A DNA stretch of 64,000 nt from assembly GCA_943842245.1 (NCBI GenBank), contig CALTAJ010000001.1, positions 744,001 through 808,000 of the forward strand. The letters run 5' to 3'. The position numbers and the translations under genes are program-made. Source of the DNA: an uncultured Flavobacteriaceae bacterium (GTDB lineage: Bacteria > Bacteroidota > Bacteroidia > Flavobacteriales > Flavobacteriaceae). The notes beneath the pieces were generated by a model. That model saw nothing but the letters and a program-made list of their open reading frames with translations. It ran no database searches and had not been told where the DNA came from. The first letter of the stretch is position 1. Each line of letters begins with the position of its first letter. Shown here piece by piece: positions 1 to 64,000 of this stretch.

Positions 1-3000
1 TTAAAGATATTTTTTGTCGTTATAAAACTCAAAAAGGATTCAAAGTTCATAGGAAAGCTGGTTGGGATACTCACGGCCTTCCAGTGGAGTTAGGTGTTGA
101 AGAAGAATTAGGTATAACAAAAGATGAAATTGGAAAAAGTATTTCTGTAGAAGAATACAATGCGGCATGTAAAAAAGCCGTTATGAGATATACCGATATA
201 TGGCATGAGCTTACAGAAAGAATAGGATACTGGGTTGATATGAAAGACCCTTATGTAACATATACATCTAAGTATATGGAAAGTGTTTGGTGGTTGATTA
301 AACAAATTCATAAAAAGGGTTTGCTTTACAAGGGCTACACCATTCAGCCATATTCCCCAGTGGCAGGAACTGGGTTAAGCTCTCATGAGCTAAATCAACC
401 AGGAGCTTATCAAGATGCTACTGATACAACTGTTACCGCTCAGTTCAAGACAATTTTAGAAAGTCTTCCTGAGAAACTTAAAGGAGATATTCCATTATAT
501 ATTTTAGCTTGGACAACTACGCCTTGGACCTTACCTTCTAATACAGCTTTAACAGTTGGTAAAAATATTGATTATATTGTAGTGAGCACCTTTAACCAAT
601 ATACCTTTGAGCCTGTTCGCTTACTTCTTGCTAAAGATCTTGTAACAAAACAATTCGGAAAAACTTATGAATTCTCTGAAACACTTGAAAATTATAAATC
701 AGGAGATAAAAAAATTCCCTATATAGTAGAAGTTGAAATTAAGGGTTCTGAATTATTAGAAACTCGATATGAACAAATATGGTCAGAATCTCCTCCTCCT
801 CTAGAAAATCCAGAAAATGCATTTCGTGTTATATCAGGAGATTTTGTTACTACTGAAGACGGTACCGGGATAGTTCACACAGCCCCAACTTTTGGTGCAG
901 ACGACGCCAAAGTTGCAAAAGAAGCATGCCCTGAAGTTCCTCCATTACTAATATTAGATGAAAATAGTAACAAAGTTCCCCTTGTAGATCTTCAAGGGCG
1001 TTTTCGTAAAGCTGTTGGAAAACTAGGAGAGCGATTTGTTAAGAATGATTATTATCCTGAAGGGAAAGCTCCTGAGCGTTCTACAGATGTAGAAATTGCC
1101 ATTCAACTAAAAAAAGAAAATAAAGCTTTTAAAGTAGAAAAATACGTTCATTCTTATCCAAATTGCTGGAGAACAGATAAGCCAATTTTATACTATCCTT
1201 TAGACTCATGGTTTATTAAAGTTACAGAGGTGCGTGATTTAATGTCGGAGCTCAACAAAGAAATTAATTGGAAACCAAAATCAACTGGAGAAGGTCGTTT
1301 TGGAAACTGGCTTGCAAATGCAAACGATTGGAATCTTTCACGCTCACGTTTTTGGGGCATTCCACTACCTATTTGGCGTACAGAAGACGGGAAAGAAAGT
1401 ATTGTTATAGGTTCAATTGGAGAGCTGAAAGAAGCTATTGAAGTTTCAAAATCAATTGGATTAATGAAAGATAACCCTTTACAGGAATTTAAAGAAGGGG
1501 TATTTTCAAATGAAAACTATGATCTTGTAGATATTCATAAAAATGTTGTAGATAAAATTATTTTAAGTAGTTCTGAAGGTAAGCCCATGTATCGCGAAGC
1601 TGATTTAATTGATGTTTGGTTTGATTCTGGATCTATGCCTTACGCTCAATGGCATTATCCTTTTGAAAACAAAGATTTTATTGATGGTGGAAGACGATTT
1701 CCCGCAGACTATATTGCTGAGGGGGTAGATCAAACTCGAGGATGGTTTTATACACTCCATGCAATTTCAACTTTAGTTTTTGGTAAAAAGGCTTATAAAA
1801 ATGTTGTTTCCAATGGACTAGTCTTAGATAAGACTGGCCAGAAAATGTCCAAGCGTCTAGGCAATGCAGTAGATCCTTTTGAAATTTTAAATAAATATGG
1901 CCCCGATGCTACTCGCTGGTATATGATTTCTAATGCTAACCCTTGGGATAATCTTAAGTTTGATGAACAGGGTATTTCTGAAGTTCAACGTAAGTTCTTT
2001 GGAACTCTATATAATACTTTTTCTTTTTTTAGCCTCTACGCTAACATAGATGAGTTTGATCCTTATAAAGAAGCTCCAACCCCAATTTTAAAAAGGGCTG
2101 AATTAGATCAATGGATTTTATCTGAGCTACATAGTTTGATTAAATCAGTAGATGATGCCTATGAAGACTATGAGCCTACAAAAGCCTGTCGTGCTATTTC
2201 TGATTTTGTCCAAGAAAAATTAAGTAATTGGTATATTAGATTATGCCGAAGACGTTTTTGGAAAGGCGAATATGGCCAAGATAAGATTAATGCTTATCAA
2301 ACTCTTCACGAATGCTTAGTCACAATTTCAAAACTTTCTGCTCCTATAGCCCCTTTTTACATGGATCGTTTGTATCAAGACTTAATTCAAAAAACTCAAA
2401 CATCAATTCATCTGACAGATTTCCCTGAATCAAATCCTTCTTTTGTGAACATTGAACTAGAAGACCAAATCAACACTGCTAGAACTTTGACATCACTTGC
2501 ACTTTCGCTTAGAAAGAAAGTACAAATAAAAGTGCGGCAGCCTTTACAAAAAATGATCATCCCTTTCAAAAATCAAATCGAAAGATCAAGAATTGAATGT
2601 GTAGTAAGCCAATTAAAAGGAGAAATTAATATCAAAGAAGTTGAGCTTCTAGATGACGCAAACGCTATTTTAGTTAAAGATATTCGTCCCAATTTCAAGA
2701 CGTTAGGGCCTCGTTTTGGTGGTGAATTGAAAGATGTTATTCAGCTTATATCTCAGTTAAGTCCTAAACAGATCAATGAAATTGAAGAAAAAAGCCAACT
2801 TGAAGTTAAACTCAATGAAAAAAATATTATTTTAGAAAGTTCAGATGTTGAAATCTTTTTTAAAGATATTGAAGGATGGCAAGTGGCCCAAGGTGGGGGC
2901 ATGACTGTTGCCTTAGACATGAAGCTAAGCCCAGAATTAAAAAAAGAAGGAATTGCGAGAGAACTGGTAAATAGAGTTCAAAACCATAGAAAAGACAGAG

Positions 3001-3203
3001 GTCTTGAAGTCACTGATAAAATTGACATTTTCTTGAAAAACGAACCAAAGTTAGAGGCAGCTGTTTTAGAAAATAAAACATATATACTTTCTGAAACACT
3101 AACTAAAAACTTATATTTTAAACCCATGATTGAGGAGGGGTATATCCTCGAATTTGAAGATATAAAAACAGAAATTTTTATTAAAAAATATTCTCATGAG
3201 TAA
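1..3203 (+). CDS. ileS: isoleucine--tRNA ligase, 5'-truncated by window edge
   Basis: Cytoplasmic enzyme that charges tRNA-Ile and edits mischarged valine. The reading frame is open from base 3 with no start codon, so the 5' end lies outside the window; the GTG at 84 is an internal Val codon in the family motif GWDTHGLPVE, not a start. About 1066 residues are visible. The N-terminal HIGH-type motif is just missing, while TTPWTLPSN (editing-domain border), the WFDSGS stretch and the catalytic loop KMSKR (near bases 1842-1856) are present, followed by the anticodon-binding domain. I see no C-terminal zinc-finger cysteine cluster, which fits the long Bacteroidetes/eukaryote-like IleS type. The stop overlaps the next gene by 8 bp, suggesting co-transcription. 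Confidence 0.97.
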   Translation, partial: KDIFCRYKTQKGFKVHRKAGWDTHGLPVELGVEEELGITKDEIGKSISVEEYNAACKKAVMRYTDIWHELTERIGYWVDMKDPYVTYTSKYMESVWWLIKQIHKKGLLYKGYTIQPYSPVAGTGLSSHELNQPGAYQDATDTTVTAQFKTILESLPEKLKGDIPLYILAWTTTPWTLPSNTALTVGKNIDYIVVSTFNQYTFEPVRLLLAKDLVTKQFGKTYEFSETLENYKSGDKKIPYIVEVEIKGSELLETRYEQIWSESPPPLENPENAFRVISGDFVTTEDGTGIVHTAPTFGADDAKVAKEACPEVPPLLILDENSNKVPLVDLQGRFRKAVGKLGERFVKNDYYPEGKAPERSTDVEIAIQLKKENKAFKVEKYVHSYPNCWRTDKPILYYPLDSWFIKVTEVRDLMSELNKEINWKPKSTGEGRFGNWLANANDWNLSRSRFWGIPLPIWRTEDGKESIVIGSIGELKEAIEVSKSIGLMKDNPLQEFKEGVFSNENYDLVDIHKNVVDKIILSSSEGKPMYREADLIDVWFDSGSMPYAQWHYPFENKDFIDGGRRFPADYIAEGVDQTRGWFYTLHAISTLVFGKKAYKNVVSNGLVLDKTGQKMSKRLGNAVDPFEILNKYGPDATRWYMISNANPWDNLKFDEQGISEVQRKFFGTLYNTFSFFSLYANIDEFDPYKEAPTPILKRAELDQWILSELHSLIKSVDDAYEDYEPTKACRAISDFVQEKLSNWYIRLCRRRFWKGEYGQDKINAYQTLHECLVTISKLSAPIAPFYMDRLYQDLIQKTQTSIHLTDFPESNPSFVNIELEDQINTARTLTSLALSLRKKVQIKVRQPLQKMIIPFKNQIERSRIECVVSQLKGEINIKEVELLDDANAILVKDIRPNFKTLGPRFGGELKDVIQLISQLSPKQINEIEEKSQLEVKLNEKNIILESSDVEIFFKDIEGWQVAQGGGMTVALDMKLSPELKKEGIARELVNRVQNHRKDRGLEVTDKIDIFLKNEPKLEAAVLENKTYILSETLTKNLYFKPMIEEGYILEFEDIKTEIFIKKYSHE

Positions 3204-3573
3204 AAAAACACGATACAGCGACAAAGAGCTCCAGGAGTTCAAGACGTTAATAGAAGAAAAAATCGAAAAAGCAAATGCGGATCTTGAGCTTTTAAAAAGT
3301 ACTTATATGAATAATGGAAATAATGGTACTGAAGATACAGCTCCTACCTTTAAAGCTTTTGAAGAAGGTTCTGAAACCATGTCCAAGGAAGCAAATACTC
3401 AATTGGCTATTCGTCAGGAAAAATTCATTCGTGATTTAAAAAATGCTTTAATCCGTATTGAGAATAAAACTTATGGCGTTTGCCGAGTTACTGGAAATCT
3501 GATTAATAAGAAACGATTATTTTTAGTTCCCCATGCTACTCTTAGCATAGAGGCAAAGAATATGCAGAAATAA
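3196..3573 (+). CDS. TraR/DksA-family protein lacking the zinc cysteines
   Basis: Likely RNA polymerase secondary-channel protein of the DksA/TraR family, common just after ileS in Flavobacteria. The 125-residue protein starts with a charged coiled-coil (about residues 8-90) and ends in the degenerate C-terminal globule around YGVCRVTGNLI, where family members normally carry a four-Cys zinc site. Only one Cys (residue 96) remains, so zinc binding is unlikely. The ATG lies inside the end of ileS (8-bp overlap), which fixes the start and suggests translational coupling. The function in Bacteroidetes is inferred from the family only. Confidence 0.85.
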   Translation: MSKKTRYSDKELQEFKTLIEEKIEKANADLELLKSTYMNNGNNGTEDTAPTFKAFEEGSETMSKEANTQLAIRQEKFIRDLKNALIRIENKTYGVCRVTGNLINKKRLFLVPHATLSIEAKNMQK

Positions 3574-3613
3574 TCTTAAAAAAGTTCTGAATACAAAAAA
3601 AACATACTTTAAC

Positions 3614-4255
3614 TTGGCATGGGCGCTGGGAATTATCTTGATCACTTTATTTTTAGATCAATCAACTAAGATTTACATAAAACTAAACTACCCGCTATCA
3701 GGTTACGGAGTTCCTCCAATTATAGACTGGGGATTTTTTAAATTACTTTTTGTAGAAAATAAGGGAATGGCAATGGGTGCCAAGCTAAACGACTTTATCC
3801 CCTTTCTTTCTGAAGATACAGGAAAACTGATTCTCTCCTTATTTCGTATTGTTGCAATTTTTGGTTTGGGTTACTGGCTTTGGGATACAATTAAGAAACA
3901 AAGCGGAACATTATTAAATTGGGCTCTTGCGTTAATCTTTGCTGGAGCATTGGGCAATATTATTGATTCTATATTATACGGAGTTTTATTCACCGATAGT
4001 TACGGACAGATTGCGGAAATTTTCCCTGAAAAAGGATATGCGCCACTTTTTTATGGACACGTGGTAGATATGCTTCAATTCCCATTAGTAGAATGGACTT
4101 GGCCCTCATGGATACCATGGATTGGTGGGGATAACTACTTATTTTTTCAATACATCTTTAATATTGCTGATACTGCTATAAGTACAGGTGTGGGAATTCT
4201 AATTGCTTTTAACAAAAAGATTTTTTCAAAACCTGACTCTTTACCAAGTTCATAA
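3614..4255 (+). CDS. lspA: lipoprotein signal peptidase (signal peptidase II)
   Basis: Inner-membrane aspartic protease that removes the signal peptide of prolipoproteins; the window encodes many lipoproteins that need it. The protein has four hydrophobic segments, DQSTK near the N-terminus, and the two catalytic-Asp motifs GNIIDS (Asp118) and NIADTA (Asp186). At 213 residues it is longer than E. coli LspA because of an insert between the two Asp motifs, usual in Bacteroidetes. The start is uncertain: no ATG is in frame, and TTG at 3614 is the best candidate; the frame stays open upstream into the end of the DksA-like gene. It completes the ileS-dksA-lspA gene set. Confidence 0.93.
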   Translation: MAWALGIILITLFLDQSTKIYIKLNYPLSGYGVPPIIDWGFFKLLFVENKGMAMGAKLNDFIPFLSEDTGKLILSLFRIVAIFGLGYWLWDTIKKQSGTLLNWALALIFAGALGNIIDSILYGVLFTDSYGQIAEIFPEKGYAPLFYGHVVDMLQFPLVEWTWPSWIPWIGGDNYLFFQYIFNIADTAISTGVGILIAFNKKIFSKPDSLPSS

Positions 4256-4256
4256 G

Positions 4257-4475
4257 TTAAGCTTGAGGCAACTTAAATAGGTCTTCAACCTTACACTTAA
4301 GAGTATTTGCAATTTTTAATGCTAAAACTGTAGATGGAATGTATACCCCATTTTCAATAGCATTAATGCTCTTTCTTGAAACTTCTGCAGAAACTGATAA
4401 TTCTTGTTGAGTTAAACCAGAAGATTTTCGGAGTTCCTCAAGACTATTTTGAAGTTTTTTATGATTCTTCCCCAA
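4257..4475 (-). CDS. small XRE-family (Cro/CI-like) transcriptional regulator
   Basis: A 72-residue single-domain DNA-binding protein. A helix-turn-helix of the Cro/CI type spans about residues 12-66 (SGLTQQELSVSAEVSRKSI is the two-helix core), with the family signature ENGVYIPS and the end LFKL. It lies 2 bp downstream of a DUF6249-like membrane protein gene on the same strand, so the two are surely one transcript. The GTAACG inverted repeat at the promoter of that transcript (4901-4947) is a plausible operator, making autorepression likely. Its stop lies 1 bp from the convergent lspA stop. Confidence 0.88.
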   Translation of the reverse strand: MGKNHKKLQNSLEELRKSSGLTQQELSVSAEVSRKSINAIENGVYIPSTVLALKIANTLKCKVEDLFKLPQA

Positions 4476-4477
4476 AA

Positions 4478-4879
4478 TTATTTTTTTTCAAATTCTTCAA
4501 CAGCATCAGTTAATTCTTTACCTGTATTTGGATAAAGGTATCCAGCTATCATAGTTCCAATACCGCAAAAACTAACTAATGCCCCAACACCTTCTAAAAT
4601 ACGTCCAATGGCTAAAAAACTAAGTAGATAAAGACCAACACCCACAAAAATTGTTATAACTCCGCTTCTTCGATAGTCAACGGGTTCCTTCTTTCTTTCT
4701 TCAAAAATTCTTAATAACTCTTCAACTTTGGTCGGGTCCTCAAGATTCTTAGATATTTCAAGCACTGCTTCTCTCTTTCCCTTACCTTCATAATACACAT
4801 AGGTAAATGCAGCAACTGGAATTATAATTCCAGCAAGTATTCCAAAAATAGGTATTAAAAGTTCAGTTTGATATTCCAT
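4478..4879 (-). CDS. DUF6249-like three-helix membrane protein
   Basis: Predicted inner-membrane protein of unknown function (about 133 residues from the ATG at 4879). It has one N-terminal membrane helix (about residues 7-29), a charged cytoplasmic stretch with a short amphipathic EELLRIFEERKKE segment, and two more helices (about 73-90 and 96-113), ending in an acidic tail. This resembles the DUF6249 family that is often paired with a small XRE regulator in Bacteroidetes; the family assignment is from memory of the layout, not a search. I prefer the start at MEYQTE over an upstream in-frame GTG (4918), because the candidate promoter at 4907-4914 lies between them. Confidence 0.75.
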   Translation of the reverse strand: MEYQTELLIPIFGILAGIIIPVAAFTYVYYEGKGKREAVLEISKNLEDPTKVEELLRIFEERKKEPVDYRRSGVITIFVGVGLYLLSFLAIGRILEGVGALVSFCGIGTMIAGYLYPNTGKELTDAVEEFEKK

Positions 4880-4900
4880 GATTTTATATTTTTTGTTAAT

Positions 4901-4947
4901 GTAACGCAAACTTACCATTTATTTTCAACATGAGTAGTATACGTTAC
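4901..4947 (-). promoter_or_regulatory. putative promoter and operator of the DUF6249-XRE unit
   Basis: Read on the minus strand, TAAGTTTG (4907-4914) matches the Bacteroidetes -7 element TAnnTTTG. It is flanked directly by CGTTAC (4901-4906 on the plus strand reads GTAACG), and a matching inverted copy lies at 4942-4947, next to the palindrome GTATAC. The 6-bp arms are 35 bp apart. No good -33 TTG was seen at the right spacing. Position over the -7 element suggests an operator for the downstream XRE protein. Confidence 0.45.
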
Positions 4948-4956
4948 AACAATATA

Positions 4957-5529
4957 TTAAGGAAAATTTATTATCTCTTTAGGATTGACACAATAATCTA
5001 AGGAAATATCTTCGCAGCGAATACCCTCTATTTGATCCACAGGTTTAAAGAAAGAAAGTCCTACCTTAATTACTTCTGACTTACAGTTTGCTAAAAAATT
5101 ATCATAAAAACCGTTACCATAGCCTACACGATGTCCGCTTTTATCATAACTAAGCAATGGCGTAAACACAACATCCAGTTGATATGGTTTAATTAAAATT
5201 CCCTTATCTGGTTCCGGAATTCCCCAAGAATTGATTCTAATCTTAGTGCTGTCTGTCAATAAAATATGTTCTAAATTTTTTCCTCTGACTTTAGGAACTA
5301 TTACCTGCTTGTCCCTTCCTTGAAGCATCGTCAATATTAGAGAGGTATCAATTTCTGCCTTAGATTGTATGGGAAGAAATAAGTGATAGTACTCAAAATC
5401 CCAAATGGGGAGTTTTAAACACATATTTGCAATATCAAAACTTAATTTTTCATGTTCCGCTTCGCAGAGTTCAAGACGCTTTTTTAAAAAATTGGCTCTT
5501 AATTTTGCTTTTGAAGCTTTAGGATTCAT
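4957..5529 (-). CDS. fau: 5-formyltetrahydrofolate cyclo-ligase
   Basis: Converts 5-formyl-THF to 5,10-methenyl-THF with ATP, returning the storage form of folate to one-carbon metabolism in the cytoplasm. The 190-residue protein has the N-terminal basic helix (KAKLRANFLKKR), the VPK nucleotide-binding stretch near residue 78 and the family signature GYGNGFYD at 136-143 (normally GxGGGYYD). The length is normal for the family. It is divergent from uvrC with only 53 bp between the two starts. Gene symbol fau/mthfs/ygfA are equivalents. Confidence 0.93.
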   Translation of the reverse strand: MNPKASKAKLRANFLKKRLELCEAEHEKLSFDIANMCLKLPIWDFEYYHLFLPIQSKAEIDTSLILTMLQGRDKQVIVPKVRGKNLEHILLTDSTKIRINSWGIPEPDKGILIKPYQLDVVFTPLLSYDKSGHRVGYGNGFYDNFLANCKSEVIKVGLSFFKPVDQIEGIRCEDISLDYCVNPKEIINFP

Positions 5530-5582
5530 GAAATGATATTCTAATTGATAATAGACCCAAAGAAAATCAATATTTTCGTTTT

Positions 5583-7316
5583 GTGAAATTAGATGCGATT
5601 GAAATTCAGATAAAAAGTTTACCCGAAGTCCCTGGGGTTTATCAATATTATGATAAACAAGATAAAATTATCTATATCGGGAAAGCAAAAAATCTAAAAA
5701 AACGAGTAAGCTCATATTTTAATAGAATACAAGATAATCACAAAACTAGATTGTTAGTAAAAAATATAAATCGAATAGAACACGTTGTTGTAGATTCTGA
5801 AATGGATGCCCTTCTCCTAGAAAATAACCTAATTAAAAAATACAAACCCCGATATAATATTCTTTTAAAAGATGACAAAACTTATCCATGGATTTGTCTA
5901 GAAAAACAACCTAAACCTAAAATATTTTTTACTAGAAATATAACTGACAAATCAAGAGAATATTTTGGTCCATTTACAAGTGTTAAGCATTTAAAAATTT
6001 TGATTCAATTAATAAAAGAAACCTATCCATTTTTAAATCAGGAATTGAATCATCTTTTAAAAATTAACAATAAAGAATCATCTATTTTTTTATTTGATAA
6101 ACATGAACTTTCAATTAAACAATTGATCAATGGAAATTTGAATTTCTGTATTAATCATTTTAAAAAAGAAATGAGGGTGCTATCAAATGAATTAAAATTC
6201 GAAGAAGCTCAAGTTTTGAAAGAAAAAATTAATGCACTAGTTGGTTACCAAGCAAAATCAACAATTGTAAACCCTAAAATCAGTAATGTAGATGTTTTTT
6301 CAATTATTTCTGATGAAAGTCATGGTTATATAAATTACCTACAAGTATCATTTGGTGCAATTGTAAGATCACATACAATAGAGATTAAAAAAAAATTAGA
6401 TGAAAAAAATGTGAGCCTTTTACAACTAGGTATAATTGAGATTAGACGGCTTTTTTCAAGTATTTCAAAGACTTTATTCTTGTCCCACAAAGTTTCATTA
6501 GGTGAAGAACTAAAGGTTTTTGTTCCTCAACAAGGAGACAAAAAGAAGTTGGTAGATTTATCAATTAGAAATGCAAAATATTTCCGTATTGATCGCTATA
6601 AACAGATGAAAATTACTGATCCTGATCGTCATACTAAACGTATTATGAGTCAAATGAAAGTAGATTTGAGATTGCCAAAAGAACCGATTCATATTGAATG
6701 CTTTGATAATTCAAATATTCAAGGATCTAATCCGGTTGCAGCTTGTATAGTTTTTAAAAATGGGAAGCCAAGTAAAAAAGAATACCGTCATTACAATATC
6801 AAAACAGTAAATGGTCCTGACGATTTTGCATCTATGGAGGAAGTTGTATTTAGGCGCTATAAAAGACTTTTAGAAGAAGATGCTTCCCTTCCCCAGTTAA
6901 TAGTTATTGATGGAGGTAAAGGACAACTTTCTTCGGCTGTAAAAAGTTTAGATATTCTTGGATTACGAGGGAAAATATCAATCTTAGGAATTGCTAAACG
7001 TCTTGAAGAAATCTATTTTCCTAATGATAGTATTCCCTTGTACTTAGATAAAAAATCTGAAAGTCTAAAAATTCTTCAGCGAGCAAGAGACGAGGCCCAC
7101 AGATTTGGAATAATCTTTCACCGTCAAAAAAGAAGCAAAAGTAGTCTGACATCTAAGTTGGACGTAATTCCAGGAATAGGTCCTGCAACTCGAGAAAAAT
7201 TATTAAGCTCTCTAAAGTCATTTAAGCGTATTAAATCAGCTTCAAAAAGAGAGGTAATTAATATTTTAGGAAAGGAAAAGGGAGCAAGAATCTATGAGGC
7301 TCTCCAAAAAAATTGA
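5583..7316 (+). CDS. uvrC: excinuclease ABC subunit C, lacking the Cys cluster region
   Basis: Makes both incisions in nucleotide excision repair with UvrA/UvrB. Domains in order: GIY-YIG nuclease (PGVYQYY...IIYIGKAKNLKKR, about 17-90), UVR domain that contacts UvrB (about 197-219, LKFEEAQVLKEKI), RNase H-like nuclease (ECFDNSN 372-378, VIDGGKGQLS 441-450, DEAHRF 503-508), and a helix-hairpin-helix pair (VIPGIGPATREKL about 528-540). The start is GTG at 5583; the nearby ATG is out of frame. Odd feature: the segment between GIY-YIG and UVR (about 145-195), which in most UvrC proteins carries four Cys, here has one Cys and looks replaced. At 577 residues it is slightly short. Confidence 0.96.
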   Translation: MKLDAIEIQIKSLPEVPGVYQYYDKQDKIIYIGKAKNLKKRVSSYFNRIQDNHKTRLLVKNINRIEHVVVDSEMDALLLENNLIKKYKPRYNILLKDDKTYPWICLEKQPKPKIFFTRNITDKSREYFGPFTSVKHLKILIQLIKETYPFLNQELNHLLKINNKESSIFLFDKHELSIKQLINGNLNFCINHFKKEMRVLSNELKFEEAQVLKEKINALVGYQAKSTIVNPKISNVDVFSIISDESHGYINYLQVSFGAIVRSHTIEIKKKLDEKNVSLLQLGIIEIRRLFSSISKTLFLSHKVSLGEELKVFVPQQGDKKKLVDLSIRNAKYFRIDRYKQMKITDPDRHTKRIMSQMKVDLRLPKEPIHIECFDNSNIQGSNPVAACIVFKNGKPSKKEYRHYNIKTVNGPDDFASMEEVVFRRYKRLLEEDASLPQLIVIDGGKGQLSSAVKSLDILGLRGKISILGIAKRLEEIYFPNDSIPLYLDKKSESLKILQRARDEAHRFGIIFHRQKRSKSSLTSKLDVIPGIGPATREKLLSSLKSFKRIKSASKREVINILGKEKGARIYEALQKN

Positions 7317-7364
7317 AGATGGTATTACAAAAAGCTCAATAAAGAGATTTATTATCTTTGATTT

Positions 7365-8162
7365 ATGTTAAAACAGATTATCCTAGTTTTTTTGATTGCT
7401 ATTAATTGGAGTTTTTCTCAAATCATTTCGGAACCTAATTTACCTCCTATCGAATCTTTCCAAGATGGAGAATGGTTTCAATTACGCCTTCATTATGGTC
7501 CTTTTAACGCTAGTTATGCTTCTTTTTCTTTAGAAAGTGATTCGTTAAATAATAAGGCCGTATTTCATGCCAAAGGCTTTGGAGAAACTACAGGTATAGC
7601 TAAATGGTTTTTTAAGGTAGAGGATTACTACGAAAGCTACTTTGACCAAAAAACAGGTCTTCCATATAAATTTGTTAGAGATATTAATGAGGGAGGATAC
7701 ACCAAAAATATTGAAATTGATTTTGATCATGATGAAGCAACTGCATTTGTTCATGACAAAAAAAGGAATGAGATTAATGAATTTTCAATTGAATATGGAG
7801 TACAAGATTTAATCTCAAGTTTTTATTTTTTAAGAAAATTTTATCCCAAAAAAGGAGTGAAAGTCAATGATAGTTTTGATATAAATATGTTTTTTGATAA
7901 TGAAAACTATGTTTTTAAGCTTAAACATCTCGGTAGTGAAACTATCCGGTCAAAATTTGGAAAAATTAGGTGTTTAAAGTTTCGCCCTTTTGTTCAATCA
8001 GGTAGAGTATTTGAAGAACAAGAAAGTGTCACCCTTTGGGTTTCAGATGATAAAAATCGACTGCCCATTCGCCTTCAAGCAGATATTTTGGTAGGATCAA
8101 TAAAAGCAGACCTGGAAAATTTTAAAAACCTTAGGCATCCTTTTGAGATCTTAATAGAATAG
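7365..8162 (+). CDS. DUF3108 secreted protein
   Basis: A 265-residue exported protein with a Sec signal peptide (about residues 1-18, cut after the SFSQ region) and a beta-rich body of the DUF3108 family (residues about 30-260: FQLRLHYGPFNASYA near the start, KVEDYYESYFD, VTLWVSDDKNRLPI near the end). Function unknown; the family resembles periplasmic lipid- or envelope-handling beta proteins. It sits directly upstream of an M23 peptidase lipoprotein gene, a Flavobacteria arrangement that hints at an envelope role. A -7-like TATCTTTG lies at 7353-7360, very close to the ATG, but without a clear -33 box. Confidence 0.85.
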   Translation: MLKQIILVFLIAINWSFSQIISEPNLPPIESFQDGEWFQLRLHYGPFNASYASFSLESDSLNNKAVFHAKGFGETTGIAKWFFKVEDYYESYFDQKTGLPYKFVRDINEGGYTKNIEIDFDHDEATAFVHDKKRNEINEFSIEYGVQDLISSFYFLRKFYPKKGVKVNDSFDINMFFDNENYVFKLKHLGSETIRSKFGKIRCLKFRPFVQSGRVFEEQESVTLWVSDDKNRLPIRLQADILVGSIKADLENFKNLRHPFEILIE

Positions 8163-8225
8163 TTTAAAAATAGGGTATAACTTTTCTATATGGTTTTTAT
8201 TTAATTTAAATAAGTTTCGAAATTT

Positions 8226-9527
8226 ATGAAAAATTCATTTTTGTACCGATTACTAGTTTTCTTTTTGGTTTTACTTGTTTTAGGATGTAATGACAAATCA
8301 AATAAGCCTTTTGAAGAAACTGAAGCAATTGTAGAAGAATTAACCCCTGATCTTTTTTTTGGGATTGATCTTAATGAATTTGATGTAGAAACTAAAAAGA
8401 TTAAACGAGGAGATACTTTTGGGAAAATTATAGAAGATAATGGGATTGATTACCCACTTGTTTATAGTATTCTTCAGGCGATTAAAGGAAAGGTTAGTGT
8501 CCGAAAACTAACAATCGGTAAATCGTATAGTCTCTTTTATTCTAAAGATAGTATTCCTATCCCCGAATTCTTTGTGTACCATCCTGGACCACAATCTTTT
8601 ATTCGTATCCACTTGAGAGATAGTTTATATGGTGAACAAGTCAAAAAACCTGTGCGTTTAGTTGAGCTTGAAGCCTCTGGAATAATAAATAGTTCTCTAT
8701 ACGAAACAATGCAAAACAGTGGTATTAATGAATCGCTTACTTATTATCTCTCAGATGTATATGCTTGGACAGTAGACTTCTTCCGCTTACAAAAAGGAGA
8801 TCGATTTAAGATTATCTACACAGAAAAATTTGTAGATGATTCAATATCAATTGGAATAGAGCGAATTAAAGCTGCCTATTTTGAACATAAAGGAAAACCA
8901 CTTTATGCCTTTGAATATATTAGTAATCCAGAAAAAGGAATTGTAGACTATTTTGATGACCAAGCAAAAAGCCTAAGGCGTGCCTTTTTACAGGGTCCCT
9001 TAAAATTTAATCGGGTTTCCTCTCGCTATAATCTTAGACGAAGGATTGCACTTTATGGAAATCGTGTCCGGCCTCATAAGGGAACTGATTTTGCTGCATC
9101 TGTCGGTACACCCATATTAGCTACTGCAAATGGAACTATAGTTAAAGCAAGCTACACAAGAGGTAATGGAAATTATGTTACTATTAAACACAACGGGACC
9201 TATTCAACACAATACTTACATATGAAAAAGCGTAATGTTCGTGTCGGTCAATTTGTGGAACAAGGAGATGTTATTGGCTGGGTTGGTATGACTGGATATA
9301 CATCAGGACCACATGTTTGTTATCGTTTCTGGAAAAATGGCAGACAAGTAGACCCCTTTAAACAAAAACTTCCAGAGGCAAAACCAATATCTAAAAATTT
9401 AAAAGCTAAATTTGCTCAACACATAGTTCCATACAAAACTAAATTAGATTGCATCGCTTTTGATGATGAACCTGAGGCTGAAATTGCCAATACTAATCCC
9501 TCTTCTTATGAAAAAAATCCTTCATGA
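8226..9527 (+). CDS. M23 family peptidoglycan endopeptidase lipoprotein
   Basis: Predicted lipoprotein (lipobox VLGC, Cys21) that cuts peptidoglycan cross-links in the periplasm. An OapA/LysM-like region (about 55-110, KIKRGDTFGKIIEDNG) precedes an M23/LytM domain (about 270-375) of the Csd3/MepM layout. Metal site: His284 and Asp288 in RPHKGTDFA are intact, as is YLHM (His332), but the usual HxH reads HVC (His363, Cys365), so a Cys stands where the third zinc ligand is expected. The gene follows DUF3108 by 63 bp and its end overlaps the start of pgi by 20 bp. Role inferred from the family. Confidence 0.92.
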   Translation: MKNSFLYRLLVFFLVLLVLGCNDKSNKPFEETEAIVEELTPDLFFGIDLNEFDVETKKIKRGDTFGKIIEDNGIDYPLVYSILQAIKGKVSVRKLTIGKSYSLFYSKDSIPIPEFFVYHPGPQSFIRIHLRDSLYGEQVKKPVRLVELEASGIINSSLYETMQNSGINESLTYYLSDVYAWTVDFFRLQKGDRFKIIYTEKFVDDSISIGIERIKAAYFEHKGKPLYAFEYISNPEKGIVDYFDDQAKSLRRAFLQGPLKFNRVSSRYNLRRRIALYGNRVRPHKGTDFAASVGTPILATANGTIVKASYTRGNGNYVTIKHNGTYSTQYLHMKKRNVRVGQFVEQGDVIGWVGMTGYTSGPHVCYRFWKNGRQVDPFKQKLPEAKPISKNLKAKFAQHIVPYKTKLDCIAFDDEPEAEIANTNPSSYEKNPS

Positions 9528-11145
9528 TAAACAATCATCAGATTTTCAGACATGGAAATTACTTGATGATCATCAAAAAAAAATTGCTGCTACAAGTATA
9601 AAAGGGCATTTCAGAAATGAAACTAATCGCCTTGAATATACCTGGTTAGAATGGGAAAACTTTATAGTAGATATTTCTAAGAATAGAATTGATCGTGAAG
9701 GGTTTGATCTTTTACTTGAACTGGCAAAAGAAGCTGGACTTAAGGATGCTATTGAAGCCCAATTTACAGGAGCTAAAATAAATTATACAGAAAAACGTGC
9801 TGTATTACATACTGCTTTAAGAAGCCCTGATAATTCCCCTATACTGGTAGACGGATCAAATATTGTTCCAGAACTTAGAGCTACTCAAGAAAAGATGTAT
9901 GCCTTTTGCGATAAAGTTATATCAGGAGACTGGAAAGGGTACACCGGGAAATCTATTACACATGTAGTAAATATCGGTATCGGAGGTTCAGATCTGGGTC
10001 CAGCGGTGGTAGTAGAGGCTTTAGCACATTATGAAAATCATTTAAATATTCGATTTATTTCAAATGTTGAAGGAGATCATCATTCAGAGGCTCTGAAGGG
10101 ATTAAATCCTGAAACAACTCTCTTTGTTATAGTTTCGAAAACATTCACCACACAAGAAACGATTAGTAATGCCAATAGTATACGTTCATGGTTTTTGAAT
10201 CAAGCTCCTAAGGATGCTATTTCGAAGCATTTTGTCGCAGTGTCTACCAATACTAAAAAAACAATAGCTTTTGGAATCGCTATAGAAAATACTTTTTCAA
10301 TGAAAGATTGGGTTGGAGGGCGCTTTTCATTATGGAGTACCGTTGGACTTACAATATGTTTAGCTGTTGGTCCCAAACATTTTAGAGACCTCCTAGAGGG
10401 TGCCGGAAAAATGGATTTGCATTTTCGAAAAACTCCTTTTGAAAAAAATATTCCATTAGTTCTGGCTTTATTAAGTATTTGGTACAATAACTTTTGGAAT
10501 GCAGAAAGCGAAGCGATAATTCCATATACCCAATATCTAAGAAGTCTACCTGCTTACTTACAGCAAGGTATAATGGAGAGTAATGGAAAAAGTATTGGAC
10601 GAAATGGAAAGTCATTAAACTATCAAACTGGAACAATTATTTGGGGTGCGCCGGGGACAAATGCACAACACGCCTTTTTTCAGTTGATACATCAGGGTAC
10701 TAAACTCATTCCAGCAGATTTTATTGGCTTTAAAAAGTCTCTAAAAGGAAATTCCGAACATCAAAATAAGTTATTATCAAATTTTATTGCTCAGACTGAG
10801 GCTTTAATGAATGGAAAAACCAAAGATCAAGTCAAAATAGAACTTGACGCAAGTGGAATTGATTATAATGAGCAGGAAAAACTTACCCCTTTTAAAGTAT
10901 TTGAGGGAAATAAGCCCACAAATACAATTCTTATAGATAAACTTACACCTAGCTCTTTGGGTAAATTGATTGCACTATATGAACATAAAATATTTGTTCA
11001 AGGTGTTATTTGGAATATCCATAGTTACGATCAGTGGGGAGTTGAATTAGGAAAACAATTAGCGAATAAGATATTGGATGAAATAGAAGGTAAAAATTCT
11101 TACCCTCACGATCCGTCCACTTTAAAATTACTTTCTAAAATTTAA
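9508..11145 (+). CDS. pgi: glucose-6-phosphate isomerase
   Basis: Interconverts glucose 6-phosphate and fructose 6-phosphate. The protein carries GIGGSDLGPAV (sugar-phosphate binding), VSKTFTTQET, the catalytic Glu region QQGIMESNGKS and the C-terminal NIHSYDQWGVELGK. I start at ATG 9508 (545 residues, close to the 549 of E. coli), which overlaps the preceding gene by 20 bp; an in-frame ATG at 9460 would add 16 residues that do not fit the family. Its 3' end overlaps the convergent recJ stop by 11 bp. Confidence 0.97.
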   Translation: MKKILHDKQSSDFQTWKLLDDHQKKIAATSIKGHFRNETNRLEYTWLEWENFIVDISKNRIDREGFDLLLELAKEAGLKDAIEAQFTGAKINYTEKRAVLHTALRSPDNSPILVDGSNIVPELRATQEKMYAFCDKVISGDWKGYTGKSITHVVNIGIGGSDLGPAVVVEALAHYENHLNIRFISNVEGDHHSEALKGLNPETTLFVIVSKTFTTQETISNANSIRSWFLNQAPKDAISKHFVAVSTNTKKTIAFGIAIENTFSMKDWVGGRFSLWSTVGLTICLAVGPKHFRDLLEGAGKMDLHFRKTPFEKNIPLVLALLSIWYNNFWNAESEAIIPYTQYLRSLPAYLQQGIMESNGKSIGRNGKSLNYQTGTIIWGAPGTNAQHAFFQLIHQGTKLIPADFIGFKKSLKGNSEHQNKLLSNFIAQTEALMNGKTKDQVKIELDASGIDYNEQEKLTPFKVFEGNKPTNTILIDKLTPSSLGKLIALYEHKIFVQGVIWNIHSYDQWGVELGKQLANKILDEIEGKNSYPHDPSTLKLLSKI

Positions 11146-12847
11146 GATTTTTGATTTTTAACTGAAGGTTTGTATTGCCATTATATTGGTTTTCTTCTAG
11201 AGTATAGAGAACTGAAAAAGGTTTTTTCTTTTTTACTTCAGAAATATAGTTGCCCAGACCAAAACCAATCCCTGAAAATCGATTTCCCATTGAATCAATT
11301 ATATCTAAACGTAAATGAGTTTTGTCATTTCCAACTGAGCGGCTTCCACCAAAATCCCTACATTGGTGGGTAACAAAGACAGGTCGTATATTTTTTGGTC
11401 CAAAAGGAGACATTTGATTAATTATACGTAAAAGCTTAAAGTTTAAATCACTAAAACTTATATCTAAATCATAAGTTAAGGAAGGCTCTCTTTGTTCTGG
11501 AAGAATGTGATTTTTTGTATAAGTTTCAAAGGCAAGTTTGAATTCATCTAACTGATTGAGGTTCATAGTTAAACCAGCAGCATATTTATGCCCTCCAAAC
11601 TGAATAATAGAATCTTTACATGCATCCAAAGCATTATATACATCAAAACCTGAAACAGATCGAACTGACCCTGAAATTACATCTTCTGATTTTGTCAAAA
11701 CTACAGTTGGCCTATAATAGTGCTCTATTAGTCGTGAAGCAACAATTCCTATAACTCCTTTGTGCCAAGAAGGGTGAAAGACAACTGAACTATTGTTTTG
11801 AATCTCCTGATTTAATTTAATCTGCTGTAAGGCTTCCTTTGTAATCCGCTCTTCAGTTGTTTTACGTTCGGTATTGAAAAATTCAATTGATCGAGCTATT
11901 GGTAATGCCGATTCATTATTATTACTCATTAATAATTCTACTGCATTTAAGCCTTGATTCATTCTTCCTGCAGCGTTAATTCTCGGAGCAATAACAAAAA
12001 TTAAATCTGTTACATTTAAGGAGTGCTTTAAATCTTTTAAAAATAACGTAAGTCCCGGACGGGGATGTTCTTTTAATTGTTTTAACCCCAAGAAGGTTAA
12101 GATTCTATTTTCATCAACCATAGGAACGATATCTGCAGCAATAGCTATAGCAACAAGATCTAAATAGGATTTTAATTCTGAATCAGGAAGCCCTAATTTA
12201 TTTTGAATGGCCTGTATTAATTTGAAACCAATACCACAACCACACAATTCCTTAAATGGGTAAGAACAATCATTTCTTTTGGGATCTAAGACAGCAACTG
12301 CTTTTGGAATTTCAGTTCCTGGTAAATGATGATCACAGATAATAAAATCAATCCCTAATTCGTTTGCATATTTTACCTGTTCAATTGCTTTAATACCACA
12401 ATCCAAAGCAATAATTAAGCTAATTCCGTCAGCTTGAGCTTCATCAATCCCTTTTTTAGAAATTCCATATCCTTCTGAATATCTATCAGGGACATAAGGT
12501 CGTAATTTTTCTATTTTATCCTTAAGGTAGGTGCTTACTAAGGCTACTGAAGTGGTTCCATCTACATCATAATCCCCAAATATCATAACTGCTTCACCGT
12601 CCTTTATCGCCTTTTGAATTCGCAGAACAGCAGCCTCCATATCTTGCATCAAAAGAGGATCGTATAAATGTGACCATTCAGGTCTAAAAAAGTGTTTTGC
12701 AGTATCAAAATCTTTAATCCCTCTTTGTAATAATAATGATGCAATAATTTTAGGGACAGCTAGAATTCTTGAAAGTTCTTCAACCTTTTCATTTAGTGGC
12801 TCTGAGATTTTTTTCCACCTCATCCATCTATTTTTTAACTCCTTCAA
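11135..12847 (-). CDS. recJ: single-stranded-DNA-specific exonuclease RecJ
   Basis: 5'-3' single-strand DNA exonuclease acting in recombination and mismatch repair. DHH domain with motif FGDYDVDGTTS (Asp92, 94, 96 bind Mn/Mg) and the naming motif CDHHLPG (about 161-167); DHHA1 domain with GGHKYAAGLT in the second half, and a C-terminal OB-like region. 570 residues is normal. It forms a minus-strand pair with rsmI (20-bp overlap, start of recJ inside the end of rsmI), and overlaps pgi tail to tail by 11 bp. Confidence 0.96.
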   Translation of the reverse strand: MKELKNRWMRWKKISEPLNEKVEELSRILAVPKIIASLLLQRGIKDFDTAKHFFRPEWSHLYDPLLMQDMEAAVLRIQKAIKDGEAVMIFGDYDVDGTTSVALVSTYLKDKIEKLRPYVPDRYSEGYGISKKGIDEAQADGISLIIALDCGIKAIEQVKYANELGIDFIICDHHLPGTEIPKAVAVLDPKRNDCSYPFKELCGCGIGFKLIQAIQNKLGLPDSELKSYLDLVAIAIAADIVPMVDENRILTFLGLKQLKEHPRPGLTLFLKDLKHSLNVTDLIFVIAPRINAAGRMNQGLNAVELLMSNNNESALPIARSIEFFNTERKTTEERITKEALQQIKLNQEIQNNSSVVFHPSWHKGVIGIVASRLIEHYYRPTVVLTKSEDVISGSVRSVSGFDVYNALDACKDSIIQFGGHKYAAGLTMNLNQLDEFKLAFETYTKNHILPEQREPSLTYDLDISFSDLNFKLLRIINQMSPFGPKNIRPVFVTHQCRDFGGSRSVGNDKTHLRLDIIDSMGNRFSGIGFGLGNYISEVKKKKPFSVLYTLEENQYNGNTNLQLKIKNLKF

Positions 12848-13496
12848 TTACAATTACAAATTCTCCCTTTGGACTGTGATCTTGGAAAAAAGAAATTGCT
12901 TCCTCAATACTTCCCCTAAAAGTACTTTCATAAAGTTTGGAGATTTCCCGAACAACAGCAAGCTTCCTGTCCCTACCAAACAGAGGAATCATTTGGTCAA
13001 ATAACTTAATTAGTTTGTGCGGTGACTCATAAAAAACTTGTGTTTTAGACTCTAAAGCCATTACCTTTAAGCGACTTATTCTCCCTTTCTTAGGAGGTAA
13101 AAAGCCTTCAAAATTAAAGCGATCACAAGGAATTCCACTTTGAACCAATGCCGGTATGAGAGCTGTTGCCCCAGGCAAGCACTGTATCTCAACGTTTGCT
13201 TCCAAAGCACTTCTAACCAATAAAAATCCAGGGTCTGAGACTCCTGGTGTTCCTGCATCAGAAATTACGGAAATGGTCATCCCTTTTGTTAATTGTTCAA
13301 TAACTCGAGGTGTTTTTTTATGTTCATTGTACATATGAAAACTCTCCAAAGAAGTTGTGATCCCATAATGTTTTAATAGTTTAATACTAACGCGTGTGTC
13401 TTCTGCTAATATTAAGTCTGACTCTTTTAACAAACGTAGAGCTCTTAAAGTAATATCTTCTAGATTGCCAATAGGTGTAGGGATCAAATAGATCAA
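12828..13496 (-). CDS. rsmI: 16S rRNA (cytidine-2'-O)-methyltransferase RsmI
   Basis: Methylates the 2'-OH of C1402 in 16S rRNA using S-adenosylmethionine. The 222-residue protein is a tetrapyrrole-methylase fold: N-terminal MIYLIPTPIGNLEDIT, AEDTR, the SAM-loop VISDAGTPGVSDPG and FYESPHK are all intact. The start is the family start. It lies upstream of recJ with overlapping ends, and 33 bp downstream of an unknown Bacteroidetes gene on the same strand. Confidence 0.97.
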   Translation of the reverse strand: MIYLIPTPIGNLEDITLRALRLLKESDLILAEDTRVSIKLLKHYGITTSLESFHMYNEHKKTPRVIEQLTKGMTISVISDAGTPGVSDPGFLLVRSALEANVEIQCLPGATALIPALVQSGIPCDRFNFEGFLPPKKGRISRLKVMALESKTQVFYESPHKLIKLFDQMIPLFGRDRKLAVVREISKLYESTFRGSIEEAISFFQDHSPKGEFVIVIEGVKK

Positions 13497-13529
13497 AGCT
13501 ATAGTTTTAAGTTTTTTGCTAAACAGTTC

Positions 13530-14207
13530 TTAGCGGTCAAAATTCTTTTGCAAAATAGCTAAAAAGCGATCAGCAATTTCCTCGTTTTTGTTCCAGTTAT
13601 CGTATTCGGTTTTAACTTGAATATCTATAAAATTAAAAACTTCCTCCCATGATTCAAAAGTGACTATCTGAGAAAGTACTTTTTCATATGAGGCTGTATC
13701 TCCCTCAAAAAGATTTTTAATAAAAGCAAGTCGATCATTGAGATCGATTCTTAAAGTTTTATTAAAGCGGTCATTAATATTTTTAATCTCTGGAATTGTT
13801 TCTACCTCTTGTTTGGATTGTTTTACTGAATTTTCTTTCTTTTTTGGTTCAAAAGAGGGTGTTTCTTCAAAGGTTTCAAAAAGCTTTTCATAAGCCTCAG
13901 GTTCAGGCATTTCAGTGACCATGTTTTTTATAGTTTCCATCATAGGTGCTACTTCAAATGCCTCACCTTTTACAATCTCCTTTTCTGGATCACCTGAAAA
14001 TGACTTCAAGACCTCTGATAATCGTGATTGTTGCTTTTCCCAAAGGTTTTTGTCAAGCGATTCCTGATCTAAAAGCATTTTTTGAATAATTGATAGTTCG
14101 TATAGATTTTGAATTGCTTGATGAGTTTTTTCCTCATCCCAGTGACCTTGATGGTTTATGACTTTTTCAGCCCATTTAAGTAATGCACTTTTTATTTTTT
14201 CTGTCAT
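13530..14207 (-). CDS. conserved Bacteroidetes protein, unknown function
   Basis: Not a family I can name. It is a 225-residue acidic cytoplasmic protein with no signal peptide. An N-terminal helical part (about 1-70, ALLKWAEKVINHQGHW) is joined by a low-complexity acidic linker (about 80-150) to a C-terminal helical domain (about 150-225, DLNDRLAFIKNLFEGD, then WEEVFNFIDIQ). This two-part layout, next to rsmI and tdk, recurs in Flavobacteria as I remember, which would support a conserved but undescribed role. It is divergent from tdk (66 bp). Confidence 0.75.
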   Translation of the reverse strand: MTEKIKSALLKWAEKVINHQGHWDEEKTHQAIQNLYELSIIQKMLLDQESLDKNLWEKQQSRLSEVLKSFSGDPEKEIVKGEAFEVAPMMETIKNMVTEMPEPEAYEKLFETFEETPSFEPKKKENSVKQSKQEVETIPEIKNINDRFNKTLRIDLNDRLAFIKNLFEGDTASYEKVLSQIVTFESWEEVFNFIDIQVKTEYDNWNKNEEIADRFLAILQKNFDR

Positions 14208-14273
14208 CGTTTTTAATACCTTTGCTTTTAGGAATTAAGAAATTCTCTTAATGTTCAAGTTGAAAATTACAAA

Positions 14274-14876
14274 ATGTTTTTAGAAAATTCATTAAACGCG
14301 AAAGAACAATTTGGATGGATTGAGGTCATTTGTGGTTCGATGTTTTCTGGCAAAACAGAGGAGTTGATTCGAAGGCTAAAACGTTCCCAATTCGCAAATC
14401 AAAAAATCGAAATTTTTAAACCTAGTATTGATTTGCGCTATGAAGACGAAATGATTATTTCACATGATCAGAATCAAATTCAATCTACATCCGTACCTGC
14501 AGCTGCAAATATTTCAATATTAGCTGATGGCTGCGATGTGGTTGGTATAGATGAAGCTCAGTTTTTTGATAATGAAATTATTCAAGTTTGTAATCATCTG
14601 GCCAACAGTGGGATACGTGTCATTGTTGCCGGCTTAGATATGGACTACCAGGGAAATCCATTTGGCCCAATGCCAGGATTAATGGCCACGGCAGAATATG
14701 TGACTAAAGTTCACGCAGTTTGTACCCGGAGTGGTAATTTGGCAAATTATAGTTATCGAATCTCAGCTGATAAATCTTTAGTTCATCTAGGCGAAAAAGA
14801 AAGTTATCAACCTTTATCAAGGGCTTCTTTCTTTAAGGCTTATAATAATAAAGCAAAAAAAAATAAAGATTCTTAA
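14274..14876 (+). CDS. tdk: thymidine kinase
   Basis: Phosphorylates thymidine to dTMP for nucleotide salvage. Type II TK: P-loop GSMFSGKTEEL (residues 21-31), DEAQFF Walker B-like motif and the lasso region with a single CTRSGN. Most bacterial TKs have two CxxC pairs that bind zinc; here the second Cys of the first pair is Ser, and the second pair is replaced by YQPLSRASFF, as in other Bacteroidetes TKs. The length (200) is normal. alr follows 3 bp after the stop, so tdk and alr are one operon. Confidence 0.95.
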   Translation: MFLENSLNAKEQFGWIEVICGSMFSGKTEELIRRLKRSQFANQKIEIFKPSIDLRYEDEMIISHDQNQIQSTSVPAAANISILADGCDVVGIDEAQFFDNEIIQVCNHLANSGIRVIVAGLDMDYQGNPFGPMPGLMATAEYVTKVHAVCTRSGNLANYSYRISADKSLVHLGEKESYQPLSRASFFKAYNNKAKKNKDS

Positions 14877-14879
14877 TCA

Positions 14880-15968
14880 TTGAATAAGCTTCACCTTCAC
14901 CTTGCCAATCTGGATCATAATTTTGGTTTAATCAGAAAGCAATTGAGTTCAAATACAGCTATTTTCGGAGTGGTAAAAGCTTGGGCATATGGAAGCGATA
15001 TGATCAAAATTGCTAAACGTTTAGAACAAATAGGTGTAGATTATCTTGCCGTAGCCTATGCAGAGGAAGGTAAAATACTTCGAGAGGGAGGAATAAATAT
15101 CCCTATTCTTGTTTTTTATCCTCAAATAAAAGGTTTGCAAGCCATAATTGATTATAAATTAGAGCCAAGTTTATATAGCACTTTGCTTTTGGAAAAATTT
15201 CGTTGTCTTCTAAAACAAAAAAAGAGTAAACATTATCCTGTTCATATCAAATACAACACAGGCTTAAATCGTGTTGGTTTCAATCCGAATCAAGCTAATT
15301 GGGTTTTAGAGCAATTTAAAGAAGAAGAATTTGACTTAAAAACTGTTTATTCTCATCTTGCAACTTCAGAATCAAGTGAAAATAAAACAAACAACAGTAA
15401 ACAAATTAAAACATTTTTAGCGTTAAAAAAACAACACGAAGACAACGCTAATTCAAATCCAAAATTTCATTTACTTAACAGCTCAGGAATTTTTAAAAAT
15501 ACTAAATATGAATTTGATGCAGTTCGCTGTGGAATTGCCCTTCATGGATTCTCCAACTACCCTCATTTAGACCAAAAACTCAAACCATTAGCTAGCCTAC
15601 ATACAATCATTAGTCAAATTCACATGGTAAAAAAGGGAGACAATGTTGGGTATGACCTTGGTTGGAAAGCTTCTAAAGATAGTATAATAGCAACCTTACC
15701 AATTGGACATGCTGACGGAATTGGTCGGCATTTTGGAAATGAAAAAGCTTGGGTATCAGTTAATGGAATATCAGCTCCCATAGTTGGGAACGTTTGTATG
15801 GATATGATAATGATTGATGTCAGTGGAATTTCTTGTAAAGAAGAAGATATTGTTGTTGTTTTTGGACCGGACCAAAATGCTTCTGAATTTGCTATTTCAG
15901 CAGGAACCATAAGCTATGAAGTTCTTAGTGGAATTGGCCCAAGAGTAAAACGTATTATTCATTCATAG
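14880..15968 (+). CDS. alr: alanine racemase
   Basis: PLP enzyme that makes D-alanine for peptidoglycan. Lys33 in VVKAWAYG is the PLP lysine (the usual context is VKANAYG, so Trp replaces Asn). The C-terminal domain keeps the catalytic Tyr region VGYDLGW and the VGNVCMDMIMIDV stretch. 362 residues is normal. The start is TTG at 14880 (LNKLHLHLANLDHNF fits the family N-terminus), 3 bp after tdk. An AT-rich hairpin follows the stop. Confidence 0.94.
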   Translation: MNKLHLHLANLDHNFGLIRKQLSSNTAIFGVVKAWAYGSDMIKIAKRLEQIGVDYLAVAYAEEGKILREGGINIPILVFYPQIKGLQAIIDYKLEPSLYSTLLLEKFRCLLKQKKSKHYPVHIKYNTGLNRVGFNPNQANWVLEQFKEEEFDLKTVYSHLATSESSENKTNNSKQIKTFLALKKQHEDNANSNPKFHLLNSSGIFKNTKYEFDAVRCGIALHGFSNYPHLDQKLKPLASLHTIISQIHMVKKGDNVGYDLGWKASKDSIIATLPIGHADGIGRHFGNEKAWVSVNGISAPIVGNVCMDMIMIDVSGISCKEEDIVVVFGPDQNASEFAISAGTISYEVLSGIGPRVKRIIHS

Positions 15969-15982
15969 GAGAGTCTTTTGTT

Positions 15983-16010
15983 TCAAAAATAACAAATTGT
16001 TATTTTTTGA
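15983..16010 (+). terminator. AT-rich hairpin, likely terminator after alr
   Basis: TCAAAAATAACAA (15983-15995) and TTGTTATTTTTTGA (15997-16010) pair along almost their full length, with one extra base and a one-base centre in DNA (a few pairs must open to form an RNA loop). The right arm itself is T-rich. It lies between the tdk-alr operon and the asd promoter. It could instead be a palindromic protein site. Confidence 0.45.
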
Positions 16011-16027
16011 ATTATATTGATGATTGG

Positions 16028-16059
16028 TTTTGCTTGGAATTTATTAAGTTATAATTTTG
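16028..16059 (+). promoter_or_regulatory. promoter of asd
   Basis: TTTTG at 16028-16032 is followed after 19 bp by TAATTTTG at 16052-16059, matching the Bacteroidetes sigma consensus TTG-N19-TAnnTTTG. The start of transcription would be about 16064-16066, giving a very short leader before the ATG at 16073. Confidence 0.6.
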
Positions 16060-16072
16060 AAAAAACTTTGTA

Positions 16073-17062
16073 ATGAAAGTAGCTATTGTAGGTGCAACTG
16101 GTCTTGTTGGAAGTGTTATGTTAAAAGTTTTATCAGAGCGGAAGCTACCTGTTAAAGAAATTATTTTAGTTGCTTCATCACGATCGGTGGGAAAAGAGAT
16201 TGAATTTGGAGGAAAAACTCAAACTGTTATTGGATTGGAAGAAGCTATTAATGCTCGTCCAAATATAGCCCTTTTCTCAGCTGGTGCAGTTACGTCTTTA
16301 GAATGGGCTCCAAAATTTGCAGCTGCAGGAACCACAGTGATCGATAATTCATCTGCATGGCGTATGGATACTAGTAAAAAACTTGTTGTTCCCGAAATCA
16401 ATGCAAATGAATTAACTCAAGAGGACAAAATCATTGCAAATCCTAATTGCTCTACTATTCAAATGGTTGTGGCATTAGCTCCACTTCACAAGACTTACAA
16501 TATCAAACGTATTGTAATCTCAACCTACCAATCAATAACAGGAACAGGAGTAAAAGCTGTTGAACAATTAAATAATGAAGCAGAAGGAAAGTCAGGAGAT
16601 ATGATTTACCCTCACCCTATTCATAAAAACGCACTCCCTCAATGTGACGTTTTCTTGGAAAATGATTATACAAAAGAAGAAATGAAACTTGTTAATGAGA
16701 CTCATAAGATTTTCAACGATTCTTCTATTGGAATTACTGCTACTGCAATTCGAATTCCAGTAGTTGGCGGCCATAGCGAATCTGTGAACTTAGAATTTGA
16801 AAATTCATATAAAGTAGATGAAGTACGTTCAATTTTAAAACGAACTGAGGGAATAATAGTTCAAGACGATCCGAAGAATGGTTCTTATCCAATGCCAATA
16901 GAAGCTCAAGGAAAAGATTCTGTTTTTGTAGGTCGAATTCGTCGAGATTCTTCTATCCAAAATGGTTTAAATTTATGGATTGTATCTGATAACTTGAGAA
17001 AAGGAGCTGCTACAAATACTGTTCAAATTGCGGAATATCTGATAAAAAACAAATTGGTTTAA
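16073..17062 (+). CDS. asd: aspartate-semialdehyde dehydrogenase
   Basis: NADPH-dependent reduction of aspartyl phosphate to aspartate semialdehyde, the branch step for lysine/DAP, threonine and methionine. N-terminal Rossmann motif GATGLVGSVML, catalytic Cys126 in IIANPNCSTIQ and active-site His234 in VVGGHSESV. At 329 residues it has the usual length. It appears to be a single-gene unit with its own promoter (16028-16059). Downstream is a second promoter for yceD-rpmF. Confidence 0.97.
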   Translation: MKVAIVGATGLVGSVMLKVLSERKLPVKEIILVASSRSVGKEIEFGGKTQTVIGLEEAINARPNIALFSAGAVTSLEWAPKFAAAGTTVIDNSSAWRMDTSKKLVVPEINANELTQEDKIIANPNCSTIQMVVALAPLHKTYNIKRIVISTYQSITGTGVKAVEQLNNEAEGKSGDMIYPHPIHKNALPQCDVFLENDYTKEEMKLVNETHKIFNDSSIGITATAIRIPVVGGHSESVNLEFENSYKVDEVRSILKRTEGIIVQDDPKNGSYPMPIEAQGKDSVFVGRIRRDSSIQNGLNLWIVSDNLRKGAATNTVQIAEYLIKNKLV

Positions 17063-17105
17063 ACAAAGCAGATATAACAAATACATTATAGCTTAAATTT
17101 TTAAC

Positions 17106-17134
17106 TTGTTACTTCAAAAAATTTTATAAATTTG
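17106..17134 (+). promoter_or_regulatory. promoter of yceD-rpmF
   Basis: TTG at 17106-17108 and TAAATTTG at 17127-17134, spaced 18 bp, match TTG-N19-TAnnTTTG. Transcription would start near 17140, ahead of the ATG at 17153, which supports that ATG over the upstream TTG at 17132, which overlaps the -7 box. Confidence 0.6.
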
Positions 17135-17152
17135 CCGCTCAATTGTCGAACA

Positions 17153-17674
17153 ATGGAAGTGTTGAAGGAATTTACAATACCTTTTGTAGGACTAAAAGAC
17201 GGTGAGCACGAGTTTTTATTTACAATTGACAATAAGTTCTTTAATAATTTTGAGTTTACTGATTTTAAAAAGGCATTGCTAGAAGGAAAAGTGGTTTTAA
17301 ATAAAAAACCTAACTTTTTGGAGCTTGAATTTAATGTTTCAGGAAATGTCCTTCTTTGCTGCGATGTTTCTACTGAGTGGTTTGAACATAACCTTAGAGC
17401 TGAATTTAAATTAATAGTCAAATTTGGAACTCCATCTGAAAATAATTCAGATGAAATCCTAGTAATCCCTGAAGGAAGTTATCAAATTAATGTTGCACAA
17501 AATTTCTACGAAATAGTTGTGCTTTCACTTCCTTTAAAACGTGTTCATCCAGGCATAACAGATGGGACGTTAAAAAATGAAATCCTTACAAAGCTCAAAG
17601 CACTAGAACCTAAAGAAGAAAAATTAAACGGGAGAAAAGACCCCCGCTGGAATAAACTGAAAGATCTTTTATAG
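17153..17674 (+). CDS. yceD: DUF177 (YceD-like) protein
   Basis: A 173-residue DUF177/YceD-family protein. In other bacteria and plastids this family is tied to 23S rRNA maturation, and it is usually encoded just ahead of rpmF, as here (18 bp). The family core is visible: FNVSGNVLLCCDVSTEWFEHNL (partial Cys context, residues about 60-82) and the C-terminal DPRWNKLKDLL that is very well conserved in Bacteroidetes. I use ATG 17153; the TTG at 17132 lies inside the promoter. Confidence 0.88.
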   Translation: MEVLKEFTIPFVGLKDGEHEFLFTIDNKFFNNFEFTDFKKALLEGKVVLNKKPNFLELEFNVSGNVLLCCDVSTEWFEHNLRAEFKLIVKFGTPSENNSDEILVIPEGSYQINVAQNFYEIVVLSLPLKRVHPGITDGTLKNEILTKLKALEPKEEKLNGRKDPRWNKLKDLL

Positions 17675-17692
17675 ATTAATAAATAAAATATT

Positions 17693-17890
17693 ATGGCACA
17701 TCCTAAAAGGAAAATTTCTAAAACAAGAAGAGATAAAAGACGAACGCATTATAAAGCCTCCGATCAACAAATTTCTACTTGTTCCAAAACAGGAGAATCA
17801 CACTTATATCATCGTGCTCACTGGCACGAAGGAAAACTTTACTATAGAGGTAAAGTCCTTGTGGATGCTGATCAAAATTCAGAAAATTAG
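17693..17890 (+). CDS. rpmF: 50S ribosomal protein L32
   Basis: Structural protein of the large ribosomal subunit. The N-terminus [17 protein letters not shown] is the family signature. The 65-residue protein has a single Cys (STCSKTG), so it is not the zinc-binding four-Cys form. It forms an operon with yceD. plsX, which often follows rpmF in other bacteria, is absent; fabH has its own promoter after a 121-bp gap. Confidence 0.97.
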
Positions 17891-17950
17891 TTAAATTATA
17901 CCTGTAATTAAGTCCTCCTGTAAAGCAAGGGCATTTTTATTATAATAATT

Positions 17951-17979
17951 TTGTTTACATCAAAAAACTACTATCTTCA
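17951..17979 (+). promoter_or_regulatory. putative promoter of fabH-accB-accC
   Basis: TTTTG ending at 17953 and TATCTTCA at 17972-17979 with an 18-bp spacer approximate the Bacteroidetes consensus, with one mismatch in the -7 box (C for T). It is placed about 32 bp before the fabH ATG. Confidence 0.4.
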
Positions 17980-18011
17980 CTTATAATTAAGCTTTTAAAG
18001 CTGGGATTTAA

Positions 18012-19016
18012 ATGGACCTAGAGAAAAAAAACGTTCTCAAAGCGGCAATCACAGCTTTGGGGGGATATACACCAGAAACGATTTTATCTAACCATAAATT
18101 AGAGCAAATGGTTGACACTAGTGATGAATGGATTCAGAGCCGAACTGGTATTAAAGAGCGAAGAATACTAGCGGATAGTGACAAGGCTACTTCTTTTTTA
18201 GCAATCAAAGCTGCAGAAGATCTTATTAAAAAGACTAGCCTTGACCCGAAGACCATTGACCTTATAATAGTCGCAACAATAACTCCAGATATTCATGTCG
18301 CTGCGACAGCTGCTTATGTATCCTCTTCTATAGGCGCTATAAATGCATTTGCTTATGATTTAAATGCAGCATGTTCTGGCTTCCTTTATGGCATGAGCAC
18401 TGCAGCTGCATATATAAGCTCTGGACGATACAAAAAAGTTTTATTGATTGGAGCTGATAAAATGTCTTCTATCGTAGATTATACAGATCGTACTACTTGT
18501 ATTATTTTTGGTGACGCTGGAGGAGCAGTTCTTTTCGAGCCTAGTTCAAGCGGATACGGTTGGGAAGACGAATATTTTAGAAGTAATGGAACTGATCGAA
18601 TGTCTCTTAGAGTAAAAGCTGGAGGTTCCTTATTCCCGACTACTCAAGAAACTTTGGACAAAGGCTGGCATTATATTTATCAAAATGGAAAAACAGTATT
18701 TAAATATGCTGTTTCTGAAATGTCAACAGTAGTAGAAGTGATGATGAAAAGGAATGGATTAGATGAAAATCATTTGGATTACTTCGTTCCTCACCAAGCT
18801 AATAAAAGAATTATTGATGCTACAACAAAACGTTTAGCCCTTAGCAAAGAAAAGGTGTTGATGAATATAGAACATTATGGAAATACTACAGCAGCCACCA
18901 TACCATTGTTACTAAATGATTACGAAACTAAGTTTAATAAAGGAGATAAGCTCGTGTTTGCTGCTTTTGGCGGTGGATTTACTTGGGGTGCAGCGCACCT
19001 AACATGGGCGTACTGA
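18012..19016 (+). CDS. fabH: 3-oxoacyl-[ACP] synthase III
   Basis: Condenses acyl-CoA with malonyl-ACP to start fatty acid synthesis. The thiolase-fold catalytic triad is complete: Cys121 (DLNAACSGFLYG), His261 (FVPHQANKRI) and Asn291 (HYGNTTAAT). The length of 334 is typical. accB begins 18 bp downstream and accC follows, so the first two committed functions of fatty-acid initiation are co-transcribed. Confidence 0.97.
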   Translation: MDLEKKNVLKAAITALGGYTPETILSNHKLEQMVDTSDEWIQSRTGIKERRILADSDKATSFLAIKAAEDLIKKTSLDPKTIDLIIVATITPDIHVAATAAYVSSSIGAINAFAYDLNAACSGFLYGMSTAAAYISSGRYKKVLLIGADKMSSIVDYTDRTTCIIFGDAGGAVLFEPSSSGYGWEDEYFRSNGTDRMSLRVKAGGSLFPTTQETLDKGWHYIYQNGKTVFKYAVSEMSTVVEVMMKRNGLDENHLDYFVPHQANKRIIDATTKRLALSKEKVLMNIEHYGNTTAATIPLLLNDYETKFNKGDKLVFAAFGGGFTWGAAHLTWAY

Positions 19017-19034
19017 ATCAAAAATTAATTATTT

Positions 19035-19529
19035 ATGAATATTAAAGAAATTCAAAATCTAATCAAATTTGTTGCTAAATCCGGTGCTCAAGAAGTCAAA
19101 CTTGAGATGAAAGATGTAAAAATTACAATCAAAACTGGCTCAACTCCTGTTCATATTGAGTCGGGAGGATTAGTTCAACAAATTCAAGCCTTACCCACTC
19201 CTGCGATAAATTCAATTCCAGATTCTATAGCTCCTTCAGCTCAAGAGGAGGCGCATAAGAATGAGGAGAGAATTGCAGAAGAAGACAAATTAATTACTAT
19301 TAAATCACCTATCATTGGAACCTTTTATCGTAAATCAGCGCCAGATAAGCCCTCATTTGTAGAAGTTGGAGATGTGATTAAAGAGGGGGGAGTATTGTGT
19401 GTTATTGAAGCAATGAAGCTCTTCAATGAAATTGAATCAGAGATTAATGGTACAATAGTCAAAATCTTAGTTGATGATGCATCACCAGTAGAGTTTGATC
19501 AACCTCTATTTGTGATTAACCCTTCATAA
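19035..19529 (+). CDS. accB: acetyl-CoA carboxylase biotin carboxyl carrier protein
   Basis: Carries biotin between the two half-reactions of acetyl-CoA carboxylase. Biotinyl Lys128 sits in the standard motif VIEAMKLFNE within a C-terminal biotinyl domain (about 86-164); an N-terminal helical region (MNIKEIQNLIKFVAKSG) and an Ala/Pro-containing linker precede it. 164 residues is normal. It sits 9 bp upstream of accC. Confidence 0.97.
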   Translation: MNIKEIQNLIKFVAKSGAQEVKLEMKDVKITIKTGSTPVHIESGGLVQQIQALPTPAINSIPDSIAPSAQEEAHKNEERIAEEDKLITIKSPIIGTFYRKSAPDKPSFVEVGDVIKEGGVLCVIEAMKLFNEIESEINGTIVKILVDDASPVEFDQPLFVINPS

Positions 19530-19538
19530 CATCTCAAT

Positions 19539-20879
19539 ATGTTTAATAAAATATTAATTGCAAATCGCGGTGAAATTGCGATGCGTATTATACGAACCTG
19601 TAAAGAAATGGGTGTCAAAACCGTTGCTGTATATTCGAAAGCTGATGCGGACAGCTTACATGTTAGATTTGCTGATGAAGCTGTCTGTATTGGACCAGCG
19701 CCAAGTAACGAGTCTTATTTAAAAATGTCTAATATCATTGCAGCAGCTGAAATTACTAATGCAGATGCTATTCATCCTGGCTATGGATTTTTGTCTGAAA
19801 ATTCAAAGTTCTCTAAAATATGTGACGAACACGAAATTAAATTTATTGGAGCCTCTGCCAAAATGATTGATCAGATGGGGGATAAAGCATCTGCTAAAGC
19901 GACTATGAAAGCAGCTGGTGTGCCTACAATTCCAGGTTCTGAGGGTCTTTTAGAGTCATTAATTGAAGCTAAAGAAATTGCTGAGAAATTTTCTTACCCT
20001 GTTATGTTAAAAGCAACTGCGGGTGGTGGTGGAAAAGGAATGCGCGCTGTATGGAAAGAAGATGAAATTGAAAAAGCATGGGAAAGTGCTCGACAAGAAG
20101 CAAAAGCAGCTTTTGGAAATGACGGTATGTACATGGAAAAACTCATAGAAGAGCCTCGCCATATTGAAATCCAAATTATAGGAGATTCTACTGGAAAAGC
20201 ATGTCATTTATCAGAACGAGATTGCTCCATTCAAAGGCGTCATCAAAAACTTACAGAGGAAACTCCCTCACCTTTTATGACAGATTCTCTAAGAAAGAAA
20301 ATGGGAGATGCCGCAGTAAAAGCTGCCGAATATATAAAATATGAAGGAGCTGGAACTATTGAATTTTTAGTTGACAAGCATCGTAACTTCTATTTTATGG
20401 AGATGAATACCCGTATTCAAGTAGAACACCCTATTACAGAACAGGTTATTGATTTTGACTTGATATGTGAGCAAATTAAAGTAGCTGCAGGAGAAAAAAT
20501 TTCTGGTAAAAACTATTTGCCTAAGTTACATTCTATTGAATGTCGAATTAATGCTGAAGATCCAGAAAATGATTTTCGCCCCAGTCCTGGATTGATTTCA
20601 AATCTTCACCTACCTGGAGGACATGGTGTAAGAATTGATACTCATGTATATAGTGGTTATGTTATTCCGCCGCATTACGACTCTATGATAGCTAAGCTCA
20701 TTACCACTGCTCAGACTCGAGAAGCAGCAATTAGCAAGATGAAGCGTGCATTAGAAGAGTTTATTGTTGAAGGGATTAAGACAACAATTCCTTTTCATCT
20801 AAAGTTAATGAGTGATAAAGCTTATTTGAGTGGAAAATACACAACCAAGTTTATGGAAACCTTTTCTATGGAAAATTAA
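19539..20879 (+). CDS. accC: acetyl-CoA carboxylase biotin carboxylase subunit
   Basis: ATP-dependent carboxylation of biotin on AccB. ATP-grasp protein of 446 residues: N-terminal [18 protein letters not shown], Gly-rich ATP loop [38 protein letters not shown] and the C-terminal domain [10 protein letters not shown]. All catalytic stretches look intact. The last gene of the fabH-accB-accC operon; it ends 54 bp from a convergent prolyl oligopeptidase gene. Confidence 0.98.
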
Positions 20880-20933
20880 ATATTCTTAATCCGTCTTTTA
20901 AATTATTTAAATAAACTTACTATTACTAAAAAA

Positions 20934-23081
20934 TTATCCTTTCGGTTTGGTTTTAATATTTTCTGGCAAAACTCTAAACCCCATATTATAAAAAGTAAAT
21001 CCAAAAATATCAGAATATTGTTCAATTCTTTTTGAAACTGGAGTTCCAGAACCATGGCCGGCTTTAGTTTCTACACGAATCAATACAGGATTTTCCCCAT
21101 TTTGTTTTTCTTGCAATTCAGCAGCAAACTTGAATGAATGTGCTGGTACTACACGATCGTCGTGATCTGCTGTTGTTATTAAAGTTGCCGGATAATTCGT
21201 CCCATTTGTTACGTTATGAACCGGAGAATATTCCTTGAGGTATTCAAACATTTCTTTAGAGTCTTCCGATGTTCCATAATCATAGGCCCAACCTGCGCCA
21301 GCAGTAAACTTATGATATCTTAACATATCCAATACTCCAACTGCAGGAAGAGCGACTTTCATTAATTCAGGCCTTTGAGTCATGGTTGCCCCAACTAGTA
21401 GGCCTCCATTAGACCCTCCCCTAATAGCTAAGTAGTCTGGGCTAGTGATGTTTTTTTCGATCAAATATTCAGCGGCTGCAATAAAATCATCAAAAACATT
21501 CTGCTTTTTTTGTTGAGTTCCTGCTTTATGCCATTCTTTTCCGTATTCGCCACCCCCTCTTAAATTTGGAACTGCATAAACTCCCCCTTGTTCCATCCAA
21601 ACAGCATTAGCTACACTAAACGAAGGGAATAAACTGATATTGAAACCTCCATATCCATAAAGAATCGTTGGGTTTTTCCCATTGTATTCGACTCCTTTTT
21701 TTCGAGTGATTATCATTGGTATTGGTGTTCCATCTAAGGAGGTGAAGAATATTTGTTCAGAAATATAATTATCAGGATCAAAATTTATATCTGGTTTCCA
21801 AAATTGATCTGAATTTTTTGTCTTTGGATTATATGAGTAAATTACACCTGGGGTATGGTAATTAGTAAAACTATAATATAATGTTTCATCTTCCATTTTT
21901 CCATTCCAACCTCCAGCTGTTCCTATTCCTGGTAGTTTTATCTCTCCCATATTATTTCCTTTAAAGTCATATTGGATGACTTTTGTCATTACATTTACAA
22001 TATAGCGGGCAAAGAAATAACCACCTCCGCTACTAGGCAAAAGAACATGTTCAGTTTCCGAAATAAAATCTTTCCAATTTTTTTCTTGTGGAGATCTAGC
22101 ACTTACCTTAACAACCCTTTTATTGGGAGCATTGCTATTAGTGACAATGTAGAGATTATCCTTTATAGCGTCTAATAAATAACTATCTGTATTGTAGTCT
22201 TCATCAACCTTAAGCAAAGGGCTTTTTAAAATACTTAAGTCCTTTATAAAACTAATATTCCCCGAAGTTGTTTTAGAGGCAGTGATGAAAAGATATTTCC
22301 CGTCTCTAGTAACAGATCCTCCAACGTAACGATGCTTTTGCTCTGGGAGTCCACCAAATATTAAAACATCCTCTGATTGAGGCGTTCCTAACTTATGATA
22401 ATACAACTTATGTTGGTCTGTCATTTGACTTAACTCGCTTCCTTCTGGTTTGTCATAACTAGAATAGAAAAAACCATCATCTAGCTTCCATTGAATTCCG
22501 CTAAATTTAATATCTACAAGTGTGTCTTCAATAATTTTTTTATCGATTGCATCCATTACAATTATTTTTTTCCAATCACTTCCACCCTCACTTATAGAGT
22601 AGGCTAAAAGCTTTCCACTTTTTGAAAAATTTAATCCCGCCAAAGAAGTTGTTCCGTCTTTTGCAAATGTATTTGGGTCCAAAAACACTTCTTCTTCATA
22701 TCCATTCTTTTTACGATAGACAACATATTGATTTTGTAGACCACTGTTTTTATAAAAATAGGTGTAATATCCTTCTTTAAAGGGTGCAGATACTTTATCG
22801 TAATCCCATAATTGTTCTAGTCTATTTTTAATTTGATTCCTAAAGGGAATATTTTCTAAATATGAAAATGTGGTTTCGTTTTGTTTATCCACCCAGTTTT
22901 TTGTTTCCACAGCATTATCGTTCTCGAGCCAACGATAATTATCGATAACTTCAGTTCCAAAATATTTATCAACTTTAGTGACTTTTTTAGTTGATGGATA
23001 ATTTATTTTGTTAGAATCCTTCTGACACGAAAAAACGAAAAGAAAGAAAAGAAATGAAAAAAAATTTGCTTTATTATACAT
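20934..23081 (-). CDS. prolyl oligopeptidase (S9A) lipoprotein
   Basis: Serine peptidase cutting after proline in short peptides, probably anchored in the periplasm or at the cell surface: N-terminal hydrophobic stretch with lipobox VFSC (Cys19). An N-terminal beta-propeller (about 70-440) is followed by an alpha/beta hydrolase domain with GGSNGGLLVGA (nucleophile Ser), TTADHDDRVVP (Asp) and KAGHGSGTP (His676). Length 715 is typical. Nearby genes run convergently (accC) or divergently (SnoaL-like), so it is a single-gene unit. Likely nutritional peptide degradation. Confidence 0.95.
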   Translation of the reverse strand: MYNKANFFSFLFFLFVFSCQKDSNKINYPSTKKVTKVDKYFGTEVIDNYRWLENDNAVETKNWVDKQNETTFSYLENIPFRNQIKNRLEQLWDYDKVSAPFKEGYYTYFYKNSGLQNQYVVYRKKNGYEEEVFLDPNTFAKDGTTSLAGLNFSKSGKLLAYSISEGGSDWKKIIVMDAIDKKIIEDTLVDIKFSGIQWKLDDGFFYSSYDKPEGSELSQMTDQHKLYYHKLGTPQSEDVLIFGGLPEQKHRYVGGSVTRDGKYLFITASKTTSGNISFIKDLSILKSPLLKVDEDYNTDSYLLDAIKDNLYIVTNSNAPNKRVVKVSARSPQEKNWKDFISETEHVLLPSSGGGYFFARYIVNVMTKVIQYDFKGNNMGEIKLPGIGTAGGWNGKMEDETLYYSFTNYHTPGVIYSYNPKTKNSDQFWKPDINFDPDNYISEQIFFTSLDGTPIPMIITRKKGVEYNGKNPTILYGYGGFNISLFPSFSVANAVWMEQGGVYAVPNLRGGGEYGKEWHKAGTQQKKQNVFDDFIAAAEYLIEKNITSPDYLAIRGGSNGGLLVGATMTQRPELMKVALPAVGVLDMLRYHKFTAGAGWAYDYGTSEDSKEMFEYLKEYSPVHNVTNGTNYPATLITTADHDDRVVPAHSFKFAAELQEKQNGENPVLIRVETKAGHGSGTPVSKRIEQYSDIFGFTFYNMGFRVLPENIKTKPKG

Positions 23082-23155
23082 TTTTTTTGAATGAAAAATT
23101 TATTTTTATTGAAGCTATTAAAATTTGATTAAATAATTTTATAAAAATTAAAAAA

Positions 23156-23617
23156 ATGGTAACACAAGAACAAGTAGAAAAAATTCAAAATACCTGGGGA
23201 GACGGAGTTGTAAAAATTGGAGCATTAAAGCATGACAGAAAGGAATGTGAAAAATTCGCTAGTGAATTTCTTGACAATCTGTACGCATTTGACAAAGGGA
23301 AAGTACTATTTAAGCCTACTAAATGTGAAAAAGAACAATTTAGGCCTACGAAATCTGAAGCTCTCTCTTATTTTATTTCAGGGGATGACAGGGCCTGTGA
23401 TGAGGACAAGGGCTTTGCCATACAACCCTGGACAAAAGTAAGATTTGAAAATACTGGTTTTATTTTAGAAATTGACAGAGCCATATCAATGGGGAACTAT
23501 TTTTTTACTGATTTAGATGGAAATGAGGCAAAAGTAGAATATACATTTGGTTATAAATCGATAAACGGAAATTTGAAAATTGATTTACATCATTCTTCGT
23601 TTCCTTACTCAATTTAA
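23156..23617 (+). CDS. SnoaL-like protein, often mislabelled phosphoribosyl-AMP cyclohydrolase
   Basis: A 153-residue soluble protein without signal peptide. The sequence WGDGVVKIGALKHD, then VLFKPTK, FAIQPWTKVRFEN, MGNYFFTDLDG and KIDLHHSSFPY matches a family found in marine bacteria and cyanobacteria that I recall as having the NTF2/SnoaL-like (CaMKII-association) fold. Databases sometimes carry a histidine-biosynthesis name for it that the sequence does not support. Function unknown. It lies between the divergent peptidase and the BASS transporter, separated by 101 bp from the latter. Confidence 0.65.
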   Translation: MVTQEQVEKIQNTWGDGVVKIGALKHDRKECEKFASEFLDNLYAFDKGKVLFKPTKCEKEQFRPTKSEALSYFISGDDRACDEDKGFAIQPWTKVRFENTGFILEIDRAISMGNYFFTDLDGNEAKVEYTFGYKSINGNLKIDLHHSSFPYSI

Positions 23618-23718
23618 AGTGTTTCAATCAAGAAGAATTTAGTTAAGATGGTAAGAGATTTTAAATAATTAATCTCATGTTAGGAAATTTGTTGCTTATT
23701 GCAGCTTAAACCTAGAAA

Positions 23719-24630
23719 ATGACTCAGCGTGTTACACAAGCCTTCCCTTGGATTGTTTCTCTTTTTGCGATTGTTGGCTTAATTTATCCTCCTATAATTA
23801 CTTGGTTTAATGGTTCCCTTATTACTCTGGGTTTAGGAGGTATAATGCTTGGGATGGGTCTTACCTTAAAAGTTTCTGATTTTATTCAAATATTACATCA
23901 TCCAAAATGGGTGCTGGTTGGTCTTGGCTTACAGTTTTTAATAATGCCGATATTGGGTTGGGTTCTTGCTAAATTATTTCAATTACCTCCTCTGTTTGCA
24001 ATAGGAATGATTTTAGTTTCTTGTTGCCCTGGGGGGACAGCTTCAAATGTAATTGCTTATTTGGCAAAAGCAGAAGTAGCTTTGTCGGTAAGTATGACAG
24101 CTTGTTCTACATTAGCTGCAATATTAATGACTCCTTTTTTGACTTTACAGCTTTCAGGAAGTTATTTAGATGTACCAACTAGAGGTTTGTTTTTTAGTAC
24201 TTTGAAAGTTTTATTTATTCCCATATTGTTTGGAATACTTTTAAATCGATCCCTACCCAAAATTGTTTCTCAAATAGTTCCTTTTGCACCTCCTTTTGCA
24301 GTACTTCTAATCTCTTTAATTGTAGGAAGTATTGTCGGACAGGGTAAGGAAGTGATTTTAGATTCTGGTTTTCATTTATTTCTTGCACTAATCACTTTAC
24401 ATACCTTGGGGTTTTTAATAGGGTTTTTAATAAGCCTAGCTTTATTCAAAAACTGGAAAACAGCCAAAACTATTTCAATAGAAGTAGGAATGCAGAATTC
24501 AGGATTAGGAGTAGTAATAGCAAGAGAGAATTTTAGTAGCCCTCTAGTTGCAATTCCAGCAGCCCTTTCAAGTTTAATTCATTCCCTCTTAGGTAGTTTT
24601 TTTGTTATTCTTTTTAAAAATAAAAACTAG
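23719..24630 (+). CDS. bile acid:sodium symporter family (BASS) transporter
   Basis: Inner-membrane Na+-coupled organic anion transporter. About nine hydrophobic helices over 303 residues; family motifs LGGIMLGMGLTLKVSDF (TM2 region), SCCPGGTASNVIAYLAKAEVALSV (crossover region; only partly quoted here in sense) and EVGMQNSGLGVVIA near the C-terminus. In bacteria, relatives carry pantoate, bile acids or other organic anions; the substrate cannot be read from the sequence. It is tail-to-tail with pdxA (3 bp gap). Confidence 0.93.
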   Translation: MTQRVTQAFPWIVSLFAIVGLIYPPIITWFNGSLITLGLGGIMLGMGLTLKVSDFIQILHHPKWVLVGLGLQFLIMPILGWVLAKLFQLPPLFAIGMILVSCCPGGTASNVIAYLAKAEVALSVSMTACSTLAAILMTPFLTLQLSGSYLDVPTRGLFFSTLKVLFIPILFGILLNRSLPKIVSQIVPFAPPFAVLLISLIVGSIVGQGKEVILDSGFHLFLALITLHTLGFLIGFLISLALFKNWKTAKTISIEVGMQNSGLGVVIARENFSSPLVAIPAALSSLIHSLLGSFFVILFKNKN

Positions 24631-24633
24631 TTA

Positions 24634-25647
24634 TTATTTCAGCTTTTTAAATTTTCTCCGTTTCAAAAAAATCGAGCGAGCTTGATTCATAGCATTATAA
24701 AAAGAGCTAGGATTTGCTTCTCCTTTTCCTGCAATACTCATTGCTGTCCCATGGTCGGGAGATGTTCGAATATAATTTAACCCAGCTGTAAAATTAACTC
24801 CTTCTCCAAATGAAAGTGTTTTAAAAGGAATCATTCCTTGATCGTGATACATTGCCAAGATAGCATCATATTCATGATAGGTTTTATTTCCAAAAAATCC
24901 ATCAGCCGCGAAAGGGCCAAAAATCATTTTCCCCTCATTGATTTGTTTTTTTATTAATGGTCGAAGAAGTGTATCATCCTCCTGACCAATAACTCCATTG
25001 TCCCCTGTATGAGGATTGATTCCTAAAACTGCGATTTTTGGTTTTTTGATTCCAAAATCTTGTATCAAACTTTGTTCCAATAAAAATATTTTCTTTTCTA
25101 TTGTCTCTGGAGTAAGATAAGTTGTTATTACACTAAGAGGAATATGATCACTTACCAAGGCAACTTTAAGTTTATCTGTGATCATAAACATTAGGCTTTC
25201 CCCTTCCAATTCTTGATTCAGATAATCGGTATGTCCAGGGAATTTAAAAGCTTCTGATTGAATATTTTTTTTATGAATTGGTGCTGTAACAAGAATATCT
25301 ATAGCCCCATTTTTTAGAGCTTGGGTTGCAGACTTTAATGAACTTATTGCAAATGAACCTGCTTCAGAACATTCGTAGCCATATTTCACCGAAAAAGCTT
25401 CTTGCCAACAGGAGACGACATTCAATTGTCCTTCATTTGGTTTATTTAAGTCTTTAAGAGAACAAATATTGACTGAAATATCTAGATTTTTTTGTTCATC
25501 TATTAAATTCTGTGGATGGGCAAAAACAATTGGGATAAAAAAGTCATAAATTTGTTCATCTTGAAAGGTTTTTAATATAATTTCAAAACCAATACCATTG
25601 GGATCTCCTGCTGAAATTCCTACTCTAATTTTTGTCAATTCTAACAC
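24634..25647 (-). CDS. pdxA: 4-hydroxythreonine-4-phosphate dehydrogenase
   Basis: NAD-dependent step of the DXP-dependent pyridoxal phosphate pathway. Motifs: GISAGDPNGIGFE at the N-terminus, APIHK and GHTDYL (metal-binding His), MYHDQGMIPFK (metal-binding His) and NYIRTSPDHGTA near the C-terminus. 337 residues is the usual length. It is divergent from ribE with 52 bp between the starts, a common Bacteroidetes neighbourhood. Confidence 0.96.
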   Translation of the reverse strand: MLELTKIRVGISAGDPNGIGFEIILKTFQDEQIYDFFIPIVFAHPQNLIDEQKNLDISVNICSLKDLNKPNEGQLNVVSCWQEAFSVKYGYECSEAGSFAISSLKSATQALKNGAIDILVTAPIHKKNIQSEAFKFPGHTDYLNQELEGESLMFMITDKLKVALVSDHIPLSVITTYLTPETIEKKIFLLEQSLIQDFGIKKPKIAVLGINPHTGDNGVIGQEDDTLLRPLIKKQINEGKMIFGPFAADGFFGNKTYHEYDAILAMYHDQGMIPFKTLSFGEGVNFTAGLNYIRTSPDHGTAMSIAGKGEANPSSFYNAMNQARSIFLKRRKFKKLK

Positions 25648-25699
25648 TTAAGTAACTTTTTGTCTTACTTTTGAAACAAATGTAATTAATTATAAACGC

Positions 25700-26287
25700 A
25701 TGTTTACAGGAATTATAGAAGCATTTGCAAGAGTTAATACTTTAACTCAAGAAGGAGATAATTTAAATATCGAATTAGAAAGTGCATTGGCTAGAGAATT
25801 AAAAATTGATCAAAGTGTTGCCCATAACGGAGTTTGCTTAACAGTAGTTTCGTGTAATGATAAACTTTATACTGTTACAGCCATTCAGGAAACTTTAGAA
25901 AAAACTAATTTAGGTCTGCTCAAAGTTGGAGATTTAATCAATATTGAACGTGCAATGCGATTAGGAGATCGGCTTGACGGGCATATAGTTCAAGGTCATG
26001 TAGACCAAACAGCAAAGTGTATTGCGGCTGATACTTTGGATGGAAGTTGGACATATACTTTTGAATATGATAGTATTCCAGAAAATATAACCATAGAAAA
26101 AGGGTCCATCACAGTTAATGGAGTTAGTCTTACAGTGGTTAACTCTATTCATAATAGATTTTCTGTGGCTATTATTCCATATACTTATGAAAATACAAGC
26201 TTTAATGAACTTAAGGTCGGTAAAATAGTAAATTTAGAATTTGATTTAATTGGAAAATATATTTCAAAACTATATTTAAAACGTTAA
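25700..26287 (+). CDS. ribE: riboflavin synthase, alpha chain
   Basis: Converts two 6,7-dimethyl-8-ribityllumazine molecules to riboflavin. Two lumazine-binding barrels: the first starts MFTGIIEAFARV with NGVCLTVVS, the second has GHIVQGHVDQ and NGVSLTVV. 195 residues is normal. The 52-bp gap to pdxA is too short for an FMN riboswitch. The NhaP antiporter gene starts 28 bp downstream and may be co-transcribed. Confidence 0.96.
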   Translation: MFTGIIEAFARVNTLTQEGDNLNIELESALARELKIDQSVAHNGVCLTVVSCNDKLYTVTAIQETLEKTNLGLLKVGDLINIERAMRLGDRLDGHIVQGHVDQTAKCIAADTLDGSWTYTFEYDSIPENITIEKGSITVNGVSLTVVNSIHNRFSVAIIPYTYENTSFNELKVGKIVNLEFDLIGKYISKLYLKR

Positions 26288-26315
26288 TTTTTTTAACTTC
26301 ATAAAAACTATATAA

Positions 26316-27584
26316 ATGAATTTTCTCGAGCTAGCCACCCTTTTATTACTTCTTGCATCATTATTTTCGATTATAAACCTCCGTTTATTAAAACTTCCCC
26401 AAACCATTGGATTAATGGTTTTGGCCATTTTCTTGTCTGCTGGAGTTTTAATTGCAGGTCAAATTTCACCTGGTTTTTTATCTTTTGCTACTTCATTAAC
26501 AGAAGAATTTGACTTTAGTGTTTTATTAATTGACGTAATGCTTCCTTTCTTGCTTTTCGCAGGAGCAATAAGTGTAAATGTCCACGAACTTTTAAAAGAT
26601 AAGCTAACGATTCTCTTATTGGCTAGTTTTGGAGTTATTTTTTCCACCTTTGCAGTTGGAACGGGTCTTTTTTGGTTAATAGAGCAGCCTCTTTTTGGTC
26701 TTTCTGAATTAGGATTAACCTATGTAGACTGTTTACTTTTTGGTTCACTCATTGCGCCTACGGATCCCATTGCTGTTCTCGCCATGGTAAAAAAAATGAA
26801 TCTTTCATCTGTTACTGAAACACGGATTGCTGGGGAATCCCTGTTTAACGACGGAATCGGCGTAGTTGTTTTCCTTACCCTTTTAAATGTCAAAGCAGAA
26901 GGAATTGATAATACGACTATTCAAAGTGTTGGATCACTATTTGCTACTGAAGTTGTAGGTGGTATTGTCCTTGGAGCAGTTATGGGTTTTCTGGGTATGA
27001 AATTGGTAAAATACATTGAGAATGAACATGTGGAATTAGAGGTTTTGATAACCCTTTCTCTTGTGCTTTTGGTTCCAGTTATCTCTCATATTTTTCATTT
27101 CTCAGCTGTACTAGGTGTTGTTGTAATGGGACTATTTTTGAATCAAAATATTGATGGTGATGATAAACAAGAGGGGGTTCAAAAAGTGATGGGTGATTAT
27201 GTCTACAAGTTTTGGCACTTACTTGATGAAACTTTAAATGCCATCCTTTTTATCTTGATTGGACTGGAAATTATTCCTATTCTACAAAACTTTGATATTT
27301 CCTATTTACTAATTGTAATCATTGTTATTTTCTTAGTAGTAGTTTCTAGAGGAATTGGGGTATTTCTACCAATAAAAATTTTATCTATAAAAAAGAGTTT
27401 TGAGAAAAACACAGCACTAATTATCACTTGGGGTGGACTTCGAGGGGGACTTAGTATTGCACTTGCACTAAATCTTCCCGATTCAATAGGTGACGGGAAA
27501 GACTTAATTTTAATCCTTACTTATGGAGTAGTTTTATTTACCATTTTAGTCCAAGGATTGACTCTTAAAAAAATTGTAAAATAA
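26316..27584 (+). CDS. CPA1 (NhaP-type) sodium:proton antiporter
   Basis: Inner-membrane Na+(K+)/H+ exchanger for pH and sodium balance, expected in a marine cell. About 12 membrane helices in 422 residues; transport-core motifs APTDPIAVLAMVKKMN and GESLFNDGIGVVVF (conserved acidic pair), and TWGGLRGGLSIALAL near the C-terminus. There is no long cytoplasmic tail. The gene ends just where the -33 box of the following small RNA unit begins. Confidence 0.95.
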   Translation: MNFLELATLLLLLASLFSIINLRLLKLPQTIGLMVLAIFLSAGVLIAGQISPGFLSFATSLTEEFDFSVLLIDVMLPFLLFAGAISVNVHELLKDKLTILLLASFGVIFSTFAVGTGLFWLIEQPLFGLSELGLTYVDCLLFGSLIAPTDPIAVLAMVKKMNLSSVTETRIAGESLFNDGIGVVVFLTLLNVKAEGIDNTTIQSVGSLFATEVVGGIVLGAVMGFLGMKLVKYIENEHVELEVLITLSLVLLVPVISHIFHFSAVLGVVVMGLFLNQNIDGDDKQEGVQKVMGDYVYKFWHLLDETLNAILFILIGLEIIPILQNFDISYLLIVIIVIFLVVVSRGIGVFLPIKILSIKKSFEKNTALIITWGGLRGGLSIALALNLPDSIGDGKDLILILTYGVVLFTILVQGLTLKKIVK

Positions 27585-27585
27585 T

Positions 27586-27616
27586 TTGAAAACTAATCAA
27601 CTGGTAATTATATTTG
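27586..27616 (+). promoter_or_regulatory. promoter of small RNA / leader unit
   Basis: TTTG ending at 27588 (TTG 27586-27588) and TATATTTG (27609-27616) with a 20-bp spacer form one of the best consensus promoters in the window (TTG-N19/20-TAnnTTTG). Transcription would start near 27621-27623. The next protein start is 170 bp away, behind a terminator, so this promoter mainly drives a short RNA. Confidence 0.65.
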
Positions 27617-27677
27617 AATAGGAGTAATTCAAGCTGTGACAACAGCAAAGTTTAACTAAATATGAAAGGAGGTGTCT

Positions 27678-27740
27678 ATGTTTTATGATAATCATTTAAG
27701 GAATTCGAGACAGCAGATACCCACAAGTGGTGTGCTGTAG
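27678..27740 (+). CDS. 20-residue ORF behind a perfect Shine-Dalgarno
   Basis: ATG at 27678, stop TAG at 27738-27740; product MFYDNHLRNSRQQIPTSGVL. Its ATG lies 3 bases after GAAAGGAGGTG (27664-27674), which is complementary over 11 bases to the usual 3' end of bacterial 16S rRNA. SD sites are rare in Bacteroidetes, so this is notable. An overlapping ATG at 27662 gives only 8 codons. The second half of the ORF, and its stop, lie in hairpin 2, so ribosomes on the ORF would affect folding. It may be a leader peptide, a small protein, or chance. I recognise no family. Confidence 0.45.
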   Translation: MFYDNHLRNSRQQIPTSGVL

Positions 27741-27760
27741 CTTTCCTTATCTATTTTTAA

Positions 27761-27787
27761 AGCGGATCGATGGATCCGCTTTTTTTT
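27761..27787 (+). terminator. strong intrinsic terminator
   Basis: AGCGGATC (27761-27768) and GATCCGCT (27773-27780) form a perfect 8-bp stem with loop GATG, followed directly by a run of eight T (27780-27787). The dioxygenase ATG is at 27792, so the terminator sits where its ribosome-binding region would be. Confidence 0.85.
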
Positions 27788-27791
27788 CAAT

Positions 27792-28742
27792 ATGCAACAA
27801 ATTCCTAATGCCGATTTAAAAAAATTTCTCTCTGGAAATTCTAAAACAAAAGCAGCCTTTGCCAAAAAAATAGGAAGATCCTTTCAAGAGATTGGATTTT
27901 TAGCTTTAAGAGGTCACTTTTTAGAAGATAAACTACAAGATGACTTATACAAAGAAATCCATTCTTTCTTTAAACTTTCAAATAAAATTAAATCTTCTTA
28001 TGAGATCAAAGGAGGTGGGGGACAAAGAGGCTATACTGGTTTTGGAAAAGAGCATGCTGCTGGAAGGTCCATTGGAGATTTAAAAGAATTTTGGCATTTT
28101 GGACAAGACTTAAACACTAAACCCTATCTGAAAAACAGGTACCCGGAAAATATAATCGTTAAAGAATTAGAGGGCTTTAATAAAATTGGAAATTTAGTGT
28201 TTCTCAAACTTGAAAAGACAGCAAAGATTATCCTACAGGCTTTGGCTCTTTATCTGAAATTAGACGAGTACTATTTTGATGAATTTATCGATGGAGGAAA
28301 TTCTATCCTTAGAGCAATTCACTATCCAGCTATTACAGAACCTCCAAAGGAAGCAGAACGTGCAGCTGCTCACGGAGACATTAATCTAATAACCTTATTA
28401 ATTGGAGCTCAAGGCGGCGGTTTACAGGTTCTAAATCGCCAAAACCAATGGATTGATGCGATTGCAAAGCCTGATGAATTGATGATTAACATTGGTGATA
28501 TGCTTTCTCGCTTGACAAATAATAAACTTCCTTCTACTGTTCATAGAGTAGTTAACCCTCCAAAAGAAACATGGGGCAGCTCACGCTATTCTTTGCCCTT
28601 TTTTATGCATCCCAGCCCAGAAATGCCTCTTAATTGTATTCCACAAACTATTGGAAAAGATAATCCAAAAAAATATCAGGATATTCTTGCTGGAGAATTT
28701 TTACACCAACGTTTAGTTGATTTAGGACTTTTAGAAAAATAA
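27792..28742 (+). CDS. isopenicillin N synthase-like 2-oxoglutarate/Fe(II) dioxygenase
   Basis: Soluble non-haem iron oxygenase of the IPNS/2OG-dioxygenase superfamily, 316 residues. The iron triad is visible: His194-x-Asp196 (AAHGDINLI) and His251 (PSTVHRVVN); Arg265-x-Ser267 (RYSLPFF) binds the co-substrate carboxylate. An N-terminal DIOX_N-like region includes FQEIGFLALRGH. The true reaction is unknown; bacterial members oxidise diverse small molecules, and there are no beta-lactam synthesis genes nearby. Its ATG follows the terminator T-tract by 4 bp, so expression seems to need read-through or an unseen start. Confidence 0.93.
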   Translation: MQQIPNADLKKFLSGNSKTKAAFAKKIGRSFQEIGFLALRGHFLEDKLQDDLYKEIHSFFKLSNKIKSSYEIKGGGGQRGYTGFGKEHAAGRSIGDLKEFWHFGQDLNTKPYLKNRYPENIIVKELEGFNKIGNLVFLKLEKTAKIILQALALYLKLDEYYFDEFIDGGNSILRAIHYPAITEPPKEAERAAAHGDINLITLLIGAQGGGLQVLNRQNQWIDAIAKPDELMINIGDMLSRLTNNKLPSTVHRVVNPPKETWGSSRYSLPFFMHPSPEMPLNCIPQTIGKDNPKKYQDILAGEFLHQRLVDLGLLEK

Positions 28743-28744
28743 TT

Positions 28745-29932
28745 TTATTTCACTCTGATCTCCTCTAATACTGCCCTCCCTAATGCTCCTAAAAAAGGGA
28801 TTCCAATCTGTTCAAATTCATAAATATCATCGTTGAAAATCATATTTTCATTTACCAAAATAGTTGCCGTTAAAAAAAATTCAATATTATTATTTTCATC
28901 CCTTATGTAAGCTACATCTGTTAAGGTGCCATATGCATATCCAACTTTATTATAAATTCTAATCTCTGGGATCATAGCCCCTTTTTGGTCTCCGTAAATT
29001 AAAAACTTCCCAAAGCTATCCCAATATTCTGCATTTTTATAGTTTGGATTATTACTTTCTAAAGTAGTTCTACTCATCCATTTTCTTAAAAACTTATAAT
29101 CTTCATCTGTCAAATCAAATTGTTCCTGGTTAGAGAAAATATCAGGAAAAATAATTCGTTTAAGAATACCTTGAAGGTTACGTATTGAGATTCGGTTTTT
29201 TTTTTCAAAGTTCATAGGTTTACTAACTAAAACATCTAAACTATTATAGCCTTTCCCTTTTAAAACTCCTTTTAATTTATTGGGTTTTAATTCTAATTCT
29301 GCGTGAAGAGAAGATTGATGATAAAGTATATTCTGATCTTTATCCAAAAAAGTGTACTCCCAAGTATTTACGTTATCTGCACCAAAAAGAAATTTATGAT
29401 AAACTTGTGTATGGTTTAAACCCCTTTTTGTTAATTCCTTATTTATATAATCGCGCCCTAAAAAGTCAAAAAGGTAATTATATGCATCGTTGTCACTCAC
29501 TAAAAAGATCTTTTTTATTAAATGATGTAATGTCAACTTCCCTTTATTATGGGTTGTATCTCTCTGAATTATTGTATCTCCTTCTTTTGTAGAAATAAAA
29601 AAAGGAGTATCTCCAGTAATTATAACACCTTGAGATTTCAAAATATTTAATTTTTGTAGAACGAGAATGGCGATTGGGAGTTTTACTGTACTGGCAGGAT
29701 AAAAATATCTTCTTTCATCGATTTGGTATTCTTCTTCCTCAAAAAAAATCTTTTCTGTTGGAGTTCTTTTAATTTTAGTTAAAAGAATTTGAATTTCGTG
29801 TTTTTCTTTATTCTTTAAAACTTCTTGTATTTCAGAATCAGGGTGCTTTAAAGCAAGATCTAAAATTGCTGTTTGAGGATAACATTTAATACAGAAAATA
29901 AAATAAAGAAGTAGATGATACTTTCTTAACAT
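28745..29932 (-). CDS. class A beta-lactamase-related serine hydrolase, secreted
   Basis: Exported protein (hydrophobic N-terminus ending about residue 19) with the serine beta-lactamase/transpeptidase fold. Motifs in order: SxxK as STVK (Ser81, Lys84), SDN (146-148), and a KTG-like KVGYAYG near residue 328. 395 residues is about 100 longer than a true class A beta-lactamase, with inserts between the SDN and KTG motifs. This kind of protein in Flavobacteria may be a peptidase or esterase rather than a resistance enzyme. It ends 2 bp from the convergent dioxygenase gene and lies just downstream of the sugar nucleotidyltransferase. Confidence 0.85.
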   Translation of the reverse strand: MLRKYHLLLYFIFCIKCYPQTAILDLALKHPDSEIQEVLKNKEKHEIQILLTKIKRTPTEKIFFEEEEYQIDERRYFYPASTVKLPIAILVLQKLNILKSQGVIITGDTPFFISTKEGDTIIQRDTTHNKGKLTLHHLIKKIFLVSDNDAYNYLFDFLGRDYINKELTKRGLNHTQVYHKFLFGADNVNTWEYTFLDKDQNILYHQSSLHAELELKPNKLKGVLKGKGYNSLDVLVSKPMNFEKKNRISIRNLQGILKRIIFPDIFSNQEQFDLTDEDYKFLRKWMSRTTLESNNPNYKNAEYWDSFGKFLIYGDQKGAMIPEIRIYNKVGYAYGTLTDVAYIRDENNNIEFFLTATILVNENMIFNDDIYEFEQIGIPFLGALGRAVLEEIRVK

Positions 29933-29943
29933 AGGGATCTTTT

Positions 29944-30783
29944 TTATAATACATCAAAACTACCTATATCATCAGCTGAAGTCAAATCCAAAATATGTTC
30001 TTTCATGCCAAAACACTTAATTTGATTGGGTTCTTTAATATTTAGTAATCTAATTGCTTCCGGTAATTCTTTTTCGTTACGTTCAGGATGAATAGGACAA
30101 TTTTTTAAATAAGTATTAAGTTGTTTTCCGTTAAAGCTGAATATATTCATACTGACTCTTATTTCACCAGATGTGTCACGGTATTTTTCAACGGTTTTAG
30201 GATCAGGCTTCTCTATAATCTTTTTTAAATATCCTAAAGAATCAACCTCCATAACAGCAAATTTTTCAATCCGTTCATCTTTAAATCGTAATCCAGACCT
30301 CGCATAACTTATAAGAGCATTATTTACTTGACGAGGTTTTAACAAATTTTTAAAGGCTCCTTTAGAGTATAAATTATCACCATTGCATATTATAAATGTT
30401 TGTTCAATTAATTCAGGATATTGCACTAGAGTTTGTTCAACTGCGTCAGCCGTTCCTAAAGGCTTTATATAACCCTTTTTTAGATACTGGATGGCAAAAT
30501 GTACTTTAGCACCTGCAAAAGAATTATTTATTTTTGAAGTGCCTACAAGTTTTTGAAAAGCCTCATTTTCAGAATTTGTAATTAAATATATATCTGTGAC
30601 CCCTACAGAAACTGCGTTAGATATTAGATAAAAAAGTAAAGGTTTTTTTTCTTTACCCAGTGGAATCAAACTTTTATGAACTTTTCCCGCAAAATTCTTT
30701 TCATCTTGGCTAAGATTACTTTGTGATAAAGAACGTTTCATTCTAGAAGAAGCTCCTCCTGCCATAATAAGTAGACTTTTCAT
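29944..30783 (-). CDS. sugar-phosphate nucleotidyltransferase (NDP-sugar pyrophosphorylase type)
   Basis: Cytoplasmic enzyme that activates a sugar 1-phosphate with an NTP. The N-terminal nucleotide-binding motif reads LLIMAGGASSRMKRS, and the metal-binding GDN is present (IICNGDNLYSK); IEKPDP also fits the family. 279 residues, without the C-terminal acyltransferase or LbH repeats. Its start overlaps the stop of the GHMP kinase by 4 bp (ATGA), so kinase and nucleotidyltransferase are translated together: sugar -> sugar-1-P -> NDP-sugar. The sugar is unknown. Confidence 0.88.
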   Translation of the reverse strand: MKSLLIMAGGASSRMKRSLSQSNLSQDEKNFAGKVHKSLIPLGKEKKPLLFYLISNAVSVGVTDIYLITNSENEAFQKLVGTSKINNSFAGAKVHFAIQYLKKGYIKPLGTADAVEQTLVQYPELIEQTFIICNGDNLYSKGAFKNLLKPRQVNNALISYARSGLRFKDERIEKFAVMEVDSLGYLKKIIEKPDPKTVEKYRDTSGEIRVSMNIFSFNGKQLNTYLKNCPIHPERNEKELPEAIRLLNIKEPNQIKCFGMKEHILDLTSADDIGSFDVL

Positions 30784-31838
30784 ACGGCGGTAGTTAAAGA
30801 AATTTCATAAGCAGCCTTGGCTCCTTTATTTAAAAAGGCTTGAATAACTCTTTCTTTTGAGTTTTCAGTAACCATAGCGACCATACAACCACCACCTCCA
30901 GAGCCAATAATTTTAGTCCCTAAGGCTCCAGCATTACATGCAGCTTGCATTTGCTTTTGCATTATTTCGGGTGTATTTTGAATTCTCTGCTGTAATATTT
31001 TTTGATGAGCATTCATCCAATTTCCTAACTGTTCTATGTCTAAGGGTCCTGAAATAAGCATTTTTCTAGCTTTTTGAGTTAATAGATGGTTAAAAATTGC
31101 TGCGTACCAATGATCTCTATATACTTCGGGTACTAGAGGTAAATACTCTTCATATTCACTTTCGTTGGCCGAGTATATATCAAATTGTGGAACTTTATCA
31201 AGCACAGCGGCAATTGCTGATTGTGAATAAGATCTTGCCTTTTGTAATACACCTAAAGTTTGTTTGGCTAATCCAGATTCAGCTATGACTAAACTTCCAA
31301 TATTAGGATTTAATCTCTCTGTATGAGTTGTTTGAGTATTGATATACAAAAGTCCTTTCTGAGCAATGGTATATTGGTCCATTATTCCACCGGGTTGATT
31401 AAAAAAACTAGATTCAGACTCATAAGCCCATTTTCCAATTTGTACATCATTAATTTCTTTCTTTTGATCTTGTATTTCTAACAAAAAACGTATCCATGCA
31501 ACTACTAATGCAGAGGAGCTTGATACACCTGCATTAATAGGTATATCACCGGATATTTTAATCTTATAACCTTGATTAAATGAAAATCCAGCTTTTTTAA
31601 GCACCTCTAATACTGAAAGAAAGTAATCTTCATTATCAATTTTATTATATTTTTTATTAAGATCTATAATTTTAACTTGATCTATATCAATCAATTGAAT
31701 AAAAAATAAATTTTCTTTTGATGGTTCTGCTTCTATTTGGATATATCGATTTATAGTTCCCGCAATTACTGGCAAATTCAAGTAATCTTGATGGTCTCCA
31801 AAAAAACAAATTCTCGCAGGTGCAGAAACTTTAATCAT
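30780..31838 (-). CDS. GHMP-family sugar kinase (galactokinase-like)
   Basis: ATP-dependent sugar kinase, 352 residues. Motif 1 FFGDHQDYLNLPVIAG resembles the galactokinase GEHTDYN signature; motif 2, the phosphate loop INAGVSSSSALVVA, is clear (about 105-118); motif 3 IGSGGGGCMVAMV lies near the C-terminus. Preferred reading: makes a sugar 1-phosphate for the coupled nucleotidyltransferase. The upstream GH109 gene (10 bp gap) suggests the substrate may be a hexosamine or galactose-type sugar; this is context only. Confidence 0.88.
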   Translation of the reverse strand: MIKVSAPARICFFGDHQDYLNLPVIAGTINRYIQIEAEPSKENLFFIQLIDIDQVKIIDLNKKYNKIDNEDYFLSVLEVLKKAGFSFNQGYKIKISGDIPINAGVSSSSALVVAWIRFLLEIQDQKKEINDVQIGKWAYESESSFFNQPGGIMDQYTIAQKGLLYINTQTTHTERLNPNIGSLVIAESGLAKQTLGVLQKARSYSQSAIAAVLDKVPQFDIYSANESEYEEYLPLVPEVYRDHWYAAIFNHLLTQKARKMLISGPLDIEQLGNWMNAHQKILQQRIQNTPEIMQKQMQAACNAGALGTKIIGSGGGGCMVAMVTENSKERVIQAFLNKGAKAAYEISLTTAV

Positions 31839-31848
31839 TTTTTATGAA

Positions 31849-33243
31849 TCATGAAATTATTGACAAAGGGTTTGTCTTATTCCAAAACCCTCTTGTAAAA
31901 TCAGGGAATTGTTGTGGCATTCCACCTTTAGCTACTGAGGCTTCACTTAGAGGTGATACAGCGCTCCAAAAACAGCCCTCATATAAATTTTGATCAAGAG
32001 GTTTTCCCTCTCTTAAACATTCTATAATTCGATACAGCATCATAAAATCCATTCCACCATGGCCTCCCATTTTTTTAGCTAAGACTCCCAATCTTTTATA
32101 CATAGGGTGTTCGTATTGCTCATAAAGAGCTTCTAGTTTTTCTCCTTCTGCCCAGCTGTGATGATTTTCAGTTGCTCCAGGAACTCCACCTTCTAATGCT
32201 ACTCTAGTTGGATAACCCGCCAAGATTCCTTTTGTCCCTTGAAGGAGATTGTGACGAGTGTATGGCCTGGGACTAGTTTCATCCCATTGAATCATAATTG
32301 TTCTTCCTAAATTGGTCTTAATGATTGATGTATTTAAATCTCCGCCTTGGTAATCCAAAGCATTCCACTTATGGTCTTTAGAATAATTTTTTTCGGCATA
32401 CAATTTTCTCCCTTTGGCAGGCGAAGAGAAAGAAATAATAGAACTAAATTGATCTTCACTTCTTCCTAGATTCATATATTGAGCTACAGGACCTAGCCCG
32501 TGAGTTGGATATAAGTTCCCATTTCTCTTTGCATAATGATGTGTTCGCCAAGAACCAGTTCCTCGTTCTTGTTCTTCCATTTGAAATCGAAGCTCATGAA
32601 TATAGGCTGCTTCTGCGTGAAGTAAATCTCCTATGACTCCTTTACGGCAGAGATTAAGATATAAAAGCTCTTCTCTACCGTAATTGACATTTTCCATCAT
32701 CATACAATGCTTTTGAGTCTGCTCTGAAGTATTTACAATTTCCCACATTTCTTCTAGGGTAACTGCAATAGGGACCTCAACAAATGCATGTGCTCCTTGC
32801 TTCATAGATTCTATTGCCATTTTTGCATGATTATTCCAATTGGTCGCAATAATAACAGCATCCGGCTTTACCTCAATCAACATTTTTTCCCATTGATTTT
32901 CATCGCCATAATATCGTGAAATACTTTGATGCCTTCCCGTCCCAGACTCAGCACAAAGGGAAACTGATCTATCAACTAAATCTTCATAAAGATCCGATAA
33001 AGCAACAATCTCGGTCCCTTCAATGGCTGCAAGTTGTTTAGCATGCCCAGAACCACGTGCGCCTAAGCCAATTATAGCGATTCGAACAGTTTTAAGTTTC
33101 GGTGCAGCAAAATCTCCCATGTAAGATCCACCGGAGGTCGTCGTTTCATATTCTTCTGAACAAGCTAGGTTAGAAGCCATGTATAAAGACGCGGCCGAAA
33201 GTCCTGTTTTTTTTATAAAATTTCTTCTGTTAAAATTTTTCAT
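31849..33243 (-). CDS. GH109 family glycosidase (Gfo/Idh fold), Tat-exported
   Basis: NAD-dependent retaining glycosidase of the alpha-N-acetylgalactosaminidase (GH109) type. Tat signal RRNFIKKTG at the N-terminus followed by a possible lipobox (NLACSE), then a Rossmann domain (VRIAIIGLGARGSGHAKQL about 53-71, EVPIAVT) and a Gfo/Idh C-terminal domain containing family stretches ENVNYGREELLYLN, GDLLHAEAAYIHELR and LYPTHGLGPVAQY. 464 residues matches GH109. It heads a minus-strand set with a GHMP kinase and nucleotidyltransferase, consistent with release and activation of GalNAc-like sugars. Other glycoside activities are possible for the family. Confidence 0.92.
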   Translation of the reverse strand: MKNFNRRNFIKKTGLSAASLYMASNLACSEEYETTTSGGSYMGDFAAPKLKTVRIAIIGLGARGSGHAKQLAAIEGTEIVALSDLYEDLVDRSVSLCAESGTGRHQSISRYYGDENQWEKMLIEVKPDAVIIATNWNNHAKMAIESMKQGAHAFVEVPIAVTLEEMWEIVNTSEQTQKHCMMMENVNYGREELLYLNLCRKGVIGDLLHAEAAYIHELRFQMEEQERGTGSWRTHHYAKRNGNLYPTHGLGPVAQYMNLGRSEDQFSSIISFSSPAKGRKLYAEKNYSKDHKWNALDYQGGDLNTSIIKTNLGRTIMIQWDETSPRPYTRHNLLQGTKGILAGYPTRVALEGGVPGATENHHSWAEGEKLEALYEQYEHPMYKRLGVLAKKMGGHGGMDFMMLYRIIECLREGKPLDQNLYEGCFWSAVSPLSEASVAKGGMPQQFPDFTRGFWNKTNPLSIIS

Positions 33244-33309
33244 GAGTTATGTGTTTAAAATTTATACATTTTCTAAAGAACAAATCCCTATATTTAAATT
33301 AAAAAAATT

Positions 33310-33399
33310 ATGGGAGTAGGAGGAACTGTCTTAGGAAGTTTAGCAATTTGTTTATTAATAGGCTTGATCATTGAACTAAAAGAGCGTCATTTAAATTAA
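33310..33399 (+). CDS. tiny membrane protein ORF (29 residues)
   Basis: ATG at 33310, TAA at 33397-33399. Product begins MGVGGTVLGSLAICLLIGLI and ends in a charged tail (ELKERHLN): one membrane helix (about 5-21) and a cytoplasmic-looking basic/acidic end. It is followed 3 bp later by a second tiny membrane ORF, which supports both being genes. The leader has a -7-like TATATTTA near 33290-33297. Proteins like this are often small subunits of transporters or cytochrome complexes, but no large partner is adjacent. Unknown. Confidence 0.5.
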   Translation: MGVGGTVLGSLAICLLIGLIIELKERHLN

Positions 33400-33402
33400 A
33401 CT

Positions 33403-33510
33403 ATGGGTTATTTTTTAAGAAATATTTTGGTCTATGGCGCTATAGCTTTAGTGTTGTGGATGCTTTACTCATCAATACGTGGATTTATAAATAAAAATAA
33501 GTCTGATTAA
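33403..33510 (+). CDS. tiny membrane protein ORF (35 residues)
   Basis: ATG at 33403, TAA at 33508-33510. The product starts MGYFLRNILVYGAIALVLWM, so one helix (about 7-24), then a basic tail with NKNK. It lies 3 bp after the 29-residue ORF in the same strand, an operon-like spacing. No family recognised. The region downstream to the convergent gene end at 33613 holds only AT-rich sequence with a weak GGGC/GCCC pairing. Confidence 0.5.
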   Translation: MGYFLRNILVYGAIALVLWMLYSSIRGFINKNKSD

Positions 33511-33612
33511 TAAATAATTTAAAATATTGAGGGCATTTTCATTAATTTAAAAAACTGTAAATGAGTAAAAACTATTTATTTATGATGGCCCTAAAATAAA
33601 AGTTTTTTTAAG

Positions 33613-33996
33613 CTATTGGGGCTGAACACGGCTCCCTTCTACATCAAACATACCCATCATTGCGCCTGATATTTCGTCACCCTCAATTGATAATTCAAAA
33701 TTAACATCATAACTAGCTATTATTGCATCTATAGAAATTATTTCATCTTCTATTTTAGTTTCTTCAACCTCCCATGTATAATCCCCACTCTCTGCAGCAT
33801 CTCCCCTCATGTCTAACTGCGAAGAATAGCCTGTTTCATTTTTGATAATTGTTAATGTTAATGGCACATCCCCAATTTGGTCTACATCAAAAACTGTTAT
33901 TTCATAAATTCCTGCATATAAATCTTTAGTAGCTTTTTTCTGCACACCACAGGAAAAAATAAATAGTGAAATTGTCAATAATGATAGTTTTTTCAT
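33613..33996 (-). CDS. small lipoprotein, unknown function
   Basis: A 127-residue predicted lipoprotein: lipobox IFSC (Cys16), then a short beta-rich acidic domain (residues about 25-127) with repeated strand-like stretches (YEITVFDVDQIG, FELSIEGDEISG). No family recognised; the pattern of beta strands and 'SGAMMGMFDVEG' near the end resembles small Bacteroidetes lipoproteins that report the effect of a treatment on extracellular polymers, but nothing firm can be said. It sits 16 bp downstream of another lipoprotein gene on the same strand. Confidence 0.7.
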   Translation of the reverse strand: MKKLSLLTISLFIFSCGVQKKATKDLYAGIYEITVFDVDQIGDVPLTLTIIKNETGYSSQLDMRGDAAESGDYTWEVEETKIEDEIISIDAIIASYDVNFELSIEGDEISGAMMGMFDVEGSRVQPQ

Positions 33997-34012
33997 TGTT
34001 AAATAATTTTAG

Positions 34013-34486
34013 TTATTCAGAAGTTACTTCTACAGAGACAACCCGATCCCAAACAGTAGTCGTACCGCTAGTCTGATCTCTCCAAGTCATTCTATTGTCG
34101 TTATTAGAAAATGAAATCGAATAATTTATGATATTATTACCTTGAGTAAATTGATAAAATCCTGTCTCAGGATCTATAAGCCATGTATATGCTGCTATTG
34201 CTGGACTTAAACACCCTCTTGAATTTACATCAACAAATGTATAGCGCGTAGTTACTAATTGTGCAGTTGCTGAGGCTGTAAAGTCAAGACAAGAGTATTC
34301 TGGAATTAGGTCTACTAATGAGGTTTTCAAATCATTCCAAATTATGACAGTTTGTTCATCATCTGTAATAGAATAAACGTTCCATTCACCAATCAACTTG
34401 TCTGGCGGAATTTCCTCAGTTCCACAACTTAAAAAAATTGACAGAAGAAAAACAAATAATAATTTAGTATATATTATTGATTTCAT
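34013..34486 (-). CDS. lipocalin-like lipoprotein
   Basis: 157-residue lipoprotein with lipobox IFLSC (Cys21) and a beta-rich domain starting DKLIGEWNVYSIT, the typical opening of Bacteroidetes 'lipocalin-like' proteins, and closing with MTWRDQTSGTTTVWDRV. Two Cys in the mature part (about residues 66 and 93) could form a disulfide. Probably binds a small hydrophobic ligand or a surface component; unproven. It appears to head a two-gene unit with the lipoprotein downstream, and is divergent from the plug-like gene at 34600. Confidence 0.7.
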   Translation of the reverse strand: MKSIIYTKLLFVFLLSIFLSCGTEEIPPDKLIGEWNVYSITDDEQTVIIWNDLKTSLVDLIPEYSCLDFTASATAQLVTTRYTFVDVNSRGCLSPAIAAYTWLIDPETGFYQFTQGNNIINYSISFSNNDNRMTWRDQTSGTTTVWDRVVSVEVTSE

Positions 34487-34599
34487 ATTTAAATTTATTT
34501 GTGTATTAAAGTAATATAAACTGACTAGATACTCAAAAGATTTTCTCTCTTTTTTATAACATTCCTGTTCAATAAAAAAAGGTTTTTATATTTACAAAA

Positions 34600-35067
34600 A
34601 TGAGAATACCCCTTTCCATAATGTTTTTTATATTGATAGTTGAAACCGCCTACACTCAGGATAAAATTATAGCCAAAGATTTAACCAAAAAGGAACTAAG
34701 ATCCCTTAAACGAAAAAAAGCTTTTGAAAAACAAAAATTCCAATATGAAAAACGCGGATTAAATGCTTGGGGGATTAATGAAAATGCCCCTAATCTCGTA
34801 ATGGCAATTCGAGAGCATTTAGGTTCTGCTAGAATTGATCCTCAAAAAGGATTGGTAATTATTAGGCAGTCAGAATCTTTTTCTAATGCTCAATATAAAC
34901 CATTGTGGATAATTGATGGACAACAATTTAATTTTCCACCTGAAAGCCTTCCTCTTCAAAATATCCGTGAAGTAAAGGTATATGAGTCTCTTGCTGAAAC
35001 AAATAAATGGGGACAACAAGGCAGAGCTGGAGTTATTGAAATTATAACATTAAACTTTTCAAATTGA
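34600..35067 (+). CDS. secreted TonB-plug-like protein without barrel
   Basis: 155 residues with a signal peptide (cut after about residue 19, AYTQ). The C-terminal half has the fold signature of a TonB-dependent receptor plug: PLWIIDGQQFN (the usual PLYVIDGV strand), NIREVKVYESL and the ending RAGVIEIIT. There is no beta-barrel, so this is an orphan plug domain, as also seen at 50493-50870. Such proteins may act in outer-membrane complexes, but the role is unknown. Its stop codon TGA overlaps the TTG start of the next gene (TTGA). Confidence 0.72.
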   Translation: MRIPLSIMFFILIVETAYTQDKIIAKDLTKKELRSLKRKKAFEKQKFQYEKRGLNAWGINENAPNLVMAIREHLGSARIDPQKGLVIIRQSESFSNAQYKPLWIIDGQQFNFPPESLPLQNIREVKVYESLAETNKWGQQGRAGVIEIITLNFSN

Positions 35068-36005
35068 AGTTAAGAAAATCAATAAAACCTAATTTTAACT
35101 ATTGCATTTTTTTAATTGCATTCATAATATTTTCAAACATCTTACATAGTCAACAAAACACTCATAAAACTTATTTGAAGATTTTGGGAACAGTACAGGA
35201 TGGAGGAGCGCCACACATTGCTTGCAAAAAAAAATGTTGTAAAAATTTAAGTCCACAGGAAAAAGCTAATCGAAAAATCACTTGTTTAGAAGTTTTTCAG
35301 CCTGAAAGCAAGCAAAGCATCCTTTTTGAAGCAACACCAGATATTGTTTCCCAATGGGCTTCTCTAAGTTTTCCATTAAAGGGCATATTCATTACCCATG
35401 CACATATTGGTCATTATTCGGGTTTACTTCATTTAGGTCGAGAAGCTCTCGGTTCAAAAGATATTCCTGTCTATGTAATGCCAAAAATGTATTCTTTTTT
35501 AGAAAATAATGCCCCTTGGAGTCAACTTGTCAATCTAAAAAACATTCAGCTTAACCCACTACAAAACAATAAATATGTTGAGCCTTTGAAAAATTTGAAA
35601 ATTACTCCAATTTTAGTACCTCATCGCGATGAATTTTCAGAAACTGTAGGATATAAAATTAAAGGCCCTAATAAAACTATCTTATTTATTCCCGACATTG
35701 ATAAATGGACCCTTTGGGAAGAGAATCTTATTACTCTTTTAAAAGAAGTTGATGTCGCTTTTATTGATGCGACTTTTTTTAGCCAAGAAGAGGTTAATTA
35801 CAGGCCTTTATCTGAAATACCACATCCTTTGGTATTAGAAACAATAGCTTATCTAAAAAATGAAGACATTAGCTTAAAAAACAAAGTTTACTTTATCCAT
35901 ATGAATCATACTAATCCAATGCTTGATGAAAATAGTAAGGTGTCAAAATTGATTTTTAACGAAGGTTTTAATATTGCCCGATTGGGCTATCAATTTGAAC
36001 TTTAG
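35064..36005 (+). CDS. PqqB-like metallo-beta-lactamase-fold protein, secreted
   Basis: 313 residues with an N-terminal signal anchor (about 12-29). The body is PqqB-like: ILGTVQDGGAPHIAC, ATPDIVSQ, FITHAHIGHYSGL and FIHMNHTNP. In true hydrolases the metal motif is HxHxDH; here it reads HAHIGH, so Asp is Gly, but later ligands (IPDIDK, FIHMNH) remain. PqqB itself has an altered site. No other pqq genes are present, so PQQ synthesis is unlikely; this looks like a redox- or hydrolase-type relative exported to the periplasm. TTG start, coupled to the plug-like gene. Confidence 0.85.
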   Translation: MKLRKSIKPNFNYCIFLIAFIIFSNILHSQQNTHKTYLKILGTVQDGGAPHIACKKKCCKNLSPQEKANRKITCLEVFQPESKQSILFEATPDIVSQWASLSFPLKGIFITHAHIGHYSGLLHLGREALGSKDIPVYVMPKMYSFLENNAPWSQLVNLKNIQLNPLQNNKYVEPLKNLKITPILVPHRDEFSETVGYKIKGPNKTILFIPDIDKWTLWEENLITLLKEVDVAFIDATFFSQEEVNYRPLSEIPHPLVLETIAYLKNEDISLKNKVYFIHMNHTNPMLDENSKVSKLIFNEGFNIARLGYQFEL

Positions 36006-36060
36006 AATTTAGTGTCAATTTTATTTTTTATCTTTCATGTAATACATCTATTAACTGGAA

Positions 36061-39000
36061 ATGAATTTTACCGTCTTAAGCGAAATGAGAGGAATAAATA
36101 TTGGGCTTTTAATGGGTCTATTTTCTTTTCTTTCAGTTCAATGTAATCTTGATATTTCTCAAGAAGTTGAATATGAAATGGGAAGTCTTCCACAAGAAAT
36201 AGATTTTAATTATCATGTCAAACCTATTTTATCCGACCGTTGCTACTCTTGTCATGGGCCTGATGAAAAAAGTCGAAAAGCAGGATTACGTTTAGATGTA
36301 GAGTCAATTGCTTTTTCAAAATTAGAGAGCAACAATCGTGCATTTGTTAAGGGAAGTATTTCAAGAAGTGAAGGGGTACATAGGATCTTAAGTAACGACC
36401 CTGAAAAACAGATGCCCCCTCCTGAATCAAATCTTTCTCTTTCGAATCGAGAAAAAGCAATCTTAATTAAATGGATTGATCAGGGAGCTGAGTGGAAAGA
36501 CCATTGGGCTTTTATTCCTCCAACCAAAAAAATATTACCTAAGATTTCTTCTGAAGAATTAAAGCATGAGATAGATCAATTTATATACAATAAATTGATT
36601 GGAAAAAAATTAGCCTTTGAAGCTTCTGCAACTAAAGAAACCTTAATTAGAAGACTTAGTTTTGATTTGACTGGTCTTCCACCTTCAATAAAACAAATCG
36701 ATCAATATTTAAAAGATTCTCTGCCGGGTAATTATGAACGGCTTGTAGATAGCCTTATGGAGTCAAATGCCTTTGCAGAAAGACTAACTCTTGACTGGTT
36801 AGATCTTTCTCGGTATGCAGACTCTCATGGTCTTCATGCTGATGGATTAAGAACCATGTGGCCTTGGCGTGATTGGGTTATAAAAGCTTTTGAAAACAAT
36901 ATGCCTTATGATCAATTCGTAACCTTACAACTTGCTGGAGATTTAATTCCAAATGCAACCCGTGAACAGAAGTTAGCTACAGCATTTAACAGAAACTCAC
37001 CAATGACAGCAGAGGGGGGAGTAATTGACGAGGAGTGGAGGTTAAACTATGTTTTTGATAGAACTGAAACTTTCAGCACAGCTTTCTTAGGCTTAACAGT
37101 TGCATGTGCAAAATGTCACGACCATAAATTTGATCAAATATCTCAAAAAGATTATTATCAACTTAGTGGGTTTTTCAATAACATTAGAGAATTAGGCATG
37201 ACTGGTGATGATGGTGATTACGGCCCCTTACTCTATTTACCCTCAAAAAATCAGGAAGAAAGCCTTGAAAAACTTGAAGGTAATATCAAAAAAACTCTCA
37301 AAAAAATTGCACTAACTGAAAAAGAACTTGCTGATTTATACCAATATATTGAAAAACTTCCTTCTGAAAAACAGATAAATAAAAGTCTTTTAGGGTATTA
37401 TCCTTTTGAGAAAATAAACGCTGTCAAAACAAATAAAAAATCAACTTTTATAATCTCGAATAATACGATTAATACCCCTGATTATTTTATTGCTGATAAC
37501 AAGCCAAATGTTAAATCAAGTCAAGCTCCAAAATTAGTGAAAGGAGTCAAAGGAAACGCTCTTGAATTTGAAAGTGACTTCGATCGAATCTCCATAAATA
37601 AAGAAATCCCAAACTTTGAGTGGACAGATGAATTTAGTATTTCTATTTGGGCTCAAACCAAACAGAAAAAAGAAAATGCTAGACAATTTCTTTTAGGTAC
37701 AACCGGTGGTAAAAATAATTGGTGGAGAGGATGGGATTTCTATCTCGATGATGAAAATCATTTAAATGTTCGCTTAATAAACATGGCTCCTGGAAATATG
37801 ATTCATATTCGTTCAAAAGAAAGTATTAATTTAAATAACTGGGCCCATTTAACTTTTACATACAATGGGACAGGCAAAGCCAATGGGTTAAATATCTACA
37901 AAAATGGTGTTTCTATTGATTTTGAAATTAAAATTAATAACCTTTCCAAATCTATTAAGCCAGTTACTGCAAGTGGGTTAAATCTGGAAAAAAAACCAGT
38001 TCTAATTGGCAAAACATATGAAACTTCAACTGGAGATAATGGCCTTTTTATGGGTAAGATGGATGAATTGAAAATATATAATAAAGCTATTACTCCTCTT
38101 GAGGTAAGTTTGTTATATAATAAAAATTCTCGCTCTCCAATTTCGGTCACTCCCCCTAAAATAAAAGATCATTGGATAAAAAATCATCCGAGATATACTT
38201 CGCTAAAAAAAGAATTACGCAATAATCTCAATACATGGAGAAAAGTCATGGAGCCTGTAATGGAGGTCATGGTTATGGAGGAATTAAATGAAGCACGTCA
38301 AACTTATTTATATAATCGGGGAAACTATAATGACCCTTCACAGGAGGTGGACTCCAATACACCTAGCGTACTTCCTAAAATGAATACTTCACTTCCAAAA
38401 AACAGGTTAGGTCTTGCCAGGTGGTTATTTCAAAAAGACAACCCTTTAACATCTAGGGTTGCTGTAAATAGATATTGGCAAATGCTTTTTGGAAATGGCT
38501 TAGTTTCAACACCATCTGATTTCGGTGTTCAAGGATCTTTACCATCACATCCTGAATTATTGGACTGGTTATCATTGTATTTCGTTGAAAATAATTGGAA
38601 TATTCGATCTCTAATCAAAAAAATAGTTACCTCTAGAACATACAAGCAAAAGTCTCTTTTTGGAAATAAAAAAAATAGTCTTGATCCAAATAATATTCTT
38701 TTGGCTCGTGGAAGTAGTCACCGTCTTCCCGCCGAAATGATTCGAAATAATGCATTGGCTGTGAGCGGGCTATTATCTGAAAAAGTAGGAGGTCCAAGTG
38801 TTAAACCTTACCAGCCAAAAGGGTTGTGGAAAGAAAAAAACACTTTCTCTCTTCGTCTCTTAGAATACGAAGAATCTAAAGGTGAAGATCTTTATAGAAG
38901 AGGAATTTATACATTTATAAAAAGAGGCTCCCCTCCGCCCTCACTAATCACGTTTGACGCTACATCAAGAGAAATTTGCACCGTTAAAAGAGAAAAAACT

Positions 39001-39351
39001 TCCTCTCCTCTTCAATCTTTAGTTCTTTTAAATGATGTTCAATTTTTTGAAGCTTCAAGAGTATTTGCAGAGCGAATTATAGCTGAATCTGAGAAAGATT
39101 TGGATAGTCAAATTGAATATGGTTTTCGATTAGCAACTTCTCGATTTCCAAAGGAATCAGAATTGTCTCTAATGAAGGAATTATATGAATCCCAATTAAA
39201 TTATTACAAGAGAAATAAAAATGCCGCATTTAAAGTTTTGACTGTTGGAGATTCAAAATACAATTCTTCTGGAGGACTAGACAAAACTGCTGCAATGACA
39301 ATAGTGGCCAATACACTTTTAAATTTGAACGAGTCTTATTATAAATATTAG
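36061..39351 (+). CDS. PSCyt1-DUF1549-LamG-DUF1553 c-type cytochrome protein
   Basis: A 1096-residue exported protein of the planctomycete cytochrome family. Domain order: signal peptide, PSCyt1 with haem c site CYSCH (Cys61, Cys64, His65) and possible axial Met in MPPPES; DUF1549/PSCyt2 with a second haem-type motif CAKCH (349-353); an inserted LamG/concanavalin domain (about 500-690, FSISIWAQTK) that may bind glycan; DUF1553/PSD1 (about 780-1040, RLGLARWLFQKDNPLTSRVA). The function is unproven; it may move electrons from an extracellular sugar dehydrogenation. It starts a tight four-gene operon (3-bp to next gene). Confidence 0.93.
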   Translation: MNFTVLSEMRGINIGLLMGLFSFLSVQCNLDISQEVEYEMGSLPQEIDFNYHVKPILSDRCYSCHGPDEKSRKAGLRLDVESIAFSKLESNNRAFVKGSISRSEGVHRILSNDPEKQMPPPESNLSLSNREKAILIKWIDQGAEWKDHWAFIPPTKKILPKISSEELKHEIDQFIYNKLIGKKLAFEASATKETLIRRLSFDLTGLPPSIKQIDQYLKDSLPGNYERLVDSLMESNAFAERLTLDWLDLSRYADSHGLHADGLRTMWPWRDWVIKAFENNMPYDQFVTLQLAGDLIPNATREQKLATAFNRNSPMTAEGGVIDEEWRLNYVFDRTETFSTAFLGLTVACAKCHDHKFDQISQKDYYQLSGFFNNIRELGMTGDDGDYGPLLYLPSKNQEESLEKLEGNIKKTLKKIALTEKELADLYQYIEKLPSEKQINKSLLGYYPFEKINAVKTNKKSTFIISNNTINTPDYFIADNKPNVKSSQAPKLVKGVKGNALEFESDFDRISINKEIPNFEWTDEFSISIWAQTKQKKENARQFLLGTTGGKNNWWRGWDFYLDDENHLNVRLINMAPGNMIHIRSKESINLNNWAHLTFTYNGTGKANGLNIYKNGVSIDFEIKINNLSKSIKPVTASGLNLEKKPVLIGKTYETSTGDNGLFMGKMDELKIYNKAITPLEVSLLYNKNSRSPISVTPPKIKDHWIKNHPRYTSLKKELRNNLNTWRKVMEPVMEVMVMEELNEARQTYLYNRGNYNDPSQEVDSNTPSVLPKMNTSLPKNRLGLARWLFQKDNPLTSRVAVNRYWQMLFGNGLVSTPSDFGVQGSLPSHPELLDWLSLYFVENNWNIRSLIKKIVTSRTYKQKSLFGNKKNSLDPNNILLARGSSHRLPAEMIRNNALAVSGLLSEKVGGPSVKPYQPKGLWKEKNTFSLRLLEYEESKGEDLYRRGIYTFIKRGSPPPSLITFDATSREICTVKREKTSSPLQSLVLLNDVQFFEASRVFAERIIAESEKDLDSQIEYGFRLATSRFPKESELSLMKELYESQLNYYKRNKNAAFKVLTVGDSKYNSSGGLDKTAAMTIVANTLLNLNESYYKY

Positions 39352-39354
39352 CCT

Positions 39355-40812
39355 ATGAATTGTAATCACGCTCTTAATAATTCAAATTATTCTAGACGAG
39401 AATTTCTTACCAAAACCACTCTAGGTTTAGGAGGATTGAGTTTAGCGAGCATGTTAAATTCTGAAAATCTTTTTGCTTCAAATAAAATTAATTCATTCAA
39501 TACTTTAAATCCAACGCTTCCTCATTTTACCCCTAAAGTTAAAAGAGTCATTTATCTCTTTCAAAGTGGAGCCCCTTCGCAATTGGATTTATTTGATCAT
39601 AAGCCTTTACTTAATAAAATGAACGGGCAAGAACTTCCAGATAGTGTTTTTGGTGGTCAGAGACTTACGGGAATGACAGCTGGTCAAAACTCTTTCCCAT
39701 TAGCAGGGAGTCAATTTAACTTTAACCAACATGGAAATAGTGGTGCTTGGATTAGTGATCTCATGCCTAACGTAAGTAAGATATCAGATGAATTATGTTT
39801 TATTAAATCAATGCATACAGAAGCAATAAATCATGACCCTGCAGTTACTTTTTTGCAAACAGGCTCTGAATTACCAGGAAGGCCATCAATTGGATCATGG
39901 TTAAGTTATGGCTTAGGTAATGACAACAAAAACCTTCCCGGCTTTGTAGTCCTTATTACAAAAGACAAGTATGGGCAGCCTCTCTATTCTCGATCTTGGG
40001 GAAATGGATTTTTACCTTCTCAGCATCAAGGAGTTCAATTTAGGTCTGGTAAAAATCCTGTTTTGTATTTGGATAATCCTCCAGGGGTAACAAAAAAACT
40101 AAGGGAGGAGCAACTAGAATATCTCTCGAAAATTCAAAAGGATAAGTATTCAGATATAGGTGATCCTGAAATTTTATCAAGAATTAGTCAATATGAAATG
40201 GCATTTAGAATGCAAACTTCTGTACCTGAAGTCATGGATCTCACAGAAGAACCTGATTATATTTTTGATATGTATGGAGAGGATTCAAAAAAACCTGGCA
40301 CTTTCGCTGCAAATTGTCTATTGGCGCGACGACTAATTGAAAAAGATGTGAAATTTGTTCAATTATATCATCAAGGATGGGATCATCACGGTGATTTGCC
40401 CAAAAATATTAAAATACAATGTAAAGAAACTGATCAGCCAACAGCTGCACTAATAAATGATCTTAAACAACGTGGTCTTTTAGAAGATACTTTGGTCATT
40501 TGGGGAGGGGAATTTGGAAGAACAAATTATTCTCAAGGACAACTTACAGAGACTAATTATGCCAGAGACCACCATCCTGCTTGTTTTACTATTTTTATGG
40601 CAGGTGCAGGAATCAAAAAAGGAATGACTTATGGAAAAACAGATGAATTTGGATATAATATCATTGAAAATCCAGTGCATGTTCATGACTTCCAAGCAAC
40701 TTTAATGCATTTAATGGGTATTGATCATGAGAAATTTACGTTTAAGTTTCAAGGAAGACGTTATCGATTAACTGATGTTCATGGAAAAGTTATTAATGAA
40801 ATTCTTAGCTAA
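39355..40812 (+). CDS. DUF1501 protein, Tat-exported
   Basis: 485-residue sulfatase/phosphatase-fold protein of the DUF1501 family, nearly always encoded beside DUF1549/DUF1553 proteins. Tat signal SRREFLTKTTLGLGG at the N-terminus; family stretches YLFQSGAPSQLDLFDHKP, GELGRTN-like WGGEFGRTNYSQG and DHHPACFTIFMAGAG. It begins 3 bp after the cytochrome gene and its stop overlaps the next ATG by one base (TAATG). The reaction is unknown; it probably works with the cytochrome protein in the periplasm. Confidence 0.93.
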   Translation: MNCNHALNNSNYSRREFLTKTTLGLGGLSLASMLNSENLFASNKINSFNTLNPTLPHFTPKVKRVIYLFQSGAPSQLDLFDHKPLLNKMNGQELPDSVFGGQRLTGMTAGQNSFPLAGSQFNFNQHGNSGAWISDLMPNVSKISDELCFIKSMHTEAINHDPAVTFLQTGSELPGRPSIGSWLSYGLGNDNKNLPGFVVLITKDKYGQPLYSRSWGNGFLPSQHQGVQFRSGKNPVLYLDNPPGVTKKLREEQLEYLSKIQKDKYSDIGDPEILSRISQYEMAFRMQTSVPEVMDLTEEPDYIFDMYGEDSKKPGTFAANCLLARRLIEKDVKFVQLYHQGWDHHGDLPKNIKIQCKETDQPTAALINDLKQRGLLEDTLVIWGGEFGRTNYSQGQLTETNYARDHHPACFTIFMAGAGIKKGMTYGKTDEFGYNIIENPVHVHDFQATLMHLMGIDHEKFTFKFQGRRYRLTDVHGKVINEILS

Positions 40813-41861
40813 TGATAAAAAATAATAGACGTCAATTTATAAAAAAAACATGTCTTGCTGCTGGTATTGCAATCACCCCTTTTGAAAACATTTACCCAAT
40901 CACAAATAAAGCTATTGAAGAAAATTCTATTATTGGTCATGGAGATTTCCGATATCGTGTAGATAAAAAATGGGGAATTCAAGATCCAACCCAGTTTCCA
41001 GTTAATGATTGTCACGAAATGATTCTAGATAAAAAGAATCGCATTTTTATGACTACCACCCATCCTAAAAATAATATCCTTATCTATGATAGAGGTGGAA
41101 AAATATTGGGTTCATGGGGAACAGATTATCCTGGTGCCCATGGACTAACTATAAGTGAAGAAGGAGAAGAAGAATTTCTATTTATCACTGACCCTGAAAC
41201 TCATAAAGTATGTAAAACCACCTTAAAGGGTAGAAAGCTGTTTGAAATCAATACTCCTAGGGAAATCTCAGATTATAAGAGTGAAGATCAATTTAAACCA
41301 ACTGAGACTGCTATTGCGCCTAATGGAGATATTTATGTGGCTGATGGATACGGTTTAGATTTAATTATACAGTACGACAAAAGTGGAAATTATATTCGTC
41401 ATTTTGGAGGTAAGGGAAATAAAGATGATCATTTTGACTGCTGCCATGGAATTGTCTTTGATTCAAGGGATAAAAACAACAGCTTGTTGATCACATCTCG
41501 TTCTGAAAATGTCTTCAAACGATTTACTCCAGATGGCAAACATATAGAAACCATCAATTTACCTTCTTGTTATATCTGTAGGCCAGTTATCAAAAATGGT
41601 ATGCTATATTTTGCTGTTATCGTTACAAAAGACTGGGGGACCTATGATGGTATGTTAGCTGTGCTTGATGAAAATAATTCTGTAATTTCTTTCCCTGGAG
41701 GAAGTAAGCCTGTTTATAATAATAGTCAACTTATTGCATCCGTGTATGATCAAAGTACTTTTTTCAATCCCCACGATGTTTGTGTTGACAATGATGAAGA
41801 TATATATGTCCCACAATGGAATTCAGGAAAAACCTATCCACTAAAATTAACACGGGTTTAA
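40812..41861 (+). CDS. NHL/6-bladed beta-propeller protein, secreted
   Basis: 349 residues with a Tat-like signal (NRRQFIKKTC) and an NHL-repeat/peptidylglycine-lyase-like propeller: blades with NDCHEMILDKKNRIFMTT, ETAIAPNGDIYVADGYG, HGIVFDSRD and the last FFNPHDVCVDNDEDIYVPQW (quoted in part as a motif). Such propellers in sugar-oxidation operons may bind a ligand or a metal. Overlaps the previous gene's stop by one base and is followed 4 bp later by the DUF2231 gene. Molecular role unknown. Confidence 0.85.
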   Translation: MIKNNRRQFIKKTCLAAGIAITPFENIYPITNKAIEENSIIGHGDFRYRVDKKWGIQDPTQFPVNDCHEMILDKKNRIFMTTTHPKNNILIYDRGGKILGSWGTDYPGAHGLTISEEGEEEFLFITDPETHKVCKTTLKGRKLFEINTPREISDYKSEDQFKPTETAIAPNGDIYVADGYGLDLIIQYDKSGNYIRHFGGKGNKDDHFDCCHGIVFDSRDKNNSLLITSRSENVFKRFTPDGKHIETINLPSCYICRPVIKNGMLYFAVIVTKDWGTYDGMLAVLDENNSVISFPGGSKPVYNNSQLIASVYDQSTFFNPHDVCVDNDEDIYVPQWNSGKTYPLKLTRV

Positions 41862-41865
41862 ATTC

Positions 41866-43230
41866 ATGATCTTTTTAGATACTTTAACTTTTTTTGGACG
41901 TTTACATCCTTTATTGGTGCATTTACCTATTGGTTTTTTAATAATAGCAGTACTTATAAGTGGAAAACAAGATGATAGAAGTATAAACTTTAATCGTTTT
42001 GTCAGCTTTGTTTGGTTTCTTTCTTTCATAAGCTCTGCTTTCACAGCAATAATGGGTTGGCTTTTAGCTCAAAACGGGCATTATATCAAAGACGCGATAG
42101 ATCCTCATAAGTGGACAGGTATTGTTTTAGTGATATTAAGTGGTTTGGGGTGGGTATTTCATATTGGTAATTTCAAGGTGGATAAAATTATTTTAAAGGC
42201 AAATAATATATTAATAGTTTTTCTATTAATTATTGTTGGTCATCTTGGTGGAAGTCTAACTCATGGTGAAAATTATTTATATGAATATGCACCAGATATT
42301 ATAAAAGATATTTTAATTAAGAAAAATAAAAAAATCACATTTGAAGATCAGCAGTTAGATTCTATCTGGATTTTTGAGGACGCTATTCATCCACTTTTTA
42401 GTTCAAAATGTGTAGCATGTCATAATAATGAAATTTCTCAAGGAGGTTTGAATATGTCAAATGCTGTAGGTCTTTTTTCAGGTGGGAATAGTGGAGCCGC
42501 AATAGTTTCAAAAGATTTAGAAAAAAGTTTAGTATTTAAACGAATTATTAAATCCCAATTTGATGAAAAATTTATGCCGCCATCTGGGGAGCCAATGACC
42601 TATGAAGAAATACAATTAATCGAATGGTGGATAAATGAGGGGGCACCAATAAACAAAACCTTTAATCAAATTAAAGTCAATCCAATAGTTCAGGGTTTAT
42701 TATTTAAAAATTACGGTCTAGACACAAGAGAAAAACCTTGGTATGAAAAAGTCAAATTAAAGCCATTAACCGAAGAAGAGCTTCTAGAATTAGAGAAACA
42801 TAATTTTACCTTTCGAACCCTTTCTGCTTCTAATTCTCTTCTTGATATTCGATATAGTGGTAGTAAGATAAATGACGATGACCTGTCGATTCTTGAACAA
42901 TATGCTACTTATATAACTTGGTTAAATTTGAGTGACTGTCAGCTTGGTCTTGAGCAGCTTCAAATCATTTCAAAAATGAAAAATTTAACTCGCCTTTATC
43001 TCCAAAAAAATCCCATTAATTCCAAAGCATTAAAGCCCCTTTTAGAGTTAAAGCATTTAGAAATTTTAAATCTTCATAGTACTAATGTAGATAATGAGAT
43101 TTTTGACTTGATCAGTTCTTTTGATAATTTAAAAAAAGTTTTTCTATGGAATACTCAATTGACTTCTAAAGATATTCTAAAAAAGGCTAATCAATCTGAA
43201 AATATAGAACTCATTGGAGGTCTAGAATAG
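41866..43230 (+). CDS. DUF2231 membrane protein fused to haem c domain and leucine-rich repeats
   Basis: 454 residues. The N-terminal half (about 1-135) is a four-helix DUF2231 membrane unit (GRLHPLLVHLPIGFL). Then a periplasmic PSCyt1-like haem domain with CVACH (Cys182, Cys185, His186) and the axial-type FMPPSGEPMT. The last part (about 340-450) has three or four leucine-rich repeats (LTRLYLQKNPINSKALK). It is a likely membrane-anchored electron acceptor for the operon, passing electrons to the respiratory chain. Last gene in the 36061-43230 operon; it overlaps the convergent PIG-L gene by 9 bp. Confidence 0.9.
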   Translation: MIFLDTLTFFGRLHPLLVHLPIGFLIIAVLISGKQDDRSINFNRFVSFVWFLSFISSAFTAIMGWLLAQNGHYIKDAIDPHKWTGIVLVILSGLGWVFHIGNFKVDKIILKANNILIVFLLIIVGHLGGSLTHGENYLYEYAPDIIKDILIKKNKKITFEDQQLDSIWIFEDAIHPLFSSKCVACHNNEISQGGLNMSNAVGLFSGGNSGAAIVSKDLEKSLVFKRIIKSQFDEKFMPPSGEPMTYEEIQLIEWWINEGAPINKTFNQIKVNPIVQGLLFKNYGLDTREKPWYEKVKLKPLTEEELLELEKHNFTFRTLSASNSLLDIRYSGSKINDDDLSILEQYATYITWLNLSDCQLGLEQLQIISKMKNLTRLYLQKNPINSKALKPLLELKHLEILNLHSTNVDNEIFDLISSFDNLKKVFLWNTQLTSKDILKKANQSENIELIGGLE

Positions 43231-44019
43231 TGAAGTCCTGATTTGGGATGGCGCCATAAACTGCCTTAAATAAATAGTTTTACCTAGTTGCTTTCGGTCC
43301 ATTTTAATTTTACCAACAACCCCAGGTGGATATTGACTTTCATGACATAGTAAGGCTTGATATGCTTTATCATAATGATTTTCATTAAACGGAATTTGAA
43401 CTGTCAAATAGCTTCGTAGTTGCCCACGAAGGGTCTTAGCTCTTTCATCAGAAATTAAGTCGCTTGGAATCCCAAAATAAAATAATTCAATAGGCTTTTC
43501 CCATTGTTGTGAAACAAAAATCTGAGTTACAGAAGCTCCAACCAATCGATGATCCATATGTGTAGTTGCGCCGTCTGGGCCCCAAGTAATTATTGCGTCA
43601 GGTTGTATTTTTTTAACAATCTTTTTAAGTTCAAAGATCAAGTCCTGAACGTGGGGTATGTGGCCATCAAATCCTTCTCCAGCTTTAAGTTGATCATGAT
43701 AATCTAAATGAATAAGATTGACTCCTAATACCTCAGCTGCGCAAAGCATTTCCTGTTTTCGAATTTCAGCCAAACCATCACCTGCTTCATAGTCATTATA
43801 TTCGTTTACTCCAAGTCGCCCGTCAGTAGCGATAACCAGTGTAACCTCAATTTCTTCTTCAACCAACTTGACCAATAATGGAGCAATAGTTTGTTCGTCA
43901 TCAGGATGAGCAAAAATTGCTAGTAGTTTTTTTGGAATATCTTGAGAAAATAGATTAAAACCATTTAAAAAAATAAAAATAAGTCCCAAAGTGAATACGT
44001 TCAATTTCATTAGTTTCAT
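43222..44019 (-). CDS. PIG-L family deacetylase, secreted
   Basis: 265 residues with a signal peptide (about 1-24). Metal-binding motif FAHPDDEQT (His38, Asp40/Asp41) and the later THMDHRLVG (His) are those of LmbE/PIG-L N-acetylglucosamine deacetylases. It probably removes N-acetyl groups from sugars or glycoconjugates in the periplasm, which fits a region with GH109 and GH3 genes. It is convergent with the cytochrome operon and divergent from the Gfo/Idh gene. Confidence 0.92.
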   Translation of the reverse strand: MKLMKLNVFTLGLIFIFLNGFNLFSQDIPKKLLAIFAHPDDEQTIAPLLVKLVEEEIEVTLVIATDGRLGVNEYNDYEAGDGLAEIRKQEMLCAAEVLGVNLIHLDYHDQLKAGEGFDGHIPHVQDLIFELKKIVKKIQPDAIITWGPDGATTHMDHRLVGASVTQIFVSQQWEKPIELFYFGIPSDLISDERAKTLRGQLRSYLTVQIPFNENHYDKAYQALLCHESQYPPGVVGKIKMDRKQLGKTIYLRQFMAPSQIRTSLF

Positions 44020-44063
44020 TTTTACTATATTAATTAAAATTCAACAATCAATTTACTAAAATT

Positions 44064-45182
44064 ATGCAAATTGCTTATTCATTTAAAAAAGCTAAGGTTT
44101 TCTTAGTTCTTATTCTTTTTAATATCCATTTTATATATTCAGGTCCAGTAAAACCAAAAGATCCTATTCTACGTCTAGCTGTAATTGGATTGGTTCACGA
44201 TCATGTTAATTGGATTTTAAATCGGCAAAAAGAGGATGTAAAAATTGTAGGAATTGTCGAAACAAATAAAAAAGCAATCGCTCGATACCAAAAAAGGTAC
44301 TCACTTTCAAATGATTTATTTTTCGACAGCTATGAAAGTATGTATAAAACTGTTAAGCCAGATGCAGTCTCTGCTTTTAATCCTTCAAAGGAACATTTAG
44401 ATGTTGTGCGCTATTTCGCTCCAAAAAGAATTCCAATTATGGTTGAAAAACCCATGGCTACGACTTATAAGGAAGCACAAGAAATGGCAGAGCTTTCAAA
44501 AAAATTTAATGTGCCTTTGCTAGTGAATTTTGAGACCTCTTGGTATGAGAGTACCTATGAAGCAAAAAAACTTTTAGAAACTGACAGCTTTGGATCATTA
44601 ACTAAAATGGTATTTAATACTGGTCATCCTGGCCCTCAAGAAATCGGATGTACGCCTGAATTTCTAGATTGGTTAACAGATCCTATTCTTAATGGAGGTG
44701 GTGCTTTAACAGATTTTGGATGCTATGGTGCTAATATTGCAACATGGCTATTAAATGGAGAAACACCATTACGAGTAAGTTGCATTGCAAAACAAAGCAA
44801 ACCTGATCGTTATCCTAAAGTCGATGATGATACTACAATTATTTTGGATTATGAGAAAAAAAAGGTGGTTATTCAAGCTTCTTGGAACTGGTCTCATAAT
44901 CGAAAAGATATGCAAATTTATGGATCTAAAGGATATGTAAATTGTAAAAATGCAAAGGATATGATCCTAATGAAAAATGAACAGGTAGGAGAAAAAAAGC
45001 ATATTCCACAACCTATTTCAGAAGCTAAAAAAGATCCGTTTCGCTTATTATATGAAGTGGTATACAAGGACGTTATTCTCGAACCTTATTCTTTATATAG
45101 CATCGAAAATAATCTTATAGTTTCTAAAATCCTCAGTCTTGCATCTGAATCATCTAAGACTCAAAAAACTCAAAATTGGTAA
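44064..45182 (+). CDS. secreted Gfo/Idh/MocA family oxidoreductase
   Basis: 372 residues: a hydrophobic signal region (about 10-27), then a Rossmann NAD(P) domain (LAVIGLVHDHVNW about 36-48, where the usual GxGxxG is altered; IMVEKPMATTYKEA with the EKP motif) and a C-terminal Gfo/Idh domain. This class can oxidise a sugar C3 hydroxyl as the first step of 3-keto-glycoside breakdown. It stands next to PIG-L and gntK-gnd, with a DUF1080 gene in the same region. The export suggests a periplasmic role, with a bound cofactor if active. Confidence 0.88.
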   Translation: MQIAYSFKKAKVFLVLILFNIHFIYSGPVKPKDPILRLAVIGLVHDHVNWILNRQKEDVKIVGIVETNKKAIARYQKRYSLSNDLFFDSYESMYKTVKPDAVSAFNPSKEHLDVVRYFAPKRIPIMVEKPMATTYKEAQEMAELSKKFNVPLLVNFETSWYESTYEAKKLLETDSFGSLTKMVFNTGHPGPQEIGCTPEFLDWLTDPILNGGGALTDFGCYGANIATWLLNGETPLRVSCIAKQSKPDRYPKVDDDTTIILDYEKKKVVIQASWNWSHNRKDMQIYGSKGYVNCKNAKDMILMKNEQVGEKKHIPQPISEAKKDPFRLLYEVVYKDVILEPYSLYSIENNLIVSKILSLASESSKTQKTQNW

Positions 45183-45187
45183 TGATT

Positions 45188-45207
45188 AAGTAATTAATTG
45201 CTTTTTT
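45188..45207 (+). terminator. possible weak AT-rich terminator
   Basis: AAGTAA (45188-45193) and TTGCTT (45198-45203, one T-G pair) can pair around TTAA, followed by TTTT (45204-45207). It lies just after the Gfo/Idh stop and before gntK. Low stability; only suggestive. Confidence 0.3.
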
Positions 45208-45248
45208 ATTTCTTGTCTGTTTTCTTTGTCTTTTTTTACCTTTAGTCT

Positions 45249-45737
45249 GTGGGAAAAATAATTATTGTTATGGGTGTTAGTGGAAGCGGCAAAAGCACCT
45301 TAGGAATTGCTCTTGGTAAAACTTTATCAATCCCATTTTTAGAGGGAGATGATTTTCATCCTAAAGCAAATATTGATAAAATGAAAAGTAGAACTCCCCT
45401 AACCGATGAAGACCGAAAACCTTGGCTAGTAGCTCTTTCAAAAGAGTTATTAAAACACCAATCAAAGGGGGTGATTTTGGCTTGCTCTGCTTTAAAGGCT
45501 TCTTACAGAGAATTGCTTTCTAATTCATCATTAAAAGAATTACCTTTTTGGATCTATTTGGATTGTGATTCAGAAGAATTAAAAAAACGTTTAGTTGGCA
45601 GGGAACATTTTATGCCGCTTGACTTACTTGAAAGTCAACTAGAATTATTAGAGGAGCCAAAAAGAGCATTATATTTAAATAATTCTCAGTCCATTAATGA
45701 AATGATTGAGCAGATTAAAAGAGAACTAAATGAATAA
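45249..45737 (+). CDS. gntK: gluconokinase
   Basis: Phosphorylates D-gluconate to 6-phosphogluconate. P-loop VMGVSGSGKSTLG (about 7-19), EGDDFHPKANIDKM and the RTPLTDEDRKPWL stretch mark the family. 162 residues is normal. Start GTG at 45249 (no upstream ATG in frame). It overlaps gnd by 8 bp, so the two are translated together: gluconate -> 6-phosphogluconate -> ribulose 5-phosphate. No gluconate permease is seen in the window. Confidence 0.95.
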   Translation: MGKIIIVMGVSGSGKSTLGIALGKTLSIPFLEGDDFHPKANIDKMKSRTPLTDEDRKPWLVALSKELLKHQSKGVILACSALKASYRELLSNSSLKELPFWIYLDCDSEELKKRLVGREHFMPLDLLESQLELLEEPKRALYLNNSQSINEMIEQIKRELNE

Positions 45738-47145
45738 CAAAACCTATTGGGGAGTTATAGGAATGGGTGTGATGGGCACTAATCTTAGTAGAAATTTTGC
45801 TAAACAAGGAATCCAAATAGCCTTGTATAACAGATTCGTAAGAGGAAGTGAAGAAAATATCGCTCTTAAGAAATCAAAAAAATATCTTGAATTAAATTCA
45901 GCACTAACCTTTGAATCTTTGGATTTATTTGTTGCTGCTCTTCAAGGTCCACGAAAAATTTTAATAATGCTTCCAGCAGGACCTGTAGTAGATAAAATAA
46001 TAAATGATTTGATCCCGCTCCTCTCTAAGAAAGATATTCTTATCGATGGAGGCAATTCACATTATAAAGACACTGAAAAAAGATCTATATCCTTGTCTGA
46101 GAAAGGGATTAAATTTTTGGGTATTGGAGTTTCTGGCGGTGAAGCTGGCGCTTTAAAGGGTCCGTCTTTAATGGTTGGAGGAGACTTAAAGGCTTATCAA
46201 ATTATTTCTAAAGACCTAGTTAAAATAGCTGCAAAAGATGTCAATGGGCAATCTTGTTGTGAGTATTTGGGCTCTGGTGGAGCAGGCCATTATGTAAAAA
46301 TGGTTCATAACGGAATTGAATATGCTGAAATGCAATTGATCGCAGAAATTTTTGAAATTTTTCTTTCAGATGCTGATACTGACTTTCATTCAATTCAAAA
46401 TCTATTCAAGAGTTGGCAGAATAGTTCAAGTGAAAGCTATCTATTGGGGATAAGTGCAGAAATTTTATCATATAAAAAAGATAGTGTCCCTTATATCAAT
46501 GGAATATTAGATCAAGCATCTAATAAAGGAACAGGTGCATGGGCTACAGCTAGTGGTGCATTAATTGGCTCGCCTAATAGCCTAATGGCATCAGCTTTAC
46601 ATGCACGATTAACATCTTCATCCAAGTCACTAAGAAAAAAATATTCAAAAGAATACCCCTGCATGACTTCTAATTCGGATACTTCATTACCTAATTTGAA
46701 AAAGACTTATGATATTTGTCGTTGGATTAATCATCATCAAGGTTTTGAAATGATTCGGCAAGCAGAAGATGCTTATAAATGGAATATAAATCTTGTAAAA
46801 GTTGCGCAAATATGGTCTGAAGGCTGTATTATCAAATCAAAACTGATAGATCAATTAAAACTGATGTTTCAAGATACTAATTCTATTATGGAGATGAATC
46901 CTCTTAAAACCTTGGTTTCTCAGGGCCAAAAAGAGTGGAATGATGTATTAATATACTGTATTGAAAAAGGGATTCCAACCCCTTGTATTTCAAGTGCATG
47001 GAATTATTTTAAAGCGATTACTCAAGCTAGAAGTAATGCATACTTAATACAGGCACAAAGAGATTTTTTCGGAGCTCATGGTTTTGAATTAGTTGATCAG
47101 AAAGGAGATAAAAAAATTCATGGTCCTTGGGCAGGAAAGAATTAA
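45730..47145 (+). CDS. gnd: 6-phosphogluconate dehydrogenase, decarboxylating
   Basis: NADP-dependent oxidation of 6-phosphogluconate to ribulose 5-phosphate. N-terminal Rossmann GMGVMGTNLSRNFAKQG, the substrate motif GVSGGEAGALKGPSLMVGG and the catalytic Lys region GAGHYVKMVHNGIEYAEMQ are intact. 471 residues, the long form. Coupled to gntK. It ends with a 4-bp overlap with the convergent sulfatase stop. Confidence 0.97.
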   Translation: MNNKTYWGVIGMGVMGTNLSRNFAKQGIQIALYNRFVRGSEENIALKKSKKYLELNSALTFESLDLFVAALQGPRKILIMLPAGPVVDKIINDLIPLLSKKDILIDGGNSHYKDTEKRSISLSEKGIKFLGIGVSGGEAGALKGPSLMVGGDLKAYQIISKDLVKIAAKDVNGQSCCEYLGSGGAGHYVKMVHNGIEYAEMQLIAEIFEIFLSDADTDFHSIQNLFKSWQNSSSESYLLGISAEILSYKKDSVPYINGILDQASNKGTGAWATASGALIGSPNSLMASALHARLTSSSKSLRKKYSKEYPCMTSNSDTSLPNLKKTYDICRWINHHQGFEMIRQAEDAYKWNINLVKVAQIWSEGCIIKSKLIDQLKLMFQDTNSIMEMNPLKTLVSQGQKEWNDVLIYCIEKGIPTPCISSAWNYFKAITQARSNAYLIQAQRDFFGAHGFELVDQKGDKKIHGPWAGKN

Positions 47146-48548
47146 TTTTCTATCCTTCCTACCGGTCTAACTTCTGATCCTTTAATTCCTGTCAAGCGAT
47201 CGCCTAAAATCCCACGGATCGAATCAGCAATTTTAGAAATCTTCACTACTAATTTCGGGTATTCTTTTGCTATATTGTTCTGTTCTTCAGGATCAGTTTC
47301 TAAATTAAATAATGCAGGCTCCTCTATTTTATTCATTTCGTAAGGAATAGGATATCCGTCACTAGTTCCTACTCTGCCATTTAAAGAGCGATAAGTATGA
47401 GGTACATAAAACTTCCATTTTTTGTGACGGACAGCATGCAACTCATTTGTTCGATAATAAAAAAAGAGATTTTCATGGGGTGGATCAATAGTCTTCTGAG
47501 TTAGTAAAGGCACTAAAGATACTCCATCAATTTTCTTTTCAGGGAATTCACTTCCTGTAAAATCTGTAAGAGTTGGCAACCAATCTATTCCCATTGCAGG
47601 GGCATCTATACGGGTGTTTGCTGCAATTCTTTTTGGAAAAGAAACAATTGCAGGGACTCGATGACCACCCTCCCAATTCGTGCCTTTTCCTTCTCTGTAA
47701 ATCCCTGAAGATCCCGAATGACCACCGTAAGATAACCAAGGACCATTATCTGAAGTAAAAATTACTATTGTATTATTTTCTAATTGGTGATCCCTTAAAG
47801 TTTTCAAAATTTGCCCTACTGAGGCATCAATTTCATTTATTACATCTCCATAAAGACCACGTTTCTGACTATTTCGATAAGTGCTATCTACAAATAAAGG
47901 TACGTGTGGTTGAGGGTGTGGTAAATACAGAAAAAAGGGATTATCCTTATTTCGATTTATAAAACTTACTGCTTTATCTGTAAGAGCTTGAGTTAGGAAC
48001 GTCTGATCTTTCAAAACACGAATTGGTGTTTCATTTTCATATAATTCAATATCTGGAAAATCAAAAACCGTTCCTTGCTGTGGGTGTTGTGGCCACATAT
48101 CATTAGAATATAATATCCCATAAAACTCATCAAATCCATGATTTCGTGGAAGGAATTTAGGAGCATCTCCAAGGTGCCATTTACCAAAAGCTGCAGTTGC
48201 ATAACCTCTGGCTTTTAATAATTCAGCAATTGTAGTCTCATCAGGATTTAATCCTACTTTGGATCCCGGACTATATGCATTATGAATTCCAATTCTATCG
48301 GAATAAACACCAGTCATAATTGATGCGCGTGAAGCGGAACATACTGGTTGAGTTGAATAATAGGAAGTAAAATAAGCTCCACTTAGTGCCAATTCGTCTA
48401 AATAAGGAGTTTCTATGTCACTGGCACCATAAATCCCTAAATCTCCATAGCCCTGATCATCTGTGAGAATAAAAATGACATTTGGAGGTGTTTCTGAAAC
48501 ACAGCTAGAAAGTAAAATTAGTCCTAATAGAGAGGAAAAAAATTTCAT
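47142..48548 (-). CDS. formylglycine-dependent sulfatase lipoprotein
   Basis: Type I sulfatase (S1), 468 residues, with a lipobox LLSSC (Cys16), so likely on the outer membrane or in the periplasm. N-terminal metal site FILTDDQGYGD, the formylglycine motif CSASRASIMTG (Cys70, with the C-x-A/P-S-R core) and GKWHLGD are all intact; DNGPWLSYGGHSG follows mid-protein. It probably desulfates marine polysaccharides. A formylglycine-generating enzyme is needed and is not in the window. It sits convergent with gnd. Confidence 0.95.
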   Translation of the reverse strand: MKFFSSLLGLILLSSCVSETPPNVIFILTDDQGYGDLGIYGASDIETPYLDELALSGAYFTSYYSTQPVCSASRASIMTGVYSDRIGIHNAYSPGSKVGLNPDETTIAELLKARGYATAAFGKWHLGDAPKFLPRNHGFDEFYGILYSNDMWPQHPQQGTVFDFPDIELYENETPIRVLKDQTFLTQALTDKAVSFINRNKDNPFFLYLPHPQPHVPLFVDSTYRNSQKRGLYGDVINEIDASVGQILKTLRDHQLENNTIVIFTSDNGPWLSYGGHSGSSGIYREGKGTNWEGGHRVPAIVSFPKRIAANTRIDAPAMGIDWLPTLTDFTGSEFPEKKIDGVSLVPLLTQKTIDPPHENLFFYYRTNELHAVRHKKWKFYVPHTYRSLNGRVGTSDGYPIPYEMNKIEEPALFNLETDPEEQNNIAKEYPKLVVKISKIADSIRGILGDRLTGIKGSEVRPVGRIEN

Positions 48549-48799
48549 GGCTACTAATAAGTGATTCTATTAAATTTTAAAATAAAAATTGTTATATAAT
48601 TGCTAACATACAAGTTAAAATCACTTTTTTATAAAAAAATTGTTGCTTTTTTGAAAAAGGAAGTGCTAATAATTGATCATTTTGTTAAAAATGATTATAA
48701 AAATTAATTATATTCTTATTTTTTAATGCTAATTATTTAATACTCAAAAAAAATGGCATTTTTGATGTTTTCATAACATAATTTCTTTAAATATGACAT
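48549..48799. other. AT-rich intergenic region, nothing recognised
   Basis: About 250 bp of very AT-rich sequence between the minus-strand sulfatase start and the small plus-strand unit at 48800-48942. It contains poly-A/T runs and no ORF above about 20 codons with support; the sulfatase promoter must lie here (minus strand), but no TAnnTTTG match was found. Confidence 0.5.
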
Positions 48800-48807
48800 T
48801 ATCTTTG
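48800..48807 (+). promoter_or_regulatory. -7 promoter element of a small plus-strand unit
   Basis: TATCTTTG is a perfect match to TAnnTTTG. Expected transcription start is about 48813-48815. There is no clear TTG at the -33 position (the region around 48776-48780 reads AACATA), so confidence is limited. Confidence 0.4.
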
Positions 48808-48818
48808 AATAATAAAAG

Positions 48819-48899
48819 ATGAAAACTTTAAAACGTTGCATTTTTTATAAAATATATAATGCTCGCTTCATCATGAGCTTATTATTTATTCTTTGTTAA
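48819..48899 (+). CDS. 26-residue ORF or small RNA
   Basis: ATG at 48819, TAA at 48897-48899. Product MKTLKRCIFYKIYNARFIMS followed by LLFILC: basic N-terminus and a short hydrophobic end. The start would be almost leaderless for the -7 box at 48800-48807. The same stretch contains a hairpin GCTC (48861-48864)/GAGC (48875-48878), so the unit may instead be a small RNA of about 130 nt ending at the terminator at 48916-48942. No family recognised. Confidence 0.35.
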   Translation: MKTLKRCIFYKIYNARFIMSLLFILC

Positions 48900-48915
48900 T
48901 TTATTCATTTGTTTG

Positions 48916-48942
48916 ACCGCTCCCAAAAGGAGCGGTTTTTTT
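48916..48942 (+). terminator. strong intrinsic terminator
   Basis: ACCGCTCC (48916-48923) and GGAGCGGT (48929-48936) form an 8-bp perfect stem with loop CAAAA, followed by seven T (48936-48942). On the minus strand the stem is followed by CAAAC, so it works only for plus-strand transcription, where no annotated gene lies upstream except the small unit at 48800-48899. The last T bases overlap the stop of the minus-strand gene at 48941. Confidence 0.85.
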
Positions 48943-49234
48943 ATTTCTTTTTAATGTTTTTATTATCATCAACGGTAAGAAAGAATTCTAAAATGACAGA
49001 TAAAAAATAAATTACTATAAAAGGAACGATGTATATGTAATAAAAATTAGGGTCAGATAAAATAATATTGAAATACTGATCTGTATTAGAATAATATTTG
49101 ATTTTATCAGTTGACAAGTCATAAATTAAGCCGCCGTAAATCAAAAGAAAATACAAAATCAGTAAAACTCGAATAGGCCAGTAAAAAGCGGGTTTTAAAA
49201 AAGAAAAACCAAAATAATATTTTAATTTTTTCAT
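48941..49234 (-). CDS. small membrane protein, unknown function
   Basis: 97-residue protein with two membrane helices (about 19-40 and 66-87) and charged ends; starts MKKLKYYFGFSFLKPAFYWP and ends DDNKNIKKK. The middle loop is Tyr/Asn-rich and polar. No family recognised. It lies on the minus strand 50 bp downstream of the FAD oxidase start side, i.e. after that gene's stop at 49285, and could share its transcript. Confidence 0.6.
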   Translation of the reverse strand: MKKLKYYFGFSFLKPAFYWPIRVLLILYFLLIYGGLIYDLSTDKIKYYSNTDQYFNIILSDPNFYYIYIVPFIVIYFLSVILEFFLTVDDNKNIKKK

Positions 49235-49284
49235 AGTTAAAAATACATAATATGTCTTAAATCTGTGATTAGACTTTTATATTT

Positions 49285-50412
49285 TTAATCTGTTAATAGA
49301 ATTGCCAATTTTTTTCCAACCTGACTTCCAATAGCTACCCCCATCCCTCCAAGCTTTACACCTAAAGCTATATTATTTTGATGTTTTTTTATTAAAGGTA
49401 TTTTATCTTTTCCGAAGGCCATAATTCCCGACCATTCCATAGCTAGAGATACTTTTTGTTTAGGATGTATAAAGTTTTGTAAATCATCTATTAATTGAGA
49501 TTTAATCTTTGGATTAATTCCAAAACTTGAAGTATTTTCTGTTTTAAAATCTACTGAACGTCCTCCTCCAAGTAAAATTCGGTTTTTTATATTTCTAAAG
49601 TAATAATACCCCTCTTGGTAATGAAAAGTACCATCTAATTTAAGATTTGAAATAGGTTCAGTTAAAATAATTAATCCTCTTCCAGGAGAAATATCTAGTG
49701 ATGGAAATATTTGAGTTGCAAAAGCATTATTACAAATAGCCAGCTTTTCACATTTAAGATTTAAGTCTTGGTTTTTTAAAATAAGGGATAGGTGGTTTTT
49801 ATTTTCATGAGTTTCGAAACCAGTCAAAGTTAGATTTGAAAAAAACGATATATCCATTTGATTGACTTTTGATCGAAGGGAACGAATCATCATTCCTGTA
49901 TCGATTTGCCCTTCGAAAGGATTTTCTACAATATGTTTTACCCTGTCTTCTGCAAATCCATATTGCTTTATCTTTCTATTGTTGTAATGAAAAACTTTCT
50001 TTTTAAAAAGAGGTTTTAGTAAATCATTAAAATGATCAATTTGATTCAAAGCTTTTGGATCTTTTTCAAAGAAAAGTTCATACCCTCCTTTCCATTGTAG
50101 GTCAATGTTTTTATCACCAAGAGTTTCTCTAAGAAGAGATAGGCCTTCTATGCGCATTTGAACAATTTTACACAAGGATTTATTATCCATGTGTTTGGCG
50201 TCACTCATTAATTCTGTCAAAGAACCAAAACAAGCAAAACCTGCATTTTTAGTACTTGCCCCATTAGAAAAAAGTCCTCGCTCTAAGATTGCAATACTCG
50301 CTTTAGGATTTAATTTACGATATTCAAGGGCACAAAACATTCCACTGATTCCTCCTCCAAGAACAACTAAATCATAATTTAACAATTGTGTTTTTTCCCA
50401 AAAACTAATCAC
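49285..50412 (-). CDS. FAD-dependent oxidoreductase (DAO/glycine oxidase type)
   Basis: 375-residue cytoplasmic flavoenzyme. FAD-binding motif VVLGGGISGMFCALEY (about 16-31), and the DAO stretch GLFSNGASTKNAGFACFGS near the pocket, resembling sarcosine/glycine and D-amino-acid oxidases and glycerol-3-phosphate-like enzymes; C-terminal GVKLGGMGVAIGSQVG closes the FAD site. The substrate is unknown, probably an amine or amino acid. It is upstream of a small membrane protein gene on the same strand. Confidence 0.9.
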   Translation of the reverse strand: MISFWEKTQLLNYDLVVLGGGISGMFCALEYRKLNPKASIAILERGLFSNGASTKNAGFACFGSLTELMSDAKHMDNKSLCKIVQMRIEGLSLLRETLGDKNIDLQWKGGYELFFEKDPKALNQIDHFNDLLKPLFKKKVFHYNNRKIKQYGFAEDRVKHIVENPFEGQIDTGMMIRSLRSKVNQMDISFFSNLTLTGFETHENKNHLSLILKNQDLNLKCEKLAICNNAFATQIFPSLDISPGRGLIILTEPISNLKLDGTFHYQEGYYYFRNIKNRILLGGGRSVDFKTENTSSFGINPKIKSQLIDDLQNFIHPKQKVSLAMEWSGIMAFGKDKIPLIKKHQNNIALGVKLGGMGVAIGSQVGKKLAILLTD

Positions 50413-50492
50413 TTATTTCAGTATTTATTCCTAATTAATTTGAATTTGAAAAATACAAATTTATGCCATTCTAAATGTAGGGGATAAAACTG

Positions 50493-50870
50493 TTAATTAG
50501 TGGTGATTAAGACCACTCCACCAGAGCCCATCATTCCATATTGTGCAAAATCAGAAGGGTTTTTTAGCACCTCTATACGTTTAATTTCCTCAGGCCTTAA
50601 TTGCGGAACACTACTAAAGTTTCCAACTTGGGCACCATTAACAATAAATAGAACCTCATTGGGGTTATTAATGCTAGAAATACCATTTAAGTAAACCTGA
50701 GTCCCACGAATTCTAAGTGATGTATATTTTCTTAGCTGATCAATAAGGGGAACATTTTCCATTCCCGAGGCTCTCTCTTTTTTGCTTGTCTCCTTTGATA
50801 ATGTAGTAGTTGATGAGCAAGAAAACAAAATTGATCCTAGAAGTAGTGAAAGTAAAAAGTAATTTCTCAT
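50493..50870 (-). CDS. TonB-plug-like lipoprotein without barrel
   Basis: 125-residue predicted lipoprotein (lipobox ILFSC, Cys18). The mature part is a plug-domain fragment: VPLIDQLRKYTSLRIRG, VLFIVNGAQVGNFS, RPEEIKRIEVLKNPSDFAQYG and the ending GVVLITTN, which is the classical plug closing. No barrel follows. It is the second orphan plug in this window (see 34600). The role may be to dock on an outer-membrane or TonB partner; unknown. Confidence 0.8.
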   Translation of the reverse strand: MRNYFLLSLLLGSILFSCSSTTTLSKETSKKERASGMENVPLIDQLRKYTSLRIRGTQVYLNGISSINNPNEVLFIVNGAQVGNFSSVPQLRPEEIKRIEVLKNPSDFAQYGMMGSGGVVLITTN

Positions 50871-50960
50871 TTATGGTTATTTTAATTTAAATTAAATATA
50901 CTACATAAATTTTTATTTTTTCTAAAGTTGGACAAGCTGAATTGTCAAAGTCTAATAATA

Positions 50961-52925
50961 TTATTTGTCTAAATTTTTAAGCCTCAGTCCATGGCCATAG
51001 TCATAAAGTGGTTTTTCAAGATCAAATGCGAGGTCTTCTTTTTGGTTTAAAACACTTTTCATCGATGAGGGTAATTGAATTGGTAGATTTCCACTAGGAT
51101 TAAAACCGCCCAAAATCAATTCAAAAATAATATCCTCTGAAACATCAAAATCTGCAACTATAGCTTTAGAGAATGGTTCTAATTGTGAAAGTACAGTGGG
51201 GCGTTTTAGGTTTGCTACTAAAATAGTTGGTTTCGTTTTTAATAGTGGTATTAATATATCCAGTTCTTCTTCAGGAAAATCAAGCCTTTCACCACTAAAT
51301 AATAGTTCCATTACAGATCCAGCTTTTTCACCCCCCCACTGAGGAGTGTCAACTTTAGCTATAATCACATCCGCTTTTTCTAATGAAGTTACTTCAGCAT
51401 TTTTTACTTTTTTAGTGTCAAATCCGTGCAGGTAAATCTTTGTTTGGGGTTTAAGCGGAAGAATAGATTTATCATTTTTTAAAAGTACTAATGCTTTTCT
51501 CTGGGCTTGTTTTCCTTTTTCAATTGAAATTTTATTCCCCAAAATATTTGTGCTTTCTTCTGATAAATAAGGGTTATCAAATAGCCCTAATTGAAATTTT
51601 TGCCTCATTATCCTTTTTAAGGACTGATCAATTCGTTTTTCTTCAATTTTTCCCTTTAGAATAAGTTCCACTAACTCTTCGCTAAGGCTTTCTCCACCTA
51701 TCATGTCTACCCCAGCGTCAATAATCTTAATTATTCTTTCATCAGTATTTAAATGTTCAACTCCATGAGCTGATGCAGGTTTAAATAGGATTCCCATGAC
51801 TTTTTTATCAGAAATTATGGCCCAATCGGTACATATAATTCCTTCAAATCCAAGTCTTTCTCTTAACATCCCAGTAATAATTTCTTTATTATACGATGCC
51901 CCAACCTCTTCCGTAGTAATACCCTTAGCAATACTATAAAATGGCATTACCGAAGCTGTCTTTGCGTCAAATGCAGCTATAAAAGGCTTTAAGTGCTCTT
52001 CGAAGTTTGCCTCTTCAAAAATTTGAATTCCAGGTGGAAAGTGAGTATCTTTTCCATTTTCCGGTGTTCCTCCTCCAGGAAAATGTTTAACCATGGCTGC
52101 CACGGAACCCACCCCAAGGCTATCTCCTTGAAGTCCTCTTATATAGGCCGATACAAGTCTTGAATTCACATCTGAATTTTCTCCAAAAGTTCCATCTATT
52201 CGAAACCAACGAGGTTCTGTACTCGTGTCCGCCATTGGCCCTAATGCCACTCGAATTCCAAGAGCTTTATATTCTTCTCGAACAATAGCTCCGAAATCTT
52301 GAACTAAAAGAGAATCATTAATAGCCCCCATTCCTAATGCAGATGGCCAAGAGGAAAAATATGGTGTATGAATTGATGCTCCCAATTGAGTTGGAACACC
52401 ATGCCGAGGATCTGAGGCAATTGTTATTGGTATCCCAAGACGGCTTCGTTCTCCCATTTTTTGTATAGCATTTTGCCATTCTACCATCTTTTCTTTTGGG
52501 TGAGAGGCTCTAATATTAAAATGATTCATTTTTTTCTTGGCAATTTGCACAGAGGAAGTTTCCATTAAAAAAGAAAAAGGATCTGAAAATGAAGGGAATT
52601 CCATTGGAGTTCCATCGGCATTAACTCCAATCATATCAATAAAAATTGCTCCAGCTTTCTCATATGGATTCATCTGACTAATCAAATCTTCAACTCTATC
52701 TTCAATTTGAGCCTCTGGATTCTCATAAGTATCTAATTTCCCGTTTTTATTTAGATCTCTGTATACCTTGTTGTTGATTTTGAGTCTTGGAGCTTCCAAC
52801 CCAAAAAGCGCATAGTCCCTTGAAGCTTCTAATCTCCATTTTATTGAAAAAAAGAGATAAATAAGGGCTATTGATAGAATGAATATTGCTAAGCCCTTGA
52901 GTGTTATTTTTATAAACTTTATCAT
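50961..52925 (-). CDS. glycoside hydrolase family 3 enzyme, membrane-anchored
   Basis: 654-residue beta-glycosidase. N-terminal membrane anchor (about 8-27), a short Asp/Asn calcium-like loop (DLNKNGKLDTYENP), then the GH3 TIM barrel: GVPTQLGA, GIRVALGPMADT, VKHFPGGGTPENGKDTHFP, and nucleophile Asp in GIICTDWAII (normally SDW). The second alpha/beta sandwich follows (about 470-640). It is shorter than many GH3 enzymes, with no fibronectin-III domain. It probably releases glucose or related sugars from glycans in the periplasm. Confidence 0.92.
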   Translation of the reverse strand: MIKFIKITLKGLAIFILSIALIYLFFSIKWRLEASRDYALFGLEAPRLKINNKVYRDLNKNGKLDTYENPEAQIEDRVEDLISQMNPYEKAGAIFIDMIGVNADGTPMEFPSFSDPFSFLMETSSVQIAKKKMNHFNIRASHPKEKMVEWQNAIQKMGERSRLGIPITIASDPRHGVPTQLGASIHTPYFSSWPSALGMGAINDSLLVQDFGAIVREEYKALGIRVALGPMADTSTEPRWFRIDGTFGENSDVNSRLVSAYIRGLQGDSLGVGSVAAMVKHFPGGGTPENGKDTHFPPGIQIFEEANFEEHLKPFIAAFDAKTASVMPFYSIAKGITTEEVGASYNKEIITGMLRERLGFEGIICTDWAIISDKKVMGILFKPASAHGVEHLNTDERIIKIIDAGVDMIGGESLSEELVELILKGKIEEKRIDQSLKRIMRQKFQLGLFDNPYLSEESTNILGNKISIEKGKQAQRKALVLLKNDKSILPLKPQTKIYLHGFDTKKVKNAEVTSLEKADVIIAKVDTPQWGGEKAGSVMELLFSGERLDFPEEELDILIPLLKTKPTILVANLKRPTVLSQLEPFSKAIVADFDVSEDIIFELILGGFNPSGNLPIQLPSSMKSVLNQKEDLAFDLEKPLYDYGHGLRLKNLDK

Positions 52926-53012
52926 CGTACTAAACTAAAAAATATAATTATATTACCTTTTGATTCTCAATAGAGACTTTTAAAACTAACATTCCCTTAT
53001 AAAATATTACAA

Positions 53013-53783
53013 ATGAAAAAGTTTATTGTTGTTCTATTATTCATCGCTTGTAAGTCTCCAAAAAATGAATGGGTTTCATTAATCAAAAATAATTCTCTTG
53101 ACGGATGGCATTATTTTCAAGACAACGGATTAAAAAAAGGGTGGAGTGTTGAAGATGGGATTCTAATTTTCGACAAAATTTCAGGTTTAGAGTCTGGAGA
53201 AGATGATGCAAGTTTGCTTTCTAATAAAACATATGAAAGCTTTGAGATTTCTTTTGAGTGGAAAATTGAAAAAGGCGGTAATAGTGGGTTTATGTGGGGT
53301 GTAGATGAAGATATGGCTTACAAATTTCCATATCAAACCGGCCCTGAAATTCAAATCATTGATCCACAAGTGTATGCAAAACCCGAGGATGTTTTAGGCG
53401 GCGATATAGAACTCAATAACGTATTAGGCGATTTAGATCAAAAGAAAAAATACTTAGGAGCTGTGTATGATTTGTTTTCTCCTAAAGGTGAATTGAAACC
53501 AAACCCTGTAGGCGATTGGAATCAATACTATATTAAAATTGATCAGAAAGATAATCAAGGATTACTTAAATTAAATGGTGTAGTAATTAATGAATTCCCT
53601 CTGAGTGGCCCTGAATGGGATGACTCATTTTTAAAAAGTAAATTCAAAAAATCTGAAGATTATCCATATCTAGGAGAAAAACGCTGGTATGACTTTGCTA
53701 AATTTAAAAAAGGAGCTATTTGCCTGCAAGACCATCCTGGAAAAGCATATTTTAAAAACATTAAAATAAGAGAGCTTTACTAA
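53013..53783 (+). CDS. DUF1080 (3-keto-disaccharide hydrolase-like) lipoprotein
   Basis: 256 residues with a lipobox-like LFIAC (Cys13). The beta-jelly-roll DUF1080 family is recognised by SLIKNNSLDGWHYF, FEISFEWKIEKGGNSGFMW, TGPEIQIID and KAYFKNIKIREL. Related proteins were shown to cut 3-keto-glycosides by eliminating the aglycone, together with Gfo/Idh dehydrogenases; the two Gfo/Idh-fold genes in this window make that reading attractive. It is divergent from GH3 (87 bp). Confidence 0.88.
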   Translation: MKKFIVVLLFIACKSPKNEWVSLIKNNSLDGWHYFQDNGLKKGWSVEDGILIFDKISGLESGEDDASLLSNKTYESFEISFEWKIEKGGNSGFMWGVDEDMAYKFPYQTGPEIQIIDPQVYAKPEDVLGGDIELNNVLGDLDQKKKYLGAVYDLFSPKGELKPNPVGDWNQYYIKIDQKDNQGLLKLNGVVINEFPLSGPEWDDSFLKSKFKKSEDYPYLGEKRWYDFAKFKKGAICLQDHPGKAYFKNIKIRELY

Positions 53784-53813
53784 TTTAAAAGTGATCTTTA
53801 TCCAAAAAGTTCC

Positions 53814-53972
53814 CTAGCTGTAATAAAAGCTTGTTGCTAATCTATAAGCTAGATAAATTCCTGTTATCGTCCAGACCCACCATCTGTTTTTCATATACCA
53901 TTCCATAAGTCTTGATCTTTGTTGTTTATCTAATGTATTGAATAAAATTAAATTCTTATTTCCCAACACCAT
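53814..53972 (-). CDS. 52-residue small membrane protein ORF
   Basis: ATG at 53972, TAG at 53814-53816. A polar N-terminal part (LDKQQRSRLMEWYMKN) is followed by one Trp/Tyr-rich hydrophobic helix (RWWVWTITGIYLAYRL) and a short tail. It lies alone in the gap between DUF1080 (convergent) and the gene at 54098 on the same strand. No family recognised; the Trp-rich start of the helix is typical of a real membrane segment rather than random sequence. Confidence 0.4.
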   Translation of the reverse strand: MVLGNKNLILFNTLDKQQRSRLMEWYMKNRWWVWTITGIYLAYRLATSFYYS

Positions 53973-54097
53973 TTAATTCTGTTTTTGACTTAAAAATCTT
54001 TCCATCTTAAGTGGACCCTCTAAAACAATTATCACGACTGATAGTTATTCTTTTGCTTGTAATCCTATAATGTAAAATTAAATTATAGCTAAAAGTC

Positions 54098-54574
54098 TTA
54101 GGGGATACTTGACTTAAGAACATTATTGATTGCCGTTCCACTTCCTGTGAGTTGATTATAGCCTTGAATAACTCTAGTATTTGAACGAATAGTTAAAACA
54201 CATTCATCACCTTTTTCAAGAATCTTTAAAAAGTCTTCTAATTCATACTTTTCTTTGCTAATTAGATCCTTAACCTCAAAAATTCTAAATCTATTTCTTT
54301 CATTAATTGAGCGTAAGACTTTAATTTTACGATCCGAAATCTCAAATAAAACATAGTATTTTTCTCCAGATTTGAAATATTTCCCTTGGATTGAAAAATC
54401 TAACCCTAGTTTTCTGGATTTTGATAAATTTAAGATAATCGTATCTTGAAATTGGGTGTTAAATTGTAGATCTCCAATCGCTTCTATAGTTTTTTCAGTG
54501 TTATTAACTTTATATTGCCACTGGGCATTAGCTTGGCTAAGTATTAGAAAAAAAAGAAATACAATTTTTTTCAC
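54098..54574 (-). CDS. secreted protein, unknown function
   Basis: About 158 residues from GTG at 54574, which gives a normal Sec signal peptide (MKKIVFLFFLILSQANAQ, cut after ANA). An in-frame ATG at 54613 would add 13 residues (MGIFELDFIKNKN) in front and is less likely for an exported protein, though it cannot be excluded. The body is beta-rich with charged strands (YVLFEISDRKIKVLRSINE). No family recognised; no clear partner. Confidence 0.65.
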   Translation of the reverse strand: MKKIVFLFFLILSQANAQWQYKVNNTEKTIEAIGDLQFNTQFQDTIILNLSKSRKLGLDFSIQGKYFKSGEKYYVLFEISDRKIKVLRSINERNRFRIFEVKDLISKEKYELEDFLKILEKGDECVLTIRSNTRVIQGYNQLTGSGTAINNVLKSSIP

Positions 54575-54732
54575 GTTTTTATTTTTAATAAAATCTAATT
54601 CAAATATACCCATTCCTCATTTACTTATTCTGGATCCCATCCATTAAGTTAATCTATTGTCAAAAGTCAATTTTGATATAGTTATCTATTTAAAAGATTT
54701 TTAATTTTACATATTACTACAAATCAATTATT

Positions 54733-55167
54733 ATGATACCTATAAAACATTTACTTCACATTAATTCTCCTGTTGGCGAAGTTTTTAAAGCAATTTCAGA
54801 TGAAAAATCTATGTCAAATTGGTATACCACCATGGTCAGTGGAAAATTTGAGAAAGGTTCAAATATCACTTTCGAATTTGTTGATTTAGCCACCTTTAAA
54901 TTCAAAATTATTAAAATTCAGAAAAATGAATTCATTCATTTTCAATGTGTTGAATCTGAATGGGATAATATTGGACATATTATGAAATATGATTTAGATG
55001 AAAATGGAGGAAAAACTAGGCTTCGATATACTTATGAAGGTTTTACAGAAATGGATGATTTGTATTCAAACATGAATTATAGCTCGGGGAAATATCTTGA
55101 AAGCTTAAGGCAGTATTGTCAAAATGGAAGAGGGGAAGCCTTTGGTTCTTCAAATTATCGCTCATAA
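54733..55167 (+). CDS. SRPBCC/START-like domain protein
   Basis: 144-residue soluble protein with the SRPBCC (AHSA1-type) fold: N-terminal strand HLLHINSPVGEVFKAISDEK, SNWYTTMV loop, FIHFQCVESEW, and a C-terminal helix (YSSGKYLESLRQYCQNG) that closes the hydrophobic cavity. This fold binds lipids or other hydrophobic ligands, or helps other proteins. No operon partner: it is flanked by minus-strand genes. Confidence 0.85.
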   Translation: MIPIKHLLHINSPVGEVFKAISDEKSMSNWYTTMVSGKFEKGSNITFEFVDLATFKFKIIKIQKNEFIHFQCVESEWDNIGHIMKYDLDENGGKTRLRYTYEGFTEMDDLYSNMNYSSGKYLESLRQYCQNGRGEAFGSSNYRS

Positions 55168-55219
55168 ATTTATTCTCAGCCAAAGAATATAATCCTTAAA
55201 AAAGAAATTTTTAGTTTTT

Positions 55220-57028
55220 TTATAAAGGTTTGCTATTCATTTTAGCAGCGCTATTAAAAGAAAGGGCTGTGTCTATTAATGCCAAATGAGAATAAGCTTG
55301 TGGAAAATTTCCTAAAAGTCGTTTAGATTCGAAATCAATATCTTCACTAAAAAGTCCTAAATGATTGCTGTAACTCAATAATTTATCGTAATACTCTTTT
55401 GCCTTTCTTACTTCACCTATTTTAATCAAACTATTAATAAACCAAAAAGTACATACTGTAAATGAAGAAGAGGGCAGGCCAAAATCATCTTTATTTTTAT
55501 AACGATACAAAAGACCCTCATGAGCTAATTCTTTTTCGATTGCCTTAACCGTTTTCTTAAATCTAATTTCGCTAGCCGAAACAAATCCATAGTACTCTAT
55601 TAATAATACGGAAGCGTCTAGATGTTTTGATCCGTAGGATTGAGTATAAGCTTGGATGTCAATATTCCAAGCTTTTTCTTCGATATCATTTTTTATTGCT
55701 TCCTTTAAAGGTTGCCACTTTAAAGCCTCTTCATCTTTTCCAACTAATTCAGCAATTTTGATAGCACGGTCTATAGCTACCCAACACAGAACTTTTGAAA
55801 AGGTAAAATGAAGATCTTCAGAGCGAAATTCCCAAATTCCCTTGTCGGCTTTTTGCCAATTTTCTCTTACCACCCAAACAATACCTTTTACTATTGACCA
55901 TATTTCCTCTGTACGTTCAAAATCGGTTGGAAATTCCTTCATTTCGGCATGAATAGCGTCCATCAAAATACCATAAATATCATTTTGTTTTTGAGAAAAA
56001 GCAGCGTTACCAATTCTTACTGGTTTTGAATTTTCATAACCAGTAAGATGATCTAAAAATTCTTCTTTTAAAAATGTTTCTCCATTAATTCCATACATAA
56101 TTTGAAGTCTTTGATCCTTTTCAGGAATCAGCTCTACGATGTAATTAATAAAGTTTTTTACAATCCTTTTATGTCCTAGTTTTGAAATGACCCTTATAAC
56201 CATAGATGCATCACGAATCCAACAAAAACGATAATCCCAATTTCTTACTTCTCCAATAGTTTCTGGCAAGGAGGTTGTTACAGCAGCTAAAACAGCTCCA
56301 GTTTTGTCGTAAGACATAAGTTTTAATGTCATAGCGCTCCTTAGGATTTCATCATTGTAATATTTAAAAACAGGTGTTTTAGAGCACCAATTCATCCAAT
56401 AGACCTTTGTTTTATCAAAGTCTAACATACATTTTGAAAGTGTTGGCATTTTTAATTTTTCATTGTATGAAATATTGAAAAACAGTGTTTCATTTAAATT
56501 ATGATATTCTTGATTAATTAATTGGCCCTGAGGTAAGTTGGTATAAAGAAATAGGCTATCGTGCTTTGGATGATTTACCTCGCTGACAATCACGTTTTTT
56601 TTAATCTGATGAGATGTTTCCCCTTGCGCATATTCTAGCTTTGGGTCGTATTCAAATTTAATTCGTGTGTTACCTTTAATTGGTTTAACAAAACGAATGA
56701 TTTCGGGTGGTGCAAAGTATTCTCCTTTTTCATTTTGAAAGCGAGGCATAAAATCAATGATCTCAAAGGAAGAGCTCTTGTTTTCAAATCTGGTAATTAG
56801 AATGCACGATTCATCAAGATAGTTCTGTTTTACTTTAAATTTCTCTTTTGGATATATGCCAAAACCTCCTCCTTTTTCCCTATCTAATATTTTGGCAAAA
56901 ATAGAGGGTGAATCAAATCTTGGAAGGCAACACCAATCGATAGACCCATTTTTATCTATGAGCGCTGCAGATTTGCAATTTCCAATAATCCCATAATTCA
57001 AGTTTTGTGCATTACTCATAGACATCAT
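55220..57028 (-). CDS. glycoside hydrolase family 15 (glucoamylase/trehalase-like)
   Basis: 602-residue cytoplasmic enzyme. N-terminal beta domain of the trehalase-like type (YGIIGNCKSAALIDKNGSID, CLPRFDSPSIF) followed by an (alpha/alpha)6 barrel with the catalytic-acid region NWDYRFCWIRDASM and the later Glu stretch. GH15 members cut alpha-1,4-glucose chains or trehalose. It is divergent from a trehalose-6-phosphate synthase/phosphatase gene (211 bp between the ATGs), which strongly suggests a trehalose-hydrolysing role in a synthesis/turnover pair. Confidence 0.93.
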   Translation of the reverse strand: MMSMSNAQNLNYGIIGNCKSAALIDKNGSIDWCCLPRFDSPSIFAKILDREKGGGFGIYPKEKFKVKQNYLDESCILITRFENKSSSFEIIDFMPRFQNEKGEYFAPPEIIRFVKPIKGNTRIKFEYDPKLEYAQGETSHQIKKNVIVSEVNHPKHDSLFLYTNLPQGQLINQEYHNLNETLFFNISYNEKLKMPTLSKCMLDFDKTKVYWMNWCSKTPVFKYYNDEILRSAMTLKLMSYDKTGAVLAAVTTSLPETIGEVRNWDYRFCWIRDASMVIRVISKLGHKRIVKNFINYIVELIPEKDQRLQIMYGINGETFLKEEFLDHLTGYENSKPVRIGNAAFSQKQNDIYGILMDAIHAEMKEFPTDFERTEEIWSIVKGIVWVVRENWQKADKGIWEFRSEDLHFTFSKVLCWVAIDRAIKIAELVGKDEEALKWQPLKEAIKNDIEEKAWNIDIQAYTQSYGSKHLDASVLLIEYYGFVSASEIRFKKTVKAIEKELAHEGLLYRYKNKDDFGLPSSSFTVCTFWFINSLIKIGEVRKAKEYYDKLLSYSNHLGLFSEDIDFESKRLLGNFPQAYSHLALIDTALSFNSAAKMNSKPL

Positions 57029-57281
57029 TTTTTATATTTAAAATATAATTGAAAATTTAAATTCAAATATGCCAAAATTATAGTTCTTCATATCAAAGTG
57101 TGTAACCAAAAAAGGTTTAAAAATCAAATTTGAACTGAGAACATAAATATATTGCAGCATTCTCTTTTTTTTGATCTTTAAATTTTCAAATTCTAAAAAT
57201 TGAGAGATTAAACCCTTTCATAATAGGCATTCTTATCTAATGGTTATATTTTTCTACTTTTTACAGATAAAATTCGAGAGA

Positions 57282-59480
57282 ATGGCTAAAAATATAATCG
57301 TTTCAAACAGATTGCCAGTTCAAGCGAAAAAGGAGAAAGCTGACTGGTCTTTTACTCCTACAAGTGGAGGACTTGCAACTGGTATGAAATCTTTTCACCA
57401 AGAGGGGGAGTCCCTTTGGGTTGGTTGGCCTGGTGTAAGTTCTGACATTTTGGATGATTCTAGTAAGAAACAAATTCATGAAGATTTAGAAAAAACTCAA
57501 TATTGGCCTGTTTTTTTGAATGAAGAAGAACTAGATCATTTTTATTTTGGCTTTTCAAATAAGTGTCTTTGGCCCCTATTCCACTATTTTATTGAGTTTC
57601 ATCAGTTTGATACTCATCAATGGGAATATTATATCCAAGTAAATCAAAAATTTGCTGACGAAGTTTTAAATGTTATTGAAGATGGAGATAAAGTATGGAT
57701 TCATGACTATCAATTAATGCTCTGTCCCCAAATGATAAAGGACATCATGCCTGATGTAACGGTTGGTTTCTTTTTACACATTCCCTTTCCTTCTTTTGAA
57801 ATATTTAGAATTTTTCCTGAAAGAGAACGATTACTAAACGGTTTATTGGGTGCAGATCTTATTGGATTTCATACCTATGATTACGAAAGGCATTTTTTAA
57901 GTTCAGTAAAACGCATACTGAACTTAGAAGTTAACTTCAATATTATTCTTCACCAAGGACGTGAAATTGTAGTAAATACTTTTCCAATGGGAATTGATTA
58001 CAAAAAATTTGAAATTTCGGCACTTGAGAGCGTTAAAAAGGATGACTCTAAAATTTCCGAACTAAAAAAACAAATCAATACTCATAAATTAGAAAACAAG
58101 GGTAAACTTATTTTGTCAATTGATCGCCTTGACTATACTAAAGGTGTGGTAAATAGATTATTAGCCTTTGAACGTTTTTTAGATACCTATCCCCAATATC
58201 GTGATAAGATTCGTTTGGTAATGTTAGCTGTTCCATCTCGCTCTAAAGTAGCTCAGTATAAAAAACTAAAACGTCAGACTGACGAGGTTGTAGGAAGAAT
58301 TAATGGGAAATTTGCTTCAGTTAATTGGACTCCTGTTTGGTATTATTATCGTTCAATGGATTTTGAAAACCTCATAGATCTTTATGTGTCTTCTGATGTT
58401 GCAATGATTACTCCTCTTAGGGATGGAATGAACCTGGTCGCAAAAGAATATTTAGCTACGCGAATTAATAATGACGGTGTCTTGATTTTAAGTGAGCTAG
58501 CAGGATCTTCTAAAGAACTGCCTCAGGCGCTTTTAGTTAATCCTTTTGATATTGAACAATTATCTGAGTCTATCAAAATTGCTATAGAAATGCCATTAAA
58601 AGAACAAAAAGAACGCAATATTTTATTGAGGAAAAGAATTAGACGCTACGATATTAATAAGTGGTCTTCAAGCTTTATGAAAGCGCTTAATGATTCCTCC
58701 AATAAAGAATATAGCTCTCAAGTAAAGTTAATTGATAAATCCATAGCAAATAAAATTTCAAAAACTTATAAAGAATCGAGGAACAAACTTCTATTATTAG
58801 ATTATGATGGAACTATGGTAGGGTTTCAAGAAAATCCTAATAAAGCAATTCCCCCAAAAGATCTCTTGGAACTCATTAAAAAACTGACCAAAAAAGAGGA
58901 TACAGATCTGGTTATAATAAGTGGCCGCCCTTACGAGTTTTTAGAAAAATATTTTACACACTTAAATATAACTTTAGTCGCTGAACATGGAGTTTTTACA
59001 AAATTTAAACAAAATAAATGGGAGCATAAAAAAAGTATTAGTGAGGACTGGAAAGAACATCTAATCCCAATATTAGATACTTTTACTGACAATACACCTG
59101 GTACTTTTATTGAACAAAAAACTAGCTCTGTAGCATGGCATTATCGTAAAGCTGACCCTGAATTGGGTACAAAAAGATCTGTTGAATTAAAAACAGTTTT
59201 GACAAGTTTACTTCCTAACGGTTTAACGCTTCTAGATGGCAATAAAGTACTTGAATTAGTCCCAGCAAATATTAATAAAGGAGTGGTTGCTTTAGATTTA
59301 TTAAATTCAAAAGATTATGATTTTATTTTAGTAGCTGGTGATGATGTGACTGATGAAAATATGTTTTTAAATATGCCTGAAAAAGCTTTTTCAATCAAAG
59401 TAGGAAAGAAAAAAACAGCTGCTAAATACTTTATCCGTAAATACACTCAACTATTAGCACTTTTAAATAACCTAAATTAA
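57282..59480 (+). CDS. bifunctional trehalose-6-phosphate synthase/phosphatase
   Basis: Makes trehalose, an osmoprotectant, in two steps: UDP-glucose + glucose 6-phosphate -> trehalose 6-phosphate -> trehalose. 732 residues from ATG 57282 (an in-frame start at 57240 adds 14 residues). The N-terminal GT20 domain has VSNRLPVQ, SGGLATGM, WIHDYQLMLCPQM, LSIDRLDYTKG and the PLRDGMNLVAKEY loop; the C-terminal HAD phosphatase (about 495-730) has LLDYDGTMVGF, SGRPYEF and AGDDVTDENMF. Divergent from GH15 and 27 bp upstream of the acyltransferase-SGNH gene. Confidence 0.95.
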   Translation: MAKNIIVSNRLPVQAKKEKADWSFTPTSGGLATGMKSFHQEGESLWVGWPGVSSDILDDSSKKQIHEDLEKTQYWPVFLNEEELDHFYFGFSNKCLWPLFHYFIEFHQFDTHQWEYYIQVNQKFADEVLNVIEDGDKVWIHDYQLMLCPQMIKDIMPDVTVGFFLHIPFPSFEIFRIFPERERLLNGLLGADLIGFHTYDYERHFLSSVKRILNLEVNFNIILHQGREIVVNTFPMGIDYKKFEISALESVKKDDSKISELKKQINTHKLENKGKLILSIDRLDYTKGVVNRLLAFERFLDTYPQYRDKIRLVMLAVPSRSKVAQYKKLKRQTDEVVGRINGKFASVNWTPVWYYYRSMDFENLIDLYVSSDVAMITPLRDGMNLVAKEYLATRINNDGVLILSELAGSSKELPQALLVNPFDIEQLSESIKIAIEMPLKEQKERNILLRKRIRRYDINKWSSSFMKALNDSSNKEYSSQVKLIDKSIANKISKTYKESRNKLLLLDYDGTMVGFQENPNKAIPPKDLLELIKKLTKKEDTDLVIISGRPYEFLEKYFTHLNITLVAEHGVFTKFKQNKWEHKKSISEDWKEHLIPILDTFTDNTPGTFIEQKTSSVAWHYRKADPELGTKRSVELKTVLTSLLPNGLTLLDGNKVLELVPANINKGVVALDLLNSKDYDFILVAGDDVTDENMFLNMPEKAFSIKVGKKKTAAKYFIRKYTQLLALLNNLN

Positions 59481-59507
59481 TGTCATGTTCAGAAAAGCAT
59501 TATTCCA

Positions 59508-60866
59508 ATGGAATTTAAAAATGCCCTAAAACAATATTTCAAAGCCTTTATAGATAACAAATTTCATACTTCTTTAGAGGCTAGGATTACCTCTGCAGAA
59601 CTAGTTAGGGGTTTATTTAATCTTAAAAAGTTTGACCTTAGAGGTACAGAAAATCTTCCTTCTGAGTCTGGAATTATTTTTATTTATAACCATATTTCTA
59701 ATAATAAATCTTATATCCTTGATAATAACTTTGAAATTACCTTAGACAGTCATTTTATAAGTAGTGTCATCTCAAATAGTTATTATCAAACTCCAGGAAT
59801 ACGTGTAATTCGTCATAGTCTTCCTTATGAAAAAGCACATAATAACTACTATAACAAATTTGATTATATACGTGTATATTCAAAAGAATATATCCCCAAA
59901 GAACTTTCTGAAAAAAAACTAAAAGAAAGTAAAGAAGAGTTCTATAAAGCTTCAAAATTAGTCCTATCAAAAGGGGGTAATTTAATTGTAACACCTGAAG
60001 GAAGTTCATCAACTACTGCTAAATCGCCAACAGATTTTAAGGCAGGTGTATTTAAAATGATAATACACTCAAAATTAGATCCATTGATAGTTCCATTGGT
60101 GATGGTTAATTTTGATAAATATCATTCGCGAACTGTTTATCGTTGTGAAATAAAAAAACCTTTCCGATTATCTGAGGTAATCAAAAACTCTAGTAACCGA
60201 AATCAATTGAGTATTTTTCTTAATTCTTTAAATAAAAAATACCGTAAATGGGTAGGCGATTTAAGGAGTGTCACATCAGGATATCAAAACGAAATTAATA
60301 AGCTTGTCAAAAAAAAAGAAAGTGCTATTTATAAAAAAAATCTTGTTGTTTTTTATGGAAGTTCAACCTTTAGATTGTGGAAAAACTTAAATTCAGATTT
60401 CGCTCCTTATAATGTGTTAAATTTAGGATTTGGAGGGGCTTTTATAAAAGATTGTTTGACTTATTTTGATACCCTATTTTCAGAAATTAATCCTGCTGTA
60501 ATTGTATTATATGTTGGTGGGAATGATCTCTCTTTAGGATATTCAGCAGAAGAAATAAATAATCTGTACAAAAAATTAATTCGTAAAATCAAGATTAAAT
60601 TTCCCAATGCTAATATTCTTTGTGTTTCTATTAAACCAAGCCAACATAGAATTGGTGAAATAAAAAAAATAAAAAAATTAAATCACTTAATAAAAAATAA
60701 TCTTAAAAAAACTGAAAAGGCTTTTTATATAAATATTTTTAAGCATTTTATTAATTCTAACGGGACTATTATAGATCAATATTTTTTAATTGATAAATTA
60801 CATCTAAGTCAAGAGGGATATAATATTTGGAAAAATGAAATATATAGTGTAATTAAAAAAATATAA
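59508..60866 (+). CDS. acyltransferase-SGNH hydrolase fusion
   Basis: 452 residues in two parts. Residues about 30-255 resemble a PlsC/LPLAT acyltransferase: NHISN (His62) and VTPEGSSS (Pro163-Gly165), but the usual HX4D has Lys67 in place of Asp, so activity is doubtful or altered. Residues about 275-450 are a GDSL/SGNH hydrolase domain: FYGSSTFRLW (likely Ser286), LGFGGAF, VGGNDLS and IDKLHLSQEGY (Asp429, His432), all SGNH blocks intact. It follows the trehalose synthase by 27 bp, suggesting a role on a trehalose or lipid substrate. No signal peptide is obvious. Confidence 0.82.
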   Translation: MEFKNALKQYFKAFIDNKFHTSLEARITSAELVRGLFNLKKFDLRGTENLPSESGIIFIYNHISNNKSYILDNNFEITLDSHFISSVISNSYYQTPGIRVIRHSLPYEKAHNNYYNKFDYIRVYSKEYIPKELSEKKLKESKEEFYKASKLVLSKGGNLIVTPEGSSSTTAKSPTDFKAGVFKMIIHSKLDPLIVPLVMVNFDKYHSRTVYRCEIKKPFRLSEVIKNSSNRNQLSIFLNSLNKKYRKWVGDLRSVTSGYQNEINKLVKKKESAIYKKNLVVFYGSSTFRLWKNLNSDFAPYNVLNLGFGGAFIKDCLTYFDTLFSEINPAVIVLYVGGNDLSLGYSAEEINNLYKKLIRKIKIKFPNANILCVSIKPSQHRIGEIKKIKKLNHLIKNNLKKTEKAFYINIFKHFINSNGTIIDQYFLIDKLHLSQEGYNIWKNEIYSVIKKI

Positions 60867-61024
60867 TGTCTTGAAAAATTCCTTTATTCTATTATTTATA
60901 ATAAAAAATCCACCTATTAAATAAAGAAATTATTAATTCAAATTTTGATTTTGTTTGTCAAAAAAGAAATTCAAAAATTTGTTATTATATTTATTTAAAT
61001 AATAAAACTAATCTACTAAAAATT

Positions 61025-61693
61025 ATGTCTCAAACAAGAAGATCATTTATAGCTGCGTTGGCACTAGGAACTACAACAAGCGCATTCCCATTACTCAAGG
61101 AAATTGAAACTCTAGATTTAAATCTAGATACAAATGATGATGAAATATTAGATGCAAAAGATTGGGTATCTAAAGTAAAAGGATCTAAAAAGATTGTCTA
61201 CGATGGCACTTCATTCAATAAAGGCTTTCCTATTCACTGGAATTGGGCCTTTTATCAATCAAATATAGATATGAAGGTACCTGAGAATGATATAACTGCA
61301 ATTACTGTTTTTAGATCCATGGGAATATCACCAGCATTTAAATCTGCTCTTTGGGAGAAGTATGCTTTAGGAAAGTTCTTTAGTGTAAGCGATCCAAAAA
61401 CTGGAAAACCTTCAATTCGAAATTTTACTAATATTCCTCAAAAAGGAGATTTACCGGCTGGTGGAACAGTTGGTATTTCAGAAATGTTGAAAAAAGGATC
61501 CTTATTTTGTGTTTGTGGTACTGCAACAAAAATTATTAGCGGTATTATCGCTAAAAGGGAGAGTTTAGATCCTGATAAAGTATTCCAAGATTTCAAAGAT
61601 CATATTATAGAAGGGATCCAAATTGTTCCAACTGGTGTATGGGCACTTGGTGAAGTTCAAGCTAAGGGATGTGGTTATATTTATGCAGGATGA
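61025..61693 (+). CDS. Tat-exported protein, possibly DsrE-like
   Basis: 222 residues, with a Tat signal TRRSFIAALALGTTTSA. The mature part has VYDGTSFNKGFPIHWNWAFY, VFRSMGISPAFKSALWEKY, then FCVCGTATK and a Gly/Cys-containing end GVWALGEVQAKGCGYIYAG. I recall this architecture from Bacteroidetes proteins that look DsrE-like; the pairing to a sulfur role is not proven here. Two Cys in CVC could act in redox chemistry. No partner nearby; the upstream 158 bp is AT-rich without features. Confidence 0.65.
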   Translation: MSQTRRSFIAALALGTTTSAFPLLKEIETLDLNLDTNDDEILDAKDWVSKVKGSKKIVYDGTSFNKGFPIHWNWAFYQSNIDMKVPENDITAITVFRSMGISPAFKSALWEKYALGKFFSVSDPKTGKPSIRNFTNIPQKGDLPAGGTVGISEMLKKGSLFCVCGTATKIISGIIAKRESLDPDKVFQDFKDHIIEGIQIVPTGVWALGEVQAKGCGYIYAG

Positions 61694-61838
61694 AAATATA
61701 TTTACACGATTAATTTTATGAAGTTCTCTATTTTTAGAGGGGTTTTTATATGGCCCTATTAAAGTCTTCATTCAATCATAATTAACCGAAACAGCTTTAA
61801 TTGAATTTTTCATACATTGTAGTTATAAAATCAAAAAA

Positions 61839-62351
61839 ATGAAAAATATTATTTTATTTATTAGCATTCTTGTTTTAACAAGTTCGTGCAATCAAACTGG
61901 AGAAAAAACCTCGACCAATTTGAATGAAAATTACTCTAAAAACCTTGCTACAGCTCAAAAGTTCTTTGATCTTTTTCTAACTGAAGATATTGAAGGACAA
62001 AAGCCTCTGATCTGTCCAGGAGTGACTCATTATCCACCATTCTATGGATCAGAACCAGGAAAATATGATTCCTTCATCGCAGCGGGTAAAGGATGGATGG
62101 ATAATTTTGACGAGATTACCTATAATGCTAGGGTATGGCTTCCAGGAACAGATTCCTTAGGTGTATCAAATGGAAGTGTAAGAACTTATGGGGTTTGGAC
62201 TGCTAAAAATCCGATGAATGGTAATGTCATCACAACAAATGCTTACCATAGTTTCGAGTTTAATGCTAAAGGTCAAATTCATGAAATGAGAGATTACTTT
62301 GATGCATCAGGAGCAATGGCAGCTGCAATGAAGGAGACTGCTTTAGAATAA
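61839..62351 (+). CDS. SnoaL-like lipoprotein
   Basis: 170-residue predicted lipoprotein (lipobox LTSSC, Cys17) with a SnoaL-like/NTF2-fold body: LATAQKFFDLFLTEDIEGQ, FYGSEPGKYDSFIAAGKGW, VWTAKNPMNGNVI and FEFNAKGQIHEMRDYFDASG, typical for small nuclear-transport-factor-like proteins that bind ligands or act in isomerisation. Function unknown. It faces the minus-strand lipoprotein at 62369. Confidence 0.78.
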   Translation: MKNIILFISILVLTSSCNQTGEKTSTNLNENYSKNLATAQKFFDLFLTEDIEGQKPLICPGVTHYPPFYGSEPGKYDSFIAAGKGWMDNFDEITYNARVWLPGTDSLGVSNGSVRTYGVWTAKNPMNGNVITTNAYHSFEFNAKGQIHEMRDYFDASGAMAAAMKETALE

Positions 62352-62368
62352 ACTGAGCATTTAAACTT

Positions 62369-62683
62369 TTAATCAAATTTGGTAAAGATTGCAGATATAT
62401 TGTGATCAGAGACTACTTCTATAGTCAAAGGATTTTCATTTGAATTGATACCCATCCATTCTGAAAAAATATATCCTTGCTCTGGAGTGGCTCTTATTTT
62501 TATTTGAGTTCCAGCTTTGTAATAACCCCCACTCGTATTAACTATCCCCCCATCCGAGGAAGTAACTGATACGCTATAATACTCTAATTCAGTAGATAAG
62601 CTGTTTTTAATTGTATTAGGTGAGCAGCCACCTAGCGTTATGAAAGTTAATAAAAGGATTAAAAGCTTTTTGATTTCATCAAT
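62369..62683 (-). CDS. small repeat lipoprotein with ATT start or 1-nt frameshift
   Basis: A 104-codon open frame, stop TAA at 62369-62371. It reads as a clean lipoprotein: EIKKLLILLLTFITLGGC (lipobox LGGC) and then a domain of the bacterial InlB-B-repeat-like kind (SVTSSDGGIVNTSGGYY, GTQIKIRATPEQGYIFSEW, then EVVSDHNISAIF). The problem is the start: no ATG/GTG/TTG is in frame; the frame begins ATT-GAT-GAA (62683) right after a stop. An ATG at 62677-62679 lies 1 nt out of frame; one extra A in its AAA run would give MKIKKLLIL. So either an ATT start, a sequence error, or a recent deletion. Confidence 0.6.
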   Translation of the reverse strand: MDEIKKLLILLLTFITLGGCSPNTIKNSLSTELEYYSVSVTSSDGGIVNTSGGYYKAGTQIKIRATPEQGYIFSEWMGINSNENPLTIEVVSDHNISAIFTKFD

Positions 62684-62789
62684 TTATGATATTAAATATA
62701 AAAAAAAGTCCTTGAACTCACTAAGAGGAACACTTGATGACTTTATTTTGTATAGTTTCTGAATAATTATTCCCCTATTAATATTTTTT

Positions 62790-63827
62790 TCATTGTGCTT
62801 TTATTCTGTTATTAACATCATCTACTTTAGAGTTAAACCTTCCAGCCTCCTTAATCTCTCCTTTATTTATTTTAACTTTTTTAAGGCTTTCAGAAGCTTT
62901 ATTTAAATTTCCATTTAAAAAATATGCAGCAGATAAATTTATATATAAATGATCAATCATTTTATCTCCTATTCTAGTTCTTTTTTTCTTAGGTATATAT
63001 TCTTTTATTGCATTCTCCAATATTTTTATACATTCTTCAGTTCTAGAAGATAATTCATTTGTCATTTCGTCACTAAAATTTCCATATCTAGGTGGGTTTG
63101 ATCCTGAAAAAGCAATTTTTATAATTTCCTTAATTCTTTCAATATTTTCAAAAGATCTTGATAAATCTGAATAATCAAATTTTTTTCCTCTACCTCTTGC
63201 AAATGCGATATAGTAATAATATAGTGGATACCCAAATTTATCATTTACAGAATTATTAAATCTCCTTAACCCTTCATTGGCATTTTCATTAAATATTCTT
63301 ATTGCAATTGATGACCTATTGTTGTTATGCTGCTTTACAGCAGAAGCGTAATCCTTAATTAAATCGGAGGTAAATTGATTTGAAATATTAATCCCCTCAT
63401 TTGAAATTAATAGTTTATCGTTTTTTAAATCATTTACGTATTCACTGAAATTAATTGTTGCCTCAACCATATACTTTCCTCCCTCAGCATCAATATATGT
63501 ACTATCATTAACTTTTTTCTTATATTTTGCTTTGAAGGGCTTGCTTGTAAAAGAGGCATTATTTATCACAAACTTTACTTCTAAATCTGCTTCTCCAATT
63601 GATGAGACTTTTTTATAACCTTTTAAATTTAGTTGAGAATTTGACGTTTGAAAAACAGTTGAATAATTTACTACTTTAGAAAAATAGGTTTCAATATTTT
63701 TATTTAACGGATTTATAGGAGATTGCAGATAGGGAACGGCTATTTTTTTTGTATTTGGCCTTTGACCGTAAATAAAATTTACGGATACAAGTAAATTCAA
63801 AATTAAAATAAGTTTTGAAATTTTCAT
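62790..63827 (-). CDS. secreted protein with TPR-like C-terminus, unknown function
   Basis: 345 residues with a signal peptide (about 1-21, ending FIYGQ). The N-terminal half is beta-rich (VPYLQSPINPLNKNIETYFS, VFQTSNSQLNLKGYKKV); the C-terminal half is helical (DHLYINLSAAYFLNGNLNKA is a TPR-like helix pair near 290-315, followed by ASESLKKVKINKGEI). No family recognised. It may work in the envelope through the TPR-like end. It is 106 bp away from the lipoprotein gene at 62369 and may share transcription with it. Confidence 0.7.
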   Translation of the reverse strand: MKISKLILILNLLVSVNFIYGQRPNTKKIAVPYLQSPINPLNKNIETYFSKVVNYSTVFQTSNSQLNLKGYKKVSSIGEADLEVKFVINNASFTSKPFKAKYKKKVNDSTYIDAEGGKYMVEATINFSEYVNDLKNDKLLISNEGINISNQFTSDLIKDYASAVKQHNNNRSSIAIRIFNENANEGLRRFNNSVNDKFGYPLYYYYIAFARGRGKKFDYSDLSRSFENIERIKEIIKIAFSGSNPPRYGNFSDEMTNELSSRTEECIKILENAIKEYIPKKKRTRIGDKMIDHLYINLSAAYFLNGNLNKASESLKKVKINKGEIKEAGRFNSKVDDVNNRIKAQ

Positions 63828-63947
63828 TTTTTAAATCCCCAATTAAGTTTTAAGGTAGTAAAATTATACATAACATATTTGAAATCACTTAAATACTACT
63901 TGTCCCTAATCCTGTGACAAAAAAGAAATATTAATTAATTTTATTTT

Positions 63948-64000
63948 ATGAAAAATATTTTAGAAATAATTGGAAATACTCCGATAGTTAAACTTCAAAA
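63948..64000 (+). CDS. cysteine synthase or cystathionine beta-synthase, 3'-truncated by window end
   Basis: ATG at 63948; 17 codons are visible, MKNILEIIGNTPIVKLQ. IIGNTPIVKL is the N-terminal signature of the PLP-dependent OASS/CBS family (the active-site Lys lies about 25 residues further on, outside the window). It should make cysteine or cystathionine. The exact subfamily cannot be told from this piece. Confidence 0.8.
   Translation, partial: MKNILEIIGNTPIVKLQ

Follow-up and report, generated by a model that had tools for sequence, protein, structure and literature searches.

We have identified in the genome of an uncultured Flavobacteriaceae bacterium a conserved cassette of ca. 165 nt that may well work as a mini-mRNA for bS21-deficient ribosomes, carrying after its stop codon a segment that would be able to close its own Shine-Dalgarno (SD) sequence. 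We hold this view with moderate confidence, judging from sequence and by analogy: the involvement of bS21-deficient ribosomes is proposed because of the published case of rpsU and the match of the SD to the 16S rRNA, and the gate because of predicted folds. The cassette represents a new RNA/small-ORF family: it is a second target of specialised ribosomes or else a small-protein gene of an unusual kind. In PMC9976891, bS21-lacking ribosomes are presented as a clear case of specialised bacterial ribosomes. If our reading is true, a second conserved message in the form of a stand-alone structured RNA, with an SD that equals or surpasses that of rpsU, would widen their control beyond rpsU and open to test whether specialised ribosomes have a regulon, and the small-genome, uncultured Flavobacteriales would gain a new RNA family.

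All parts of the cassette are on the forward strand of the window, i.e., the whole 64-kb stretch of DNA that was analysed. It begins with a promoter-like element (27586..27616) composed of TTG (27586-27588), 20 bases and TATATTTG (27609-27616), which we take to be of the Bacteroidota -33/-7 type. Hairpin 1 (GCTGT-GACA-ACAGC, 27633..27646) is followed by an extended SD, GAAAGGAGGTG (27664..27674), a near-complete complement of the 16S rRNA 3' tail that was absent from the initial annotation of this DNA. Three bases separate it from the start, at 27678 (TCT-ATG context), of a 20-codon ORF, MFYDNHLRNSRQQIPTSGVL plus TAG (27678..27740). An intrinsic terminator (27759..27787) closes the unit, with a 10-bp stem and GATG loop (27759-27782) and a run of eight T (27780-27787); then come CAAT and the ATG of a dioxygenase gene at 27792. 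Promoter, hairpin 1, ORF and terminator are all located where the initial annotation had placed them. The fold of the interval has a z of -3.09, with one of 200 dinucleotide shuffles equally stable. A simple perfect-stem scan found three terminators of this kind in the window (near 978, 27758 and 48916), so they look rare in it. The next opposite-strand gene (28745-29932, minus strand) carries an STVK motif and presumably encodes a serine hydrolase similar to beta-lactamases. The initial annotation also described a small but complete transcription unit, not accounted for by any listed gene, and this is supported. In Rfam 15 neither the window cassette nor nine relatives reached the gathering score of any family. 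Five sub-threshold Rfam matches were taken as chance. Pfam and NCBIfam contained nothing for the short peptides, our literature searches listed no report of the RNA, and the available parts of PMC5069720 and PMC2864571 hold nothing bearing on it.

The 16S rRNA of this genome ends in GGAACACCTCCTTTCTAGAG, and the 11-mer GAAAGGAGGTG occurs in the genome just three times: in the 16S tail, at rpsU and at the cassette ORF. Across 38 genomes of the genus there were 74 occurrences, 31 at the cassette, 22 at rpsU, five in the 16S tail and 15 inside long ORFs (one copy, in G032, was left unclassified). Likewise, AGAAAGGAGGT was found 13 times in ten genomes of named relatives (eight cassette, two 16S, one rpsU and two inside long ORFs). 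The duplex predicted with the genome's own 16S tail (RNAduplex) reached -21.2 kcal/mol for the cassette ORF and -19.9 for rpsU, against a mean of -1.8 for 54 ORFs of the window, of which the lowest was -12.0 and two were at -10 or below. When 81 unique elements were paired with the 16S tail of the window's genome the median was -21.8 (range -17.1 to -21.9). The cassette thus falls below the -13 kcal/mol used to recognize genes of bS21-lacking ribosomes, and its strong SD is exceptional in its genome, as judged by exact 11-mers and by the energies of the 54 window ORFs. Its predicted pairing with the 16S 3' tail equals or exceeds that of the rpsU SD.

In Bacteroidia the anti-SD is concealed in ordinary ribosomes and exposed in those without bS21, and PMC9976891 shows that Flavobacterium johnsoniae ribosomes without bS21 favour extended SDs. 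The same paper describes a mutation of bS21 Tyr54 that raised the expression of strong-SD reporters; the bS21 of our genome has Tyr54. In that source rpsU resembles the cassette in having an extended SD against the 16S tail, with a predicted pairing near -20 kcal/mol, and in being transcribed on its own, as the cassette appears to be from its sequence. Unlike rpsU, the cassette codes for a 20-residue peptide instead of bS21, is enclosed by hairpins and has a segment able to pair with its own SD or ORF. The conclusion given there, from 200 Flavobacteriales genomes, is that control by bS21-lacking ribosomes is limited to rpsU; an unannotated ORF like this one would probably escape a gene-based SD scan. 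Besides, a strong SD alone leaves use by ordinary ribosomes possible.

The ORF itself looks translated. Across the main clade's 25 unique ORFs of 20 codons, the third codon positions vary most (summed variation 4.04 vs. 2.32 and 2.36), dN/dS is 0.36, and uncorrected pN/pS among main-clade ORFs is 0.44 in frame vs. 0.81 and 1.11 in the other frames. Peptides from different clades, on the other hand, differ greatly. From this coding signature within the clade and the strong change between clades we conclude that translation and length are kept, the peptide being apparently constrained only within clades. An autonomous unit with a coding signature could also be a dual-function small RNA or a small-protein gene, with an SD that is strong for other reasons and has no link to bS21, and the loops GACA (hairpin 1) and GATG (terminator), constant in the genus, could be sites for base pairing or for a protein. 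Like the cassette, dual-function small RNAs (e.g., SgrS/SgrT and SR1) are short autonomous RNAs with a short ORF and a terminator, and by sequence the cassette has its own promoter and terminator. It differs from them in that few of its parts are as constrained as the SD and in that no trans target is known. Moreover, SD use is otherwise rare here and the remaining classified 11-mers lie inside long ORFs, which argues against an SD of such strength unrelated to bS21. We regard this alternative as possible but rather unlikely.

Two alternative pairings of the segment that follows the stop codon were predicted. In the first, the anti-SD-like TCCTTATC (27744..27751) pairs with the SD. For the genus, RNAalifold gives this SD-closed fold as the consensus, with 99.3% of the alignment cells pairing; six of the seven pairs never vary and the helix has no covariation in the genus. 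The complementarity between the SD and this segment exceeded that of mononucleotide shuffles (p < 0.05) in 54 of the 81 unique elements and did not in the other 27; the element of the window, with p 0.52, and those of close relatives belong to the latter. The predicted paired probability of the window SD is 0.65. The SD helix disappeared when 47 diverse sequences were folded automatically; MAFFT aligns the post-stop segment poorly between clades (this alignment of diverse relatives used a strict cut-off and excluded antisense matches to the terminator). GATACC (27716..27721) is a possible partner of GGTGTC (27671-27676), which adjoins the SD, with 97.9% of cells pairing and no pair changed on both sides in the genus alignment.

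In the second pairing, which we call helix B, TAAGGAA within the ORF (27697..27703) pairs with TTCCTTA 3' of the stop codon (27743..27749). Over nine clades, drawn by ourselves from the peptides and with L091 dropped (short spacer), the native mean was -8.9 vs. -6.8 for cross-clade combinations, and only nine of 20000 permutations reached the native value. Compensatory examples are AAGGAGT:ACTCCTT (L104), AAGAAGT:ACTTCTT (L130) and AAAGAGT:ACTCTTT (L119). Within the genus alignment helix B has one-sided changes only, and some clades gain little from their native helix (B_LGQQIP, native -7.4). Coevolution of the cassette ORF with the post-stop segment is supported by the comparison between clades. 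In the genus, covariation was seen in hairpin 1 and in the terminator stem, three of the five pairs of the former and four of the ten of the latter having changed on both sides. The terminator is kept in the consensus folds; the single-sequence fold pairs part of its T run with promoter bases. As for the ACAGC/GCTGT segments, which had been described as exchangeable, they are present in the window and missing from some relatives (L104 and L071 keep hairpin 1 without the ORF copies). An exchange between hairpin 1 and the ORF was rejected, as it is not conserved among relatives.

Taking these observations together, the mini-mRNA we propose could work as follows. Ordinary ribosomes would hide their anti-SD in the bS21/bS18/bS6 pocket, and the cassette ORF would be read mainly by 30S subunits without bS21, as published for rpsU in F. 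johnsoniae, so that the RNA would report bS21-deficient ribosomes and compete with rpsU for them. The post-stop segment would have two possible partners: the ORF, in helix B, which leaves the SD free, and, in many clades, the SD itself, which is then closed. On its way into the ORF a ribosome would open helix B and free this segment, which could shut the SD behind it and limit re-initiation. Candidate outputs are the peptide, the RNA, or the capture or titration of ribosomes. A bolder version, which we find quite improbable, would make the cassette an RNA alarm, a second output of bS21-free ribosomes translated only when ribosomes lack bS21, that would also tune the rpsU feedback by taking up ribosomes that rpsU would otherwise use. 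An example of a trigger would be a phage-encoded bS21 displacing the host protein, a phage link that appears as speculation in the discussion of PMC9976891.

The RNA could also bind bS21 (or bS18/bS6) directly through a segment resembling the 16S tail, in the manner of the ribosomal protein mRNAs that mimic rRNA. This would fit CACTCCTTTCTA (L104, L150, L151), which resembles CACCTCCTTTCTA of the 16S, but the TCCTTATCTA of the window has a weaker likeness to the tail and we consider such binding very unlikely. A non-ribosomal RNA linked to bS21, OLE, is reportedly about 600 nt long and found in Bacillota; the cassette would share with it the link to bS21, here a proposal, and differs in size and phylum.

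The genomic neighbours bear on the function that had been suggested originally, a transcription attenuator or leader of the dioxygenase. Leader-peptide attenuators have a short ORF within hairpins and a terminator at the end, as the cassette has, and in the genus the terminator lies directly before the dioxygenase. However, a homologue of this gene was downstream in 33 of 80 loci among the pattern matches listed, the next ORF elsewhere being, e.g., a glycosyltransferase in L066 and, on the opposite strand, an ETF gene in L067. In the 72 loci in which strand was scored (eight others were too short) the next ORF of at least 80 aa was on the same strand in 54 and on the opposite one in 18. The latter include the eight loci whose peptides are of the MSIxKNS type, where both neighbours are on the other strand. 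Because the gene downstream is not constant, and in these 18 loci does not even share the strand, we conclude that, by sequence, the cassette is an autonomous transcription unit. A small RNA was among the options named in the initial annotation. There is no constant same-strand gene downstream, as a leader-peptide attenuator would have, and dioxygenase attenuation as a general function is highly unlikely. Beyond the genus the idea is not supported; within it, the dioxygenase start only a few bases after the terminator leaves read-through possible.

Upstream, the order ribE-nhaP-element is common in loci of the Flavobacteriaceae type, where the element follows an nhaP-type antiporter, and the element is kept where nhaP is absent (L077, L096, L113). 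The MSIxKNS loci have a Na/Ca exchanger family gene upstream (Pfam PF01699 in L104), and their downstream neighbour encodes a secretion-tail domain. The loci with the element beside a Na/Ca exchanger family gene are L104 (the one tested with Pfam), L119, L130, L133, L140, L150, L151 and L164. That two unrelated cation antiporters adjoin one element may be a coincidence.

The cassette interval was recovered by blastn in 34 of the 38 genus genomes, its own included, with 73-100% identity. That it could be a chance structure in an intergenic gap, as homologous gaps without structure or ORF would have indicated, is refuted by this count, and given the conservation, covariation and coding signature such an origin has practically no probability. 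The four genomes without it are incomplete (56-82%), and a covariance model search of them gave no match; nhaP was not found in three and ends at the contig end in the other (G001), so these absences are likely assembly gaps. All 34 loci keep GAAAGGAGG, TA..TTTG upstream, the GATGG of the terminator and an ORF of 20 or 21 codons. Near hairpin 1, TA..TTTG is present in 64 of the 81 unique elements, compared with a mean of 5.5 and a maximum of 12 in shuffles.

At larger distances, the covariance model was run on 299 genomes of the family and detected the element with E no higher than 1.7e-8 in 13 of them, which belong to eight genera and have sizes of 1.3-2.2 Mb. Altogether 35 family genomes had a model match, and 22 weak ones (E from the 6e-4 region to 0.01, one 8e-5), several of them at loci without the SD element, were not counted. 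With E 1e-5 and stricter filters, the order (1/395) and class (1/295) samples yielded its own genome only. This does not mean absence, because the MSIxKNS-type relatives came by pattern instead. A pattern scan of genome contigs found at least 80 stretches with the element, some of the records being the same contigs as in the genus genomes. Judged by their titles, the 80 matches listed all come from Bacteroidota; most are Flavobacteriaceae or Flavobacteriales, a few are Crocinitomicaceae and one is from the Cryomorphaceae. Among them the ORF has 19-21 codons in 74, the exceptions being L085, which contains Ns, L091, with 25 codons, L102, where the start codon is gone, and L110, L147 and L154, which are cut by the end of the stretch or contig and are the three without the GATGG terminator found in the other 77. 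A match in a viral contig (L165) was rejected, having neither ORF nor terminator.

The carriers appear to be small-genome, uncultured Flavobacteriales, and the record titles suggest a marine origin. In L102 (ca. 7251) an AGG replaces the ATG start codon of an otherwise intact element, either by assembly error or by decay. Two MAGs (UBA11891 and ERR315863_bin.92) have two elements each on different contigs (L135 and L138, L147 and L161), which could be mixed bins or true second copies.
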